From positions 372,001 to 436,000 of the forward strand of contig MJGA01000008.1 of assembly GCA_001910725.1 (NCBI GenBank): a DNA stretch of 64,000 bases, written 5' to 3'. Positions 1-64,000 of this stretch are shown here, one piece after another. Position 1 is the first letter of the stretch. Each line of letters begins with the position of its first letter. The notes beneath the pieces were generated by a model. It ran no database searches. It was given only the letters and a program-made list of their open reading frames with translations, and was not told the DNA's origin. A program made the position numbers and the translations under genes. Source of the stretch: Phanerodontia chrysosporium. Its lineage: Eukaryota; Basidiomycota; Agaricomycetes; Polyporales; Phanerochaetaceae.

Positions 1-2367
1 GGCATCCATTAGGCGTTCCCATACTCAAGGTTGCTGATTTCGGCTTCGCACGCTCACTAGGGGAGAAGATGATGGCGGAGACATTGTGTGGCTCTCCGTG
101 AGTGTTATCCTCTGCTCTTCCTTGTAAGCAAGCTCATCGCCTCCAGGTTATATATGGCACCGGAGATCCTGCGCTATGAGAAGTACGACGCGAAAGCCGA
201 CCTATGGTCTGTCGGCGCGGTGCTATACGAGATGGCAGTCGGACGTCCTCCCTACCGCGCGCAGAACCATATAGAACTCCTCAAGAAGATAGAGAACTCA
301 AGAGGCATCATCTTTCCTGACGAGGACCCTCAAGCCGTCGCTCGTGCAGCGGAACGCGGCGAGACAATCACTCCGGTACCACCTGACGTGAAGAAGCTTA
401 TGCGCGGCTTGCTCAAGCGACTCCCTGCAGAGCGACTGACTTTCGAGGAGTTTTTCGGAAGCACTGCGATGGAGAAGTCCAAATTCCCGAGGCCTACACG
501 AGATGCCCCACCGCCTCCCGTGGAGGAGTGTGAAGCACCTGCTTCGCCACATGAGATTCCTGAGCATCACCGGATAATACCGCCGGAGGTCTTGGACCCG
601 AAGGCTATGATACCACCCAGCAAGTTTACTTTTCGGAGGAGAGAATCAGGTATGGGCGAGAGGTGAATAATCTGCCATCGGTTGTGTCTCGAGTTGTACT
701 GATCGGTCTCTTTTGCAGTTCGTCTCCACACCCGTCACGAGATAGTCGCCAATCGCCCGCACAAAGCCCTCCGCCGCGCCCACAGCCATTACCAGCAGAG
801 GGTTCAGACATTCCTGGAGAAACCGAAGAGGATGGCTTGCTCAGGCGGGAATATGTGCTGGTTGACGACCGGAATGCCGTTGAAGTACATCGTGCCTACG
901 ATGGTCAGTCGTTTTGCCTGCTACGCGTCGTATACGCTGACCTCGATATTTGCAGAGATCCAGTCGGCTCGCAAACGGCCTCTTCGGGACAGGAAGTCTC
1001 CGCAGTCCCCGGCAGACGACGTGCAGCCGGCGCCGTTCCCAACTTACGGATCAACTGACTCACCGTCACCAATCAGCTTCCCACCGCCACCGAACCCAAA
1101 TGCCCCGCCTTCCTCTGGCTCGCCTTCCAGTCTCGGCGCCCGCACGAACGCCTTGACTCGTGCTCTCAACGCTGCCTCGAAGAAGCTGTTCGGGGCCTCT
1201 ACCTCGCCGCGGAATTCTGGTCATTATCGCGACTACACGTCCTCATCACCGCGCAGGCAGCAGATCATCTCATCGCGTGGCGCAGGCCTCGGACTCGATA
1301 TCGAAGGAATGCGCGATCCCCAGGAAGATGCGCTTTTGGAGTCGCTCGAGGAGCTGGCACAGAAGACGGAAGTGCTGACTCGCTGGGCCGACGAGATGTA
1401 CGAGTATGTGAAGCGGATACCTCAGAGTACGTTCTACAAATCTCTACCCTACGTCGAAGTGCTAACACGACGCTTCAGAGCCACTGCCCGATCCCGAGAA
1501 GTTCGAACGCCGTGAAGGCGAGAACGAGAAGCACGCCGCTCGTAGGAAGAACGCGGATTACCAGGCGCAATACAACGCTGTTACTTGTGTGGCGGTGTAC
1601 ATGCTCCTCATGTCGTTCTGCCAGAAGGGCATCGACCGGCTGCGCAACTACCATGAGCACATGCAGATGCGGGATCCGGACGGGGAATACGAGGTCAGCG
1701 AAGGCTTCGACGAAGGTCAGCTCTTGATCAGACGAAAGCTTCAGCTCAGCGACTCACAGGAATCTAGCGTTGACGTGGTTCAAGGACCAGTTCATCAAGT
1801 GCCATGACCGCGCAGCTTTGGTGAAGACTTGGTTGCCCGCACAGTACTCCGGCCCTCCGACCTTCCTCGACCAACTAGTGTACGATCGTGCTCTGCAATT
1901 AGTGAGATCCCCATCGGCAAGGGCTGGACCACATATACTGACATGCCATGCAGAGTCGAACTGCCGCTCGTAAAGAACTCTTGGATCAGGCAAATAGCCC
2001 CGACGAATGCGAGAAGCTTTATGAGGAGTCGCTGTGGTGCTTATATGCGCTGCAGGATGATCTCCTGCAAACCGACAACCCGTTCATGGAGGAGGACCGT
2101 ACCACTATCCAAACTTGTGAGCTCTTCCACAATCGCGATTGTAAAAATGAGAACTGAGCATTGTCAATAGGGATCAAACGAACCAAACTTCGCCTTGTCC
2201 GCTGTCGTGTCCGAATGGGCATGAACGACCGAGAGCGACTGAAGGATGCACGCATGGACAAGAATCTCGACGACGTTATGCATGATCCCGCGCCCTGGGA
2301 TATTGCACGCATCGATCCACCGCGGCGCGACACCGTGTCTCAGCCGTCATCGCTGCCCCGGTCATGA
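1..2367 (+). CDS. ATG1: Autophagy-initiating Ser/Thr kinase Atg1, 3' part (5' end outside the window)
   Basis: The window opens inside the kinase domain, at the DFG motif (VADFGFAR), followed by the activation segment CGSPLYMAPE and the rest of the C-lobe. Atg1 phosphorylates Atg13 and other Atg proteins to start autophagosome formation at the pre-autophagosomal site. I trace eight exons; introns are at about 98-146, 663-718, 904-955, 1427-1478, 1716-1767, 1902-1953 and 2117-2170, all GT-AG. Exons join in frame through [32 protein letters not shown] and [16 protein letters not shown]. These are typical of the Atg1 middle and the C-terminal tandem MIT-like domain that binds Atg13. The donor at 663, not the GT at 650, keeps the frame. 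The stop is TGA at 2365-2367. No frame problem was seen. The N-lobe and HRD loop lie outside the window. Confidence 0.93.
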
Positions 2368-2370
2368 TAC

Positions 2371-2422
2371 CCGCACTTCCAAGCCGCACTTCCAAGCCGC
2401 ACTTCCAAGCCGCACTTCCAAG
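2371..2422. repeat. 13-bp minisatellite, four perfect copies, just after the ATG1 stop
   Basis: The unit CCGCACTTCCAAG is repeated four times without a mismatch, then decays into CTGCAC. It begins 4 bases after the ATG1 stop codon, so it lies in the 3' UTR. A unit of 13 would break any reading frame if it were coding. Confidence 0.9.
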
Positions 2423-2951
2423 CTGCACATCTAGTCCTTTTTCATCACCAATTCCTTTCACATAGACGTGACTCTTCTACCATCGTACTCTGCTTCTCAC
2501 ACCACTTTCATCACACTGGCTCCCTGGATCGTAATCGGGCATAATGGACCACATACCAGTCCAATGTATATTCGATATCTAATATGTACAGGCTATGTAC
2601 CGTCTCGGCATCGTTCTTCCCCACGTATCATGTTCATCGCGTCCTTTCTATCATGTAATTTTATTGCTTAGCCCCGTTGCGTATGCTGTAATATAGGTTT
2701 CACTCGGAATCGTATCCAGTCCCCCTCATCGTTTCCCCGGCGCTTGTGACCTTTGAGCTTTACTTCCAGCCATGGACGATCTCCATGCTCTACATCCGGC
2801 TTGCGCTCCGCTTGCATCGAATACCTTGTAAGTGTCAAGATGACACATTAGCAGCATACGTTAAGTGTGGTCTAGCAGCTGCCGACTGTGCCGTCACGTC
2901 TCGACTAATCAAGCACCCACCAAAGCAAAGTCTCCTCTAGTTGCAAGAGTG

Positions 2952-4246
2952 ATGTCGGCCCCCGCACCAGGTCTCGCGCACTTCCTCGCGAACTCAAAGA
3001 AGGGCTATCTGCAGGACGTCAAGGATGGAAAAGGAAGGATTGGACAGTAGTCATGGGGAACGAGGCCGGTGGTAAGCCTGACTGCTCCGCGCTCAGCGTG
3101 AAGTGCTGATTACCTGCAGACCTGGACTCGCTCGCCAGTGCCGTGGCCTATGCCTGGTACCGAAGTGCTATCCAAAATGACACGGCCATACCTCTCGTCC
3201 AGACCCCTCGCCCGGATTTGTCTCTCCGCGCCGAGAACCTCTATGCTCTCGAGCTCGCAGGCTTGAGCGCGTCCACGCAGGACCTACTGTGCATCGATGA
3301 CATTCCTTCATCTGCGGCATTCCCTTCCATCAAATTTGCTCTTGTGGATCACAACCGCCTGCAGTACCGTTTCGTAGATGGCAACCCCGAGGCTCGCGTC
3401 GTCGCCATCCTTGACCATCATGAGGACGAAGGGCACCATACAGACGCCGATCCCCGCGTCATCGTCGTGCCCACCGGCAGCGCCGCGTCCCTTGTCGCAC
3501 GACTGCTCTCAGAGACGTGTCCTGAGGCTGTCCCGAAGGAAGTCGCTACCCTACTCCTCTGCGCCATCTTGGTCGATACGAACGGGCTGAAGCCGGGCGG
3601 CAAGGCCGAGAATATCGACCGCGAGGCGGCGGCGTTCCTCACGCCGAAGTCCTTGCTCTCCTCACCAGACCGCGTATCCGCCACTGATCTACATGAAGAC
3701 ACGCGTCTGCAAGAACTCTCAGCTACGCTGCACTCGAAGAAGGGAGATGTCTCGCATCTCGGCACCCGAGACCTCCTTCGTCGGGACTACAAAGAATACG
3801 CTTTCACGCCGTCCTGGCTCTCGAGCAAGACGATAGCCGTAGGGCTATCGTCTGTTCCTGTCGGGCTGCACCCGTGGATATCGAAAGACGGCTCGTTTTG
3901 GGCTTCTACCGAGCAGTGGATGGCGGACCGCAATCTCGCCGCGCTCGGGATTCTGACGTCATTCCGGGACGAGAAGAAGCTCAACAAACATGGCAAGCCG
4001 AAACATCGTCGCGAACAGCTCTGGGTCGTCCGCGAAGATGTCGACGATCTCACCGACCGCCTGTTCAAGGGCCTCAAGCACGCGGAGGAGCTAGACTTGA
4101 AGAAGAGGTCCCTGGCAGAGGACTACCACACCGAGGCGCCATCGTCGTTTGCACATAGGTACCGAGCTCAAGTATGGGAGCAAGGCAACAACGACGCTAC
4201 GCGCAAAGTGACTGCTCCCCTTGTCAAGCGGATCATAGAGGAATAG
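2952..4246 (+). CDS. PPX1: Exopolyphosphatase, DHH/DHHA2 family (Ppx1 type), frame disturbed near the N-terminus
   Basis: Predicted to release terminal phosphate from inorganic polyphosphate in the cytosol. Visible family motifs are GNEAGDLDSLASA (motif I, metal binding), LVDHN, the DHH signature in ILDHHEDEGHH, and a C-terminal DHHA2 domain ending near LVKRIIEE. One clear intron is 3072-3119. Upstream, the ATG at 2952 opens a Ppx1-like N-terminus (LAHFLANSKKGYLQDV), but this frame hits a stop at 3048. The conserved WTVVMGNEAG lies in the frame one base earlier. Either one base is missing around 3020-3040, or a 44-base intron (2971-3014) is removed, which also restores the frame but discards the family-like segment. 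I favour a missing base. The identity is secure; the first about 30 residues are not. Confidence 0.88.
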
Positions 4247-4943
4247 GAAAGTCGAGGATTGTATGCGCGCCTGTGCACGTTCCGATCTCGTTTCATGTAA
4301 TTTAACTGTCCAATCTGTCGGAACGAAAGATATAGTGAGTTTCTCGAGCCAGTCTTCTGTGTGGGTGTAGCTGACGACTCCCAGGTCTTGCCAATCATTA
4401 ACATGCCTTACCCGAATGGATGTCGGTGGCGGTCCCGGCCCTGACAATCGCTGATCGGTAGCATATGCTGCCGCAGTTGGCAGTGCGCGTCTTCGCTCCA
4501 CCGCTAGCCAAAAATATGTCTAGCTATGCCGACAGTACGCATTGCCCCTCACAGACATTTGCAAGCTCCAGGTTTCACATGTTTGAGTCGAAATACGTAT
4601 TCAGCCGCCTTGCAGGTGCAGTGCGCGCCATCGGCCGCAGTTTCGCTGGCAGGTAAGTGGTGTTTGTCCCTGCCGACCGCAGAAACTCCGCTTTGACCGG
4701 TTGATTTCGTGCCAGAGAATCCGTGCAACTAAGCTTTACGGGAGCTCGGGTGGCGCACTACGTGTCTCGTTAGACTACGGCGCGACGTTCGGTCATCTGC
4801 GGGGCCCTCGGAGGCAGTGGCTTCCATCCCTATAGTCACGATCGGCCAACTCACGGACGTTTGCCAGCTGCGGAGTGTTGATTAGAATAAAGGATGGCCG
4901 TACTACAAGATTGTACGTCTGCCGGACCTCCTAGACTCCCACC
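4247..4943. other. Intergenic, no gene seen
   Basis: This holds the 3' flank of PPX1 and the promoter region of the aspartic protease. The short open frame at 4465-4656 has no recognisable similarity or splice context. I see nothing else to annotate. Confidence 0.5.
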
Positions 4944-7035
4944 ATGCTGCCGCCAGAGCTCCTCGTCCTTGCGTTCTGCGCTTCTGTAAGTCATGCCGTC
5001 AAGGTCCCACTTCAGCGCCGCACCCTAGCTCGCGCGCATCCTGTTGACGTATCGGCATTGTGCGATTGGGAGGACGATCCTTTCGCGTTCACTACTCTTG
5101 ACGGGCTGGCGTACACTGGGACTATACACCTTGGGGACACATCCTTTAATGTGCGTATGGGGTCACGTCAATTGTCGCTTAGGATGTATAGCTGAGCTTC
5201 TATAGGTGCAATTGGATACAGGGTCCAGCGACCTGTGGCTGGACACGGCAAACAGGACACTAAATAACCTTACGAATACAGGGCATAATGCGTCTATATT
5301 ATACGAGTGCGTCAGTTCATGCCATCGTTTACAACTGCTGATTTGCGTCCATGCATGTAGAAGCTTAGTGGGGTGTCCGGAGGTGTCGACATCGTAAATT
5401 TGACATTCGGAAGATACACCTTTCCACAAGCATTCAGTAAGTCGATCGACATGTGAATGCACTAGCCCTTTGCTGAGCAGCGAGAGAAGTTAACGCACCG
5501 AACTCGAATGCCACAAACGGCGGGCAGATTGACGGGGTACTTGGGCTCGGAGCGTATGTATACGGTGTTCAACTGCGTGATCCAATATCTCATGAGATAC
5601 TAGCCCCATTCCGTCCGAGATACGAACAGAGCTAGGACCGTCTGCTCACAACGGGGCAAGCTTCATTACCAACGTGAGTGCCACGCCCTCCTTTCTCCTG
5701 TCGATGATAGACTTAGACTATATCGTAGCTCTTCCAACATTACCCGACGTTCCCAATTTCCTCACATTTCTTCTCGAACGAAGTAGTGTCGGAGAGTCAG
5801 ACGGTGGCGTGTTCACAATAGGTGCAGCACCCGCTCAAAGACCCCACGTGCATTGCTGATAAACTCGCTCCTCAGGTGAACTAGTCCCCAAGCTCGAAAG
5901 CGTCGTAGACGAACCGCCGTTGCCTGCGATAACGGACTACGGATGGGCGACACTCGTCGACGCTGTCATCATCAACGGTGTCACGCATTCTGGAAACGCG
6001 TTTCCGTGAGCAGCGCTTCCTTTCGTGTGTAAATCTACATTGACACCGGTATTGTAGATTCTCTATGGCGAGATTTTTCGGCAACCCGAATCAAACCGTT
6101 GCTGTCCTCGACACCGGGACATCTACCTGTGGGTATCTGAGCATATCCACTCCAAGATGCAGATCGCTGATCAATTTGTAGCCACTGCACCGCCCCAGTA
6201 CGTAGATGCGATGTACAAACACTTGCCCGGTGCACGTTTCGACAGCGTGGGACTCCGATACCATGTGCCGTGCGACACAAAATTGAACGTCTCCGTCGTC
6301 TTCGCCGGGTATGTCAATGTATGCTTAAACGCGAACTCGACAACTTATATTGCTTTAGAGGGCGTACATATCCAATGCACCCTATCGATTTGGTCGTCCC
6401 AGACTACATCAGCAATGGCTCGCTAGTATGTGCTGGAGCGTTTGAATATGAGGCGAACAACACTGGTGTCGGTAAGTTTAATACACCGTTATGCATCGCC
6501 GGCAGACGCTCATCCCATCACAAGACTTCCTCTTAGGCGACAGCTTTTTGCGTAACGTGTACTCCCTCTTCGACTTCGGACGATGGACGACGCCCAGCGC
6601 GACAGACCCTCACATGAAACTGCTCAGCGTACGCCCAGCCTTTTCTGTCGCTCGCGTCCCTAACTCAATCATTGCTAGCTGACTGACCCGGAGACAGCCT
6701 GGGCAGAATTTGACACGCTCAATGCAGCGCGAAGCGAGCTGTTCATGCAATGGAACGCGGAAAACGCCAGCGGGACAGGGCCTGTACCGGGCCTGCCGCT
6801 GCGCTGCACTACACGCAACTCGTCGCTAGGGCTGGATGCTGTGCTCTTGCCAGCAACTGTCTCGGCGGTGCTATCCCGGGTGTCGCTGCTGTATATCATG
6901 GAGCTCTGGCTCTGCAGCGGGGCGGTGATCTCCCTCTGCTTCCTTGGCATCGTGGCCCTGCAGTGGTGCAAGAGGCGCTCAGATGGGTACCAGTTGTTGC
7001 GACAAGACGGCGTCCGAGCGCACGATTTCGCGTGA
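4944..7035 (+). CDS. Pepsin-like aspartic protease (A1 family) with signal peptide and C-terminal transmembrane anchor
   Basis: An ER signal peptide (MLPPELLVLAFCASVSHA) precedes a pepsin fold with both catalytic motifs: DTGSSDLWL (first Asp, right after the intron 5151-5205) and LDTGTST (second Asp, near 6108-6122). Between them are GGQIDGVLGLG and a GVFTIGE segment typical of the family. The gene has many short introns; donors GTGCGT, GTCAGT and GTAAGT are seen. The last exon ends with a hydrophobic span (about 6880-6960, MELWLCSGAVISLCFLGIV) followed by a basic tail QWCKRRSDGYQLL. The enzyme is therefore probably held in the plasma membrane or wall with the catalytic domain outside, like yapsins but with a TM helix instead of a GPI signal (inference). 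Several exon borders are approximate. Confidence 0.82.
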
Positions 7036-10035
7036 AGGAGGGTTGGAAGCGTGTATACAGTCGGTTTGACATGCACACTCATTGCGTCTTTGTTATTATC
7101 TCTGAGGCATGAGATCCATTCGGCCACCATGGACCAGCTCTGGGAGCTTCTACTCTCACGCCCTGTAACAAGTCTATCAGCAATTGTACATCGTATTAAC
7201 GGCATAGACACTCACTGCAGTGAGTACTTTCAGCTAAGACAGTGATTGGATAGGCTCTGCGCATATAGGGCATTGGGGCTCCGGAGGGGAGCAGGAGCTG
7301 CGACGGGGGAGGCAACGACGACCGCAGCCATCAACATGAGAGCGAGCTGAGCGAGCCTGGGGAAGTGCATGAAGACCGAACTTTGAGGTGACCAGGGTAA
7401 GTAGTTCTGCGCATCTGTCCTGCTTTGCCGTCTCTTATGCGTTTAGTAGCACCCAGCGTTTCTCCGGCTCTCCGACAAACACTCTTATCGTATCGTGTAG
7501 ACAATGCTGGTGATGGTCACAGGTTGCGGCTTCGTTGTATGAATGTGGTCTGAAATGCGGTACGTGTCTCTTGATTTCATCTATGTTAACACCTACATTC
7601 CCATGGTGCTAGTATCAGGCTAACGGCTTTTGTCGACGCTACGACAAGCAGCCAATCAAGGGGCACAGTTGGCTCGCGATGTGCGATAGCTATACTCGCT
7701 GTTTGCTTATCACCCCTTCAAGTGCATGAATGGTCGCGTTCACTGTCTCACGGATCGCCGTACGCCGTTGAGTCTATATACGGCATGGAGGTATCATGGG
7801 ACGCTCTTGACCCGTCTCATTTGCCTTATCGTCGTCTGTTGAACTTAGGATTATGATAGGAAATGAATGGGTACTCGTGTCTGCCTGAGCCACAGCGCAA
7901 CTGACCGTCCAGCGTAGGCTGCATCGGGCGCTCCCGAGTTGTTCGAAGCGACCGGGCAGTAGAGCGCGGCCAAGGATGTGGGACCGCGCGAGGAACCACC
8001 TAGCATATGTACGCGGATGGTCTAATGTCTTCTGCCTGGTTCACAGTGCAAGAGTCAGAAGTGCAGCGGGCTCGAACTGCGGTGCGGGCGCTTCTGTTCA
8101 GCCAAAACAGGCAGCCATTCAAGTTTACTAGCGGGCCGCGCAGCATCGAACGACGATGTAGTCCAAGAATGGTCTTTCAACCATGTGTCCCTGTTAACTC
8201 TCGTGTCAGTGCAAAGGTATGTGTTATCATCTGATGCAGGTTCTGTTTGGAGTAACCCTTGTAACGTCGACAGAACTTGAGTTTTCAGTGGGATTTCGTA
8301 TCCTCGAGCTCCGCGAGCTCCTCGCGCACTTTTCATGCTAGCTCCTTTCGAAAAATGTTTCAAGTCTGCCAAGACTGCAATATTTACAGGCCGCAAGGTG
8401 AGGAATCAGAAAAGCGGGCGGTTCTCATCTTGGTACCGTCACGGTCCTGGCGTGGACCCTTCCCTGACCCTGGCAGGAATGGCGCTCCTTCTGCAAATGC
8501 GCCTTCTTTCATCGGCCTGCTATCCAAGGTTCCATGTTAGTAGACTGTCCTATTCGCAGACGTTGCGTGTATTGACAGATTCTGGTGTTTTTGACGATTG
8601 CCAGTGCGCGACCACATGGACCCTCCGGGAACCTCATTTCGTCTCGTAGAGCGCATCACATAAGATATCCCGAACGATTCTTGAAGGCTTTCAGTACGTC
8701 ATCACCGGCTCTCTCCTCTTTCGATTCCTTATGTGTTGCTCCGCTAGCCTACGTGGATCCACGCGCGTACCCCTATCTCGGTCCCGACCTGACGGCGGGT
8801 GCAAACTACCATTATGTAGGGCGGGTCTATGGCGTGCCTGAATCCGGGTACAGCCTCACACACACGCCGACTCGGAAGCACGGGCTACAGTGTACACAAC
8901 ATTGCTGTGGAGAGCGACGGGCAAATAACAGGCCCGCATTGCACCAGGATATGTCTACGTCGTCGTTTGCCCTATCTCCACAGCTGAATGAACTTGCGGG
9001 CTGACCAATCTGTAGAGACCGACACCTTGAAGGCGGGCATGATTGCCGTGTCCGCATATCGGGGTGCAACAAGCCTCACCTAGCCTATGCTAAGTAATGC
9101 AGGCGAGCCTGCAGGGGGCTTTCTGGCTCGCATTGTTCGCTACCGCGGCGCTGATTCCCCAGGTGCGCTCTACAATGGCTCAGCACTGCGGACTAACTTT
9201 GAGCGCAGAGTCCTTGGATAGTATCCACTAGATATCCTCTGATTAACGTGGGATTAGCAATATAGACGCTGCATCGCTGACCATAGTCCACACGTGAAAG
9301 CATCCACGAAGGGCCTTGCGAAAACCTCGGTCATAGAACGTCAATCGCGTCTTTTGCGCTCCCTAACGCCATGTGGCTACGAAGGACTCTTTGCCAAGCA
9401 GGAAGGTCGTGTAAATGTTACCGTTCTATATCACTGACGTTGTCAAGGGTTTTAGTGCTGCGCACCGACTACGGAACTGTAAAATATCATTTGCTTCCAC
9501 CTCATATTGTCACTCCTTCTCCAGGAGGAGTGGATCCTCCCGCATTTGAGGTAGAAGATAAACACAGGTGACCGAGAAAAACAATACGCAAGCATCTGCT
9601 ACCCTCTACGAACAGTACATGACATAAGGTACAATTTTACTCTTCCCACGATAGATCAACTGCCGCGCTGTGCCCGCGCTCGCAACGATGTATCTTCGGT
9701 GAGGGACGTTTGGGCGCTTGTATGACACAGAGTGCTGACGTGCAAGGTTCGGGCAGCGACTTTGCATTGACGGTCTCGCAAGCGGCGCATGGTAAGCTGT
9801 ACGGCCCCTCCTCTCGCGCACCCAGAGATCGCTGTTGCCGCCAGTACGCGTAATGGCATCTCGTCCTGACGAGCTCTCGGTTCCTGGAGCGTACTGCGGG
9901 TCCAGCTACGATCACCTCGGCCAGCCGAACTTGCGCATATGTCCTCATAGCAGGATGGCAAGAGTTCCCGCACCAGTACATATAGCGCAGACGCGTGCAG
10001 CGGAGTAACCCATCATCCCACCAACCTCCTCAGCA
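7036..10035. other. 3-kb stretch without a confident gene; possible decayed coding remnants
   Basis: No long frame or recognisable domain occurs here. From about 8270 to 9420 there are short plus-strand runs that read like protein (for example GRKVRNQKSGRFSSW near 8400, EPAGGFLARIVRYRGAD near 9105-9155 and GYEGLFAKQEGRVNVTV near 9380-9430). They sit in different frames and are split by stops. This could be an eroded gene or an intron-rich gene I cannot assemble; I do not recognise it. The last 400 bases should include the promoter of the MFS gene. Confidence 0.35.
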
Positions 10036-11987
10036 ATGTCCAGCACCGACACACTCGCAGTGCCGCAGCAGCCATCCGGCGCCGCACGCAAGGGCTCCGC
10101 GTTCTGGCTCACGTTCCTCGCACTCATCACCTCGACGTTCCTGAGCGCACTCGACATGACCTCCGTTGGCACTGCGCTTCCGACAATTACGGCAGATCTG
10201 CACGGCGGCGACGACTACTCGTGGGTCGGCTCCGCGTACGCGCTCTCGAGCACCGCCGTGCTCCCGCTCTCTGGCGCACTCGCAGACATCTTCGGGCGGC
10301 GTCCCGTGATGCTTGGCGCGGTCCTCTTCTTCGCGATCGGAAGCGCTCTGTCCGGCTCCTCGCAGAACATGAACATGCTTATTGCCGCACGCAGTGAGTC
10401 TTGCCCAAGGTTTTGTAAAGTGGAGCGCTGACAGGGTACTGTAGCTGTTCAAGGCATCGGAGGTGGCTCTATTATCAATCTCACGGAGATCATCACGTCA
10501 GACCTAGTTCCTCTCGCGGAGCGGGGACTCTACCAGGGCTTGATTGGCCTCACTTGGGCTCTTGCATGCGGCGTGGGCCCTCCGGTTGTAAGTCTGAAGC
10601 AGTTACTGCATTGTCCACGATAATAATCTTGCACTACAGGGAGGTGCCTTCGCTAGTAGCGCATCTTGGCGATGGTTATTCTGTGAGTGGCAAAACATTC
10701 ATGCGGTGACTTTTCTAACATCTCTGTTTCCAGATATGAACCTGCCGCTCGCTGGTATCGCACTTGTGCTCGTCTGGTTCTTCCTGAGAGTACGCGCACC
10801 TGAAGGCTCTGTACGCGAGAAGTTTTCTAGGATTGACTGGACGTAAGTACACCAGCTACTCGGTGCCAGAAACTGGCTGACATCTCCACCTTAGTGGCAA
10901 CGCAATCATTGTCGCTGGAACCACGCTCGCAATCGTTGGACTCACATTCGGCGGCATCCGCTTCCCCTGGAATTCCGCACAAGTGCTCGCGCCCCTTATT
11001 ATCGGCCTCGCCCTCGTCGCAGCGTTCCTCGTATATGAGGCGAAGGTTCCGAAAGAGCCCACCATTCCCTGGGAAGTCCTCAACAACCGCGTCACCTTCA
11101 GCGCGTACCTCGGCACCTTTGTGCACGGCGTCACCTCCATGGCTATCATCTGTGAGTCTAAAGTCTGCCAAACATACCTCGCGTGGCTGACAGCACGTCC
11201 AGACTACCTCCCGGTCTACTTTCAAGCCGTCCTCGGCTCGTCCGCCATCCGCTCCGGCGTGCAGACGCTCCCCACGGCGCTCGTCATATCGGCATTCGCG
11301 CTTGCCTGCGGTATCTCTGTGCAAATATTCCAGAGGTACATGCCGGTGAACGTCCTCGGCTGGGTCCTCATGATCATCGGCTTTGGAATCGCCACGCTTC
11401 TGAAAGCGGGTGCCTCCACGGCGCAGTGGGTTGGCTTCCAGGTTATCGTCTCTGCCGGGATTGGCCTTCTCGTACGTCTTTATCAACCCTCTGAGTGAGT
11501 CCCCGGGCTGACAGGCATCGCACAGTTTCCCGCACCGGTGTTCCCCATCCTCGCACCGCTGCCCGTCGAGCGCACAGCGTCCGCACTCGCCTTCTTCGCC
11601 TTCGTGCGCTCCTTCGCACAGACGTGGGGCATCACGATTGCGTCGACGGTGCTGCAGAACGAGCTCAAGAAGCAGCTTCCGGCTGCGTTCGTCGCGCAGT
11701 TCCCCGGCGGGGTCGAGATCGCGTACGCCGCAATCCCCGTCGTCGGCACGCTCCCCGAGCCGCTGCGCTCGCAGGTGCGCGTCGCGTTCGCGGACAGCAT
11801 CGACGTCATCTGGAAGGTCATGATCGGCGTTGCAGGCGCCGGCCTACTCTCCGTGCTCCTCATGAAGGAGGTCCCGATGCACACAGAAAAGGACGACACC
11901 TATGGCCTGAGCGTAGGACAGCAGGCTGTGGTGGATGAAGAGAAGGGTGCTGCGCCATCACGACTCGAGTCTGAGGCGAAGGCATAG
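10036..11987 (+). CDS. Major facilitator superfamily multidrug exporter, DHA2-like (14-TM type)
   Basis: A plasma-membrane proton-coupled exporter by family. The N-terminus carries TM1 (WLTFLALITSTFLSALDMT, with the D of motif D1), then WVGSAYALSSTAVLPLSG and motif A (GALADIFGRRPVML). RTVQGIGGGSIINL and the motif-C-like GLTWALACGVGPPVGG follow across introns. C-terminal helices include GWVLMIIGFGIATLL, YYLPVYFQAVLGSSAI and FFAFVRSFAQTWGITIAST. Introns, all GT-AG: 10394-10444, then donors at GTAAGT (about 10587), GTGAGT (about 10683), GTAAGT (about 10842), GTGAGT (about 11153) and GTACGT (about 11472). All exons join in frame and the tail is hydrophilic. The substrate cannot be told from sequence. 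No biosynthetic cluster is adjacent. Confidence 0.92.
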
Positions 11988-12387
11988 AGTTAACGACTCA
12001 TTATTTAATGTTGACGATAGGGACGATGCACCCGAAGGACACGATTGGCTGACGACTCGTTATGACGCCTCTCTACTAGACCACTACGATACCTCTGCAT
12101 AATCCATCCCGTATGCGCATTGTGCAATGCTCGAGTCGAACTCAGCACGTGGTTTCAGACTACGAAGAGCGATGCGGATTCGTGTGATGTCATCGGCTAG
12201 CTATATACCGTGCCTTGGAGGAGAGAAGTCTCATGGCGCAAAGTTGCTGAGGGCCGCAAGCCGAACTCGGCCGACGAAGGATCAAACGCCACGATGTCAG
12301 CGTCTATCTTATCAGCAAAGCGTCTCCTTATCTGACCAGCAAACCAGAAATTACCTTCAACCACACACGCCTCTACTGGTGAATGCA

Positions 12388-13661
12388 ATGGTTCGAATGA
12401 CGCCGCGAGTGCCGCAGATTCTAATGCTTGATGGTGGACTGGTATGTGTGCTTGAGTAGCCAATGTGCATCAATAATATGTTTTTCGACAGGGGACGACA
12501 CTCGAAGACACATTCCATCGCGACATCTCGACACCGCTCTGGTCTACGCGACCAATCGACCACGAGCCCGATGTCATTGTAGATGCGCATCTCGCATTTT
12601 TGCGCGCTGGTGCTCGTATTATATCCACGGCGACGTGAGTCCGTCACACAACCACACTCCTGCAATCTCCCACAATTCTTGTCTGTGCCAGGTATCAGTC
12701 CGCGTTCAGCACCTTTGAGCGATCGGGTATCACACGTGCGGACGCAGCCCGCATCATGCGCAAGGCTGTCGCGCTCGCGCGCACCGCGAAGGAACGCTTC
12801 CTCGCCGAGCGCAGCGACGTCGCCAGCGAAGACGTCCAGATCGCGCTTTCGCTCGGGCCGTACGGCGCCATGGACGGCATGCACGAGTTCGACGGGATAT
12901 ATGCGCCGCCATACGGCCCCGCACCTGGTGCCTTCGGGCCCCGCAACTACTTCCTACCCGGCGAAGACGAGCAGAGGGCGCGCTCTGTCGACGCGCTCGA
13001 AACGTTCTACCTCGAACGTCTGCGTGTGTACGCTGAGGACGACGAGACGTGGCGCGCAGTCGACTGGATTGCGTTTGAGACGGTGCCGCTCACGCGAGAG
13101 GTCGTTGCTATCCGCAGGGCTATGCGCGCGCTGGAAAAGGAGCTCGCAGTTCGTTATCCCGGCGGCTCCTGGAAGAAACGCTGGTGGATCTCGGCTGTCT
13201 TCCCGTTCGGCTCGTATCCAGAAAAGGCACCGGATGGCGGGACGGTCGGCGCTGGCGATGTCGCCAGCGCCGTCTTGGGGCGCGACGAAGGAGACTCTCT
13301 TCCTGTGCCGGATGGTATCGGTGTCAACTGCACTGGGGTGCGCTATCTCTCGCAGATCCTGGCCGACATCGAGAAGACCGTGATGGGGTTCGGCGACACT
13401 AGACCATGGCTGCTGTTGTATCCAAACAGGAGGGAATGGGACGTGGCGACGGAGTCCTGGGTAGCCATAGCGTCTGGTGAAGACGGGGAGGCGGATGCAT
13501 GGGCGTCTGCTTTGGTAGACGTCGTCGCACCCCACGTGGCACGCGGGGATGTTTGGGGAGGCTTGATCGTCGGCGGATGTTGCAAGTCTGGGCCCAAGGA
13601 AATTGCAGCTTTGGCGAGGGTTGTCGAGACTAGAGGCTATGTGAAAGCCACGAGACTTTGA
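12388..13661 (+). CDS. Homocysteine S-methyltransferase (Mht1/Sam4 type)
   Basis: Transfers a methyl group from S-methylmethionine or AdoMet to homocysteine to give methionine; cytosolic. It has the family's (beta/alpha)8 signature: N-terminal LMLDGGLGTTLED, then ATYQSAFSTFERSG, ALSLGPYGA, WIAFETVP, GVNCTGV (first zinc Cys) and GGCCKSGP (the two C-terminal zinc Cys). Exon 1 starts at ATG 12388. Intron 1 begins with GTATGT at 12442 and ends in CGACAG; intron 2 begins with GTGAGT near 12636. The rest is one uninterrupted exon to the TGA stop ending at 13661. Length is near the family norm, with insertions. I cannot distinguish the Mht1 from the Sam4 substrate preference. Confidence 0.9.
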
Positions 13662-14144
13662 GTAATGCACTCAATCTTCCTTTGGGAGCCTGAACTGACG
13701 CGACGCTATAGGATGCATGTGAATCAGTGAATGCGTCAGCGATTGGGGCTGCCGCCGGGCTTCTTTCGCTGTAATGCAGACACCCTAGGCGAGTAACTCG
13801 CCCTATCGTGCACATTAATTGCACCTCTCGAGCATGTCGATCTGCAGAGATCATTTTCTGGTGAATATCATGGGAATTTATGGTAAGCGCCTGTGCCTGA
13901 GAGCGCGACCGCGATGGGCGCTTGGGGAGGGATGAGGTCTTGGTTCCGCTCCACCGCTGTGAGCACCACCTCGTCGCCACTTTGCACCGTCACCGTCCAG
14001 GCTGCGAGTGCGTCATCCGACCCGCCATGGAGACTATAAGAGGACCTCCCTCGATCTCTCGAGTCCCCACTGTTTTCTCTTCTCTCAACGTTACGACTTG
14101 CACGACCCATTTCTGCACCCTTTCTCTCGATTAACGACAATATA
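13662..14144. promoter_or_regulatory. Intergenic promoter region of the HAM1-like gene
   Basis: The final 110 bases contain a TATA-like ACTATAAGAG at about 14033-14042, followed by a CT-rich stretch (TCTCGAGTCCCCACTG, TTTTCTCTTCTCTC) up to the ATG at 14145. This is the usual layout of a strongly expressed fungal gene. No other feature was seen. Confidence 0.45.
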
Positions 14145-16759
14145 ATGGACAAGGCATCCTCTATCATCGCTGCCCTCGACGCCGGCAAGCTGCCCTCGCA
14201 GCAGCAGATCGACCAGTTCATCGACTGGCTCCTCAACAGCGGCCTCACCCAGGTCGAGCCCTCGCCAGACTATGGCGAGCTCAGCGAGCACGGTCGCGTC
14301 CTCGTACAGGACATCCGCGACGTTCTCAGCGCGTACAAGCAAATGGGTGACCACAAGAATGGTACGAGACTCTACTTCGCGGTATACACACAGTGCTGAC
14401 GCGCATTGCAGGTGACAACCTCATTCAGCAGTCGCTCTGGCATCTGCATCAAGCCGACATCTCGAACGCCTCGACAAATATCTCCGGTGCCCAGCCTGAC
14501 CAGGCTCAGAAGGACGCCTCTGCCCTCGCCCGGTCCCTCCGTACGATCTTCAACATCCTGCTTTCGACAATGACCTCGGAAACCCAGAACGTCTTCCACG
14601 ACTTTGCATCTTTCATGCGCCTTGCACTCGCCGATGCCGCCGAGTACGTCAGCCAGAGCGCTGGCTCAGCTGCGCAGACACTCCGCCAAGTCGACGAGGA
14701 GGTTGCGAAGGGCGAGCGCAACGAGGCTGGCATGAAGAAGAAGCCCGAGGAAGAGAAGTTCAAGAACAAGGACGCAAAGGAGCAGTTCGAGGTCACCATG
14801 GACACGGTGAAGCAGGCAGGCTCGCAGACCATTGGTGCCGCTCAGGTCGCTGTTGCCACCAGCCAGGACTTGGCCAACCGCACCAATGACCGTATGCAAA
14901 ACGCGTTTAACCAGGTCAGTTTTATAGTTTCATAGTCATTGCGCGGCGGTTAACGCAATCACAGATTTGTGATCGCGCACAAGAGAACGAGGAGTACCAC
15001 GAATCCATCAACACCATCTTCGATGTCCTTCGCAAGTGGCTGCACAAGTCACTTGATACTGCTGGCGACGTCAACACCGACACTTCCCTCGAGTCCTTCA
15101 TCGATGACCCGACACCTGAACAGCACCTCATCAAGGCCATCCGTGGCGTTCGCGAGTTCTTCGAGCGCAATGCTAACGGCAAATCCCTCGACGACTTCTT
15201 CGCCGCGCTTCGTGTATGCGGTGTCGATATCCAGCAGGATCAGCACCTTCGCCAGACCATGGACGATACCCTCGACTTCCTTCGCCGCTGCGTTGATGAG
15301 CGTGGCTTTGTGCGCTCCGGTGAGGCAGAGAACAAGCGCAACGAGCTCAAGAGCCGCTGGAAGGAGCTCACATCCGCGGAGACGCCGGAAGGCCAGAAGT
15401 GGCGCGAGGACTACGATCGCCTCAAGAAGGAGTGGAATGACTTTAGCGTTGCGCTTGAGGGCGGCGAAGACCTCACTCGCTTGAGGAATGCCCAGGCCAA
15501 GCTCGCTTCCGATCTCGAGAGCGCGTTCGCGACCGCTGCGTCCAAGGCTGCCGACAAGGCCGCCGAGAACGCGTCCGCCCTCAACCAACCCGTATGGATG
15601 TGGCAAGACATGTTCAATGCTTACCTTCCGAGGTTGCTCAGCGTACTCAAGGACATCCCCATTCCAAGGTAAGCATGCTCGTGTTGGTTCGTAGATTATG
15701 TACTGATTCACCCTCAGAACCGAGTACAAGGACAATGACGTGGAATTCGTTCTCGAAGATCTCGACATCTCCCGCTTCGCTCTTCTGCCAGGACACGCAT
15801 ACATTCGCAACATCACCGACATCGATATCAAGGCACCTTCCTCAGGCGAGGCCCAGACTGCCATCGGCTCCCTTACCCGCGTATACGCGCAGGGTGTTCA
15901 GCTTGCTCTTCGTGAGGTGTCGTTCTGGTTCAAGCAGAAGACGACGTCCCTCGGCCCGTCAGAGTTCTCAGGTATCCTTGAGCTTACGCTCCCGCCACAA
16001 GGTGTCGATGTCGACGTAGTCGTCCGCATGATCCCCAACTCTCCGGAAGGTCTCAAGGAGCGCGAGCGTAAGAAGAGCTTCTGGGATGTCCAGCGCGTCG
16101 AAGTCAAGGTTAGCGACGAGCTCGACCTCACGATCAAGGAGAGCAACCACCAGGTGCTCGCGTCCGTCCTCAAGCCCGTCATCACCGGCCGCTTCCGTGA
16201 TACCCTTCAGACTGTTCTTGCTGAGAACATCCGTGGCGCGCTCGAGTGGGCCGACAACGTCGCCTGGGATATCGGCAACCGCGCCGAGGTCTTCGAGGAT
16301 GCCGGTCTGCCACGCGGCGCCAGCCTCGTCGCCGGCTTTTGGAGCGAGCTCGGCAAGCTTAGTCGTGGCGAGGGCGGCTTGCTCAAGGGTTGGAAGGCGA
16401 CTGGCACCGGTCTCATCAAGGACGAGGGCAACCAGCGCCGCGACGCCGTCTTTGCAATGGGCGCGGAGCCGCAGGTGCTCAGCGGCGAGAAGCGCGGCCC
16501 GAAGGGCAACTTCTCCGAGAGCATCAAGGAACGCGTCGCGACGGAGATGAACGTCGATGTCGAGGAGCTCGAGGCTGAGGTTCGCGGCCAGTCCGAGGAG
16601 GTCAGCCAGCGCGCGCAGGAGCTTGCGAGCGAGGCGAAGCAGAAGGTCAAGGAGGGCTACCAGAAGGCGAAGTCCTTCAAGGAGGCCGTCAAGCAGAAGG
16701 CGGAAGAGGAGAAGAGCCGGCCTGGTTGGGAGAGCAGCGCTTTCGACGTTCGTGCGTAA
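14145..16759 (+). CDS. HAM1-like protein (fungal HAM1_N / HAM1_C family)
   Basis: A roughly 800-residue protein starting MDKASSIIAALDAGKLPSQQ, a hallmark of this fungal family. The N-terminal all-helical region (residues about 1-480) includes a charged coiled segment rich in E and K. The C-terminal half (YKDNDVEFVLEDLDIS, PGHAYIRNITDIDI, VSFWFKQKT, LTLPPQGVDVDVVVRM) reads like a lipid-binding BPI/LBP-type beta domain. The tail (EEVSQRAQELASEAKQKVKE) is LEA-like. Introns are about 14362-14411, 14914-14964 and 15669-15717; all exons join in frame. The biochemical role of the family is not settled. Lipid transfer at membrane contacts is a structural inference, not established. Confidence 0.8.
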
Positions 16760-16978
16760 GCCCTGTGTCCTGTCTGGAATATGTGGAACATCTGTCTGTC
16801 GACTGTGTATCATGAAGTACCCTAGTAATGCTCCTGTGCTTGTACTTATAATGTGAAATATTGAAGATTGTACTTTATCCGTCTCACTTCGTTGGTACAT
16901 GCGCGTGTACTCCATCTCGTCTTTCTGCATTTCATGCGAAAGTCTGTGCGTCGACATAGCAAACCAAGCAGATGGGAA

Positions 16979-18500
16979 TTACAGGTCAGCAAAGAAAGAA
17001 GCGTCTGCTTCAATCTCATTTTTACCCTTCGACTTCTTCGCGGCCTTGAAGGGGTCCTTCTCCTTCTTTCTCTTCCTCTTCTTCTCCTTGAAGGCTTCGT
17101 CGTCGCTGGAGTCCTCGGCAGCCTGTGCATTTGCCTCAGGTTCCGCGTCACTGTCCTCCTTTGCTTCTTCTTCGGCCTCGGCGCCGGAGTGTTGCTTTCC
17201 CTGGTCTTCTTCAGCGTCGCTGTCTTTGCCCTCCGCCTCTCCGCCTTCTTCGTCACTATCATCCTGCCCGCCGTCCTCCTCATGCCCCTCCTCGTCCCCG
17301 TCCTCAAACACCTCCTTCAGATCCGTCAACTTGAGCAGCTCATCGTGGCCCGAGCTCGCGACCCAGCGGCCCTCGCCGGCGCGGTCGACCGCGACGCGCT
17401 CGACCGGGAAGTCGCCGTGGTCGGCGACGACGCCGAGGAGCTTCGTCGGGAGGATCTGCACCGCACGCAGGAGCCCGTCCGACGAGCCCGTGAGCACGGT
17501 CGACTCCGCGCCGGGGTAGTGCGCGGGCACGTTGCAGAGCGCGTCGACCGAGTGCGGGTGCCCCGGGATGCGGTCCACGCAGTCGCCGTACCCGCTCCGC
17601 CGGTTGAAGATCGAGAGGACGCCGAGCTGCGTGCCGACGACGAGTTTCTGGCCGCTGGCCAGGGGGGATCAGTGCGAGGGCGGGTGAGAGTCGGGGTGGG
17701 GGCGTACCCTTTGATGGCGACCACGGAGAGAAGCTCGTCTTCTTGGTCCTCTGACTGGGCGAAGGGCGTCGTCTTACTCGACCTGACGTCGAGCACTGAG
17801 AGTGTACCGTCGCCGCTGGCGAATAGGTCAGTATCAAGAGTCTTTACACCTCAAAGTGGAGGACCGACCTGGTGCAGACCAAATGCTTCTTGTCCTGCAG
17901 CCAGAGGAAGTCGGAGATGAAGTCGAAATGATGTGTGTATGCACGTATGGCCTCAGGCTTCCTCGGGTCCCAGAGCTACATTACAGTGAGCAGGGCTCTT
18001 CGGAGGGGAGCGGTGGGGGCTCGTACCTTTACCACGCCATCGTCATCTCCAGTCGCCAGCATGTTCGGCATGATGCGCTTCACGCGGTTGATAGCTGCGC
18101 TTGCAGATACTGTCTCAGTCAATACGCATCCGAGGCCCAGGCAGACCCCTCCCACTCACTCGTGCGCCGCCTTACGGGTCTCGACAACCTCTCCGAGGGC
18201 AGTATCAATCGTGCTTCGTCCTGTCAGCCCCTGCGACTCTCCAAGACGAAGGTCCACTACGCACTAGATCGCCTTGGACTTGCCAATCGCCCACAGGCGC
18301 GCGCCGTCCTCACTCAGCGTGAGGCCGCGGCAGGACCGCTTGCTGGGGCGCACGCGGAACGCGCTCGCAGGCGCATCCCGCCCGTCGTCGTCGTACCGGT
18401 ACGCCTTGACCTCGCCCGTCAGCAGGCCCGCGTACACCACGGACGCCGTCGGGTGGAAGGCGATGTCGAAGATCTGCGCGCCGACAGAGATGTCGGGCAT
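16979..18500 (-). CDS. JIP5: WD-repeat protein Jip5 (ribosome biogenesis)
   Basis: Reads right to left from ATG at 18500-18498 (MPDISVGAQIFDIAFHPTAS). WD40 blades follow: GLTLSEDGARLWAIGKSKAI; TALGEVVETRKAAHE; VKRIMPNMLATGDDDGVVKL; LWDPRKPEAIRAYTHHFDF; and KLVVGTQLGVLSIFNRR. The C-terminus is a long acidic stretch (DDSDEEGGEAEGKDSDAEE) then a basic, nucleolar-type tail (KEKKRKRKKEKDPFKAAKKSK) ending FFADL. This architecture is that of Jip5, a nucleolar protein linked to 60S maturation. There are several short introns. The true start may be upstream if a short first exon exists; MPDISVG agrees well with family N-termini. Confidence 0.87.
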
Positions 18501-21500
18501 AGTGTGCGAGATGGTGAAGCGTCCGACGCTCTTGCGCCCGTCTGCAGGGGGATGCGAAAAGGCGTGGGAACTGCATTCTTGTTCTGGAGAGCGCTGCTTT
18601 GGCGCCGGATGTTCTGCGCGTCGCACGCCAAGTGCCCGCTTGCGGTCACGGACGTTGTGCCACGCTCGTACCGCAGTTCGCGCCGCGGGTCGACAGCGCG
18701 CGATTTACCAGTGCAGGAGGCGAGTAGTCACGCGAATTTTGGTGCATAGCGCGCAAGACACTCTCACTGACACTCACAATAAGGGTATCCATCGCAACTC
18801 ATGAAAACCTGCGACAGTTCGTCGTCGTCGTGCGTTCCTCTCCGCTTTGATCACGCAGTCATCAATGAAAATTTAGCTTTGTATAACGCGGAGTACCGCG
18901 GCGACCAAGCCTAGGTCGGCGCGCCGTCCTTAGCAGCTAGCTGGCAGCCGTGACGCCCCGACGAGCCCTTCTAAGATGCGGCTCGTGTAAAACCCAGCAC
19001 TCCACGTGGTAAAATAATGTCACGGTGTTCGGCGCTTCACTCGCTTTGGCGGGGCTGGCGTGACACCGCTAGTCAATCGCTTTTCGTGCTCGCATTAAAA
19101 TCATAATAAATATTTACCAACCATAGAATGGTAGCTAATGATATCATGCACCACTCTATGGTGTAGATTTACTTGATTTTTAGCTGGAGTAAATGTAATA
19201 AACGAACTCGCAGCAGGAGCTCTGATGACATAACGGTGATGACATGCGCGCAAGCGTAGTGCGCCGTGCACCCTTCGCGACCGTCCGCAACAACGAGGAC
19301 ACCCTACACTCACCAAGACGTGCTTCATTCTGCATATGCCTCAAGCTCTACTCCTCTCACCGCCGCTATCCAAAGCATTGCGGCTGCAATGGAGCGGGAA
19401 ATGGCCCAGAAATTGCGGTAACCCGTGCAGTCTTCGTCGGCTCTCTCCTTAATACCTATATTATTACCACCTAGTAATCATCCTGTACATAGAATCACTT
19501 TTTGGATATAATCTACATGTCGAATACGTCGAGTGAGTGCATCGACGCAGACTCTTGCGGCACCTCCACGGGTAACGCCCATGTCACACCAAGTCACCAT
19601 ACTGTCACCGCCACGTGGAGTGCTGGTTTACACGAGCCGCATCTTAGCCACGAAGCCCACACCGATGTCTCGGCTAAACCCGCTGCAGCGTCCCGCGATG
19701 CTCGCAGCTGTGCTCGCACACACCAAGACGCCGCTGGAATGCATTTGTGTGCATACAGAGCAGGTGCAGCCCCGCGATCGGGACCCGCGACCGGTCGCCG
19801 AGAAGCTGGGATGGGCGGACGGGTGCGGGCGCGGCGTGCAGATCATGTCGTCGCGCATCGGGTGGATGCGCACCCAAGCTTCTAGGGCGGTGACTTCACC
19901 TGCGGTGCGGCCCTGCGTCTGAGCAGCGGTAAAGCCCCTTCATGTTTCTGTCAGGGGGGCAGGGCCTGACCTGGCTTCACTCTCACCTAGCCGTCGTCGC
20001 ATGGCCGCCTCTTGTCATACAGAACGACCTCATGCACTCGAAGTCGCTGTCCTCGACGATTCGGCGTTTTGTCTGGCGCTTTCAGACGGCAATCTGTGCG
20101 TTCTAAGCCCGTGACTGACGTGATCCTTTCGATTCTTCAGATATCCGGTCAAATGGAGAAGCTGTAGATACTCCCGTGCGCGCCCTGGTGAGTCTTCGGG
20201 TCTCGTACTGGGAGCACTATCTTGAGTATTGCAGGGAAGTCTGTCCGTCTCACCGCGAGCCCCACAAAGCCACGATTGAATAGTCATTGGTTCTGGAACC
20301 CAAGGAACAGAATTAATATTACCTGACACTGCACTATACGGCCTTCTCAATGATACTAGGCAAATCCCACCGTCCATGACGGCAAATCGGGGTTGCAAAA
20401 TGGGCCAGGCCCTGCTGTTGCACTCACGGATGTTACAATGCTCACTTCCGTGCTGAGGAACGCACATGATGCTTGGCCAATCTCCGTGCGGAGAGGCTAA
20501 TGGTAAGGTTTATCCCATGTGCTGCTGGTCGCGCTGTTCTGATATCCCTGCGACCCTGCACACGCGCGGCGGCGCCGTCTCCAGCCGCCGCCGCTTGCCT
20601 GAGGGCGGCTAAACGGCGACCACTGGGACCCGCCGTTGTTCGTGTTGCCGGCGACGAAATCGACTGATTCGCTTCGCCGCAGTCTGGACTGCGTGCGTGC
20701 GCATCTCTGAGGCCTGCTCGCGGCAGATGTCGAGCCTGAACGGTATTCACGTGAGGGGGCGGATGGGCGCGTCGGTTCTGATGGGCGTGCCTGTGTGTGC
20801 GCTCTTGCGGTGGCCAGCGCACGGGGCGATCGTGTGGTGTGAGACGAGTAAGCAGTTTAGCACGGCTTCGCATCGAGGGTGCGCTGTCGGCGGGATATCT
20901 GTAGAATGGACGTTCCTGCAGCGCCCGAGTGGATTGCGACCCTTGCCGCTGCTGCGTCTCCCGCGACGGACGGCGTGACTAGCGTGGGTACCAGCGAGAC
21001 ACGGCGTTCAGCATCTTGCTTTGTTCGTGCGGCGGGAGGAGGTGAGTAGCCTCGTGGCGGAGGTGGTGAAACGGATCGTTGGCGAGGACGTTGATGGGAC
21101 GCCGACGGTCTGGCCCAGGTTGCCCGCGTTTGGAAATTCTCGCGGAAGCTATCCCGATTTTCCAGACAGGCACTGTATCCATGTCGACGGAGTCTAATTT
21201 GCGTCCAAAGTTGGGCTATTCGGGCTGCGTGCAAGGTGTCGAGCATAGTGTTGAGAGTCCAACTCGGACTCCGGGGGCCAGCGAAGGGCGAGAGTGGCGG
21301 CAGACACAAATTGTGCACACATTCGGTGGAAAGGTCGGGCACGGGATTGGCCCGATTGTCCTGGAAAGGCAGGTGAGGTGGTTGGGATTTGGGGTCAGAT
21401 ATGCCCGGCGCAACTGGCTTCTGCGCGTCTTCGGGCGCTCTGTGGCTCGGGAGGCAAAAGCAGGTTATGGGCGCGAATCTGGCGAGTTGAACCTCCCTGT

Positions 21501-21770
21501 TCTCTCCCTCCATCCTCTCCAACGGCTGCCGAGGTCTGATGCTGCTCGACCGTCGCGTGGAGTGCTGAACTCGGGTCGTCTCGCTTTCTTCTCTTACCTC
21601 ATTGTGCGCGGTACACGCCTCCGGCCGTCAGAACCACCCCGACGCGACCCCCGACGCGACGCTTCACCGGCCCTGCACGCGCAACGACCTTCCTTTCAAC
21701 CGACTTTCTTTCCTTCTGACCACACACGCTCCCTAGATCTCTCCTTCACGACATAGACACTCGCTAAGCC
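18501..21770. other. 3.3-kb stretch without a confident gene
   Basis: Overlapping short frames occur at 19500-19925 and 20700-21530 on both strands, but none gives a recognisable domain or a consistent exon chain. The part 19080-19210 is much more AT-rich than its surroundings and holds an inverted repeat (separate entry). The last 200 bases before 21771, with a CT-rich run, are the likely promoter of the next gene. Confidence 0.35.
19120..19162. repeat. 12-bp inverted repeat in an AT-rich island
   Basis: ACCATAGAATGG (19120-19131) and CCACTCTATGGT (19151-19162) are reverse complements at 11 of 12 positions. They flank 19 bases that include the palindrome ATGATATCAT. It could form a hairpin or be a dimeric factor site; no function can be assigned. 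Confidence 0.6.
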
Positions 21771-24667
21771 ATGGGTCCCGGCCGCTCTCCTAGCCGTCTG
21801 CGTTCCAAAACCTCGGACTTCTCTGACCTCATACGTGGCAACCAGAAGTCCTCGGAGGCTCTGGTGCCTCCTCTGCCCCCCGTTCCTGCCACGGACACCA
21901 CCACTCCGACGAAAAACAAGCGTACGCTCGCTGGTCTTCTCGGCCGTAAGCGGAAAAGCGGTGGTTTCGCGCTGGACTCGAACCACAGGGATGAGGACGA
22001 ATCCTATCCCGCAGTGCCGGAGGCTTTACTAAAAAGGTGAGCAGTCTCGTGTGCTTTTTATCGCGTTTTGGCATCCGCAATTCCTTGCTTCGCGGTGTTG
22101 CAAAACATTCTCGCCGCAGTGCTAAAGGTCGCGCATACAAGCAGTGCAATTGGATCCTGGAGAAGCGAAAGCTATCCTGGACTCTTGCCAGCTCGTATTC
22201 TGCCCAAATTGCACGCATACATCGCCATTTTCCATGTCTCGTGAAAAGTGACTAACGCTGCTTCACTAGCCGAATTCCCGCACCCTCTTCGCTGCCGTCA
22301 TCGCTTCCGCCGCTGAACGTGTCTCCTCCGTCTTTTGGCACACCTTTTCCACCGTCAGCGTCTCCCGTCACTGGTCGCTTCTCTACAGCCACACATGAGA
22401 GCGCGGCGTCGAACCCATCAAAGACACCTTCCACCGACTCCGAGAAGCCTGCGGCGTCGTCTTCGAAAGGAGGTCCTTTACGGATACTTCGGCCGCAGAA
22501 GTCAATCTCGTTTGAGGTCTCGAGGCCTTTCGATTTTACACACAAGGCCACCGCTACCAACATGGAGATGCTGAACAGCGGCGACGGCAAGGCCAAAGCG
22601 AAGCCAGTCATCACGGTGTCCGCACCGGCTAACGACATGGACCACAGTGCTGACAGTTATAACGCACCTCGCGCCGCACCGGCCCCGCCGTCGAACAAAT
22701 CCCGTGGTTCGAAGTTCGGATTCGGGCACAGCTCTAAGAAGGATGAGCCTTCGAGACGGGAGCGCAGGAACTCAGCAACGCCGGCGAAGGACAAGTCACG
22801 CGATGCGGCGTCCGCATCGAGCGACGATCTGAGTCGGACACCGACGCTGAGTCCCATGTTGCCTGAAAAAATGGAATTCCCGCTCCCGCCGTCCTCGAAG
22901 TCCGTGTTGCCACGGGCAACTGGGCACTCCGTTCCGCCCCTCGCAGAGCCTTTTGAGCATTCGGCGAAGGCACCGGTTGCCAGGGCGTACCGAAGCGCAA
23001 CCACCAGCGACGCCTCCGACGGCGAGCTCACACAGGCCAGCAGCCGCTCCGCACCCGTGCGGCCCATGCGGCCGGCGTCCCTGATCATCCCTCCAGCTGC
23101 GCGACCACGGTCCAACTCGTCCCAGACGGTCAAAGTGCCGTCATCGCCCTCGAGTCCGAGTTGCTCTGGGAAACCATCAGCTTCTCCCTCGCGACTGCGC
23201 TCAATCCGGTCTGGACAGTCGTCGACCCCAGCTAGCCCGCCTCCGGCGACGCCTTTGCCGTCACCGCCGACAAGTGCTACTTTCCCGCATGGCTCCGATG
23301 CTGAGGGCTGGAGCACCGATGCCAGCACGCGGCTAGGAGGCTGGAGCACGGACACGAGCACGCGTATCGGGTCGCTCGCGAGCCGGAAGAGCATGCAGAG
23401 CGTCTCCCGCGTGCGCGCCCACACTATTGTGGGATCCATCAGCAAGCCGCCGTCGATCGTCTCGAGCGGACTCTCGAGCGGCGGGGAGGAGTCGGAGCGT
23501 ACGCGCATGCGCTACATGCGACCGAACGCATCAGCGATCCACCTCGATCAACCTCGATCAGCGCACTCGTCGGGCTCGCGGACGCCGCGTGAGACGGCCC
23601 ATGACAGTGGTGTGGAGGAAGGCTCCATACGGATCCCGTCGCGCCCGCCATCTGGAGGTTCGCACCGCTCGCAGGAGACCACGCCGACGCGGGATGATAC
23701 ACAAAGTCAGGCGCTCCGCCATGCGCACGACACGTACGTGCGTGTCCTGCAAGAGAAGCACGCCGCGGAGAAGGCAGAGCTCCTCAGGCGGATTGACCGC
23801 CTTGAGCGCGAGGCACGCAAGCGTGACCGGGAGATCAAGGGGCTGCGATGGCTCATCCTGAATGCGAACTCGCAGAAAGGAGGCGAAGCGTCTACGAGCA
23901 TGTTGACGTTGGACGATGAGCTGAAGATGGGTCGCCTCCGGTCAGGGTCCAAGTCGTCTGAGATCAGCGCCGTCAGCTCAGCCTCGCGGTCGCTCGCGAG
24001 CTCGGGTCTCCGTCATCTCGCAGATAGCGCTACTGTCAGCCATGACTCTCCCCGCGAGAGCACTGAAGACGGCGTGCTGGAGGTGCAGGAGCAGATCAGC
24101 GATCTCATCGCGCCATGGCAAACCTACACCCCGCGCATCGAACCTGCCGAGGGCGAACGCTCGGGGTCGCCGAGCTCCATCTCTAGTCTGCGCCGCTCGA
24201 ATACGATGCCTGACCGCGAAGCGCAAGCCTCGAAGCACGCCAAGCGAACGAGCTCGCCCGTGCTCCCGGCGTCCGGCGGGCTTGGCTTCGACATGCCCTC
24301 CATGCCCGGCTCCTCCTCCGACATGTCCATGACCGACGTCGTGTCGAGCACATCGATACCGTCGCTGACGGCCTCCGCGAGCGCGTCCTCGCAGTCGAGT
24401 GCGCTCTCCGCAATCCCCGAGCTCGGCACCACGCCGAGCAGCGAGAGCACGTCCGACGAGAAGCGCGAGCGGCGCACGTCGCGTGCACTCAAGCGCATGA
24501 GCGCGTCCTCGATCATGCAGGCCGCGCAGACGTACGCGAGCAACCTCAAGATCGGCATGTCGCCCTCGATCGGACAGGTCCTTGAGCGCTCGCGCACCGC
24601 TGAGGAGGCGGGGATGGACGACGTCCTGCGCAAGCTCCGCACGTTTGGCGGAGAGCAGCACCACTGA
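21771..24667 (+). CDS. Ser/Pro-rich protein with a short coiled coil, unrecognised
   Basis: Starts MGPGRSPSRLRSKTSDFSDL, preceded by a CT-rich leader. One long intron (22037-22269, GTGAGC...CACTAG) joins KR to SRIPAPSSLPSSLPPLN in frame; a roughly 2.4-kb exon then runs to TGA at 24667, for about 890 residues. Most of it is low-complexity Ser/Pro/Arg sequence with many SP and RxxS sites, so it is probably disordered and phosphorylated. Residues near 23700-23870 form a strongly charged coiled coil (YVRVLQEKHAAEKAELLRR). A tandem 11-residue repeat GWSTDxSTRxG occurs twice at 23307-23370. The C-terminus (MQAAQTYASNLKIGMSPSIG) looks conserved and folded. I do not recognise the family; a signalling or cytoskeletal scaffold is a guess. 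Confidence 0.75.
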
Positions 24668-25465
24668 GCTGACCGTGCCCCTTGCAGCCGCTTTTTTTCA
24701 CACACTCCCAGGCCTTCTATTCGGCTTTATACAACTTGTTCCTGCGCGCCGATGCCGCGCACCACGTTCCTTACGCCTATCCGTTCTTTTTCTGCCCGCC
24801 CGCCCGCCCCTGCGTAGCATCGGTATCGGCATTCATGACTCGACCTACTACACCAGCATTGATTGCGCCTCGCACCCCACTCGCGCCTACACCGCACAAC
24901 ACCCGATATCCAACTCGCATCGCGTTGAATCCTTTTTCGTTCGGTAATTATTCTGGTCGCCCCACATACATGTGTTCCCCTCTTGGATTATACTCTCTTG
25001 ACTTCCTAGTACACACCCCCGGTGCACATCTTCTCTCTCGTCGGTACTTGCTTTCATTCAACAGTCGCTTTGTCGGAAACCTATCCCTCCCCTTTTCTTC
25101 CAGCCTTGGCCATGTACCATTATCACCCCTTTTATTCAGCAGTTACGAGGTTACAACTCGTCTGGAATGGCGTCAACGGCTTTTCTTCCCATATCTCTTC
25201 ATGTGTACGTAGACTTGTACGGTGTATCATACGTCCACCCTCGGGATTCTCTCTTCAATACATCTTACGCGTCGCATCGTTGGCCTCTATTTCTTTTCAA
25301 TTGCTACATGCGTTCGCAGTTTGCAACAACCGTGCCTCGAACAAGCACATAGAATTACAAGATAGTTTATACATAAGGTACCTCGGGTAACATGGAGCAG
25401 CACAAACACATCGGGAATCAGCAAGCAGGCCGTAGTTTCCAGCAAATGGGATAATACAACGTCAA
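24668..25465. other. Intergenic between convergent genes, pyrimidine-rich
   Basis: This holds 3' flanks of two convergent genes. The plus strand is rich in C and T. The open frames here have no family similarity. No terminator-like element can be defined. Confidence 0.5.
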
Positions 25466-28400
25466 TCAGTGGCGAACACGCTTCCTCTTCACCTGAATCG
25501 CCTCTGTTTGCGTCTCTTGCGACGCACTCGGCCCCGCAGGCTCTTCCGCATCCTCAGGCTCCTCATCGTCTTCGGAGCGCGGTCGCTTGCGCCGCGCGAC
25601 TGGCGTCGCCTCCTGGTCTTCTTGCACATCCTCCTCAGCCTCGCCTCATGCGGCTCCGGCGTCGTCGGCGGCTCGGAGAGCGATGCGGACTTGGGCGTGC
25701 TCGGCGACGGCGACGGCATCTGCGGAGACGCCAGAGGCGACGGCGAGCGGCTCGACGCTTGCTGCTGCTGCAACGACGCCTTCGCCTTTCGCGCCGGACG
25801 AGCGCGCGGTTTCGCTTTGGGGGTCACCGGCTGGTCTCGCTCTGCGCCGTGTGCATCGTCGTCGCCATCCGACACGGGAACAGAGGCCTGCCGTCTGCGC
25901 GCGCGGGGTTTCGGTTTCGGTTTGGCACGAGAGGTGGGAGCGGGGACTTCTTCCGCGGCACCCATGAGCTCTTCGACCTCCTCAGCCTCGGCCTCCTCTT
26001 CGTCTGTCGTGACCATCTCAGACGTTTTGGTGCCTTTCTTTCCGGACTTGCCAGCTTTGCCACCTACGAGATATCAAGGACTTGCAGGTACGACGGCCAA
26101 GTTTCAGGCATACCTTTTTCCTTGGAAGCGGTGAGCTTCTTTTCATACGCGCGGTAGGGATCCCAGATTTTGGAGGTCGCTGGTATCTCAACCTTAGCCT
26201 GAGCGACGACCTGGTCAAGGTGCGCCTTTCTGTGAAAGCTGTCATTTGGTGCGATAGACGAGAGATGAGAAGAACGTACATTGCCAAAGAATCTCGGGCG
26301 TCGATCGCGGTGAGAAGTGGAGTCAAAAGCTTGAAGAAGACGATACACCTGTTCCGGGCTTTCTTGTTGCCAGAGTCATGTTGTGCGATGCGTTTCCATA
26401 TCCATGAGATCGACGCCGTATGCAGGTTGACGACATGCTGGCTTTCGATACGGCGCACGACCGTCAACTGCGCGCCACGGATCAAAAACGCACCAGCAAG
26501 CAGCTTGGCCAGAGCCACCGCATGCTCCTCCGTGCGAACGATTCCGTCCAGGTACAGTTGGAAGGCCTGGTTGCGTCGATAAGAAGGCGAAAAAGATCTT
26601 TCGAGAGAGAATATACCTCACGAATGGCGTGGCTGATGACGGTAACAGCCTCCGCACCGTTGTTCTTGTAGAGACCTTCCTCTCGAAGGATGTCGAGGAT
26701 CACCTTCGCGCAGAGGTCGAATGACGGGCCCAGCCTCCCATAGTGCGCGAGTAGAGTGGTCGAGTGCTGGAAGTGTATCGCGCCTGCTCTGATGGCCCGC
26801 AAGAAAGTTGTCATGACGCCCATGAAGACATATTCGCGCTCCAGCGACGATCGCGTCTCGGATGCTGCCGTGCAGGTTTGAGCATCGTGTTACAACTGCG
26901 GCCACGCGAACTTACGGGTGACGCCGTTGGAAGACCCCTTCTTGCCCTTCTTGCGCCTATTGGCCGTCGGCTCTTCCTCGCCGGATTTGTCTGCCTCGTC
27001 ATCGCTTCCGTCCGATGGGGGCGGCGACAGCTCTTCGATATCTTCGGCATAGCGTTCTATCTCGGCCTGGATGAATCCAGCACAACGATACTGAGTCTCC
27101 TCATCCAGGGTCAGCGGCATGACGGCGGTAGGTGGGACTGGACCATCGTCCATCGCCTGCACCGGAGCAAATAGGATGTGTAGGTTCATGAGGTTCTGGA
27201 ATGCCTGTAGTTCCTCGTGGGTCAGCGGGCTGTAACAAGCGTTTCATGTGTGATCTTACAGCTCGTTTAACGCCATCGGAGGTATTCGACTGCGTGCCGA
27301 TGGCAAACTCCAGCAATTTCTCAAGGAGCGTATCCCTACACTCCTTCAGCCGTTCCCTGAGACGTGCTTCTTCCGGTGACGGTTCATCGCTGCTTGTCAA
27401 GCCTCGCGCCTTCCAGATGATATACAGCGTCAGAAGGCTTAATGCTTGTTCGACCATCTGGTACCGTGTGAGCTGTGCACTGCAATTCGGAATCTAGTGC
27501 GTACCGATTCTTCTTCCTTGTAACCCAGCCTGCCGCGCTCAGCTAATGCGTTGACGATATCCCACGCACTGCTTTGCTTGCCGCCCTCATCCTCCTCCAT
27601 CCACGCTGTCATATCGCGCGCGCCCGCGAGTGTCGCCAAGCGCGAGCAGATAGCAGCCAGTGAAATCACTTCGTCCTCCGTGAAAGATGCTAGCTCCAGC
27701 TCGTCGCGACCTTTAATAGTGTCGCGTAGGGCGGTAGATAGCTCCTCCTCAAGCTCCAGAATCTTCGTAGAATTGGTGTTCGACAAACTCGTTGCATTCA
27801 TCATGAACCGTATAGTTGCAACCGCGTTGGTCAAGACGATCGGGGCGGAATGAGACATGAACTGCTTGATGACGTCGTCCCAGAGATTCGAATAAGCCTT
27901 GAGTGAAGATTCAATCAGTGCATATATCCAGGCAATTTGGAGAGTACCATACCGTCATCATACGCATCTCCAGATACATATCTAGGTTCAGCATTTGTGG
28001 CAGCAGCAGAACGTCAGACATGCGACCAGGGTCTGTCTGGTATTTTACGAACAGTCTTGGAAGCCCCTTGATAAGAGTGCGAGTGATGTCGGACGAGACC
28101 GTCTCTCCTTCACCCTTGGTAGAGTTCAGCAGAGAATGCGCATATAGTCTGTGCAAACACACCTTTTTGCCTCCGGCGGCCTCGGACAGCGTTTTCCTCA
28201 AGGAAGCCAGTAACACCTCCAGAAGAACGCCTTCCTCCACCTCCTCTAGTCGCCAAACCTCGTCGATCGCACTGTCACTGGCGACGTTCTTGCCCTTTTT
28301 CGACTTCCCGTTCACCGCACTTTCAGCAGAATGGTCTAGGAGCAGGATGTCGAGCAGTGTCTCCCAATCACTAACCGGCTCGACTTCATCCCAGAGCGCC

Positions 28401-30305
28401 TCGACCGCGAGAGCTGTCCTTGACTTTCGCTCGCGCCAACAAGTGCGGCTACTTCCTTGCGATGAGGGTGCTTCGAGGAGCCTTCGGATTGGTCTCCATC
28501 TTCTTCGTCCTCTTCATCTCGGACGCCCTTGCCTTTGTCAAGGGCTCTTCCCCATTGCACGAGCAGCATTGCGAAAGCCTTGACTCCGACACGCTTTTTC
28601 TCCGTTTCACTTGGTTTACGGCCGACAAGTCGCTCCTCGACAGTCTCGGACCATACGCCCTTTACGAAGCGCCCGACGGCTTTGCGCATCTTGTTTTCTT
28701 CATCGAAGACAAGGAGGCAGAGCTTCTCGCGTTGCTCATCCTCGAGCAGTCCGTGCTCGTCGATTGCCTGGAGGACTTGTACGACCGCAACACGTACACT
28801 CAATTCGGTGTCGCTCATCGCCATCTCGACGAGGCGCGGCTTGAACCTCTCTGTAAAGTGTTGGAGGGCGCTGACGCCAATATACTCGGTTTGGGCGTAT
28901 GCAGAAGCCAGTGCTCGGACCGCTTCGAGGCGCACATGTGTGTTTGCGTCGGAGAGTACCCATCCGACGTAGCGTAAATATTCACCGTCGATGAAATGTG
29001 CCGGGTGCTTGGAGAACCAGAGCCCCATGGCGTGCACACATTCTGCACGGATGTTCGGATCGAGGTCGCGATATCGATGCACAAACACGCTATAACGCGC
29101 GGTGAGTACATCGACTAGGCTATAATATAAGCACATACCCATAGACAAATTCCTTGATGAACTCGGCGAGTTTCTCACGTCGCGTGCGGATCTCACGAGC
29201 CTTACTCTCCAGTTCCTTCTCGCGTGCGGTGGCCGGTTCACCCTTTCCCTTCTTCCGCTTGCGCTCGCCCTCCTTCTGCCTGCTGACCACCTCAGCCTCC
29301 TTCTCCACCGCGGCGGCGACCTGTGACAATGCAGTTGCCACATCGAGCGCAATCACGGTCGCTGTATGCCGGAAGCTGCGCATGTGACTGCTGCTCATGG
29401 GATTGACCCATGTCGTAAGAGTCGGAATGAGGTCAGTGCTGTACAGCTGACCGAGGGCAGCAGCGGAGGTGATGAGGCGGGTGATAAGTTCGGAAAGACT
29501 TGCGCGGAAAGGCTTGAACGCAGGTAACTTGGAGGTGAGGGGGTATACATGCTCATCTTCCTGCTTGAGCTCTTCTGTCAGGTCGTCAAGGGCACTGACA
29601 ACACCGTCGTAGTCGAGAACTTGTTCTGGTGTGTACGTGTGATTACAGCCGCAAGCGCGTAGGATACAGTTGATTAGTTCGGCTTGGGCCGCGTCGGGTG
29701 TATGCGACATGGACTCGAGGAAGTCTTCGGCTGCGGACTGCAACGCCGCGCCAGGGTTCATAACAGCATCTAAACCACATTAGCGGGGATCAGACATGGT
29801 GCGCGGCTACTCACTGAAGAGGGGATTGTCATTGGCAATGTTCGTCTCTTTCGCCACCTGCTCAGGATCGAACTCTGCGGCGCCCTTGCGGGGGCGCCCC
29901 TCCTCGGCTTCACAATACCTCCCACCACCGTCTTCTGCGCACGGGGCTTGCCTGTTCCTGGAGGCGGCCGCGTTTCTTGGGTGCGGCTTCGCGTCTGTAT
30001 CTGCGGCGGGGCTTTCTTAGCGGTCTTCTTCTTCGGTTGGCTCGACTTGGGGGCAGTGTAGTCCTCTTCGCCGTCTGCCTCGCCATCTTCTGACTCTGGA
30101 GAACCCTCATCTTCGCGTTCGCTCTCCGAATCGACCACGGAATGCTTCCGCTTGTGGCTGAGCTGACTGCTGTCGACTATGGGAACGAGCGTCACGCGAT
30201 GGAAGCATGTTGCGGGGTACGACACGCACTAGAGACAAACTGTGTGGCCTGTTTTCGTTCGCGCTGCGAGCGGCGCGGCGCGGTGGACGTTTCGGCGTCG
30301 GACAT
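25466..30305 (-). CDS. SCC3: Cohesin subunit Scc3/Irr1 (STAG/SA family), two apparent one-base breaks
   Basis: Nuclear cohesin subunit that binds Scc1 and DNA and holds sister chromatids together. Reading right to left: ATG at 30305-30303 (MSDAETSTAPRRSQRERK), acidic/basic tail, the STAG domain (from MNPGAALQSAAEDFLESMSH through WVNPMSSSHMRSFRHTATVI), the SCD (FVHRYRDLDPNIRAECVHAM, LWFSKHPAHFIDGEYLRYVG), HEAT repeats, then an acidic C-terminus. There are many short introns. Two frame breaks are seen, each fixed by adding one base. Near 28415-28423 the frame jumps from VAALVGASESQ to TALAVEALWDEVEP. Near 25641-25650 an Arg-rich tail in the literal frame becomes the acidic EAEEDVQEDQEATP... tail ending VKRKRVRH, with stop at 25466-25468. 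Reading the literal frame instead would end at 25489. Confidence 0.92.
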
Positions 30306-31137
30306 GGTCGACGTTGTGGACGAGAACGTGCCGAACGCGCATTCGCGCAGGGTGTGACGGGCCGCTGCACGCGTTTGTCACGACTAACGAGAGTGACCTC
30401 CCGTGACCTGTCGTGACATTTGCGTCACGTCCCCCGCCCAACGCTCTTCGCCCGCAACGTCGACGACGCCCGAAACACGGAACAAATCGTGATTTTCTGA
30501 CGCAGCTAGCGGCCTTCTGTTGCGGTACTCAGGTCGTGGCAGACTTCTCTGCGTGGTTGGTAGCCTCAGGTAGCTCGTGGTATAAACGTTTACCAACGAC
30601 GACGAATCGCGGCTTATCGTGCTCGGCATGCGCGACTTGTTTCGACGACGGCGACCGCGATGATCTCACAGAACTGTTTCGCTGGTTGTGTCCCTCGGAT
30701 CTACGCACGCCTCTCCCAGTCTGCACTATACCTGGCGATCTGCTTGCTAGCTGGCTCCTCTACCCCGGGTTTTCCCCTCGACGTTCCCACCGGAGTCTCT
30801 GCGATGGCACAAGTCAGGGTACCTCACTTTGGCCAGTCATCATCCATTGGCGGGTCGTAGCATGCCATTTTATCCGATCCGTGGGGACCTCGTGAAGAGG
30901 CGCGTCGGCCATTCCTTTGGGCGATCGTGCGATTAGCGGTTTGCACGCCTCCTTCTGCTGTGCAAAGCTAAGCGAGGAAGCGCGAGCGGAGCTGTCATCA
31001 CCTGAAGCTTTCGGGCATGAACTTTGTGGCGGCCACAGTCCAGCAAATGATCTCTGGCCAACCGAGTCTACCCTTTTTAAACCCTACCTCCTTGATGTTC
31101 CTTGTCTCTATTTCCCCTCCTTCCGTTCCACCCAAAA
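30306..31137. promoter_or_regulatory. Divergent promoter region between SCC3 and the DFS kinase gene
   Basis: About 830 bases separate two start codons pointing apart, so both promoters must lie here. TTTTTAAACC near 31074-31083 sits about 60 bases before the kinase ATG and could be its TATA element. The short open frames within have no support. Confidence 0.45.
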
Positions 31138-33082
31138 ATGTCTCCACTGTCAACAGCCTATTCCACCTCACTACCCACAAGCAAATCGACCTCATCGCAC
31201 GCGATGCCCTCCAGCGGCCTGCCTCCAGATGTCTTCAGCACGTCTCCACCAAGCGCTGGCACCGCGTCCACCGAAACCACCCCGACGCGAAAAGGTCGCA
31301 AATGCGTCTTCAACAAGCCTGATGGCCTACGCGCACCACTCAAGATATCGATCCCGCCCCCGCAGGTGCATCCCATCCGCGCGGGGTCGTCTCACCCACA
31401 CTCAGCGCACCTCAGCGCGTCAGAGTCTGGACCTGAGGACTTCGACGTCTTCTCTGGTTCCGACACGTCGTCTGAGGACCCGTCCGAGCCCACCACACCG
31501 CGACTTGCCGTCAGGCTACTATCGCCCCGAAAATCTGGCGTGTTCGCGCCCACGCCGATATCCCCCAGTGTCCAGATCTCGGACGATCTGGGACTCGGGT
31601 CCCTCTCGCTCTCCGGTGGATCGCCCGCGTACGGCTTGAAGTCCGTCCCATGCTCCCCCAGGAAGTCCATGACCGTGAGGACGGCCGCGTTCGCAAACCT
31701 GATTCCGAGATCGTCGAGCCAGGTTGGGCCATTCCAGTACCTGCGGATGCTCAACAAGGGCAGTTTCGGCACGGCATACATTGCTCGCGAAGTATCCACG
31801 GGCCACGTTCTCTGCACAAAAGTCTCCGCGAAACGGCCCATCAAGGGTCGCGAGGAACACCTCCGGGGGATGACAGCGGAACTTCTAGCTTACAAGCGGA
31901 TCGCGTCAGCGGAACCCCATGCGAAGAAGTGGATTATGGATATACACGGCGTTCTCCAGACTGCGAAGGAGGTCGTCTTTGCGATGGTGCGTCTCAGCTT
32001 AGTCACTTAGCCGCGCGTACCTGACGGTGGCCCTCAGGACGTAATGGAGACAGACTTGTTCTCTTTCATCGATGCATCCCACCCTCCCAAATTCGTTACA
32101 TGGTGGATCGCTCAGATCGTGCGCACTACTTCCTCAGTGACGAAAGCACTGGACTGACCTAGAACATAGGCACTCGGCATTGACGCTCTGCACGGAATGG
32201 GTATCATTCATCGGGACATCAAGCCTGAGAACGTCTTCGTCGTGCCGGGGACTCTCTCCCTCCGTATCCGTCTCGGTGACTTTTCGAATGCATGGCTTGC
32301 CCCAGGCGACTCGCCGGAGGAATGGTCCAACTCGTACGACGTCGAGCCCGGCACAGCGCTCGACCCCAACCGGTTGTACGCTATCGCACACGTCGGCACG
32401 GAGGCTTACATGGCCCCCGAGATCAGGGCGAAGAACCAGTGGTATGGGCCCATGGTCGACTGGTGGGCGCTGGGTTGCACGATGTATGACTTGCACGTCG
32501 GCGACCAGGTGCGTGTTCCATCTTCTCAATTCAGGCGGCACGCTGACGGATTTCCACCACAGTTCCTCTTTCCCGATGACCGTGCGGTCGAGAAGCTGCG
32601 GAGGTGGCAAGCTAGCGGACGGGATGTGGCGACATGGATCAAGTCCCGCGTGTCTTACCTTGCAGATGATGCCGCAGACGTTATTGGCGGGGTGCGTATG
32701 AAGCTTCCAACACCAGATTTCAACTGATAAGGTGCCCTCAGCTGCTCAACTACGAGCCCGAGAAGCGCTACAGACTCGAATCCCTTTTGGGCCACCCGTA
32801 CTTCCGCGACCCGAAAGGGAAGAAAAGCGTGTTTGACGAAGTCAAGTCATTCCCCCTTGTTCCCGAGACAAAAGGTACAGTCGCCCCTCAAATCTGCGGG
32901 ATCTATCAGCTGACTCACTGGCGGCAGGCATCAATCTCGCGCCACGGCATCCCGACGCCACTGTTGAGCACATGCCGGTTTGCCATGCCGTCGCAAAGCC
33001 CACGAACCCGGACGAGCCGGAGTTCGACGACTTCGCTTGGATAAACCCGAGCGGCCTCTGGCGCGATAGCGACGACTTCTAA
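31138..33082 (+). CDS. Ser/Thr protein kinase with DFS instead of DFG
   Basis: The start at 31138 has a good context (AAAAATGTCT). An N-terminal Ser/Pro-rich region of about 190 residues precedes the kinase domain: glycine loop LNKGSFGTAYIAREV, a candidate ATP-binding Lys in VLCTKVSAK, catalytic loop IIHRDIKPENVFV, then LGDFSNAW where DFG is expected (32278-32286), VGTEAYMAPEI as the P+1/APE segment, and DWWALGCTMYDL as the F-helix. The domain ends LLGHPYFRD, and a C-terminal acidic tail reads PDEPEFDDFAWINPSGLW. The FDDFAW tail resembles the hydrophobic motif of AGC kinases. Introns follow at 31986, 32119, 32507, 32692 and 32874 (approximate). With HRD and Lys intact, an active but atypical enzyme is likely; the substrate is unknown. 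Confidence 0.83.
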
Positions 33083-35003
33083 CGACCCCATTTTTTGCAC
33101 TTCTCCACATCACTAGCCTGTACAAGCGGTGCTCACTCCGTGAAGCCGGTATACCCGCTCATGCATATACCACCCCTCGCAATGTACCCGTACCGTCGTC
33201 GCATGCTTCACCTGTATTTTATACCGCATGTATATTTATGTGTAATAAGTGGCTCCGCTCAATCTATCCCCTGTTGTAACCTGCTCTGTGTCTTAGCCTG
33301 AAAATTTGAGATCTGAGAGCTTTTGGTGGATGCCGCGGCCGGGATGCGGATGGGAGCTCCGCGCCGTGCTGCGGATGGCGCGCCACGTGGGCGCCACAAA
33401 GTGCTTGGACCTAAAAGGGAAGAGGTGCTGTGGTTTTGCTCTCGGGTCTCCTCAAGTAGGAATGGCGCCCCACTCCACCTTGCACATGACCGATTGCTAG
33501 ACGATTGCACCCTGACTCGTGTCCTGGAGAGACGAACCCACAATCTTCGCAGGCTTGCTCTGGTTATCGGCATCCCGACGCAGCGCGCTCGAATTGCAGT
33601 AGTAAATGCAACTCGGAAGCAGTAGACAATATAGAGTAAAGGCGGCCAGAGGAAGACTTGGCGAGGAGTATCTGTGGTCAAGCTTTACTGTGCATCTGTT
33701 GCTCTGCCAACACGGACGCTGGCCGAGCTGATCTCGGCTGATAATGGTGTGGCGATGAGGTGGCCCGGACTTGAGCATTTTTTCTAAGCCACTTGCACTT
33801 TTTGAGAAATTCAGTCTAAATCGTCGGTAAATACTAACGCATCTGTCCCGGTCCCCAGAATGCGTGCCCTGAACCCAAGCTCTACGTGTCGTAAAGGGTG
33901 CACGCTTTGCGTCCGCACGAGATCCGTGTTAGCAATCCTGCCGGCACTGCATTCCTCGCTTGCCAGTCCTTTGCGTACGCCTGAACGTCACGGTGGCCCT
34001 CTTGTGGCTCGGCGGGAAAGCGACGGGCCGAGGGGGAATGCGCGGTTCCTGCGTGCGAAGTCGCCGATATCTGTGTCGAACGGGACCCGGATCTGTGCTG
34101 TGCTGGTCAAGCATGTCCCGCCCGCTCTACCGACTGCATCTTTGATGCGTATCTCCCGCCAGGTCGGCACGCGAGAACCCGCACAATCCTCCGCAGCACG
34201 ACCTCGCGCATGCAGGAGGGCAGACGGAGACTTTTGTCGCCAGGATCGCGTCTGATCGAGGAAGGTGCCGGTATCAGGAGGATCTGCAGCGACGTGCGCA
34301 CGCGGAACCAAGGGCATGGCGGTGGGGGGATGGCTTCGCGAAGGGCTTGGGAGTGTGCCTGATACGCGTTGCCTGTGCGCGGGAATTCTAAGCCTAGTGA
34401 TGTGGCGCTGTGTCTCAGATAATCGCATGTACAGCGCCGCGCATGTGCGCAATATCTGCCGTCAGTACTGCGTACTTGTTTCGTGAAGTTTAGCTGCGAC
34501 TGTGCATGCTGAGGAGAGTCAGCGAAGTTGACCGCCGAGGGGCGGACGCGAGCGGCGCGGGCGAGCCGACGAGTTCCCGAAAAGGAAGTTCGATCATGAT
34601 GGCACGACGGAGGCATTCTGCGCGAATATCTTTGGATTTTGGCGGCGACAACGACGAGACCAGCGCGCGTCGGCGGAGGTTGTTGTCCACCTCGTTCATC
34701 GACACATCTTACTTCTGGCGGTGCTGCAGCGGCCTGCGCTATGATGGTTGGCAGGCCTCTCCAGTTTGCGTCAGATATGCGAAATGATGGACCGTCTTCG
34801 CCGAAACACTCGTGCTGCACTCGAATTTCGCGTGGAACACCAGCATCGTTCCTTGGCTCCTTTCCCCGTCCGTTGTCTCGCTGGACGCACCTCGTCTCCT
34901 TACACCACCTTCCGACGGCCTAGTTTCGGGCGCTGCGCCGGTCACTCGACTCCTCTCTGCACACTGCCATCTCCCGTGTCTTACTGGCGTTCCCGACGTG
35001 TTC
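33083..35003. other. 1.9-kb intergenic region, no gene seen
   Basis: Open frames occur on both strands but none shows a domain, splice chain or codon pattern I trust. The minus-strand frame at 34739-35485 is antisense to the next gene's first exon. Just upstream of 35004 a CT-rich stretch suggests the promoter of that gene. Confidence 0.45.
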
Positions 35004-38000
35004 ATGTCATCGGTCCTTAACTCAGTTTTCAAAGGCCGCAAGGGGAAGAAGCATTTGTTCCATCGTACCCACCGTGCACAGTCCCCGCCGTCTCCTGGGT
35101 CCTTCGTCTCGCCCGAGACGAGCGACAAGCCCTTCAACCCATACGCGCTCTTTGAAGCGTCCCAGACTTCGCTAAACCAGCATGCACCACGCCCATCCGA
35201 CACCCCGCCCGCCGAGCCGAGCAAGCGCGTCAGCTCGCCCAGGGTCAACGTCGAGATCGGCGGTGACGGGTTCTCACTGTCTGACTGGCTCACGTCAGAG
35301 CTGATCCCGCAAAGGTGGACGCGCCCGTGGCCCTGCCGGAGCGAAACGTGTCGTTGGGGGTCAAGACCGGCGCGGGGAGCAGCAATGCGACTGTGGGGAA
35401 CTTGTCTGTGGGAAAGAGCGTGGACGGAGGCAGCTTGCATCACCGGGGCGCGAGCGGGAGTGCGCAGTCGCATACCGGATCGCAATCAAAAGCCGGGCCC
35501 AGGGCCCTGCCCATCCCGCCTCGCGTAGCCGAAACGCATCCTGTAGAGGCGTATACTCACGAGCGAAGCTTCTCAGAAGACGAGGTCATTGTTATTGGGG
35601 CACCAAGAGGCAGAAATGTGAGTGCGCTTCTGGTCCAGCTTGTGTCGTATTCTCAATTTGTGCACCTAAGCCTACCGTATCCCCACTGAGCTCAGCTCGC
35701 AACTTCTCTTCGTCTGACGAGAGCGAAAGTGAGAGAGCTCATGGCGCTGTACGTAACAGCTCTCTCCGTTTCCTTCTCCTGAGTAACAGGGCAGCAGACG
35801 TCACCGCAGCGACCCACTCCCGCCCCCCTCAAGATTCCTGAAGCTAGCGTCCAGCGACAGCGAGCAGCATCCTTGGAGTCAGGTCACCCAGACAAGCAAT
35901 CAAACGCAAGCGTGTCCCCCTTGCCACGGCATCCTTCCCTGACACGGTCACGATCACGACTTCGCTCGCGACCAGGCTCATTGTATTCACGATATTCGGA
36001 TACGGACATCGACTACGACGACAATCTCAACTCAGCGGTTTCGGGGACGACCCTGGCGCGAGCGCTCGTATCTCCGTATGTTCTCTCCCCATCTTCGAGT
36101 TTCACATCGCCGTCCCCTGGAGGCCAATCATACGGTCGCACGCGGGGGCACCTAGCCCGCCAGGACTCAGCCACGCTCCCGCGGGGCGAGCTTCCGTTCA
36201 CGTTCAACAGGAAGAGCCTGCGCTCGAGCAAGGGCAGCCTCGCGCCGAGCTCTCGCGTCAACAGCAACTACTGGCGCGACAGGCGCATCAGCGGCGATCA
36301 GATCGTCGTCGTGGGTCCCGAGGAGCGCGATGGCTGGGGCGCAGACGGCGACGTACCGCCAGTCCCTCCCGTGCCCGCAGGGCTTAGCCAGAGGCGTCGC
36401 CGTACAGCTGCACGCGCAGCCGCAAGCCATCGCCGAACCCGAGCGAGGAACAGGCGGGGAGCTCGTCCGGCCTTACGGCCGAATGGCGACACAGCAACGG
36501 GGCGCGACGGAGCTTTACCGATGTCCTCCTCGACAGCGCTCCAGACAAGAAACGGCGCCGGATCTCGAGGATATCAGAGGCGAGTGGATCGCAGGCGAGC
36601 ACACTGCCCGCGGCGCCGAGCATATACCCGCTCTTAATCCGGGAAGCAATGATTCACTCGCCGACGATGGTGATGATGAGTACGAACATGATGCTGGAGA
36701 GGCCCAACCCTCGGCAAAGCTATCGGTCAGGACGCCAGACCCGATGCACAACGTCCTGGCGACGTCCCGGTCGCTGCTGAGTCTGCGACCTCTTCTCAAG
36801 ATACCCCTGGTTATGATACCCCTGCCCTTTTCCAAACAGACAGCGCGACATCAGCAGAAAGTATGTCGCGTTTTCAAGGATTCTTCAGGTAGTCTTACAT
36901 TTCACAACAGGTTCTGTGCATACACCTGCATCCGCTGCGTTAGCAGCTAACCCTGTGCGCACTCGCATGTCCCGTTCTTATTCTGAATCGTCTCCACGCC
37001 GATCTATGGGTCCGCGTCCTGTGGCTTTATTACCCATTGGCGAGCGCCCTCGGTCGCAGTACGTACAGCCATCGCCGGGCACCCATCCACGCACCGCCAG
37101 TGAATCCATGTCTCGACCGTTCTCCATGACATCACCTCTGCAACCCCCAGTCATGCCTGCTGCTGCCGGCGACTCGCCCGACTCGCCCGACCTTCTCGAT
37201 ATCATGTTCGCCGGTTCGCGAGTCGTCCAGCGAGGGAACGGCAGCTCTGCCACTACCCGGGTTATCAGCCCACCTGCCCCGATTTCCGTCCCACCTCCCA
37301 CTAGTCCCGAATATGGCTTCCTTCAGGAAGACCCCACCTCGCCGTCGACGGCTTCGTCTGTCCGACAGACCTTCCCCGAGACGCCATACGCGTTCACCCC
37401 GCTCGTCTCTGCCGGGTTCACGAGCCCTCAGTTGCCTCGAGATGCGCGACCGCCGTCACGGTGGATGACAACGACGAAGCGCGGGAAGTCGTCGAAGGCG
37501 GGCCTTGGGCAGCGCGCGCTGATGCGTCACGCGACAATGATGAGTCCACCGACAACGGCTGAGCTTTCGGACGCGACGCCCATGACACTGCCGCTGTCGA
37601 GCGCAGACGCCCCACGCCAGCCCCAAGGCGAAGCCGCTTCGGCTCCTCGAGCGGAAGACCCAGGTATCCTGGCGATGATCGAGGAGACCGCCTCCCCGGT
37701 CTCGCCGCCGACTGGGCAGGATGGGAGCCAGCCGTCGTCTTATGCCGCTACGCCGGAGCATTCGCCACCGCCGGCACCCAGATTGTCTGTCGAGGCCACC
37801 GCTGAGCGGACGGCGAGTCTTGTCCCGGCAAAGCGGTCGCTCACGCCGCTTCCGTCGCCGCCTCTGACGTCGGTCGCTTCACCTTCGCATCCGCCTTCGC
37901 CGGTCCGGCTGCGGAAGTATTGGCGGCAGAGCAGTCTCACAGGACAGCTGAGCAGAGTACAGATGCTTCCAGGAAGAACGAAGAGCAGGCCGAACAGCCA

Positions 38001-39659
38001 GCGACCTCGATTGCAGATGGTCTGACGACTGGGGTGCCAGCAGACAAGGACGCTTCGCCATCTTCTCTGCCTCCACCCGTAACAGCGAGATCTGATGTGG
38101 CTGCAGAGGTGGAGGAACGATCCAGGCCTCAGCCTTTGCCCCTGCCTCCGGTCATTATCAAGCGGGTCTCTGGATTTCGTGGGCCGCGCAGCCGACCCCC
38201 TCCTCCTTCTGGTCCCCGGCGGCCGAGTGGAACCGCAACTCTCCTGAGCCGAAGTCGCAATGGCTCGGTCTCGTCCTCTCTGGGAAGTCCGCCGTCCAGC
38301 TCTGCGACGACGCACGCGGCCTATCTCTTCGCTAAACCCTCGAGTCCCATATTCTCTGCGTCCAGTCCCCGCTTTGAAACGCAGCCAGTCAAGTTCCGCG
38401 GATTCACACTGGAAGCTGCACAGTGGACCTGGAAGCAGCAACAACTACAAGAGGTTGTGTCTGCCGCGATAAAGAAGTCTGCAAGCGCATCTTCTATTCG
38501 TCTGCTGACTTCTGAGCTTCTCAACGATGAAATCCCGGCAGAGGTCGAACGGCTAGAGGCGCTGAGCGCCGAAATCAGGACGAACTACAAGCTTGCGGTG
38601 CGAAAGCGCCGTATGATCATCGACTCGCTACGTTCCGTCGCTGGTAGCGGAGAGCTGGCAGAGCAGGCCGCGTCCGGTCGCCTCATTGACGACTTGGAGG
38701 AAGTCTCAGACCAGATCGACCACTATTCCGAGGAGCTCTATGCCGTTACCGACCAGTTGAGCCAGCTGCGCAGCCTGCAGGACGTGCACTACGGGAGCGC
38801 CTTGGCGATGGCTCTCCGGAAACTCAACAACGCCTTCTTGAAGCATCTGGAGGAGAAAGAGCGACTTCGGCAGCAAGTCGCGGCGCTGGAAGCGGAGCGG
38901 AACGATGCGTGGCAGCAGGCACAGGAGGCCGCTCGAGAGCTGGACGAGCTGAACGAGAAGATTGCCCTGAGCGAGGGCATCCCGACTCCAGCAAGCAGCC
39001 GCAGATCGAGCAAGGTCAGTATCGCGCGCAAGGCGAGTCTCCGCAAGGCTGGGTTGCGATCGCCGAGCCGGCTACGGAGCCAGCACTCGTCTATTGCGAG
39101 CACGATGGCGATGTCGCCCGGGATGCGCACGACCTCGCTCGAGGACGTGCCGCCCGTTCCGCCAATTCCCGTGCGCTCGTCGCTCGCGGTCTCGACCTCT
39201 GACCTGCCGAGCCGCAGCTCAGGTGCGTGTGCCCTCTCTGGAATAGCCCACGCGCAGCAGCTGATTGGGCGGGCTGCAGGTGTGACGTCGGAAGGCACCC
39301 CGCTCTCAGAGATCCGCGCGATCATGCAGCAGGCGCACCAGGAGCTGTGTGAGATGCTCGGGATCAATCCAGAGGATTTGCAGGCCCCCGGGATGGAGCC
39401 GCGCCAGAAACGGTCGCTGTCGCTCTCGGCGACGATGCAGAGCCCTCGCAGTTCCCGGCCGTTCCTGGCTCGAACGGTCTCGGAAAGCCACGTTCCGAGT
39501 TCTAGTGTGTCCGCCAGCTTCGGCCTCCACCGACGAAGTCGAACGCTTGATGACGTGAGTGGGCCTGATGATGTCTTCTGTGTGTGTATGACGACGCTGA
39601 CGGTCGAGAAGTCGCAGCGGCAAGCGGTGCTTTCCAGCATCGGTATGGCTCCCGCATGA
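35004..39659 (+). CDS. Very large disordered and coiled-coil protein, unrecognised
   Basis: Begins MSSVLNSVFKGRKGKKHLFH at 35004 and ends with TGA at 39657-39659. I infer a multi-exon gene of roughly 1,400 residues. The first two-thirds are Ser/Pro/Arg-rich with repeated short motifs (EDEVIVIGAPRGRN near 35578 and DQIVVVGPEERDGW near 36298 look like two copies of one motif; also VPPVPPVP). A conserved folded region follows at 38380-38960: VKFRGFTLEAAQWTWKQQQL, then a long coiled coil (FLKHLEEKERLRQQVAALEA). Introns I can justify: ending at 35314, 36670-36730, 36859-36910, and one near 37903-37955. At 36388-36389 a base seems missing: the frame jumps from VPPVPAGLS to PEASPYSCTRSRKPS. Function unknown; a cell-polarity or septation scaffold is only a guess. 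Confidence 0.68.
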
Positions 39660-40261
39660 TACACCACCCTACCCGCTATATTTATTGAGAGCGACCCTGC
39701 TTCAGCTGTGCTACCCAGTCAAGTTGACAATCTGTCCTTGCTTCAGCGACCTCTTGTATACGCATGTGTGTAATTCTGCGCGAGCAGAGATGTGGCATTA
39801 GTATGTCCGGCCTGTACTAATCGGTGTACTTACTGTAGCAATCATCTGGAATCTCATGGTGTTGTGGTTGTGTGGGCTTGTGCACCATGGACTTGCATTG
39901 GAAACATAGACCACCTAGGTCAGGTGTACAGATGCAGTCTCAACAGCATGCCCAAAGCCAGCAGAGGTATTCCAGTTCTGGCGTCTATTTAGGGATGTCT
40001 CTCTCTTTCCCCGCATCTTGCAGAGGTGTGCCCATCCCTCTACCGTCGCTATGCTCTCAGCACCTCGTGAAATCGGTCTGGCTCGTGCAAGTCCTGGTGT
40101 GAAATACTGGACGCAATCCAGTGGACAAAAACAAATATTTCATGTGCTCAACTGACCTAGGCTTGCGGCCCAGCTTGCATGATCCGGCGGGGGACAAGCG
40201 TCTCATCTCCGCACCCCAGATTCCCCCGCCCGCCCTCCTCACAGCTTGACCAGCGACCACG
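39660..40261. other. Intergenic, no gene seen
   Basis: This holds the 3' flank of the large coiled-coil gene and the promoter of the ALDH7 gene. Nothing else can be supported. Confidence 0.5.
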
Positions 40262-42381
40262 ATGATCTCTCGCCGCTCTCTCGCACGCGTGCGCGGCGCG
40301 CACGTCCTCGCGCGCGCACTCTCGAGCCGTGCGTCCGCCGTGCTCGGCGCGCTCGACATTCCCACCGCGGACGCCGTGCCCGGAGTCTACGACGGCGCGT
40401 GGGCCGGCAGCGGCGAGCTCTTCGAGAGCGTGTGCCCCACGACGGGCGAGGTGCTTGCGCGTGTGCAGGGTGTAAGCACTCCGGCTCCATCGTGTCCTCC
40501 GTGCCACTTGCTGAACGTGCGTGCAGGCGTCGCCCAAGGAGCTGCAGACCGCCATCGAGAAGTCTCGCGAGGCGTACCACTTTTTCAGGACTGTACCTGC
40601 CCCGCGCAGGGGCGAGATCCTCAGACAGATACGCGAGGCCCTGGCAGCGAAGGTGTGGTGTGCGTTTGCGTGTACGGTTCGCTCGCTCACAACCGCTGCA
40701 GAGAGATGAGCTCGGTGCGCTCATCTCTCTAGAAATGGGCAAGATCCGCACAGAAGGCGTAGGCGAGGTGCAGGAGTTTGTGGACATTGTGAGTATGCAT
40801 ATACACGCGTGTTGTGCAGCCCTTGCTGAATTGTGCCCTCCAGGCGGACTATGCCGTCGGCCTGTCTCGGATGATGAGCGGTAGAGTAGTCGCTTCGGAG
40901 AGGCCTGGACACAGCATTCTGGAAGGCATGTACCTTGCAGATTCGTTTCACTACGCTTCACTGACGTGACACCCTAGTACCAAATCCATTGGGAGTGGTC
41001 GCAGTGCTGTCTGCTTTCAACTTTCCGGTAGCAGTATACGGCTGGTGCGTGTTTTCTACCAGTACCCTGCAGTAGAACAGACCCTCATCTGCTTCAGGAA
41101 TCTTGCCCTATCACTTGCTGCGGGGAATGCGACTCTGTGGAAGCCGTCGCCCACAACGCCGCTTTGCTCCGTAGCAGTCACCAAGATCGTATCAAGTGTG
41201 TTGGAGAAGAACAACATCCCTGGAGCCGTTGCTGGACTGGTTGTTGGTGGCAAGAACGTCGGCGAAGCTGTCGTGGAGAGCAAAGACGTCGACATGGGTG
41301 AGTTCCTTAGTCTCATTCTGCGACACAGCATCTGACAGTTGTTTGTTAGTGTCATTCACTGGAAGCGAAAACGTCGGCCGTCAGGTAGGCAAGGTTGTCC
41401 AGTCTCGCTTTGGCAAAGTGCTGCTGGAGCTCGGCGGCAACAACGGTAGGCACCTTAGCTCTGTGCAATTCCAGCTTGTTTCTCATGCCATATCCCAGCT
41501 GCGATCGTCATGCCCGATGCAGACCTATCCCTAGCTGTACCAGCAGTCTTCTTTGGAGCAGTAGGCACTGCCGGTCAGCGCTGCACATCCACCCGCCGTC
41601 TGTACCTCCACCAGGACATCGCGCCCGCCTTCCTCTCGCGACTGCAGGACATGTACAACAAACTGAAGCCTGGCGACCCGCTCGCGCCAGCGACGCTCTT
41701 CGGGCCGCTGCACACGCGCGCGGCGGTGGGCATCTACTCGTCCGCAATCGAACGCCTGAAAGCGGCTGACGCGCAGATACTGTGCGGGGGCGCGGTGTAC
41801 GGCGCGGCGGAGCTGCCGGACGCGCTGCACGGCGGGAACTGGGTGAAGCCGACAATCGCGTGCCCAAGAAGGTCGACCTCGAGAGCGACGTGTGGCGCAC
41901 GGAGACGTTTGCACCCGTGCTGTGCGTCGCGACGTTCGAGGCGCTCGAGCAGGCGATCGCGTGGAACAACGGCGTGCCCCAGGGCCTCAGCAGCTCGCTC
42001 TGGACGCGCGACATCCGGAACGTGGGCAAGTGGATCGGGCCCGCGGGCTCGGACGCGGGCATCGTGAACGTGCGTGTTCTGGCTGTGTCTGGCTGTGGCT
42101 GTGGAGTATGGCGTGCTGACGCGTTGCCGTGCGCGCAGGTCAATGTCGGAACGAGCGGCGCCGAGATCGGCGCTGCGTTTGGCGGGAACAAGAGCACAGG
42201 ATGGTCAGTCTTTGCGTTGCCACGTGTCTCGCAGACGTTAGCGTGCTCAACCATCCTTCGCAGGGGACGCGAGTCGGGCGGCGATGCGTGGAAGCAGTAC
42301 GTGCGTTGGAGCGCATGCACGCTCAATTTCTCGGACGAGGCGCCGCTGGCACAGGGGGTCAACTTCTCCGCAACGGCGTGA
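40262..42381 (+). CDS. Aldehyde dehydrogenase, ALDH7/antiquitin type, with one apparent missing base
   Basis: NAD-dependent oxidation of an aldehyde; in animals ALDH7A1 oxidises alpha-aminoadipic semialdehyde in lysine breakdown, and the fungal substrate may differ. The Arg-rich, acid-free N-terminus ([20 protein letters not shown]) is a likely mitochondrial presequence. Family motifs: [58 protein letters not shown] (catalytic Glu), [13 protein letters not shown] (catalytic Cys), TETFAPVL and [17 protein letters not shown]. The last three agree with ALDH7. Several introns of 50-60 bases. At about 41859-41862 the frame moves from [11 protein letters not shown] to [16 protein letters not shown]; one added G restores it, so I read it as a sequence error, not a pseudogene. 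Confidence 0.9.
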
Positions 42382-42527
42382 GAGCGCAAGGCATGATCTG
42401 ATGCCATTATGGGCACTCTTTGCTCTGTACTGTAGCACATCTAGAATCGAGCCTCTCGGACGTGGTGAACCAGAGCAGGCGCTACGTGGCACGAGGGTCG
42501 GAAGAGTGAAGTAGTACAATCGGACTC

Positions 42528-43128
42528 TTACTTCCCAACCGGTACAGGGGTCGGGGCCGTGGTACCGGTGCGCCCGGGCTGAACTGTCAGCAGGGGCAGG
42601 TACGACGCTACCAGTGCTGAGATGCAGATCCTGTCGCAAGAGAAGTCAGACTGCGTTGGTCTGTACAGCAGGACATCCGGATTTCCGGACACATACATGA
42701 GGCCGCTACTAGGGCTGTTGGTCCCCTCCTTGGTGCGAAGAGGATGCTGGTTGAACAGGCTCATGAGGGTGAGGAACAGGTTCGGCCAGGCGAGGTAGCT
42801 GGAGGCGGTGGGTGTTCAGGCGGAGCGATGCCGGGGACCCTGGGGGCACTCACCGGTTGCGCGTGACCATGACGAGACCAGAGATGAAGAGCACTGCACA
42901 CTCGTACGTCAATATCGCTGCGGCACTGTGGCACGCGCAACGTGAAGCGACGCACCCGAGCCGCTCAGGCCATCTGCGTCGTCCGAGTCAGCTTGTCAGT
43001 ACGTTCTGTTTGGCGTGCGGAGGACGGGCACACGCACCCAGCGAGTCGGTCTTCCACGTCTCGGGGAAGGAGACGCGCGTCTCGGCGGACGCGTCCCGGG
43101 GGTCGTCGCCAGCAGGAATCGTCGACAT
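42528..43128 (-). CDS. PAT-complex subunit Asterix homolog (UPF0139)
   Basis: A small multi-exon membrane protein, easy to miss. From ATG 43128-43126 it reads MSTIPAGDDPRDASAETRVS, then SFPETWKTDSLG, intron, WPERLGC...AAAILTYECAVLFISG, LVMVTRNR, intron, YLAWPNLFLTLMSLFNQHPL, RTKEGTNSPSSGLM, intron, ICISALVASYLPLLTVQPG and a Pro/Thr tail ending PVGK. Hydrophobic segments and the NRYLAWP...NQHPLR block match the fungal UPF0139 pattern. In animals Asterix with CCDC47 forms the PAT complex, an ER intramembrane chaperone for multipass proteins; the same role here is inferred. Introns are about 43046-42979, 42853-42799 and 42702-42640, all GT-AG on the minus strand. Confidence 0.75.
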
Positions 43129-43689
43129 GGTGGTCGAGAGCAAGCGTGCACCTAGCTGCTATCCCCCATATGGCAAGACCTTTGTGGCGCCCACGTGCGC
43201 TCGTGCCTGGCGGGGTGACCCGGGGGCAAAGCGCAACGGCCACGGCAGTCGCGCACGCGGTGCTTGGGATGTGCAAGCGACGTAATTCAAAGGGTGTAGC
43301 ATCGCCACAAACAAGACAAAAAGCCTAGTTAAAACGTTAATCGCTTGCAGCCCTTGCTGGTCTCTGGAAGCGCAGCTTTGCAACACGGCACGCTTTGTTT
43401 GCGTCAGAAATGAGCATTGTCGATGACAAAGCTGCGCTACATCCTGCCTACGCAACTCTGGCACCGCTACGTAGCGCTATACACATGTACGACGAGAGTA
43501 GGTGTCCGGGGTCGTGATGTCACCGGACCTGGCGGGGCACCGTCACGTGAGGCCTGTGCGGGGAAAGTTGGCGGTGCTCGTGTCTTCATGAGCACCGACC
43601 ACCTCCATCCATCGAGAGATCGCCCTCTCACCACTTCTTCTCACTCGTCCTCAGCTCATATACACTCTCCCTAATCCACCCTGAGCAGC
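43129..43689. promoter_or_regulatory. Divergent promoter region between Asterix and the F-box/WD40 gene
   Basis: About 560 bases lie between two outward-pointing starts. The plus-strand side ends with TCATATACACTCTCCC at about 43655-43670, a TATA-like element about 30 bases before the ATG at 43690. No gene is seen. Confidence 0.4.
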
Positions 43690-46249
43690 ATGGTGCTCAA
43701 CGCGATGCCCGGCGACGATGCGGAGTCGTCCCCGCGGTTCAACCGCATGCTCAGCTCTCTCCTCGGCTCTCCCTACGTTACCACTTCCGATCTCCCACCC
43801 TCAGACCTCTCGCTCATCCGCCGCCTCGATGCTGGTGCCGATCTCGAAGCCATCGACGGCGTCCTTGCTGCCGTGCCACGCGCAGACACAGTCACCCGAC
43901 CCGCTTCGCCAACACCCAGCTTCGCCACGGACACCTACTCGCTCATCAACTGGACCGAGCACGCAGACTGGTCCTCTGCGCGCCCGCGCCCCTCCTTCTC
44001 GGACGCCGCCCCGGGCTGCTCACTCCTCCCTTCTGGCTCCCGGCGTTCGGTGCCTTACGCGTACTCGTATCCCGCAGCGCCGACGCCCCTCGGCTCGCTG
44101 CGCTCGTCCGGCTCGGGCAGCCTCAAGAGCTCGCGCAACTTGGGCCTGCTCCCGCGCCTTTGGGATGCCCTCCGCGAGTCGTCCCCCACGAAAAAGGGCA
44201 AGCGGCGGCTTGATGGCGCTGTGGGCGACCTCTGGTCCGAGTTCGGGGGCAACGGCTACATCGACTATGCGAACCTCCCCCGCTCGATGGCGAGGAGGGC
44301 GAGCTGATTGACGACGAGGCGTGTTTCATTGACGTGCGGGCGGTCACAGGTCTAGGTGCGTACCCCTTCCTCCTCTGCTAGTCAGTGCCCGATCGCGGGA
44401 TACGAGATACCGATGGTGCCGGAATGCAACCCCTGTGTTTCGTCCCTGCCAACCACTAGAGAGGCGCGTGATAATGCTGGACACGCATGTTTGGGAACGT
44501 TGCCATGCTGCCGTCCGCCGTCGTCCGAGCGGGGCCGCTGGCTTTCGCTCCTCCGCTCCGCACACCCTCTCTCTCTCGTGTTCGCATGCTATCTGTGTGG
44601 ACGCGAGCAGGACTGACGTCACTCCCAGATATCATTGCCAACATCCCCGACGAACTCGCGCTGCACCTCCTCTCCTTCCTCGATCTCCCGGATATCGTCG
44701 CGTGCCTCCGCGTATCAAGGTTTGTGGTGCACCGACACGACTTGTGGACACCGCACTCACGCTTTTCTATCAGAACATGGCGCCGGCTCGCGTCGGACAA
44801 TGCGGTGTGGCGGTCGCTGTTTGCACGGAAACGCGGCTCCGGCTGGCTGCTCGACCTCCGTCGGCTGAAGTACCCGGCGCTGTCCAATTCTAGAACGATG
44901 TTTCCCTCACGAACTCTGAGCCATAGTCGCATCATTGAAGTCCCTGCCCCCTCGAGTTAGACTGGTATAACCTATGCAAGAGCCGTGCTGAGCTAGATCA
45001 GCGGTGGTCTGCGAATCCGTATACTGGCAGGGTTGGGGAGGACAAGGAAAATGTGAGGGCTTGGAAGCCACGGGTTAGGAGGATGGTCGGTCACACAGAC
45101 AGGTGAGTGACTGCTTCTGTGCCACCAACGACCTTGCTCTGACTCATCTATGTCAGCGTGTATTGTCTCGAATTCGACTCGTCCCGAATCATTACTGGCT
45201 CACGCGACCGTACCATCAAAGTCTGGAGCCTCAAGACCGGGCGCTGCCTTGCGACGTTCACCGGCCACCAAGGCAGCGTGCTCTGTCTGAAGTTTGAGCG
45301 TGACTTTGACCTTGATGACGCCAACGCTTTGCCGGACGGCGAGGGCTGGAGGAAGGCATGATGGTCAGCGGCTCGAGCGACTGCTCTGTGATCGTGTGGA
45401 ACATATATTCGTATCCTGCCACGGACGACGGTGATGAGGAATTTGCGACGGTGGCCGAGGTGCGGGCAATCCTGCGCGGCCACACTGGCGGTGTCCTGGA
45501 CTTGCGCATCGAGAACAACTGGATCATCAGCTGGTATGTCCTGCCTTCGCACCCTCGACTGCATATGTCTGACTAAGTCACCAGTGGCAAAGACGCGAGT
45601 GTCCTAGTTTGGGATCGCTCGACGCTGGCCTTGCATCGTGCATTCCGCGGTCACGAAGGCCCGGTCAATGCTGTCGGCGTGCAGGGCAACCGGCTAGCCA
45701 GTGCGAGCGGCGACGGCAAGATGATCCTCTGGGATATGTCCACCGGAGAGCGTCTGCGCACCTTTGACGCCCACGACCGCGGCCTCGCCTGCATCGAGTT
45801 TAAGGTGGGTGGCTACGCTTCACGCGGTCTCGCTACGATGCTAATCGCTCCCGCAGGGCGACCTCATCGTCTCAGGCTCGAACGACTGCAAGATCAAGGT
45901 CTGGAGCGCGTCGACTGGCGAGTGCTTGCGTACGCTCACGGGCCACGACATGCTGGTGCGGACGCTGTCGTACGACCCGCTCAGTGGCCGCCTCGTCAGC
46001 GGCAGCTACGACCGCAGCATCAAGGTCTGGGACGTCCAGACGGGCAAGGTCGTGCGCGAGTTCCGCGGGCTGCACTACAGCCACATCTTCGACATCAAGT
46101 TCAACTGCTGCCGCATCGTCAGGTGCGTCTCTCCCGTGTAATTTCCTTCCTACTGTTGTGGTGCTGATGGATTGTCCAGTGTCTCGCATGACCAGCAGAT
46201 CGTCGTCCTCGACTTTACTGAAGGCCTCGATACGTCGCTCTTCGTGTAA
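43690..46249 (+). CDS. F-box/WD40 protein, SCF substrate receptor (beta-TrCP/Pof1-like), one apparent missing base
   Basis: Starts MVLNAMPGDDAESSPRFNRM; about 190 residues of Ser/Pro-rich sequence lead to an F-box (IIANIPDELALHLLSFLDLP, DIVACLRVSR, TWRRLASDNAVWRSLF) and then seven WD40 blades, among them VYCLEFDSSRIITGSRDRTI, GHTGGVLDLRIENNWIISCG, GHEGPVNAVGVQGNRLASAS and GRLVSGSYDRSIKVWDVQTG. It ends DTSLFV with TAA at 46247-46249. It should bind Skp1 through the F-box and a phosphorylated substrate through the propeller. In the C-run at 44277-44281 the frame jumps from YIDYANLP to LDGEEGELIDDEACF; one more C restores it. The junction between the F-box and the first WD blade (44860-44960) has an intron whose donor I could not fix. 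Confidence 0.87.
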
Positions 46250-46680
46250 GGCGAATCCCCCTCGTCTCTCTCTATCAACTTCGGCGTCCCTCCTTTCTGT
46301 GTACAACGGACCTACGATAGCTGTACAACTGCGGCTCCACATCCACGCGGAACCTACTAATACCGATACCCCCACCCATATTACATAGTGACTCCTCTCA
46401 CTGACTTCATCTCATTGGACTCTGAATACGGCCTGGCATCTCGGATCGCTTCGTTCCTTCTGTGTACTGTTTACGGTTATGTGTCCATAGCAGCTGAATA
46501 TATAATGGTAATCACCTTGCGCTTCTGCGCGAACAGCGGACACGCGTGGCGCGGATGCTGGGGGCTTATGTGGGCGTCTAGATGAACGCCGCGCCATCAC
46601 GCGCTTGGCGGGATAGATTAGATTGACTCTGCGAGAAAACGCAATCCCCGCATCTCTGCTTGACTCACTCACCTGCGACC
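46250..46680. other. Intergenic, no gene seen
   Basis: This holds the 3' flank of the F-box gene and the promoter of threonine synthase. AT-rich runs (AATATATAATGG near 46498-46509) occur, but nothing more specific can be supported. Confidence 0.45.
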
Positions 46681-48683
46681 ATGAAGTACTTTTCGACCCG
46701 CGGCGGCGAGCAACTGCTCTCGTTTGAAGAGGTCAATACGCCCTGCTTCTGACTCGGCGACGTTCGCTGAATCCCCCTCGCGCAGACCGTGCTCACGGGC
46801 CTCGCGCCCGACGGCGGCCTGTACATCCCCGAGCACATCCCGCAGCTGCCGAAGGACTGGCGCACCGCCTGGGCGGAATACTCGTTCGTTGACCTCTCCG
46901 TCGCGGTGCTCTCGCTGTACATCGACGCGGCCGAGATCTCGCCCGCCGAGCTGCGCGCGCTCGTCGAGCGGTCGTACCGCACGTTCCGGCACCCGGACGT
47001 CACGCCCCTGCGCCCGCTCGGCGCGCACACGTTCGTGCTCGAGCTCTTCCACGGGCCCACGTTTGCGTTCAAGGACGTCGCGCTCCAGCTGCTCGGGAAT
47101 CTCTTCGAGTTCTTCCTCGCGCGCCGCAACGCGCGCAAGGCCCCCGGCGAGCGCCGCGAGCGGCTCACCGTCGTCGGCGCGACGAGCGGAGACACGGGCA
47201 GGTGCGTGGTGTTAGCTTTGTAATGCAGTGGAATGTGGATTGACCGAGTGTATGCGCCTGAAGTGCTGCGATCTATGGGTTGAGGGGCAAGCAGGACGTC
47301 TCGATCTTCATCCTGCATCCCAAGGGACGCGTCTCGCCCATACAAGAGGCGCAGATGACGACTGTCACCGACGAAAACGTGCATAACATTGCGGTGAAGG
47401 GGACATTTGACGATTGTCAGGTGCGTTTCCTCTTGTGCGACGTGGCTGGAGAAAGCTCGGGCAGTGATACTGCTGCCGGGGACTCCTTGACATGCCACGT
47501 CGCATCCACCCTGACATGGACCTTTACCCGTGCTGATGTATAACGCGTTGGGCAGGATATCGTCAAGGCTCTCTTCGGTGACAAGGAATTCAACGCAAAG
47601 CACCGTCTCGGCGCTGTGAACTCCATCAACTGGGCACGTATCCTGGCCCAGACCGTCTACTATTTCCTCTCCTACTTCCACCTTGGTCGCCAACTCGCGG
47701 CGACGGTCACACCTGAGGAGCTCACGAAGGTAAAAATTCAGTATGTCGTCCCGACCGGAAACTTTGGCGACGTCCTGGCGGGATACTACGCAAAGCGCAT
47801 GGGCCTGCCCATCGACCAGCTTGTCGTCGCCACGAACTCGAATGACATCCTCGCGCGCTTCTGGAAGAGCGGTGCGTACGAGAAGGTCGACTCGTCGACG
47901 CTCGACAGCAGTGGCGCGGCAGCGCCGGCGGAAGGCTCGTCGGACGGCAAACAGGGCGCCGACGCCGGGGGTGTGAAGGAGACCCTGAGCCCCGCGATGG
48001 ACATCCTCGTGTCGAGCAACTTTGAGCGGCTGCTCTGGTACCTCGCGGACGAGGGCCTGGCGGCGCACGGGGCGGAGACCAGGCGCGGCGCGTGCGAGAC
48101 TGTTGCATCGTGGATGCAGGCGGTCAAGACCGACGGCCGTGTCCAGGTGCCGACCGAGGTCCTTGAGCTTGCGCGCCGGGACTTTGTCGCTGAGCGCGTT
48201 ACGGACGAGCAGGTACGGATCTGTGTCTCAATTAGTCAGTCGTGCTCACTGTAATTGTGCACGGCCCGCAGACTCTGCAGACGATCCGTGACTACTTCGA
48301 GGCAGAGCCGTCGTACGTCGCAGACCCGCACACAGCAGTCGGACTTGCCGCCGCGCGCGCCATTTCCTCACAAAAGCACGTACTCTCACTGTTCTCCTAT
48401 AAACCGTTTGACTGACACGCCACGCAGCGAGCCGTCGACCGTCCAGGTCGTCCTCTCGACCGCACATCCCGCCAAGTTCTCCGAGGCTGTCACGCGCGCA
48501 CTGCAGAACTCGCCCAAGTTTGACTTCGAGCGTGACGTGCTCCCGCCCGAGTTCCGCGGGCTCCTTGAGAAGGAGCGCCGTGTCATTGATGTCGAGGCCC
48601 CGCGGGTCGAGCTCGTCAAGGAGGTCATTGAGCGCTTTGCGCGCGAGGAGGACGCCCCTGCGCCCGCCGGAGCGAGTGTATAA
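46681..48683 (+). CDS. THR4: Threonine synthase
   Basis: PLP enzyme converting O-phosphohomoserine to threonine, the last step of threonine synthesis; cytosolic. Start MKYFSTRGGEQLLSFEE, an intron, then TVLTGLAPDGGLYIPEHIPQ. The PLP-lysine motif is in HGPTFAFKDVALQLLGN; phosphate-binding VGATSGDTGSAAIYGLRG is split by an intron; VPTGNFGDVLAGYYAKRMG and SNFERLLWYLADEG follow. The C-terminal STAHPAKF motif is present. Introns, all GT-AG and in frame: about 46731-46789, 47200-47266, 47420-47555, 48213-48270 and 48380-48430 (acceptor probably GCGAG to keep the frame). There is a low-complexity insert AAAPAEGSSDGKQGADAGGV near residue 310. It is of full length and looks functional. Confidence 0.93.
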
Positions 48684-48811
48684 AATCGCTGGGTGTATTT
48701 GTAGAACTTAACATGGTTGTTTGGGCCTACTAGGGAGCTGAGATCTGGAAAATCTCCCGTTTGCCCACAGGGTATACTTTGAAACGGAGCGATTCAAAGA
48801 AGCGTCGCCAA

Positions 48812-50387
48812 CTACAGCGGTAGCCCTAGAGACATTGTGCCCTGGCAGGCGTCCTCGCCGATGCCCAGACCGTCCGATATCGCATCCAGGAGCATGTCCT
48901 CGTAGTCTCCAGCAGCTTCCCACATCGCGAACCCCAGCAATCTCGACTCATGAATGAAGCGACCCTTCGCAGCTGCACAACGGTTGAGTGATGCATTCTG
49001 GTAATGCGCAATGACCCTCACCAAACGATTGTGGGTCATCGTAAGAGATCATGGTAGAGGTGTTGGGATCGTAGAGGAAGGGCTGCGGACCCGCATCAGC
49101 ACTGGGCATTGAGGACTACCACGACCAGACGCACCGTCTCACTGCAAGTATCATATCTGAAGCCCATCCCAGAGACAGCCGTCCCATTTGCATCGAGGTA
49201 TCCCTTCTCTACAAGCCCCGGTAATTGTAAATGCCCGAAAACCCACCCGCGACAGGGTTCCCGCACGCGTCGGTGCCCGCAGGTGACGCCTCGTCCCAGA
49301 CGTCGCCCATGGGCTGCTGCGCGGCGTCGAAGGGCGGGTACGGCGCGACGGGCGTCGTGCCAGGGGGCTGCGCCTCGCCCGCGCTCGACGCGCCGCCGAA
49401 CGCGTCCGCGGGCGCGACGTGGTAGCTGTGCCGTACGCCGCAACGCCGAGCACGATCTTGGACGCGGGGAGCCCCGCGCGCGTCCACGCCGCGACGGCGG
49501 ACGTCGCGGAGCCCTGCTGGTGCTCCGGCGCGGCGCACGCGTCGGCGAGCGGTGCGTTCGGGCCCACGGCGGGCGACCAGGCGCCCCAGACGTCGTAGTC
49601 CATGAGTGTGACGTAGTCGAGCACGGCGGCGAAGGGTGAGACATCCGCCGTGGGTGTCCCATCCGGCGAGGTGAAGGGCACGATTGACGTCGCGGTGGAG
49701 ATCGTCATGTTCTGCCCTGCTGGCGACGCGCGCAGTTCCTGCAGGAGAGCGAGGAAGTTGGGCGTGTCCTGCGGAGAGATGACGTTGCAGCCTAGGCCCT
49801 GCTTGTTCGGGTATTCCCAGCTGCGACGGTCAGTCAGGACGGACTGGGGTGAGACGAATGCACGCGTACTCAATATCAATACCGTCGAGGTTGTATTGCT
49901 GGACTAGACCCAACAGTGCATTGGCGAAGGCTGTGCGGTTCTCTGCGGACCCTACTGCAGTAGAAAAGTATCTGGAACCAGTCCATCCTCCGACAGTTAA
50001 GAGGACGTCGACATGCTAGGGACTACATGAGTCGCGTCCAAATACAGGCGGTTACGGCTTACATTCTGATGAGCCATGTCGACCAGCCGCTTGAGTATGT
50101 CAGCATCCGAGTCTTGCAGCGCCACGACCGCGGATCAGGCGTCGTCTCGCTGAAGGTAGCCAGATATCAGCGTCGGCGCAGAAAAGCAGAAATCGGAAGA
50201 CGTACGCGAAGGCATAGGATATCGAGCTCCATTTCTCCCAGCTGATGTCCTCCAGGGATAGATGTTGAGCGTGCCAGCCCGTATACCACGTCGTGGCGAT
50301 AGCAGCCGGCGTCCCTGTGCACACGGGCACAGCCCGTATTCCAGCCGGGAGCAACGAGAGGAAGCCAAGAGCAGGGATGGTCCACAT
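48812..50387 (-). CDS. Secreted GH18 chitinase, two apparent missing bases
   Basis: Cleaves chitin beta-1,4 bonds by substrate-assisted catalysis. The signal peptide MWTIPALGFLSLLPAGIRAV starts at 50387. Barrel motifs: WYTGWHAQHLSLEDISWEKW, ISYAFAETTPD, ILKRLVDMAHQN, TVGGWTGSRYFS (the SxGG-like strand), LDGIDIEYVWEYPN (the DxxDxDxE position is DGIDIEYVWE, with the acid spaced as in this subgroup), VTLMDYDVW, YGHSYHVAP, GMGFRYDTCSET and GFAMWEAAGDYEDMLLDAI. The frame breaks near 50129-50135 (TTPD to AVVALQDSDAD) and near 49428-49433 (GVAAYG to HSYHVAP). Each needs one added base. No chitin-binding module is visible. It ends QGTMSLGLPL at 48814-48812. The exact catalytic acid should be checked once the reading is corrected. 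Confidence 0.87.
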
Positions 50388-51936
50388 CGTCGGAGCTGGC
50401 AGGTCAGTGCGGAAGGGAAAAGGGATAGCATTCCTAAGCGGTATTCCAATCTTTTAAATCTATGCAGAGCTCTGCCAGCCTCAGTCTCAACCGAAACGTT
50501 AGCCGTTCGATTGGCAGCCACTAGTGCAAACCGAACGCAGTAGACGCGGTCGGTTTCGGAATCACAGGTGAGTTGCGAGTCAGTCTCTAGCAAGCCTTCT
50601 ATGATACGGATTGAAAGTGAGAAGGTGGCACTCAACGATGCGTAGGGCTAAGGTAGCCTACCTGGACCCACAAGTCATGGACCGAATTCGAGATCAGGGC
50701 AATTAGCTTAAAAGCATGCAAGCGACATGGCTTCAGGACCCGCGGCGCGCAAAGCACGGCTTCTAATAACGACGTCGCCTTTGCTGCGAGGTATAGAGCT
50801 ATTCCTTGGCAATATAGCGGGGTCCTAGTGAGAGACCTCGATCCGATATGGCATGCGATGCGTATTGATGTTAGGAGTTAAGGTTATAGATGATGCGCCA
50901 TGCCCGAGGTAAGAGCATTGCCCATAGTGTATCGCATATCCACGATCTCCAGGAGCAGCGTCCAACCATAACTTAAAAGCCTATGTGTGATGAGTGATGA
51001 TTGGATGTAGTACGAGAAGAAGTACACAGTTACTGCATGCATCATCCACATGCATGTTCAGGCAAGGGTCCACCCCCGTAGCTGGATGCGGAAATGACCA
51101 CAGCTCGCAGGAATTCCGGACATACTATGCCGAAAGCGCAGAACTGCGCGCACGTTGGCCTATTCGGCGTCCGAGCATCGTAGTCGCAGCGTCTGGCTAG
51201 AGTCTAAGGGTCGCGAAGCACGGTAGCAAGGTTAGGTGTCTCATGGAGAGCTGAGTTCAGCGACTCACTTTGCCTCAGTCTGGGCACGTTTTCACAGCGC
51301 TAGGATGCATTGCGAGCGGAATGGAGGACAGCGCTGGTTGCACAGGAATGGCAAAGAGCGCTTGTATGTGAAGCAGCTGCTTGGCGGTACAATCTGTGCA
51401 CAATACGGGGATCTGGAGGGCCTCTCGCCGGCAGAATCGTCTGCGGAGATCACAGCTAGACTGTGTTCCATTACGCGAACATCTCCGGGCGGTGCGCAAG
51501 ATGACTCGCACAGCGTCCGAGGGTGCCGTACGCGTCTGCGCCTGAGCTAGGTCGGACGGCGCCCATAGTTTGTTTGCGCTGAGACTATATCAACGCCTGC
51601 TATACTCCACGCTCTGATGAGATGGCCCATAGGATTCCTCTCTGTCTTTGTGTTCTTTGTCGCCGTTGCCCTCCGGAGAAAGTACAAGTGGCACCAACCT
51701 GGCGCAGCACTGTGAGCAGAAGCGACAACGATGGCCCCGCCTGAGCGACGCCGGGCGGCGCAGCGAGGCGACAGTGTGGACAGCTACACCGGTTCCGTGG
51801 CAGAGGGACGACCGCCGCGGCGGCGGGTGCTGCGACGCGCAGGAAATGTGCTGACGACACAGGGGCAGCCTGTGCCGCGATCGCCGTGACGGGGATACGC
51901 GTCGAGCCTCCGTCCGCGCCCGCTCGACTGAAGACG
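50388..51936. other. 1.5-kb intergenic region, no gene seen
   Basis: This should contain the divergent promoters of the chitinase and the PLC gene. Short frames (for example 51236-51550) are not supported. The PLC gene may begin further left than annotated. Confidence 0.45.
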
Positions 51937-54900
51937 TCCATGTCGAATGGCACCGCCGGGCGGCCTCACTCGAACAGCGTGCCGACTGCCTCGTCGCCGT
52001 CGTCGTCGTCGTCGCCGTCGCGTGGGCCGCCGCCCGCCGCCTGGAGAGATTGCCCGCCGGCGCAGCGATGGAAGCGCGAGCCTGGGGGTCGGAGGAGCAT
52101 TCGGCGGACGCTGAGGGGAGTGGTGTCGAAGTCGCGGTCGCGGTCGCGGGACAAGCCCCGGAGGCGGACGAGGCGAGCCTGGCGGCGCGAGGAGATCGAT
52201 ATCGTTCATATCAGCGCCCCGAGGCGTGTCCAGCGACACAGCACCGCAGCTGCCGCCAACACGTAGAAAGACAAGCATAAAGGGTCACATTCGCTCCGCC
52301 TCCGATGCCATCTCCAGCTGGACCAGGCCTCCACGCATCGCCCCCTCGTCAGCGAACCTTTACCCGGTCGCCATCTCTCGCCGCAGACGTCCTCGAGGCC
52401 GCCATGGTCACCGCCCAACCGCTCGTCGGCAGTCCTGACGAGATACCATCAGCGCTGCACGCAGCCCCGACACCCAGGAGCCCACGGACGACCAAGGCAT
52501 GCTTACCGGCACACAGCCCTCGACTCCCATACGCGAACCGCCTCCGCCGGTAGACACCACCGTCTCGCCTGCATGTGACGTTCTCTCTCCCCAGAGCTCG
52601 TCGGCCGTCACGGACGATGTACCCATCCCGCCGCTCCTCCTCAATGGCGTTCCGATGATGAAGGTGTCTGCAAAGAAACAGAAGCGGTACTTTTTCCGCC
52701 TGGACCCTGACGAAGGACACATAGTGTGGTACTCGAAGAAGCTTCACATCAGTGTGTATGCTCTTACTCTCATCTTTCACGGCGCTGACCTCCTCTAGTC
52801 CCCATCGAGTCTATCAAGGAGATCCGCACGGGCTCCGACGCACGCTACTACCGCGAGCAGTTCCAGCTCGCAGCGTCGTACGAAGACAAATGGCTCACAA
52901 TCATATACATCCTCGATGGCTCGTACAAGACGCTGCACCTCATCGCCGCCACTCGCGACATCTTCCAGATGTGGGACGCGGCTCTCCACAGGCTGTACGA
53001 CATCCGCAAGCAGCTTATGAGCGGGCTCGGCCATGGCGCACTGCGGCAGGTCGTGTGGGAGAGGCAGTTCTGGAAGGGCGCTGACGAGGAGAAGGACCAG
53101 AAGCTCGACTTTGACGACATCGAGCGTATGTGCAGGAGGTTGAACATCAATCCGAGCAGGGACGACTTGCTGCGGCGGTTCAAGGTGTGTGTGCCTGTTT
53201 CTGTCACCTTGAACGTAGGGCTTACAGCCGCATACAGCAAGCTGACACTCAGAAGCGAGGATACCTTGATTTCAACGACTTTCGAAAGTTTGTCAAGGCT
53301 CTCAAGGCTCGCCCTGAAGTTGACCGGCTGTTCAAGCGACTGTGCTACGAGTCGGGCTCCACTGACGACACGCTGCGGTATCCAGCTTTTGCCAAATTCA
53401 TGCGTGAGCAGCAGAAGGTACGTCTGTGGCCGCACGAGCGTCGTCAATGTCTGACATCGTGCGATTAGTCTACATTATCGGAGGAGGAACTGCAACGGCT
53501 CTTCGTCAAGTATGCCTCGCTGTCGTCAACACCAAGTGAAGAAGCATCTACAGATGCTCCAGGGTCCCCAGCACGCAATGCACTCGAGCTAGCTATTCAC
53601 TCAGCGGCCATCACCGCCGGGCTGAACCCTGGCACACCCAACGTCGACTCGGGGACAATGCCTGACACTTCAGCATTACCGGCCGACACCTCGTCATCTC
53701 CACCGCCTGCACCTCCACCGGCGCCAGTGCCTCCGCGGCCGACGCACGAGACGGGTGTCCTAACGGCGAAGATGTTCACGACGTTCCTGCTCTCTGCGGA
53801 TAACGGCGCGTTTCGGGACGAGCGGCACGACATGTCGCGGCCGCTACCTGAGTACTACATCTCGAGCTCGCATAACACGTACCTCGTCGGGCACCAGCTC
53901 GTCGGCGAGAGCACGATCGAGGGCTACATTCGCGCGCTGCTCCACAGTTGCCGGAGCGTCGAGGTCGACATCTACGACGGCGAGAGCGAGCCGGTCATCT
54001 ACCACGGCAAGACTTTCACGACCAAGATCCCGCTGCGCGACATCTGCCAGGCGATCGCGCGCTACGCGTTCGTCGCGTCACCGTACCCAATCATCATATC
54101 CGCCGAGGTGCACTGCGGGCTCGCGCAGCAGTCGATGATTGCGGCGATCATGTCGGAGGTGTTTGGCGACGCGCTCGTCAAGTGTCCGCCCAATGAGCGG
54201 CCGAAGATCGAGGCGCTGCCGAGTCCGGAGGAGCTGAAGGGGAAGGTCATGCTGAAGGTTTGTGTCGCGGTGCATTGCCTCGGTTTGAGAAGACTGACGG
54301 GGCCACGCGTAGACGAAGAACCTGTACATTTCGACGAAGGAAGATACCAACGAAAAAGAAGCCGTCGTCGAGACTGAGTCGTCTTCTACCGAGACTGCTT
54401 CAGATACCGACCTCCGCGACGAGGTGCGCCATGAATGGCGCAAGGCTCGGGAGAACGAGACTGAGATGATAAAGGGTATGTTTTCATCCCGTTTTCAGTT
54501 CCTTCCCCTCATTCCGCCGGCAGGACTCAAGTCAGAGTTGACGAAAGCGAAGAAAATCATCGACCGCGTGAACCCGCGGCGAACTTCGAACCCCTCGTCC
54601 TCGCGTTCTCCGCTGTCCCCGAATCTGGCTACTGCGCGGCCGGGGGAGAAGCCTAAGGTCAAGATGTCGATGGACCTCGTCTCGCTGCTCGTATACACTG
54701 TCGGTGTAAAATGCCGCGGGTTGAACAAGAAGGAGGTGTATGCGCCCGAGCACATGTTCTCGCTCTCAGAGAAATCGGCGAACAAGCTCCTCAAGCAGGG
54801 CATGATCGACCTTATCAAGCATTGCCGTACGCATCTGGTGCGCATCTACCCCAAGGGCATCCGCATAGGCAGCACCAACTACGAGCCGCACCGGTACTGG

Positions 54901-55687
54901 TCCGCGGGTGCGCAACTCGTGGCGCTGAACTGGCAGACGTTCGGTACGTGAACTTGCGAGGCGCGCTCGAGAACGCAACAGCTGACCGGAATGCTAGATC
55001 TCGGGTACATGATCAACCACGCCATGTTCCAGCGCAACCAGCGTGCGGGGTACGTCCTGAAGCCGCCTGCGCTGCGCACGGGCGACAAGGCACTGCTCGC
55101 AAAGCGGACGCAGCACTTCCTCGACGTGACGATCATCTCCGCTCAGCAGCTGCCGCGCGCGAAGAACGCGCAGGGCCGCGAGATTATCGACCGTGGGACG
55201 TTGGACCCCTTCGTCGAAGTCTCAGTGCACATTCCGGACTGGACGCAGGCGCCGTTCCTGCCCGCGGGCGACGGCGGCGGCGCGCGGAGCTACTCACCCG
55301 CACACAACACGTCGCCGGGCGCGAGCGGCGCGACGTCCGCGCGCACGGTCGCGGTGCGCACGGGCGTCGTGAAGAACAACGGGTTCAACCCTGTGTGGGA
55401 GCAGAGCCTGAGCCTGCCGTTCGACTGCGTCGGCGACATGCTCGATCTCGTCTTCGTGCGCTTCGCGGTCCGCCAGGAGGACAAGGACGACGAGGAGCCC
55501 GTCGCGCTGTACTGCACGAGCCTCGCGAGTCTCAACGCCGGTGCGTGCCATTTGACGTTGATCTGAGAACATGTGGTTACTGACTGCCTCGTTGTTAGGG
55601 TACCGCCATCTGCCTCTGCATGATTGCCAACTGTCGCAGTATTTGTTTTCGACGCTTTTCATCCATACCAATATCCGGGATGCATGA
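51937..55687 (+). CDS. PLC1: Phosphoinositide-specific phospholipase C (PLC-delta type); N-terminal reading uncertain
   Basis: Hydrolyses PIP2 to IP3 and diacylglycerol at the plasma membrane. Domains in order: basic Ser-rich N-terminus; PH domain (LLLNGVPMMKVSAKKQKRYF to WDAALHRLYDIRKQL); EF-hands (DEEKDQKLDFDDIERMCRRL, KRGYLDFNDFRKFVKALKA); X domain with catalytic His in PEYYISSSHNTYLVGHQL and the second in VIYHGKTFTTKIPLRDI; acidic X-Y linker; Y domain (NKKEVYAPEHMFSLSEKSAN, GIRIGSTNYEPHRYWSAGAQ, NHAMFQRNQRAGYVLKP); C2 domain (FLDVTIISAQQLPRAK, NNGFNPVWEQSLSLPF). It ends FIHTNIRDA with TGA at 55685-55687. From 51937 to about 52500 the frame changes more than once; in the C-run at 52465-52468 one added base joins SALHAAP to DTQEPTDDQGM. 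The start at 51937 is tentative. Confidence 0.9.
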
Positions 55688-57547
55688 TCATTCTCAACGG
55701 GGTTTCGCAGCAGGAGGGGTTTGTCGAGGGTTTTTTTTCATTGCATGGCACACTTTCTTAGATCTATTCATGCTAATCATATCGCTCTATCACACTTGTA
55801 CTTCTACACACATCATAGCAAACACAATGACTACGGCTGCGTAATACATCGGTTATTATATCCATGCATTGCGGCCCTATCGAAACCTGCCAAGACGATC
55901 TCCGGCTTCCTGCAGGTCATGAGATACAGCATCATCATACCAGCACATACAATATGCATCTCGCTATTCATTGGGAGGCCCAATGTTAGATACCTGGTAC
56001 CTGACTAATTGACCGAGATAAGCCGGTAACCAATCCTAAACACCATAAAGTACCATGCAAGGCCAGACGCTGCTCACACTCCTGCACGCCAGCAGAGATG
56101 CACCTCTCCCGCCTCGCAAGTCTCACCGCTGCTCTGGCAGCTGCAGCTGTCGCTTGCTACGCCCGTCCCGGATCCCACGCCCTGCATCGCCTGCGTGCAG
56201 TGCGACTGCCTGCACATATGCTCCGAGGGAATCACGGTGGGTGCTGCGCTGCTGTCGCATGTGCAGCAACGCGCTCAGTTGGGATGCGTACGCAGGCAGT
56301 TGTCGGGAGGAGCACCTGCTGACGAGGCGGCAAGTGCTGGTGAGCATACCACGAACCGAGATGTGCTTCTGTTGGACTCTAAATGAACGCGAGGGTCTGA
56401 TCTCGATGCCATTTGTCTGCGTTTGTCCCCTCGAGCACGATATGGTCAGCCTCTGTCGTCTTGTACGCGCACAGCTTCCAGTCATGAAGCGGTGCAGTGT
56501 ATACTTGCATCACGACGACGAGGTTACCCTGTTTCGAGTTTTAGCAAGACAGGTAACGTAGGTAATATGGAATGGTGAAGGCAAGCCTACGTTTGAAAAC
56601 CCGGGACTGTGACGAGCGATTTCTAGCATGGTGAGGACGTCCTGAAGCCTGAACACGTCGACACTAACCGTTGCCACCGCCCGCACGGCAAGTAGATCAT
56701 AGCGGCGCGGCACGACCTTTTTCTGCTGGCTGATCATGCCGGTGTGCTGCAGGATTACGTTCTGGCGGCGTACGCGTGCCTCTCGAAGGCAGCCGCGTAC
56801 GCCAAGCACACGCAGTGCACGGATGCACACGGACGTGGGCAGGACGCGCCTTGGCTGCTCGCGTTCGTGCAGCGCATGCCGGAGCTCTGGTCGCTGCTCG
56901 CGCAAGCACCCGCAGGTCGTGGCGTTTGGCTGCTCCGACTTTGGGCCCGAGCGTGCGCGGGGTCTACCACCGCGCACGGGCAGAGGTCCTCGCGCTCCCG
57001 CCCGAGCATGCGCCAGGCCGCGAGATGATGCTGGGCCTCTGGCGCGCCCTCGGCGAGGCGTGAGGCGTCGACGGCCTCGAGGGCACAGGGGCTCCTGCCG
57101 TGCCCGCCGCGGCCGTCAGGTGGCGTCTGGGCACATGAGCAGGGGGGTGCGTGGCGCGGGTGCGCGTGCCACGGCGGGCGGCCGATGCACAAGCTGCGCA
57201 GGTGCGCGCGGTGCGACAGGGCGATGTATTGCTCCATGAAGGGCCAGGTGCGGTGCGTAGCTCAGAGGCAGAGTTGGCTTTGGCTGGGTGTCTGACATGC
57301 TCGAGGCTGGAATGCAGGCGAACATAAGCAAGTGTGTCGGGGTCCTAGACCAAATGAGGAGCAGTAGCATCGCAGGGAATTGGTCATCGGCTCAACATCG
57401 GGAGCCTTCTCCTGGCCGTCGCCTAGTACGTCAGTACTCAGCCGTAGATGATTATTATCCTGAGGGATATCGTGGAGCAATCGTTATTACATACACAAGT
57501 GGTCACTTCGCTTCGCTTCGTGTTTGAGGCGTAGAGAAGAGGGTAGA
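55688..57547. other. 1.9-kb region with possible coding remnants; no confident gene
   Basis: From ATG 56098 a signal-peptide-like run (MHLSRLASLTAALAAAAVAC) is followed in another frame by a Cys-rich stretch (CIACVQCDCLHICSEG near 56175-56225). At 56744-57063 three successive frames read like one protein (WLLAFVQRMPELWSLL, KHPQVVAFGCSDFGPERARG, VYHRARAEVLALPPEHAPG ending WRALGEA and a stop). Frame changes here are in the opposite direction from the single-base losses elsewhere, so decay is more likely than sequence error. I do not recognise the family. Confidence 0.3.
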
Positions 57548-60500
57548 TTACAGGAGAAGTTCTGAGTAAGTTACATTTGTTGTCACGTTACTGTCTACCT
57601 GTGGAAGGAGGAGCTTCGCATGAGAACGGTGGCGGATCCGCGAGAGCGCGGTGTACAGCTGGCCGTGGGAGAACACGGGCTGTGTGAGATCGACGCCAAC
57701 GCGGTCGAGCGTGAGGCCTTGGCAGCTGTGAAATGTAGTTGAGTACGCGAGGGCGAGTGGGTACTGTCGACGAAGCAGAGTATATCCTGAATGTAGCTCG
57801 TGCGTGAACGTGATGCGTGGGATGAGGAACTCTTCGTGACTCTCGGTGTCGGCGAGATGTGACGAGCTCTGGCGTAGAATCCTAACGGTGATAAGACGAT
57901 CTCCGATAGCGGTGACAACGACACGGACGTTCTTGACTAAGCCGCGGTCAATGGAGAAGTTGCGAAGAACGCGGTAAACAGCGTTTGTTTTGATAGATAG
58001 TGCGTGTGGGGGAAGACCAGGGGGCGTGTGCCGCGCGGCGTAGTCGAGAAGACCGGTTGCTTCAGCTGGGGAGTCAACGTTGGCGTCGTCGGCCTCTTTC
58101 AGAGAGTCTGCAGCGAGATATGTGCGGGAATCACCGTGAACGTTCTGCACAATTGCGTCGTTGTACGTATCGACCTGACGGTTGGTGGGTGCGAGAATGG
58201 CACGTCTTGAACATGCCGCAGGGTCCCGAAGTAGCGAGAGGGGGAAGACGAAGTCGATGAGATCATGGCTGGAAGATGCGTGGTCGAGGTGATGTAAAGA
58301 TACCTCAGGCCCCGCACCGTCACCAATGTCGTCGACAAACGCTGCGAACTGGGGGTCCTGTGCGTTTCGTATGGGAAGAGTCAGTTGAAAGACAGTAAAA
58401 AGAGGCCAGAGAGAAGAAGTTTTGATGGACGCCTGAATGATGTCAGCCTTTCGACCACCTCTTACAACGGGGGCGGTCTGGCGGAAGTCACCGAGAAGGA
58501 TGACAACCTTGCCACCGAAAGGCAGATGTTGGTTTTCACAAACGTCGCGCAGCGTAGCGTCGACGCATGCGAGAACTGCCTTGTTTGCCATTGGTGCTTC
58601 GTCCCAAATGATAAGCTTCGCATGACGAAGAAGCTCTGCACGGGAGGAGTGTGCACTGATCGGAGATTTGAGAAACTCGTTGTTATTGTTAACAGGTACC
58701 TGATAAAGGGCGATGAGCGTCGAATGACTTAGAAGCAGGGTCAGACTGTGGAAGAGCACCTTGAACGTGGAGTGTGTTGTGCGTCCTCCCGGATACAATT
58801 GAGCTGCGTAGGCAGATGTGGCAGTTGTGAGAACAACATGCTGTTGAGCACGAAGAAAGTCGCAGATTGTGTTGATGAGAAAGGTCTTTCCTCGACCGGC
58901 CTTGCCATCGACGAAGGCGAGCAGAGACGTGTCGTTTGCGACAGCAGAGGTGACGATGTCAAAGATTGCACGCTGTTCACTGTTCAGCAATGACAGGGAG
59001 GTCGAGGCACGGGAGGCAATAGCGTCGAGAGACGGATACCATCTCTGTAGTTCATGCTCAACTTCGGCAGCATAGGTGATGGGTTCGGGGAGGCCGTAGT
59101 CAGATAGAGTTTTCCCATGCTCTTCGAGCAGGAGGGATATCTGTTGAAGAGCATGATTAACACCGAGAGCAGTGTGACCATTGTGGACAATGACGAAGTC
59201 ACGGGCAAGGAAGTCGACGATGCCGTCCCAGAGTGTCGCAGGGGTTGCGATGCAATCATTGACCAGTAAATGAGCGAAGAGAACACGTAGCTGATGTGGT
59301 GTGCTCAACAAATCGATGGCCTCTCGCATCGCAAGCTCGCCTTCGTTCACTTCCGCGAACAGGCCAAGCGCAGATGCAGCATGTTGAAAGGAGGGAAGCT
59401 GGATGCCATCAACAGTGAGTAAGTCAATGAAGCTTCGTGTCGGTCGACGTTGCAGTAGCGAGCGAATGTAGAAACGTTCACCTTGAGAGGGTCGCACAGG
59501 TTGAATGCGGCAGATGTGTTCGAGGGCTGCAGTGCGGAGAAGGACATGCATTCGAGCAGTGTCCATGGTGCCAGACGGGTAGTGTTCATTAAAGCAGTTT
59601 GGACGTCCAATGTTTGTTGCGTTGTACGTGATGAGGCGGAAGAGAGTGAAATATTCGGAGTAGGTAAGTTGATCGAACGAACGTGTCTGGCCATCTCTGG
59701 TGGTGAAAGTGCCAATAGGACGTGCGAAGTATCTCTCAAGGAGAGAGAGAGAGGTCGTGGTAGCGTCGTCCGAGTGCTGACCATATCGGCGGTGAACAGT
59801 GGACTGCGGAAGATGAACGGGAAGTGCAGTGACAGATGGCTGCTTCTTCGTGACATTGAAACCTAGGATGCGCCAAGCAGCTTCTCCTGCTGAAAGGTAA
59901 CGTGCGCTCCAATACTCCTCAATCTCATCAAATGGTTGACCAGGTGCTCGAACAGTGTAATGAGCACGATCAGGTCCTATTTGAACGATGTGAGAATGTA
60001 ATTTCTAAACAGAAAATCAATTTGCGCAACATACCTTTGTGAATGTACTTGAAGATGTACTGAAAAAGATGAGAGGAGTTCGCTGCCTCGAAGTTGATGT
60101 GACAGTGAAGAGCCCTAAGCAGCGGAAGGCAGTGGGGTACAACCATGGAGTCGTCTGCATGACGTCGACGATAGAGAACACGACCGCCGGAATCGATGGT
60201 TGTCTCAGAACGAATTGGATGTGGATAGTTAAAGCGGCAGGTTCGAGTTCCGTTCATCTCGCGCTGACAGTATCGCGCAAGCGTACGGGAGTCGGGAGGA
60301 GGATGTTTATGCATCATGTGTTCTTGCACCAATCGACGGTCGTCAGCATCTTCAGGCAGCTCTGCGGAGATGACTGTGTCGATAGCGGCAGGAGATGTAC
60401 AATCAGCGCTATACTTCAGGAGGATGTGGGCATGTGGCAAGCCTCGCTTTTGGAACTCGATCGAGTGAATGAAGTAGACGACACGACCGGCATGCGGAAA

Positions 60501-61175
60501 CATGGAGGTGAGCAGCTGCTCGAGGCGGCGAAGTTTTTGTTTGAAAACTCGAACGACAATGAGAGGGATGTGTGTGTGGGTTTGACCGGGTCGTAGTTGA
60601 GAGACTATTTCAGGCCAATTGGGATTGCAGGTGACTGTGATGAAGAACGTGGGAGCGCCGTACTGTGCAGCCAAAGCAAGCGAGTCTGAGATTTGCTCGG
60701 AAGCCCATCGATTAGAGCCTAGAAATGATGACGGAAGGTATACGTTTTCATTCGGTTCTACGGAGACATCGCCCATGAGTTCGGCATCCTCTCGCATGAT
60801 GACGTGCTGATTTTCGCGGATGTAGTTGAGGCGGCACTCCAAGTCGCGAGTGAACATGTCCACGAGATACTCGTTGGTGAGACGTCCGAAGATTTGAAAA
60901 CGTTCGTTGTGAAGGAGAAGGACGCGATAGTACCACATTTGAGTGGCGGTACGATCAGCGACATGGGGAGGGGCGTCTCCATCATGATGAGGCCGTATGT
61001 CAGCGATATCTCCGTAGACACCCCATCCAAGGGAACCAGACGGAAAGAAAAGCGGATATGCGAGAGGCTCCCAGAGGCGACTTATAGTGGGGATCGCGTG
61101 GATGTCGTCGTCGTTGCGACGAATGATGAGACGACGAGCACGTACTTCTTGCATGGCCGTGTTCTCGTACGACAT
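57548..61175 (-). CDS. Helitron Rep-helicase, one intron, N-terminus apparently missing
   Basis: Rolling-circle transposase/helicase. Exon 1 (61175-60035) carries the Helitron-like N domain: PLAYPLFFPSGSLGWG, FFITVTCNPNWPEIVSQL, the HUH nuclease motif in GLPHAHILLKY, and the tyrosine region FQYIFKYIHKG. A 58-base intron (60034-59977, GTATGT...AAATAG) joins KYIHKG to GPDRAHYTVRAPGQPFDEI in frame. Exon 2 (59976-57548) ends in a PIF1-type helicase: Walker A VDGKAGRGKTFLI, Walker B LIIWDEAPM, GDFRQTAPV, ILAPTNRQVDTYNDAI, and TFHSCQGLTLDRVGVD with GQLYTALSRIRHRSHAKLLL. The frame is open through both exons, so the copy may be recent. Upstream of HTPEVAAFM the frame is closed by a stop, so the first part of a typical Rep protein is missing or separated. 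Start at 61175 is the first ATG, not a proven start. Confidence 0.88.
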
Positions 61176-61200
61176 GAAGGCAGCGACCTCCGGTGTGTGT
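57548..61200 (-). mobile_element. Helitron (autonomous-type, 5' part lost or displaced)
   Basis: Defined by the Rep-helicase gene; the outer limits are unknown. A Helitron 3' end should show CTRR preceded by a short hairpin left of 57548. I saw AAGTGGTCACTT at about 57498-57509, a small palindrome, but no convincing terminus. On the right, Helitron similarity stops at about 61200, only about 65 bases from the LTR retrotransposon. Confidence 0.75.
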
Positions 61201-61309
61201 CACAGTTTTTCGTCTCAACCCTTAGGGTTAGGGGCAGCAGGTGACAGAAGCGGTTACTCCGAACTGTGACATGCAGAAGCGCTGGAGTGACAGCCCTAGG
61301 CTCGGGGCT

Positions 61310-61349
61310 GGTCACGTGATACGGCGGTCACGTGATGCGCACACGTGCG
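61310..61349 (+). promoter_or_regulatory. Two identical E-box repeats (GGTCACGTGAT) plus a third CACGTG
   Basis: GGTCACGTGAT occurs at 61310-61320 and again at 61326-61336, 16 bases apart, followed by ACACGTGC near 61341-61348. CACGTG is the core site of fungal bHLH factors such as Cbf1/Pho4 types. Just upstream, CAGCCC and GGGCTG (61291-61310) form a short inverted repeat. Confidence 0.6.
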
Positions 61350-61465
61350 GTATCCCAGGGTCACATGGTCGAAGGTCTAGAAGCAGGCAAGGGTCTGGAA
61401 GCGCCGAGACACTCCGGAATGGACTAGAAAGCCCTGGAGGTCTCTGGACAGGTCCGGACAGTGCT

Positions 61466-61485
61466 GGAACGTTCTGGAGGTTTCT
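61466..61485 (+). promoter_or_regulatory. Heat-shock-factor-type element in U3
   Basis: Four contiguous alternating pentamers read GGAAC GTTCT GGAGG TTTCT, that is nGAAn nTTCn nGAGn nTTCn. Three are perfect HSF pentamers and one has a single mismatch. It lies about 130 bases upstream of the TATA box. Confidence 0.6.
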
Positions 61486-61494
61486 GGGACATCG

Positions 61495-61530
61495 TAGGAA
61501 CATTTAGGAACGTGTAGGAGAATGTAGGAA
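61495..61530 (+). repeat. TAGGAR repeated four times at exact 10-bp spacing
   Basis: TAGGAA at 61495 and 61505, TAGGAG at 61515 and TAGGAA at 61525, each with GT or TT before it; a partial TAGG follows at 61537. The spacing places all copies on one face of the helix. Confidence 0.75.
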
Positions 61531-61615
61531 TGCCTGTAGGGCACTAGCCAATAGCGTAGTAGGTATTAGATAGCTAGGACCCTGAACACCGGTCCCTGGG
61601 GACCTGGTGCACATG

Positions 61616-61623
61616 TATATAAA
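61616..61623 (+). promoter_or_regulatory. TATA box of the LTR promoter
   Basis: TATATAAA preceded by ATG (61613-61615), the last ATG before the long ATG-free tract. Transcription should start about 25-40 bases downstream, so that ATG would not be in the RNA. Confidence 0.7.
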
Positions 61624-61739
61624 CCCTGAGGGCTGGGGGTGCCTCCCCAGCTTCAATCTCATCGCATCTCACCTCTCTAGTCTCTATACCTCGTCTTCAA
61701 GCTTGGCTACACCCTTTGTAGTCCAAGTAAACCTTTGCC

Positions 61740-62919
61740 AGTGAGTATTGCTGGTTGGTTTGGTGTATAGGCGCTAGGGCAGCGCATTTTTGTGATAGAA
61801 GATTGAAGCTAGCCAACCTACTCCACCTTTGGTGGCCTAGGTTATTGCTTTGGGTTCTGGGGGCTTGTTTGAACAAGTGCTTTTGCGCTTTGTTCAGTTT
61901 TCTGCCGATCCACAGGCGTAAGTGGGCACTATAGTACCTTTTTAGGTACAGACAGGGGAACGTGGTGTAACCCACCTCAGAGGGCTTTGCCTGCGGACGA
62001 GTAACCCCTGTTGTAGTGCTGGACTAAGGGTGTAATACCCTGTCCAACCAGTTTTAGCTGCGTGGCGTGGAAACCCGCAGTAATACCCCTTTCTCTTCGT
62101 TGAGGGTTGGCTGGCAGGAAAGCCTTGCGCTTTGCCTGTGTGGAGAAGTTTTCTGGCTTGTGTACACAGGCTGACCCGTGTTTACTAGTGCCTAAAGCTG
62201 CTAGGAACCGTTTTGTCCTTGCTAAGGACGAGAGCTCTGGCAAACCCTTGCTTGAGCGCATCAAGATCTCGAACCTTCACCGCTTCAAAGACGTTGGGAA
62301 GCCGCGCCCTGCGTACAAGCCTCGCACTACACCCTACACCCCTGTCCCTGGTCGTCGTGAAAGGCTTGCTCGTGAAGCAGACTTGAACGACTTCAAGCAC
62401 CAGCTTCAGCTCGAAGACTATCGCAACGAACAGCGCAAGCGCCGCCTACTCGATCGCATCGCGAACGCCCCTCCCCCTCTACCCCTCATCGAACGTATTG
62501 AACCTCCCCCTACTCCCCCTATCGAAGTCAAACCCATTCCCAAAGACCTTCGCTTTCACACCAACACTCAGGTCCATCAGCTGCGCGACTACGGACGAAA
62601 GTTCAACGGCGCCCTTAACCACTTGGGTCCGTTCTTTCAGAAGCTAGACGAGCAGCGTTTTCGAGTTGGGTTGACTGAACACGAGCTCTACACCTTGGGC
62701 TTGTTCAAGGAGAGGTTCGACAACATTCGCAAACACCTTCAGACCATCGTCGAGACGAAGGAGTACACCACGAGGGAGTGGAAGAAGATTTCGAGGGATT
62801 TGAAGAAGGCAGGCGCACATAGCTTCGCTGAGCTTAAGCCACGCTTCGCTGAGCATTGCAGGGAGCTGATTCAGGAGTTGGGTGAAGATTGGTTGTTTTT
62901 GGAGAAGAACCTCGATTAG
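61740..62919 (+). CDS. Leader-encoded accessory ORF of the retrotransposon, start codon created by splicing
   Basis: The open frame ends at TAG 62917-62919 and has no ATG codon over its whole length. If intron 61741-62188 is removed, A61740 joins TG62189-62190 to give GCC-ATG-CC (G at -3, a good context) in exact frame: MPKAARNRFVLAKDESSG and onward, 243 residues. The product is basic at the N-terminus, has a Pro-rich middle (PPPLPLIERIEPPPTPPIEV) and a helical charged C-terminal half (HELYTLGLFKERFDNIRKHL, KKISRDLKKAGAHSFAELKP) ending WLFLEKNLD. It is not a known Gag, protease or chromodomain protein. It stops 29 bases before the Gag ATG in another frame. A real product is supported by the open frame and composition; its role is unknown. 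Confidence 0.6.
61741..62188 (+). other. Predicted 448-base leader intron of the retrotransposon
   Basis: The donor GTGAGT (61741-61746) is a canonical fungal site, the same one used by host genes here; branch-site-like CTGAC is at 62171-62175; the acceptor TTTACTAG ends at 62188, 14 bases after the branch A. It is much longer than the 50-60-base host introns. Because the DNA copy retains it, the RNA that was reverse-transcribed was unspliced. Confidence 0.55.
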
Positions 62920-62948
62920 TTTTTGTATCTGCGCGTTTTTGAATCAAG

Positions 62949-64000
62949 ATGTCGCTCAATTCAAATCCTGTTGACTTTGGTTTGCGTTCTGCTTCGAGTT
63001 CAAGTGGCATGGACCCTTGGGGAGCGTTAGAACTCGGCTCTATGGCTGAGGGAGGCCCTACCCCAGTTTTGGCCGCTGCGCCGCTTTCGACCTCTTACGA
63101 AGAGTACAGCCAGTCATGGGTACAAGCCGCTCAGGAAGGACTGACTCCTGGCGACTTCAAGGCCCTCGTTGACAGCCTGGGTAACTGGGTAAAGGCTGAG
63201 ATAGCTCAAGTAAGGTCGGAAATGGGTTCAGAAGTCCTTCGCTTGAAGGAAGCCCTTCGCAAACGCAAAACTGAGGCCAAGACACTTCAGGAGCAGATAG
63301 ACACTCTTGAGCAGACTAGACAGCACTTGTCTGCGCAGATAGCAGAGGCTCAGAACCAAAATCGCGTTTTGCAGAACGCTATGCAGGTGCTGAAGCAGGA
63401 GAACGAGAGCTTGAAAGTGTTGGTTCAGCAAGGCACTAGTGGAGGCAACGTTGGGTTGTCTCAGTCTTTGTTCCCTACCATGAAGGAGCCTGACACCTTT
63501 AATGGTGATAAGGCTAGTAAGCTGGATGACTGGCTCGAGTCGATGGCACTCTGGTTGCGCCACCGTGGCGTAATGGACGACGAAAAGAAGATAGAGACGG
63601 CGATGACTTACCTGCGAGGTTCAGCAAAGAAGGTCATGCAAGAGTACTTCGACAAGGTGGCAGACTCAAAGCCCCTTGGTACTTGGACCAACTTTGTGAA
63701 CGAACTCCAGAAAGGATTCCAACAGACCGACAAGAAGGACAGGGCAAGGGCAGAGTTTGAGCAGCTTGTCAGCAAGAAAGGAACGAACGAGAAGACTTTC
63801 AATGAGTTTGCTGCTCGTTTCCGTTCGCTGGCTCGCCAAACTGGCTTCTCCAACGAGGAACTGTTGGTCAAAGCCTATGCCCATACCCCTCGTGCCGCCG
63901 CCGATGTACTGGCAGCCCGTGGTCGTGCTCAGTGGGCTACGACCTGGGATGGTTGGTTGAAGGATGTTCAGGAGATTCTGCAGGATCAACGTCTCTTGAC
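62949..64000 (+). CDS. Gag polyprotein of the LTR retrotransposon, 3' end outside the window
   Basis: Open from ATG 62949 (MSLNSNPVDFGLRSASSSSG) to the window end, at least 350 residues without a stop. Residues about 80-155 form a coiled coil (EALRKRKTEAKTLQEQIDTL). From about residue 175 the Retrotrans_gag capsid-like domain follows: FPTMKEPDTFNGDKASKLDD, WLESMALWLRHRG, AMTYLRGSAKKVMQEYFDKV, WTNFVNELQKGFQQTDKK, ARAEFEQLVSKKGTNEKTFN, EFAARFRSLARQTGFS. It packages the genomic RNA in virus-like particles. In unspliced RNA its ATG is the first from the cap. Confidence 0.88.
   Translation, partial: MSLNSNPVDFGLRSASSSSGMDPWGALELGSMAEGGPTPVLAAAPLSTSYEEYSQSWVQAAQEGLTPGDFKALVDSLGNWVKAEIAQVRSEMGSEVLRLKEALRKRKTEAKTLQEQIDTLEQTRQHLSAQIAEAQNQNRVLQNAMQVLKQENESLKVLVQQGTSGGNVGLSQSLFPTMKEPDTFNGDKASKLDDWLESMALWLRHRGVMDDEKKIETAMTYLRGSAKKVMQEYFDKVADSKPLGTWTNFVNELQKGFQQTDKKDRARAEFEQLVSKKGTNEKTFNEFAARFRSLARQTGFSNEELLVKAYAHTPRAAADVLAARGRAQWATTWDGWLKDVQEILQDQRLL

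Follow-up and report, generated by a model that had tools for sequence, protein, structure and literature searches.

A putative intron holding the primer site may assemble the start codon of an accessory gene in a Ty3/gypsy-type retrotransposon of Phanerodontia chrysosporium

The DNA analyzed in this work, referred to as the window, is a stretch of 64,000 nucleotides of Phanerodontia chrysosporium (G000:C124:372001-436000), and genomic searches were done on the 39.0 Mb (145 contigs) of the same genome. The window holds the 5' end of a young, multi-copy LTR retrotransposon of the Ty3/gypsy type, in which the following elements were located:

61193-61197, + strand: target-site duplication GTGTG; the same five bases are found directly after the 3' LTR of this copy (L095)
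61198-61797, + strand: 5' LTR of 600 bp, TGTCACAG...TTGTGATA, delimited by LTR matches and by the 3' LTR ends of five elements
61616-61622, + strand: TATA box, TATATAA, read in the sequence
61649-61659, + strand: AGCTTCAATCT, predicted self-primer at the presumed RNA 5' end, beginning 33 nt downstream of the first base of the TATA box
61649-61740, + strand: putative exon 1 of 92 nt, whose final base would be the A of the split start codon
61741-62188, + strand: putative intron of 448 nt, predicted from sequence, with donor GTGAGT (61741-61746) and acceptor TAG (62186-62188)
61800-61810, + strand: primer site of the self-priming type, AGATTGAAGCT, inside the predicted intron and complementary to the predicted RNA 5' end
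61906-61925, + strand: conserved 20-nt leader block, CGATCCACAGGCGTAAGTGG, with a donor-like GTAAGT at 61918-61923
62171-62175, + strand: branch-point motif CTGAC, kept in 61 of 62 copies
62189-62919, + strand: accessory open frame, from the TG of the split start to the stop codon TAG (62917-62919), with no internal Met
62949-64000, + strand: gag, with a frame that continues beyond the window and an ATG that is the first of the unspliced RNA

With the LTR as query, at least 41 matches were obtained (40 of 251 candidates scored), beginning around TGTCACAG, that is, at 61198. An LTR end at 61740, as contemplated in the original prediction, was discarded: the 3' LTRs of five elements extend beyond that position, with homology ending at 61797 in three of them and the match running only 1-3 chance letters further in the other two. 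With its end at 61797 the LTR measures 600 bp, and the predicted donor therefore lies 57 nt inside it. Target duplications of 5 bp agreed in the four copies with both flanks read (GTGTG in the window copy, AGTTC, CTCCG and CTCGG), and the element measures around 8.1 kb, one copy extending from C65:31027 to about 39126. The region 61200-62930 gave at least 40 near-complete and at least 5 partial matches in the genome (40 of 239 candidates scored). On the - strand, a Helitron-type gene (Helitron_like_N and PIF1 helicase) spans 57548-61199, and the copy in the window has inserted into its 5' part.

No tRNA-type primer site was seen by eye directly behind the LTR. The 11 nt at 61800-61810 are perfectly complementary to 61649-61659, with which they pair in the predicted fold; the latter segment would be the 5' end of the RNA if its start is taken, as we predict, at 61649. 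The proposal that the primer region is contained in the intron is supported by the sequence, even though the LTR boundary on which it had been based is not; since the primer site is within 61741-62188, removal of the intron would take it out. The gag frame matched Retrotrans_gag with 34.3 bits, above the cut-off of 24.1, and Ty3_capsid with 26.1 bits, below the cut-off of 29.1, and a 528-codon open gag frame is found in most sibling copies. The pol region of the window copy, including the integrase, lies beyond the window end; matches to the integrase H2C2 zinc finger were found in sibling copies within 1385-codon frames (e.g., C1:1974444 and C13:499661). In a chromodomain search examined by eye (150 of 337 candidates scored), none of the matches listed was in a copy of the window family on its strand, and one was in a second family, designated family B, which is considered below.

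A feature of this element is the absence of ATG on the + strand in the 1300 nt between 61649 and 62948, in agreement with the claim that unspliced RNA would have no AUG ahead of gag. In this region 9.07 ATG would be expected from dinucleotide shuffles and 18.70 from base-composition shuffles, and none of 2000 shuffles of either kind was free of them. When the parts were considered separately, 62% of the dinucleotide shuffles of exon 1, 1.45% of those of the intron and 0.4% of those of the ORF had no ATG; the 1050-nt portion of gag in the window has 18. Synonymous shuffling of the ORF with its own codons gave a mean of 1.81 ATG and 9.6% of sequences without any, so that codon choice contributes little to the lack of Met, while with uniform synonymous codons the mean was 4.99 and only 0.06% had none. 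ATG is absent from 48 of the 59 genomic copies that cover both leader and ORF, the remaining 11 having between 1 and 7.

The accessory frame could acquire its start codon by splicing. At the donor side the sequence reads CCA/GTGAGT (the slash indicating the predicted splice site), the A being 61740, and at the acceptor side CTGAC is followed by TTTACTAG/TGCC, with AG at 62187-62188 and TG at 62189-62190, so that the A and the TG flank a consensus GTGAGT...CTGAC...TAG intron as originally described. Joining 61740 to 62189 gives GCC-ATG-CC, confirming that the resulting ATG has a good context and is in frame with 242 Met-free codons, for a protein of 243 residues. In the DNA the junction codon is GTG, and no stop interrupts the frame in the 28 codons that precede it (from 62104). 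An acceptor at the exact end, a nearby branch motif and an A/GTRAGT donor coincided in 0.03% of 20,000 dinucleotide shuffles of 61649-62188, or 0.08% of 20,000 with an A/GTRNGT donor, these motif classes having been picked after the sites were seen. On its exon side (CCA) the donor is weak, and 448 nt is long for a basidiomycete intron. The fold of 61649-62240 has a z value of -6.15.

Alignment of the junction sites across family members had been proposed as a check, and was done with 65 rows from 62 places, after dropping 25 of L031-L060 that corresponded to the same places as L001-L030. In the 62 rows with both splice regions, A/GT and GTRAGT were present in all, CTGAC in 61 and AG/TG in 60, although this persistence is weak evidence of conservation, since most copies are 98-100% alike. 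One of the two exceptions is missing a base and the other (L068) has AATG at the acceptor, and hence a contiguous ATG. L069, which at 79% over the region is the copy that has diverged most, has GTAAGT as its donor and retains both CTGAC and CTAG/TGCC. Retrocopies of the spliced RNA were searched for with the junction 25-mer, with 0 matches in the genome at up to three mismatches, as expected if spliced RNA is not copied.

The accessory ORF gave 127 tblastn matches in the genome. For the 14 copies with 8 or more changes, uncorrected dN/dS with respect to the window ranged from 0.08 to 0.41, which is supportive only, as transition bias lowers the value and some copies are decayed. Low protein identity in certain copies (e.g., L065, C56:144-863, 70%) could not be attributed to age, because it was associated with small deletions at around 99% DNA identity. 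Such deletions, located in C-rich runs of the accessory ORF (62471-62539), were found in 19 of 25 rows (L061, L065-L067, L069, L070, L072-L079, L081-L085), often in copies 98-99% identical to the window, and are probably assembly or slippage errors.

When the start was searched for in its ATG form, allowing one mismatch, 76 genomic places were obtained and all 76 read GTG; this search misses copies with more changes, such as L068. This uniformity would also fit the main rival explanation, which we regard as unlikely, namely that there is no splicing and that GUG (62188-62190) on full-length RNA initiates the accessory frame, with most ribosomes leaking past it and scanning onward to gag, in a manner comparable to that by which ORF III of rice tungro bacilliform virus (RTBV) is reached. 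Initiation of this kind would explain the AUG-free stretch. In RTBV, translation of ORF I begins at a non-AUG codon. A lack of internal AUGs in ORFs I and II of that virus aids leaky scanning across 900 nt (PMC5902531). However, the GUG has a poor context, with C at -3 and +4, it is preceded by 16 GTG, 12 CTG and 19 TTG in the putative intron upstream, and the acceptor, the branch motif and the A/donor would have to be there by coincidence (0.03-0.08% of shuffles). Splicing at 61741 is thus the reading that we prefer.

The choice of donor deserves consideration in view of the conserved leader block. CGATCCACAGGCGTAAGTGG was found at 126 genomic places with no more than one mismatch, versus 0 for its reversed control, and it is identical in a family B place (L100), while the leaders otherwise barely align and the Gag encoded downstream in family B copies is only around 26% identical to that of the window family. 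The block carries CCAC...GTGG arms and the GTAAGT, which is kept in L069. Rfam gave no match on 61190-63000 up to an E value of 5, and the block was not found in viral contigs. It might act as a true donor or as a packaging or structural element, and we consider it the strongest point against simple use of the predicted 61741 donor. The leader might be spliced from the donor-like site at 61918, or from another one, with the accessory frame starting otherwise; an A/GT at 62081 (GTAATA), for instance, would likewise give A/TG with the 62188 acceptor. We find this improbable, since joining 61918 to the 62188 acceptor results in GGC/TGCC, with no AUG, and splicing from either 61918 or 62081 keeps the primer site, so that retrocopies might be expected, but a search allowing one mismatch revealed none that starts with a contiguous ATG.

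Family B came to light in a search with P0007, one of the relatives of the accessory protein, which among the matches listed revealed further genomic places with a distant version of the ORF; the leader of one of them, L100, gave at least 40 matches (40 of 43 candidates scored). The ORF of L100 starts with an uninterrupted ATG right after ACACAG, in a stretch rich in ATGs, and the split start is therefore not universal in the wider group. On the reverse strand of L100, moreover, a motif, ACCTGTAAWAGG, recurs ahead of the ORF, and there is a sequence, GCGCATCAAGATTCGAACC, that is similar to the T-arm of a tRNA in antisense and matches part of the ORF in the window at 19/20 positions.

Three protein searches yielded 30 database relatives of the accessory protein; identities are 23-69%, except for P0001, a JGI entry that is the window's own sequence. 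The relatives with species names are from Postia (Rhodonia) placenta and Obba rivulosa. In 28 of the 30 the first residue is on the column of the predicted split codon, the exceptions being P0006, which begins later, and P0018, extended upstream of its MPK. Because the relatives start in that column, the position of the protein start is supported independently of the splice signals. The first residue is M in 26 of these 28 (MPK in 23) and V in two, P0001 and P0022, the latter an Obba rivulosa gene model labeled 'partial' and 54% identical over 62%. A printed V fits a codon made of the presumed intron's last G plus TG. Since gene callers of the bacterial type also render GTG starts as M, a printed M is no proof of ATG, and that of P0002-P0005 may correspond to GTG. 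These data bear on a further alternative, that the A/TG arose by chance and no separate protein is made from the open frame; the existence of 30 related proteins, the low dN/dS and the starts in the same column make this very improbable.

A protein tree was built with 24 of 31 rows (P0019, P0021, P0023-P0026 and P0029, fragments or fusions, were omitted). Nine rows without internal Met and P0022, with one, grouped at 100/100 support. In this clade, to which the window's protein belongs, 9 of 10 members have no internal Met, where 3.3 to 4.9 per row would be expected at 2% Met, whereas all 14 members of the sister clade have between 1 and 6 (P0018 counted with its extension). The strict label of no internal Met requires two changes on the tree. 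No Pfam family scored above its cut-off with the accessory protein. Its model is helical (mean pLDDT 74.1, pTM 0.45) and had no structural neighbors in PDB or BFVD at E ≤ 0.001, and no relatives were found in viral contigs, prokaryote genomes, phages or plasmids. A role together with Gag or RNA is a guess.

Altogether, we consider it likely that splicing of the 448-nt intron assembles the accessory AUG, while unspliced RNA serves both as genome and as Gag mRNA. Transcription would begin at about 61649. In the unspliced RNA, devoid of AUG before gag, scanning ribosomes would reach Gag, and the primer site would be retained, allowing the molecule to function as genome. Removal of 61741-62188 would place the A of exon 1 next to TG and create the first AUG, in a good context, so that the spliced RNA, with a 91-nt leader ahead of the assembled codon, would direct synthesis of the 243-residue accessory protein and, with its primer site gone, could not be reverse-transcribed. 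Being long and structured, the intron may be spliced inefficiently, leaving full-length RNA. With somewhat less confidence, and slightly inclined in favor, we propose that a fungal clade of self-primed elements has purged AUG from a 1.3-kb leader and accessory gene and split the start codon across the intron that holds the primer site, so that a single splicing decision would fix the fate of the RNA.

According to the original prediction, no described element was known to build a start codon in this way, which turned out to be incorrect. In the errantivirus gypsy of D. melanogaster, splicing makes the env start codon from the AT of the 5' site and the G of the 3' site (PMC2585583). The creation of a start codon by splicing is thus a known principle, and the case is alike in that gypsy also belongs to the Ty3/gypsy superfamily; the element studied here would likewise rely on splicing of genomic RNA to assemble the start of a further gene. 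In gypsy the donor lies within the gag region, the product is Env and the codon is divided as AT/G, whereas here the whole predicted intron is upstream of gag, starts inside the LTR and holds the primer site, the division would be A/TG and the accessory protein is unrelated.

Other systems share individual traits. Tf1 of fission yeast is not known to have a leader intron or an accessory gene. The first 11 bases of Tf1 RNA are complementary to its primer site (PMC7175516), as 61649-61659 is to 61800-61810 here, given the assumed RNA start. In RTBV, a leader donor is used to express P4, whose start derives from a leader uORF spliced to a distal ORF (PMC5902531); the likeness is in the long AUG-free stretch that lets ribosomes scan to a downstream gene, but in RTBV, unlike in our proposal, the upstream ORFs are read by leaky scanning and the P4 start comes from the leader uORF. 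In BARE1 of barley and in copia, splicing splits RNA between translation roles and genome (PMC3735527), although the spliced RNA favors Gag and no start codon is made. Extra ORFs in the same position, between the 5' LTR and gag, are present in Ogre and in the Drosophila MDG1 group (PMC1142308, PMC11952523); MDG1-group transcripts showed no splicing in that region (PMC11952523), and in 2005 the authors describing Diaspora indicated that no intron upstream of gag was known to them in any retrovirus or LTR retrotransposon (PMC1142308). Our literature search was directed to splice-made or split start codons and to extra ORFs before gag; in the excerpts available only gypsy env matched, and none described the combination proposed here. 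Within that scope, what is new here is the predicted intron upstream of gag, with its donor in the LTR, the AUG-free leader and the unnamed accessory family.

The question of how a retroelement apportions a single RNA between translation and replication has yet to be answered. If the mechanism proposed here is true, this division would be readable from sequence, as the cut that creates the start codon would also remove the primer site, and the nearly Met-free clade beside its Met-bearing sister would offer a natural comparison for the origin of such a switch. The analysis also outlines an unnamed accessory protein family of retrotransposons, at least partly from polypores. In two of its entries, P0019 (Rhodonia placenta) and P0024, the gene models continue past the accessory protein into a Ty3-type capsid, either through an error of annotation or because the two ORFs are really joined by splicing.
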